From an uncultured Ruminococcus sp. (GTDB lineage Bacteria > Bacillota_A > Clostridia > Oscillospirales > Ruminococcaceae), in contig CAMOXW010000089.1 of NCBI GenBank assembly GCA_946629405.1, positions 1 through 7,745 of the forward strand: a DNA stretch of 7,745 bases. Reading direction: 5' to 3'. The position numbers and the translations under genes were made by a program. Below are positions 1-7,745 of this stretch, one piece after another. The notes under the pieces are model-generated. The model worked only from the letters and a program-made list of their open reading frames with translations, did not search any database and was not told where the DNA came from. Position 1 is the first letter of the stretch. Each line of letters starts with the position of its first letter.

Positions 1-628
1 AGACGATTTCCTCCGGCTTGTCGATAACGAACTCAGCGCCGGCAGCTTCAAGCTCACTGCGTCCGCGGAAGCCCCACGCGCAGCCAATAGTATGTATCCC
101 GGCATTGCGCCCGGTCTGGATATCGACGTTGCTGTCGCCTATCATGTAAGCCTCGCAGTCCTCGTCCGGAAGTGCAGCAAGAACCTCCGCGATCATCTGT
201 ATATCCGGCTTTGAGGGTCTGTCCCTCCTGCCTCCGAGCACTCTCACGAACGGTATATCCGGCAGAAGCCTGCCTATCAGCAGCTCGGCAAATTCCTCGG
301 GCTTATTAGTGGCTACAGCAAGCTTCACACCTGCCTCCGAGAGCCTGACCATTACCTCATGGATGCCGTCATACAGCCTTGTCTTGTCAAGGAAGTTCCT
401 GCCGTAATTCACGCTGAAAAGCCTGTGCAGCTCCGGTGTTTCGTCCTTGTGTTCATCCGGGAGCGCTCTCTCGCATAGCTTCCACGCGCCGTTCCCGACC
501 ATATATCTGTATTCATCGCAGCTGTGCTCAGGATAGCCCATTTCACGCAGTCCGCCGTTCACAGCGTCCGCGAGGTCGCACAGCGTATCAGCTATTGTAC
601 CGTCAAGGTCAAATATTGCCGCTTTCAT
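1..628 (-). CDS. HAD-superfamily phosphatase, phosphoglycolate phosphatase-like (3' end cut by window)
   Basis: My minus-strand translation from the ATG at 628 stays open to the window edge, giving 209 codons. The protein begins MKAAIFDLDGTIADT. HAD motif I is DLDGT, with nucleophile Asp7 and acid/base Asp9. Motif II is the Thr107-Asn108 region in AVATNK, motif III is Lys140 in PSKPD, and motif IV is GDSNVD with Asp165 and Asp169. An alpha-helical cap probably lies at about residues 15-85, as in subfamily IA enzymes. These are cytosolic Mg-dependent phosphatases, and the closest style is Gph/phosphoglycolate phosphatase. Substrates cannot be read from sequence, since pyrophosphatase PpaX and beta-phosphoglucomutase share the fold. 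Family members run to about 210-225 residues, so only a short C-terminal tail should be missing. The start is fixed by a strong GAGGAGG site overlapping the hslO stop 10 nt upstream. Confidence 0.9.
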   Translation of the reverse strand, partial: MKAAIFDLDGTIADTLCDLADAVNGGLREMGYPEHSCDEYRYMVGNGAWKLCERALPDEHKDETPELHRLFSVNYGRNFLDKTRLYDGIHEVMVRLSEAGVKLAVATNKPEEFAELLIGRLLPDIPFVRVLGGRRDRPSKPDIQMIAEVLAALPDEDCEAYMIGDSNVDIQTGRNAGIHTIGCAWGFRGRSELEAAGAEFVIDKPEEIV

Positions 629-633
629 AAGTT

Positions 634-640
634 CCTCCTC
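634..640 (-). promoter_or_regulatory. Shine-Dalgarno of the HAD phosphatase, overlapping the hslO stop
   Basis: On the minus strand the sequence reads TGAGGAGG, so the hslO stop codon TGA (639-641) shares bases with the GAGGAGG ribosome site. The phosphatase ATG follows 5 nt after it. Ribosomes finishing hslO are placed to restart on the phosphatase, so the two genes are probably translationally coupled. The coupling is inferred. Confidence 0.8.
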
Positions 641-1514
641 AGATCATGTCAATGAGCCGCTCTATATCCTGCGGGGTGAAGACGTATTCCTTCCCGCAGA
701 AATGGCAGCATACCGTGGTATCCCTGCCCTCGTCAGCCATTTTCCGAAGTTCTTCCCTGCCGATGCTTATGAGTATCCGCTCAGTTCTCTCGCGTGAACA
801 GTCGCAGCCGTATACCGGCTCAGCAGTATCAAGCTCATTCGGTTCAAGCCCGGCAAGAAGCATCCCTGCAATTTCCTCCGGAGTTCTCCCCTCGTCAAGA
901 AGCGCTGAAACAGGCTTCATTGCCGCAACATTCTTCTCAATAGTGTCTATGCACTTCTCGTCCGCAAACGGAAGCAGCTGCACCAAAAAGCCGCCCGCCG
1001 CCCGCACTGTAAGGTCAGGATTCACAAGCACACCAAGACTGCACACCGTCGGTATCTGCTCGCTCGTTGCGTAATAAGAAGCGATATCCTCCGCGATTTC
1101 GCCCGAAACGAGCGGAACTACCCCGACATAAGGCTCCTTCAGCCCGAGGTCCTTGACGACCGAAAGTGTACCGTCGCTCCCGACAGCACCGCCTACGTCG
1201 AGCTTGCCAATTGAGTTGAGCGGTATCTCCACGACAGGATGATCCACGCAGCTCTTGACGTTGCCCCAGTTGTCAGCCACAGCAACGAGCTGTCCCGCAG
1301 GTCCGCCGCCGTCAACACGGAGAGTTACCGTATCGCCTTCGCCCTTGAGCATATAGCCCATGAGAGAAGCGGCTATACTTAGCCTTCCGAGCCCTGCTGT
1401 AACTGCCGCAGAAGTATTGTTTATCCTTTCAATTTCCGAAACTATATCCTGTGCATCCAGTACCTCGGCAAAAGCCGAACCGTCCGCTGATATTGCTCTG
1501 TATAGCTTTCCCAT
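639..1514 (-). CDS. hslO: Hsp33 redox-regulated molecular chaperone
   Basis: The 291-residue protein matches Hsp33 in length and layout. An N-terminal chaperone domain (about 1-180) includes LRVDGGGPAGQLVAVAD (65-81), and a helical linker follows at about 185-230. The C-terminal zinc-binding redox switch has Cys237-x-Cys239 in YGCDCSRERTER and Cys270-x-x-Cys273 in CCHFCGKEY. In this family the four cysteines hold zinc when reduced. On oxidation they form disulfides and zinc is released, turning the cytosolic protein into an ATP-independent holdase for unfolding clients. Cys269 next to the motif is an extra cysteine. The start is supported by GGAGG at 1520-1524. The gene overlaps the phosphatase ribosome site downstream. 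It is separated from the methyltransferase upstream by repeat element E1, which now forms most of its 5' leader. Confidence 0.97.
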   Translation of the reverse strand: MGKLYRAISADGSAFAEVLDAQDIVSEIERINNTSAAVTAGLGRLSIAASLMGYMLKGEGDTVTLRVDGGGPAGQLVAVADNWGNVKSCVDHPVVEIPLNSIGKLDVGGAVGSDGTLSVVKDLGLKEPYVGVVPLVSGEIAEDIASYYATSEQIPTVCSLGVLVNPDLTVRAAGGFLVQLLPFADEKCIDTIEKNVAAMKPVSALLDEGRTPEEIAGMLLAGLEPNELDTAEPVYGCDCSRERTERILISIGREELRKMADEGRDTTVCCHFCGKEYVFTPQDIERLIDMI

Positions 1515-1531
1515 AAATACCTCCGTTTTTT

Positions 1532-1673
1532 TAATTCGTAATTCGTAATTATTTGTATCGCCTGACGGCGATGTATTTTAATTTTAAATCCGTCCGCGCA
1601 AGCGGACACCACAATTACGAATTACGCATTACGCATTACGCATTGTATTACGCATTACGCATTACGCATTATA
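1532..1673. mobile_element. Element E1: MITE-like palindromic repeat with two internal hairpins
   Basis: This non-coding insert fills nearly all of the gap between the methyltransferase and hslO. CGTAATTCGTAATT at 1537-1550 is the exact reverse complement of 1613-1626. With one mismatch the pairing extends to 1532-1550 against 1613-1631. Enclosed are two perfect 6-bp stems: ATCGCC-TGAC-GGCGAT (1557-1572) and GTCCGC-GCAA-GCGGAC (1592-1607, a GNRA loop when read as plus-strand RNA). Together they would fold as a three-way junction. The right side carries a tandem array of ATTACGC-type 7-mers. No clear target duplication and no ORF are visible. The element sits inside a probable transcript, so its RNA could be a processing or stability site; that is inference. 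Confidence 0.75.
1613..1673. repeat. Tandem 7-bp repeat array (CATTACG units)
   Basis: The units read in order are AATTACG, AATTACG, CATTACG, CATTACG, a CATTGT break, ATTACG, CATTACG, CATTACG and CATTATA. The array overlaps the TAA stop (1669-1671) of the minus-strand methyltransferase. The same unit, in either orientation, flanks the four-helix-bundle gene at 7339-7374 and 7711-7745. Confidence 0.9.
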
Positions 1674-2436
1674 ACCGTTGTCCGTTCCGTATGCACCTTG
1701 CAGCATAGACTATGCGCTGACAGTCAGGCGCAGGCGCTTCAAACGTATCACCGCCGTATTTTGCAAGCAGCTCATAGCCGTTCTCAGCAAGCAGCCGCTC
1801 AATGTCCTCCTCAGTGTAGGCTTTCTCCGAGAAGCTGTCCGATGAGCGTGACCAGAGACCGTTCTCCTCACGCTCGAAAAATTCAAGGTTCATTTTCACC
1901 TCATCAGTTTCCGGAACGAGCGTGTTCTCCCACACACAGTAAACATTCTCGGTCTCATAGGTAAATGTGTTGTCCGCAAGTATATTCCGGTGCTTGTAGA
2001 GTGTATTCACGTCGAAGATGAATAGTCCTCCCACCTCTGAGAAAAACGAAGCCTGCCCGAAGACCTTCCCTACATCCTCGAGGCTCGGAAGGTGGTTTAT
2101 GCTGTCAAGGGCGCATATCACGATATCGACCGTGCCGTACATATCGAGTTTCCGCATATCCTGACAGAGATACTGGATATTGCTGCCGCTGTCGAACTTC
2201 TTGTCAAGCGCGATGCCGAGCATTTCCTCCGAATTATCAACGCCGATGACGTCATATCCAAGCTCTGCCATGACCTCCGAGATGCTGCCCGTTCCGCAGG
2301 CAAGGTCAAGGAGGATGCCTCCCTCCTGCTGTCTGAACTTCCGGATAATTTCGTGGAAGTACCTCCCCCGCGCCGCGTAGTCGATATTCGCGGTAAGCTC
2401 GTCGTAGTACCGCGCAAATGCGCTGTATCCGCTCAT
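1669..2436 (-). CDS. Class I SAM-dependent methyltransferase
   Basis: The 255-residue soluble protein opens with MSGYSAFARYYDELT, the usual N-terminus of YqeM/YodH-style Firmicutes methyltransferases. SAM-binding motif I is LLDLACGTG (42-50). The acidic end of strand beta-2 is GVDNSEEML, with Asp67 expected to bind the ribose. CQDMRKLD (91-98, Asp93) fits the adenine-contact motif, and DIVICALDSINH is the motif IV region. It should transfer a methyl group from SAM, but nothing visible fixes the acceptor; small molecule, RNA and protein are all possible. Its ATG lies 4 nt after the tgt stop, with AAAGGA inside the tgt end serving as ribosome site, so the two are co-translated. The TAA stop lies within the edge of repeat array E1, so the last residue or two may have been altered by that insertion. 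Confidence 0.92.
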   Translation of the reverse strand: MSGYSAFARYYDELTANIDYAARGRYFHEIIRKFRQQEGGILLDLACGTGSISEVMAELGYDVIGVDNSEEMLGIALDKKFDSGSNIQYLCQDMRKLDMYGTVDIVICALDSINHLPSLEDVGKVFGQASFFSEVGGLFIFDVNTLYKHRNILADNTFTYETENVYCVWENTLVPETDEVKMNLEFFEREENGLWSRSSDSFSEKAYTEEDIERLLAENGYELLAKYGGDTFEAPAPDCQRIVYAARCIRNGQRL

Positions 2437-2440
2437 AATA

Positions 2441-3577
2441 TCAGTCCTTTGCGTGGGAGGCTAAAAGCTCTGAATACTTCCCCCGGAACTGCTCAAAGCG
2501 TCCCTCGTCAAGAGCCTCCCTTATCTTTTCTGTGAGAGTGTTGTAGAAGTAGAGATTGTGCTGCACGGCAAGTCTTCCCGCAAGCTGCTCGTTTGCCTTG
2601 AACAGGTGCCGCATATAGGCGCGTGAGAAGCTCCGGCAGGTGGGACAGTCGCACTGCTCGTCAACAGGCCTCGGGTCAGTCTCATACTGCTTGTTGCCGA
2701 GGTGCATTATGCCATTCCATGTGAAGACAGTAGCGTGACGTGCATTCCGGCTCGGCATTACGCAGTCGAACATATCGACTCCCCTTGCAACAGCCTCTAT
2801 TATGTTTGAAGGAGTTCCCACTCCCATAAGATAGCGAGGCTTATTGACCGGCATAAACGGCTCTACCACGTCGATTATCCGGTACATCTCCTCAGTAGGC
2901 TCACCGACTGCAAGTCCGCCGATAGCATAGCCGTCGAGGTCAAGCTTTGCGATTGTCTCCATATGCTCTATCCTGATATCGTCATAGGTCGAGCCCTGAC
3001 CGATGCCGAAAAGCATCTGGTGCTTGTTTATAGTGTCCGGAAGGCTGTTCAGCCTTGCCATTTCCTCCTTGCAGCGCATAAGCCAGCGTGTAGTGCGCTC
3101 CACAGAAGCCTGAACGTACTTTCTCGGCGCAGGGTTCTCCACACATTCGTCAAAAGCCATAGCGATGGTCGAACCGAGGTTTGACTGTATCTGCATACTC
3201 TCCTCAGGTCCCATGAATATACGTCTGCCGTCGATATGCGAGGCGAAGTAAACTCCCTCCTCCTTTATCTTGCGGAGCTTGGCAAGCGAAAACACCTGAA
3301 ATCCGCCGCTGTCGGTGAGGATAGGCTTGTCCCAGTTCATGAACTTATGGAGGCCGCCCATCTGCTTTATTATATGGTCGCCGGGACGCAGGTGCAGATG
3401 ATAGGTATTGCACAGCTCGACCTGTGTTTTCAGCCCTTTCAGGTCAACCGAGGATATGCCGCCCTTGATAGCTGCTGCTGTACCCACGTTCATGAAGCAC
3501 GGCGTCTGGAAGGTACCGTGGACAGTCTCGAACTGTCCCCTTCTTGCCTTGTTTTCGGTCTTGAATAAAGTAAACAT
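2441..3577 (-). CDS. tgt: tRNA-guanine(34) transglycosylase (queuosine synthesis)
   Basis: The 378-residue protein is full length for bacterial Tgt. It exchanges guanine 34 in the anticodons of Tyr, His, Asn and Asp tRNAs for preQ1. Asp89 lies in LTDSGGFQVFSL and Asp271 in FDCVMPSRNARHA; these align with Zymomonas Asp102 and the nucleophile Asp280. The zinc site is Cys309, Cys311, Cys314 and His340, with the same spacing as Zymomonas Cys318, Cys320, Cys323 and His349. Cys145 in FDEC and Val224 in GGLAVGE correspond to the residues typical of preQ1-using bacterial enzymes rather than queuine-using eukaryotic ones. QueA encoded two genes upstream supports the preQ1 route. An ACGGAGG site 6 nt or so before the ATG supports the start. 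The 168-nt gap upstream holds degenerate element E2. Confidence 0.98.
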   Translation of the reverse strand: MFTLFKTENKARRGQFETVHGTFQTPCFMNVGTAAAIKGGISSVDLKGLKTQVELCNTYHLHLRPGDHIIKQMGGLHKFMNWDKPILTDSGGFQVFSLAKLRKIKEEGVYFASHIDGRRIFMGPEESMQIQSNLGSTIAMAFDECVENPAPRKYVQASVERTTRWLMRCKEEMARLNSLPDTINKHQMLFGIGQGSTYDDIRIEHMETIAKLDLDGYAIGGLAVGEPTEEMYRIIDVVEPFMPVNKPRYLMGVGTPSNIIEAVARGVDMFDCVMPSRNARHATVFTWNGIMHLGNKQYETDPRPVDEQCDCPTCRSFSRAYMRHLFKANEQLAGRLAVQHNLYFYNTLTEKIREALDEGRFEQFRGKYSELLASHAKD

Positions 3578-3626
3578 AAAACCTCCGTTTTTAGTGAGCA
3601 GTAAGTTGTACAGAACGGCATCCCCG

Positions 3627-3645
3627 ACTTCTCACCGGTAGAAGT
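3627..3645. other. Small inverted repeat in the tgt leader
   Basis: ACTTCT (3627-3632) and AGAAGT (3640-3645) form a perfect 6-bp stem around the 7-nt loop CACCGGT. No T-run follows on either strand, so it is not a terminator. It lies about 50 nt upstream of the tgt start and may be part of the flank of E2 or a leader structure. No function is claimed. Confidence 0.4.
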
Positions 3646-3656
3646 GAACAGCGAAT

Positions 3657-3716
3657 GTGTCCGCATCGCGGACGGATCCAAATTCATTGCCGTAGGGCGA
3701 TACCGCAATTCCGAAT
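3657..3716. repeat. Element E2: diverged copy of the E1 hairpin core
   Basis: On the plus strand this reads GTCCGC-ATC-GCGGAC (3659-3673), a 12-nt spacer starting GGAT, then ATTGCC-GTAG-GGCGAT (3686-3701) followed by AC. E1 read on the minus strand gives the same order: GTCCGC-TTGC-GCGGAC, a spacer starting GGAT, ATCGCC-GTCA-GGCGAT, then AC. Both hairpins keep 6-bp stems; the one stem change (C to T) leaves a G-U pair. Beyond the second hairpin, ATTCGGAATT (minus strand) matches the ATTCGTAATT of the E1 end. The ATTACGC array is not recognisable. The copy may reach as far as the PAS gene stop at 3748. It lies in the leader of tgt. Confidence 0.65.
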
Positions 3717-3745
3717 CCCGGACCCTGAATTCAAAAAATCAGGCA

Positions 3746-4120
3746 TTAATCCAAGTCATATGCCTTGCCTGTCTCGGTGCTGCGGGGCATGATGTAGTTA
3801 TAGAAGCCGATGAGCCTGTCCTCGCTGTCCCTTACAGCCTTGATATATACATCCGAGTTGTCCTCATCCTTGTGGAAGGCAAATACCTTGTTGTTGTCCT
3901 TGCCCTCCTTGAACCACTCCACAGACATATCTATCTTTGACTGTGATTCCTCATCAAAGCACACTCTCAATGACGAGCCGACTGCAACACGGGCTCCTGT
4001 AGCAGTGTACTCCTCCTCCGCCTTCCTGTTCATGTAAACTATCCTGTAATCAAGGTCACAGAACACGATAGGCTTGTCTGCATATTCAATAACATTCTCA
4101 AAAAATACTCCCAGTTCCAT
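3746..4120 (-). CDS. Small stand-alone PAS-domain protein
   Basis: This 124-residue protein appears to be a single PAS sensor fold covering about residues 3-110. IVFCDLDYRIVYMNRKAEEEY (18-38) is the typical first strand-helix section. DVYIKAVRDSEDRLIGFYNY (90-109) is the typical closing beta-hairpin. There is no membrane segment, kinase, GGDEF, HTH or other output domain, so it would have to act by binding a ligand or a partner protein. The ligand cannot be read from sequence. It lies 48 nt downstream of queA and upstream of tgt on the same strand, so it is probably co-transcribed with the queuosine genes. The start is supported by a purine-rich AAAGGAAAGGG just upstream. PAS assignment is from sequence style; exact function is unknown. 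Confidence 0.82.
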   Translation of the reverse strand: MELGVFFENVIEYADKPIVFCDLDYRIVYMNRKAEEEYTATGARVAVGSSLRVCFDEESQSKIDMSVEWFKEGKDNNKVFAFHKDEDNSDVYIKAVRDSEDRLIGFYNYIMPRSTETGKAYDLD

Positions 4121-4168
4121 TTTTTCCCTTTCCTTTAATGTTATGCTCTTAATTAAATGTCACTCAGC

Positions 4169-5200
4169 TCAGAGGATGCACATACTGTCCCCGAAACTGA
4201 AAAATCTGTAGCGTTCCTCCACAGCTGTCCTATAAGCATTCATTGTGTTTTCGTACCCCATGAATGCAGAAACAAGCATTATAAGCGTGCTTTCCGGCAG
4301 GTGGAAATTCGTTATCAGGCCGTCGATGCACCTGAACTTATACCCGGGATATATGAATATATCTGTATATCCCTCGCTCTGTGCGCAGCTCCCGTCCTCT
4401 GCTGCTGCACTTTCAAGGGTACGGCAGCTCGTAGTGCCTACTGCAATCACTCTGCCGCCATTCCTTTTTGTCTCGTTTATGAGGTCAGCAGTCTGCTGCG
4501 GAAGGCAGTAGTGCTCGCTGTGCATTTTATGTTCAAGGACGTTTTCCTCCTTCACCGGACGGAAGGTCCCCAGCCCGACGTGAAGTGTCACAAAGGCAGT
4601 TTTTATGCCTCTCGCCCTGAGGTCGTCAAGCATCTCAGGCGTGAAGTGCAGTCCCGCTGTAGGCGCTGCTGCTGAGCCGAGCTCGCGGGAATAGACTGTC
4701 TGATAGCGCTCCTTGTCCTCGAGCTTTGCGGTGATATACGGCGGGAGCGGCATCTGTCCGACGTCCTCGAGAGCTGTGAAGAAATTGCCCTCACATTCAA
4801 ACTTAACGATACGATTGCCGTCGTCCTTTACCTCGATGACCTCGGCGGCAAGTCTTCCTCCGCCGAAGGAAAAGCGTGTTCCGACCTTTGCTTTTTTGCC
4901 CGGACGGCAGATTATCTCCCAGAGCTTGTCGCCCTTTTGTTCAAGCAGGAGGAACTCAATGAAGGTATGGTTGCTTATCTTTTCGCCGTAGAGCCTTGCA
5001 GGGATGACCCTGCTGTCGTTCATCACGAGCAAGTCACCTTCTCTGAGGTGATCGCATAGATTATAGAAGTGATCGTGGAATATCTCTCCTGTATGCCTGT
5101 CCACGCACATCATCCGCGAAGCATTGCGCGGCTCGACCGGTGTCTGAGCGATGAGCTCCTCCGGCAGGTCATAATAAAAGTCTGACTTCAGTAATTGCAT
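4169..5200 (-). CDS. queA: S-adenosylmethionine:tRNA ribosyltransferase-isomerase (queuosine synthesis)
   Basis: QueA moves the ribosyl part of SAM onto preQ1 already placed in tRNA by Tgt, giving epoxyqueuosine; it is a cytosolic enzyme with an unusual use of SAM. The 343-residue length is normal for the family. Family blocks visible in order are [12 protein letters not shown] (61-72), [12 protein letters not shown] (175-186), [10 protein letters not shown] (207-216), [10 protein letters not shown] (255-264), [10 protein letters not shown] (297-306) and the C-terminal [12 protein letters not shown] (329-340). AAGGAG lies 7 nt upstream of the ATG and partly overlaps the TAA stop of the AlkD-like gene, suggesting coupled translation. 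The following epoxyqueuosine reductase (QueG/QueH) and the preQ1 synthesis genes are not in this window. Confidence 0.98.
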
Positions 5201-5211
5201 TTGACTTCTCC

Positions 5212-5898
5212 TTATATCCTGAAAGTACGGAGATACTGTTTCCGCTCATCGCTTATGCGAAAGCTCTCCGATGCTTTCTGTATCGTCTTGTTGTGCGTCC
5301 ATCTGTCAAGACGCTTGTTTAAGATATACGGCAGTACCTCGTCATAATTCTTTGCGAGTGCAGTTGCGAAGTACCATGCACGCATCATATTTATGTAATA
5401 TTCCTCAGAGCACACTGCTGCTGCCCTTTCAGCGTATTCATTTCTGAAATCATCTCCGAGAAGATAGCGCATGAGCACACCTATCCCGAACCTGACAGTG
5501 TATGTATGCCCGGAAGCAAGCCATTTGTCCACAAGCGGCAGAAGCTCGCTCCGGTGCTTTGAGAAGACCTTAGGCGAAAGCTGATCGCAGGTCGCCCAGT
5601 TGTCAACATACGGCAGGAATCCCTCCGTAAGTCCGACGCAGTGCTGAAAGTCCTTCTCCTCCGAGATAATGAAGGAATGGAGCTGATCCTCCTCGAAGTA
5701 CCTGTGAGGCAGCGCACAAAGGAATTCATCCGTATCGCTGCGCTTTCTCAGATCCTTAGCAAGCTTCCTGAGATCAGGTGTCCTCACCCCGATGAAATGC
5801 TCTCTCTTGTGGTCCGGAATGAGTTTCTGCTGGAAATCAGCATATTTTTCATCGCTCAGCCTTAAAAGCTCCGTTTCGATATCAGCTAAAATACTCAT
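5212..5898 (-). CDS. AlkD-like DNA alkylation repair protein (HEAT-like repeats)
   Basis: The 228-residue protein is close in length to Bacillus cereus AlkD (237) and is all-helical in character, as expected for this HEAT-like glycosylase family. Trp101 and Asp105 in DNWATCDQL and Arg136 in YTVRFGIG match the Trp-x3-Asp plus Arg active-site set of AlkD (Trp109, Asp113, Arg148). AlkD removes bulky or charged alkylated bases such as 3-methyladenine and 7-methylguanine. The AlkC/AlkD2 subfamilies are alternatives, since not every relative is an active glycosylase. I chose the ATG at 5898 because AAAGGA sits 8 nt upstream. The longer in-frame start at 5961 lacks such a site and would run through the asd promoter. 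It is the first gene of the minus-strand run, 11 nt before queA. Confidence 0.9.
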
Positions 5899-5906
5899 AG
5901 GCGCCG

Positions 5907-5912
5907 TCCTTT
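5907..5912 (-). promoter_or_regulatory. Shine-Dalgarno deciding the AlkD-like start
   Basis: AAAGGA on the minus strand stands 8 nt before the ATG at 5898. It supports this start over the in-frame ATG 63 nt upstream. Confidence 0.7.
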
Positions 5913-5923
5913 CAGGTATTTTT

Positions 5924-5941
5924 TTCGTAAAATTCGTAAAA
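5924..5941. repeat. 9-bp tandem direct repeat in the divergent promoter region
   Basis: TTCGTAAAA occurs twice in a row (5924-5932 and 5933-5941), between the AlkD-like start and the asd promoter. It could be a tandem operator for the minus-strand promoter or a chance AT-rich duplication; nothing further supports either. Confidence 0.4.
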
Positions 5942-5954
5942 TTTAGAAAAACTG

Positions 5955-5983
5955 TTGACAACTCGCCTGTAAAGTGATATTAT
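5955..5983 (+). promoter_or_regulatory. Sigma-A type promoter for the lysine riboswitch and asd
   Basis: The -35 box TTGACA (5955-5960) is perfect. It is followed by an ideal 17-nt spacer and a -10 box TATTAT (5978-5983). The predicted RNA start is about 5990, exactly where the riboswitch begins. Confidence 0.9.
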
Positions 5984-5989
5984 GTAAAC

Positions 5990-6158
5990 AAGGTAGAGGT
6001 GCGGCTGAGATCAGTAACCTCACACGGGACGACCAGTCCGATGGTGTGATGTGAAAGGCAAAGCTGCCGAAGAACGGTCTCCGGTAAATTCCGTTCTGGC
6101 TGTATGCCGAACAGGTATGCGGCTGTCATCATTGCTTATGGTGGAGAGCTATCGGCTT
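5990..6158 (+). promoter_or_regulatory. Lysine riboswitch (L-box) controlling asd
   Basis: L-box landmarks appear in the right order: AGAGGTGCG (5995-6003), AGTA (6013-6016), a stem TCACAC/GTGTGA (6020-6025 with 6044-6049), GTGAAAGG (6051-6058), GCCGAAG (6066-6072), a 7-bp stem AGAACGG/CCGTTCT (6071-6077 with 6091-6097), CTGGC, GGCTGTCA and the closing GGAGAGCTATC. The first helix pairs GGTAG (5992-5996) with CTATC (6149-6153). In this class, lysine bound at the five-way junction stabilises that helix. With a terminator just downstream and asd, a lysine-pathway gene, next, the expected outcome is termination when lysine is plentiful. The class is recognised from motifs, not from a covariance search. 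Confidence 0.94.
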
Positions 6159-6210
6159 AGTTATAAATAAACTTTGCCAACATTTCTATTATAACGCATG
6201 ATGAACCGGT
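6151..6210 (+). promoter_or_regulatory. Candidate antiterminator of the lysine riboswitch
   Basis: ATCGG (6151-6155), partly the 3' strand of the riboswitch closing helix, can pair with CCGGT (6206-6210) in the terminator's left arm. GTTATAA (6160-6166) pairs perfectly with TTATAAC (6189-6195) inside it. The nested structure cannot coexist with either the closing helix or the terminator, which is what an L-box antiterminator requires. The outer helix is only 5 bp with one G-U pair. Confidence 0.5.
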
Positions 6211-6233
6211 TTGCAACCGGTTTTTGTTATTTT
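6204..6233 (+). terminator. Intrinsic terminator (riboswitch attenuator)
   Basis: AACCGGTT (6204-6211), a 3-nt loop TGC, and AACCGGTT (6215-6222) form a perfect 8-bp hairpin. It is followed by a T-rich run interrupted by one G and one A (to 6233). It stands between the riboswitch and the asd ribosome site. Confidence 0.9.
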
Positions 6234-6261
6234 GTGAAAAAATTTTTTAAGGAGAATCTCT

Positions 6262-7341
6262 ATGAAACAGTACAATGTAGGTATCATCGGCGCAACAGGT
6301 ATGGTAGGACAGCGTTTTGCCACCCTTCTTGAGAATCATCCGTGGTTCAATGTAAAGGTGCTCGCAGCTTCACCCAGAAGTGCCGGTCAGACATATGAGC
6401 AGGCTGCCGGAAGCCGCTGGAAGATGGCAGCTCCCATGCCCGCAGCTATGAAGGATATGGTGCTCCTCGACGCTACGAGCGATATCGAAAAGATCGCTTC
6501 TATGGTCGATTTCTGCTTCTGTGCAGTCGATATGAAGAAGGACGAGATCAAGGCTCTCGAGGAAGCTTATGCAAAGGCTGAATGCCCTATCGTTTCCAAC
6601 AACTCCGCTCACAGATTCACTCCTGACGTTCCTATGGTAGTTCCGGAGATAAATCCTGAGCATATCGAGATCATCAAGGCGCAGCGCGAGCGTCTCGGCA
6701 CAAAGCGCGGATTCATCGCTGTAAAGTCAAACTGCTCTATCCAGAGCTATGTTCCTGCACTCCACCCCCTCAGAAAGTTCGGCCTCAAGAACGTCCTCGC
6801 CTGCACCTATCAGGCTATATCAGGCGCCGGAAAGACCTTCGAGACATGGCCTGAAATGGTAGATAACCTCATCCCCTTCATCGGCGGCGAGGAGGAAAAG
6901 TCCGAGCAGGAACCCCTCAAGGTATGGGGCGAGATCAGAGGCAATGAGATCGTCAAGGCAACAGCTCCCAACATCACAACACAGTGCCTCCGTGTACCGG
7001 TATCAGACGGTCATACAGCTGCTGTATTCGTAAGCTTCGAGAACAAGCCCTCCAAGGAGGAGATCCTCCAGCTCTGGAAGGACTTCAGGGGCGTTCCCCA
7101 GGAGCTTGAGCTTCCCAGCGCTCCCAAGCAGTTTATCCACTACTTCGAGGAGGATAACCGTCCTCAGGCAAAGCTTGACCGCAACCTCGAAGGCGGTATG
7201 GCTGTTTCGACCGGACGTCTTCGTGAGGATACACAGTACGATTATAAGTTCGTATGCCTCTCCCACAATACATTAAGAGGTGCAGCAGGCGGCGGCGTGC
7301 TTCTTGCTGAACTTCTCGCAGCTAAGGGATACTTCGATTAA
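6262..7341 (+). CDS. asd: Aspartate-semialdehyde dehydrogenase
   Basis: The 359-residue enzyme reduces aspartyl phosphate to aspartate semialdehyde with NADPH, the branch point to lysine/diaminopimelate, threonine and methionine. The Rossmann nucleotide loop is GIIGATGMVG (7-16). The catalytic cysteine is Cys158 in KSNCSIQ, and the probable catalytic histidine is His251 in SDGHTAAV. The length and the NCS active-site style fit the longer archaeal/fungal-like ASADH group found in many Clostridia rather than the E. coli type. AAGGAG (6249-6254) stands 7 nt before the ATG. Control is by the lysine riboswitch and terminator immediately upstream. The TAA stop (7339-7341) is the first three bases of the ATTACGC-type repeat of the next element, so any native terminator is displaced or lost. 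Confidence 0.98.
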   Translation: MKQYNVGIIGATGMVGQRFATLLENHPWFNVKVLAASPRSAGQTYEQAAGSRWKMAAPMPAAMKDMVLLDATSDIEKIASMVDFCFCAVDMKKDEIKALEEAYAKAECPIVSNNSAHRFTPDVPMVVPEINPEHIEIIKAQRERLGTKRGFIAVKSNCSIQSYVPALHPLRKFGLKNVLACTYQAISGAGKTFETWPEMVDNLIPFIGGEEEKSEQEPLKVWGEIRGNEIVKATAPNITTQCLRVPVSDGHTAAVFVSFENKPSKEEILQLWKDFRGVPQELELPSAPKQFIHYFEEDNRPQAKLDRNLEGGMAVSTGRLREDTQYDYKFVCLSHNTLRGAAGGGVLLAELLAAKGYFD

Positions 7342-7352
7342 TGCGTAATTCA

Positions 7353-7373
7353 TAATGCGTAATGCGTAATTAT
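7353..7373 (+). repeat. Left arm of the 21-bp perfect inverted repeat
   Basis: Built from TAATGCG units, it is the exact reverse complement of 7723-7743. It covers the first two bases of the ATG of the four-helix-bundle gene. Confidence 0.9.
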
Positions 7374-7716
7374 GAAGAACAACATCATCGTTGAAAAAAG
7401 CAAACATTTTGCGTTAAGGATAATCAAGCTTTACAAATACCTCGTCGATAAGAAAGAATACATTCTTTCAAAACAGCTTCTGCGAAGCGGAACAAGTATT
7501 GGTGCTAATGTTAAAGAAGCTATCAGAGGTCAAAGCAAAGCAGATTTCTACTCCAAAATGAATATTGCCCTCAAAGAAACAAGCGAGACTGAATACTGGC
7601 TTGAACTTCTTAATGAAAGCGGTTTCATTGAAACAAGTCATTTTCAAAGTATTTACTGTGACTGTCAGGAACTGCTAAAAATCCTTATGGCTATCACAAA
7701 AACACAGAATTCGTAA
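7372..7716 (+). CDS. Four-helix-bundle protein of the 23S rRNA intervening-sequence (S23/IVP, Avd-like) family
   Basis: The 114-residue protein is full length for the family. It shows its hallmark blocks: N-terminal MKNNIIVEKSKHFALRI, LSKQLLRSGTSIGANVKEA (32-50), GQSKADFYSKM (53-63) and KETSETEYWLELL (68-80). Members are small basic helical bundles related to the Avd accessory protein of diversity-generating retroelements. They are thought to bind nucleic acid, but the cellular role is not established. No Shine-Dalgarno is visible: the ATG comes directly out of the TAATGCG repeat. The stop TAA (7714-7716) lies in the right-hand repeat block, which also encodes the last residues. It follows asd by 30 nt, so it may be read from the riboswitch transcript. 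AT-rich codon use unlike asd suggests acquisition by transfer. Confidence 0.93.
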   Translation: MKNNIIVEKSKHFALRIIKLYKYLVDKKEYILSKQLLRSGTSIGANVKEAIRGQSKADFYSKMNIALKETSETEYWLELLNESGFIETSHFQSIYCDCQELLKILMAITKTQNS

Positions 7717-7722
7717 TGTGTA

Positions 7723-7743
7723 ATAATTACGCATTACGCATTA
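7723..7743 (+). repeat. Right arm of the 21-bp perfect inverted repeat
   Basis: This is the exact reverse complement of 7353-7373, followed by CG to the window edge; the repeat block evidently continues outside. The upstream GTAATGTGTAAT (7713-7724) is a variant unit in the opposite sense and contains the gene's stop codon. Confidence 0.9.
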
Positions 7744-7745
7744 CG

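Follow-up and report, generated by a model that had tools for sequence, protein, structure and literature searches.

An S23-family gene and the two arrays of 7-nt repeats that flank it form, on our reading, one genetic unit, and this unit probably represents a family of mobile elements, with an S23 protein that would bind the arrays and another enzyme that would carry out the chemistry of movement. We describe the case found in the window, by which we mean the whole 7,745-nt stretch of DNA from an uncultured Ruminococcus sp. that was analysed (features in Table 1), together with its relatives in other genomes. In the mechanism that we propose, the gene and both flanking arrays would be a single member of a large, probably mobile family. 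The S23 protein most likely binds the arrays as nucleic acid, one ring to each five-core arm, and the bound protein would mark the ends of the unit, or draw them together, for a cutting-and-joining enzyme supplied by the host or by another element. Copies that have like ends and no gene would be moved in trans.

Table 1. Features of the S23 unit, its neighbours and the gene-less element, in window positions.
Feature	Positions	Strand	Remark
Gene-less element, one arm	1532..1553	.	three cores, same kind of 7-mers as the S23 arms
Gene-less element, interior	1554..1612	.	two short hairpins (about 1557-1572 and 1592-1607), read from sequence
Gene-less element, other arm	1613..1672	.	five cores followed by another array, of four; inverse orientation to 1532-1553
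Lysine riboswitch 5' of asd	5986-6159		Rfam match
asd (aspartate-semialdehyde dehydrogenase)	6262..7341	+	upstream co-oriented neighbour; stop codon inside left arm
Left arm, tandem 7-mer array	7339..7373	+	five AAT cores, AATGCGT-type, inward-pointing
S23 / 23S rRNA-intervening-sequence-protein family gene	7372..7716	+	114 aa, four-helix bundle
Right arm, inverted 7-mer array	7722..7745	-	ATTACGC-type on the + strand, three cores visible; ends at window edge

The S23 open reading frame matches PF05635 (1.6e-29, 102.7 bits against a cut-off of 33.8, residues 2-106) and TIGR02436 (6.1e-32, 110.1 bits against a cut-off of 24), and its protein shares the four-helix bundle of the solved members of PF05635 / TIGR02436. 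A preliminary description of this DNA had placed a complete S23/IVP gene directly 3' of asd, as we find, and had reported a perfect 21-bp inverted repeat around it. The pair is exact (7353-7373 and 7723-7743, 21 nt, 100% identity), but it is one stretch of a longer array of 7-mers and no unique 21-mer; both the array nature of the repeat and its difference from element to element had been missed. The left array reads TAATGCG TAATTCA TAATGCG TAATGCG TAAT (7339-7370), with AAT cores spaced 7 nt apart. Its first TAA is the stop codon of asd, which ends at 7341, and at its inner end the array runs into the S23 start codon. The right arm mirrors the left one up to the third core, after which the window stops. 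As had been noted before, no transposase lies in the unit; S23 is the sole ORF of at least 60 aa between the arms, and neither a transposase nor a recombinase is encoded there. The unit is not inside a 23S rRNA gene, since its site follows asd and the sole Rfam match in the window is the lysine riboswitch; in particular, no catalytic intron RNA (group I or group II) reaches an Rfam gathering score in the window. We assign the gene to PF05635 and regard the unit as a putative free-standing relative of the intervening sequences that carry S23 genes, in agreement with the earlier view of a free-standing, probably mobile S23 unit with inverted ends outside rRNA. A second element, which has no gene, spans 1532-1672, and the window thus holds two elements with like arms.

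The same architecture recurs in other genomes. A first scan of species-representative genomes gave 291 loci encoding S23 relatives, of which we took the best 80; their record titles name Bacillota, Lentisphaerota (Victivallales), Planctomycetota, Bacteroidota, Spirochaetota and others, and the printed flanks show inverted 7-mer arrays around S23 in nearly all of them. Flank complementarity exceeds the 99th percentile of 390 control ORFs from the same loci in 68 of the 79 testable S23 loci (81 in the set), with a control 99th percentile of 37 and an S23 median of 50; the window itself was left out of this comparison because its right flank is too short. Ranking the complementarity against swapped flanks is weakly informative, as an AAT-type unit is common to many loci, and we therefore used tests at the level of the repeat unit instead. 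The first period-7 test finds arrays on both sides in 109 of 119 S23 genes with both flanks present, a number in which some genes are counted twice as the same gene in two loci.

For a larger test, PF05635 genes were added from 20 genomes of the first-scan loci, from 80 genomes of the FD-1 genus (that of Ruminococcus flavefaciens FD-1; 28 with a match), from 148 genomes in the phylum of a Bacteroidales record (116 with a match), and from a further 8 genomes plus 20 extra loci of multi-copy genomes. Loci from these genome samples are the best-scoring matches, at most 30 per sample search, and not a random draw. A profile built here finds 211 genes, 174 after removal of identical protein cores, and 170 of them were tested (flanks of at least 120 bp; HMM scores below 30 or fewer than 70 profile positions excluded; window not included). 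At period 7, the weaker arm reaches threshold in 106 of the 170 genes and in none of 170 shuffles. Each of the other periods from 3 to 14 reaches it in at most 4 genes, except the multiple 14 (83 genes), and the shuffles never do; among the periods tested, only period 7 stands out. When both arms are scored jointly as inverted copies of one shared unit, 148 of the 170 distinct S23 genes exceed the 99% shuffle level, and at least 15 of the 22 that fail come from the Bacteroidota sample. Swapped arms exceed that level in 90% of cases as well, because units are alike across many loci, and it is the difference between own and swapped arms (medians of 11.2 and 8.6), not the pass rate, that supports the matching of arms.

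A further sample, 377 genomes from the phylum of locus L057 (127 with a match), gives 29 loci, again the best-scoring matches, two of them too short to test. In this sample 22 of the 27 testable loci lie above the same shuffle level, 6.92, with a highest shuffle of 7.5 and a lowest passing locus of 7.8. On plasmids, all 16 loci fetched out of 30 records with a homologue score above their own five shuffles, with hosts amongst cyanobacteria, Chloroflexota, Bacteroidota, Spirochaetota and Bacillota; among these loci L297 and L298 almost duplicate each other, and the case of L296 is weak. Neither of the two phage contigs with an S23 homologue has arms. Copies elsewhere thus mostly retain the inverted arms, as a mobile unit of the kind first described should, and the exceptions without detectable arms are the 22 of 170, the 5 of 27 and the 2 of 2 phage copies. 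None of the loci collected has S23 inside 23S rRNA, as judged by four 23S motifs. There is no reverse transcriptase among the neighbours listed, in an incomplete gene table, within about 1.5 kb of the 16 plasmid loci.

The spelling of the 7-mer belongs to the element. Spellings include CGT, CGG, CGC, CAT, CAC, TAGTTCA, TTAACTG and more, and they are mostly equal at both ends of one gene. In the 119-gene test, left and right units agree at 6.43 of 7 positions, against 5.10 of 7 for swapped arms (0 of 5000 permutations). The 7-mer differs among elements, even among paralogues of a single genome, while both arms of one element agree: in nine genomes, and considering only paralogues above the arm threshold, the own right arm is the best match to the left arm in 30 of 33 cases. 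Simple genome-wide homogenisation is an unlikely source of arm agreement, given that the 7-mers of paralogues differ and match best within the element. The unit also tracks the protein. Similarity of units correlates with similarity of proteins (Spearman 0.66, 132 genes, 0 of 500 permutations; these 132 genes, like the 127 of the mismatch analysis and the 89 of the core count given below, are subsets of the 170-gene set). Common descent contributes to this correlation, which is consistent with recognition of the repeat by the protein and is not a proof of it. The two arms of one element can change together, as in the Nostoc plasmid copy L307, which is one 7-mer shorter in both arms than L292 and L306.

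Arms also have a usual size. A typical arm has five cores in about 32 bp, inverted at the opposite end of the element. With the core fixed as AAT, in the 89 AAT-type loci among the 148, exactly five cores are found in 60 left arms and in 56 right arms, and in both arms of 44 loci; shuffled left flanks never have more than two cores. An alternative count shifts between 4 and 5 with the choice of four core bases. Among twenty gene-less regions of FD-1, five cores are found in 31 of 41 array calls and three, four or six in the others; these regions were chosen by a pattern that already requires four cores, and three stretches are counted in both readings. The solved S23 relatives 2rld and 2gsc have five chains per entry; 2rld is BT_0352 of Bacteroides thetaiotaomicron, and 2gsc is Xcc0516, the S23 homologue of Xanthomonas campestris. 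Passages of PMC4990558 call the Xanthomonas protein a homopentamer. By analogy with these relatives we infer that the window protein may be a homopentamer as well. Five-core arms next to five-chain proteins make one ring per arm a natural idea, in which each arm would take up one S23 pentamer.

Signs of movement come from sites where elements are present, absent, deleted or replacing other DNA. We surveyed the asd-dapA region in 80 genomes of the FD-1 genus, in which asd is found in 73 and 70 asd loci were fetched. S23 lies directly 3' of asd in 7 of the 70 loci, and in an eighth genome of the genus, G036, the asd-site S23 is apparently on a separate contig piece. The comparison of related asd loci that had been proposed earlier therefore finds orthologous sites that lack the gene. 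Ten asd-dapA loci have 21-33 bp of intergenic DNA and no evident array; two others, L145 and L162, retain a 3' remnant of S23 and the right arm, and are internal deletions; several asd loci, namely L130, L131 and L144, retain a piece of array. The empty intergenic regions at asd do not align cleanly, and they define no precise empty site. The site upstream of hslO (hslO-methyltransferase), which holds the gene-less element in the window, has gaps of 12-44 bp in 24 of 30 relatives' loci. Of these 24 short gaps 16 measure 12-16 bp, and another count of one, L313, shows an array trace; FD-1 and G006 carry two-armed elements at this site. On three Nostoc plasmids, an element occupies the place that about 330 bp of a DNA cytosine methyltransferase gene would fill; three relatives have the gene whole. 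This is a case of gene disruption and not of clean insertion. No target-site duplication is seen at asd, upstream of hslO, or in the Nostoc and related plasmids.

Gene-less arrays are dispersed through the genomes of the FD-1 genus, where the array pattern has from 0 to 169 (overlapping) matches per genome and a reversed control pattern has 0-3. Arrays occur in 26 of the 28 S23-bearing genomes and in 21 of the 52 without a detected S23 (Fisher 3e-6, uncorrected for kinship and with drafts that are often incomplete). The commonest of three queried array types is that of the asd-site arms in 10 of the 12 genomes with an asd-site S23, where the genome-wide matches include the element's own arms. 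The exceptions are G009 and G036; G003 has a mixed right arm, with the common type on the left alone. Outside these 12 genomes, G061 disagrees, G013 agrees and G012 is a tie; for G019, the matching array type is not among the three queried. As for the origin of the asd site, the S23 tree (88 rows, 114 columns; five changes needed, one of them forced by starred branches) is too poorly resolved to tell one insertion with concerted arm change from several insertions.

Three other explanations have to be weighed. The preliminary description had likened the unit to an rRNA intervening sequence, in that the arms of the transcript would form an RNA stem closing off the gene, and RNase III might excise it from the operon mRNA, here that of asd. 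The stem itself holds up as a prediction, since the window transcript folds with its arms paired (MFE -102 kcal/mol, z -4.3). RNase III does cut rRNA intervening sequences, and that of Coxiella, 428 nt long, holds an S23 ORF whose start codon is preceded by tandem GACAGAT 7-mers (passages of PMC4990558). The kinds of arm mismatch argue against selection for such a stem. When 31 mirror positions are compared in each of 127 loci, the two arms match at 85% of them on average, and just one pair is perfect; among the 601 mismatches the commonest change is T/G, which breaks the pair (226), and changes that a G-U pair would tolerate (89) are in no excess over A-C changes (87). From this pattern we favour putative binding sites over a conserved RNA stem as the reading of the arms. 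Conservation of a putative binding site fits the arms better, and the molecule bound could still be RNA. Gene-less copies, moreover, are bounded by arms of the same kind. Removal from the asd mRNA by RNase III finds no support in these data, and we regard excision of this kind as very improbable. It is also conceivable that the arrays terminate elements of an ordinary MITE or REP-like family, which an unrelated transposase moves, and that S23 was captured by chance. Array matches do far outnumber S23 genes (169 overlapping matches for one S23 in G036), they are present in genomes without detected S23, and many gene-less copies in Ruminococcus have a further inner hairpin of the GGTGTC..GAC kind. 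Yet no inner hairpin is visible in the Nostoc element, S23 recurs between matched arms across samples, and such flanks are rare at the control ORFs of the same loci. That an element-specific 7-mer tracks the protein is unexpected of a passenger gene, and we consider chance capture unlikely.

The placement of the units bears on the remaining explanation, a regulatory cassette in which S23, bound to the 7-mers in mRNA, would govern how the operon is translated or how stable it is, the cassettes being shuffled by recombination and not moving by themselves. Amongst the testable loci of the best 80 (non-independent counts, with up to ten loci at the asd site and five at tmRNA), the upstream neighbour shares the strand of S23 in 56 of 57 loci, compared to 180 of 244 control pairs of adjacent ORFs, and the downstream neighbour does so in 41 of 47. 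The upstream stop codon falls within -10 to +15 of the first core in 42 of 56 loci, and five loci lie directly 5' of a tmRNA gene, on its strand. A period of 7 nt puts TAA in all three frames, so that a TAAT-type array can terminate any frame that enters it. Plasmid copies of S23 sit within gene clusters for restriction-modification, CRISPR and DISARM; the structurally related Avd, seen in 8ub7, acts as part of a reverse-transcriptase RNP; and MacGregor 2015 proposed translational control by TAACTGA repeats (passages of PMC4679880). These observations would suit a regulator, but the host genes are very different, gene-less copies lie far from S23, sites are found empty, and one target gene is disrupted, while a regulator does not obviously need two inverted copies of its site. 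Co-orientation may also reflect a need for read-through expression; the bias could come from selection for such expression or from the route of insertion. We find the cassette quite unlikely, and retain as the preferred reading a mobile unit with ends that S23 would bind.

S23/IVP proteins are common and structurally solved, and they now have a role that can be tested directly, through a partner sequence whose length is defined and whose spelling is particular to the element. If S23 binds the arms, the elements embody a code of protein-repeat recognition that has natural variants, and looking for the enzyme that cuts and joins becomes a well-posed problem. More tentatively, and with more doubt than confidence, we suggest that S23 proteins may serve to recognise the ends in a widespread class of mobile elements, with one pentameric ring to each five-unit array and with 7-mer alphabets specific to S23 lineages, and that scattered arrays, over-represented 7-mers and the ends of rRNA intervening sequences may be their products. 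Passages of PMC4990558 call it still unclear how rRNA intervening sequences arose and how they move. The 23S rRNA intervening sequences of Coxiella and Leptospira, like the window unit, have an S23-family gene between complementary ends. Units of the window type differ from them in lying outside rRNA, mostly between protein genes, at many places and in several phyla, and in having arms that are usually 7-mer arrays with five cores, gene-less copies, and no sign of selection for an RNA stem. MITEs and REP elements are likewise short, with inverted repeats, many dispersed copies, internal deletion derivatives and no internal transposase. In contrast to these, the S23 units end in 7-mer arrays, typically of five cores and spelled per element, they regularly contain a specific protein gene, and no transposase family or target duplication is identified for them. 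Whether the units are a class of their own depends on the enzyme that moves them. The Avd protein of diversity-generating retroelements has a fold in common with the window S23 protein at a sequence identity of about 15%, and Avd systems differ in that no reverse transcriptase is found between the arms of the S23 unit, only the S23 ORF.

Intervening sequences with S23 genes and complementary ends, and tandem 7-mers, were both known before; what appears to be new here is the link between the S23 gene and the 7-mer array. We found no such link in the literature, in a search of material other than bioRxiv and most subscription papers. The units could explain part of the over-represented 7-mers of bacteria, described earlier without a mechanism in PMC4679880 and PMC4692102 (passages of both). 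The term S23 is absent from the texts of the two papers as available to a term search, and both treat the repeats alone. TAACTGA repeats are reported from Beggiatoaceae, cyanobacteria and Bacteroidetes, with horizontal spread proposed and no evident mechanism (passages of PMC4679880). The GGGAATC repeats of Xanthomonas are tandem 7-mers, mostly of four units and mostly intergenic, and they form convergent inverted pairs, 70 of them in Xcc (passages of PMC4692102).

The window holds two further stretches with 7-mer arms or possible remnants of them, listed in the table together with a riboswitch. The first is a gene-less element, that is, two inverted 7-mer arms of the same kind as those of the S23 element with no S23 gene between them. 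At the matching place, 24 of the 30 relatives' loci have a gap of merely 12-44 bp, and elements are present in Ruminococcus flavefaciens FD-1 and in one other genome (G006). The second, with a hairpin GTCCGCATCGCGGAC and pieces resembling AATTCCGAATCC, is possibly a decayed gene-less element.

Features of the window beside the S23 element
Feature	Positions	Neighbouring genes	Basis
Gene-less element	1532-1672	presumably hslO-like and methyltransferase-like (bordering)	7-mer arms
Possible decayed gene-less element	3597-3745	presumably tgt-like (downstream)	hairpin and pieces
Lysine riboswitch	5986-6159	asd (downstream)	Rfam RF00168, 107 bits

In the FD-1 loci L340-L359, many gene-less elements include a second, inner hairpin, GGTGTC...GAC(G)GATTT, that adjoins one or both arms and varies in stem sequence. 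GTAGGG...CCCTAC hairpins form a second repeat family, frequent in the intergenic regions of L340-L342 and L111-L139, and are nested within some 7-mer elements. L340, L341 and L342 appear to be copies of a single composite element.

Arms can also be much expanded, with at least 20 units in some flanks: 33 in L053, 23 in L263, 21 in L242 and 20 in L101, counts that vary with the bases chosen as the core. At the asd site of L161, a GNAT-like gene (identified by eye), not S23, comes after a left array. In L032, L050, L061, L066 and L073, ARAGORN places a tmRNA gene directly downstream of the S23 element, on the same strand.

On plasmids (L285, L293-L300), S23 elements are flanked on one or both sides by genes that belong to clusters of these kinds: type I restriction-modification, DISARM, CRISPR (cas1/cas2) and helicase-methyltransferase. 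In the Nostoc plasmids L292, L306 and L307, the element takes the place of roughly 330 bp in a gene for a DNA cytosine methyltransferase. This gene is intact in L303-L305, where it contains a single CAATTCG 7-mer close to the left junction. Both arms of the L307 element are shorter by one 7-mer.
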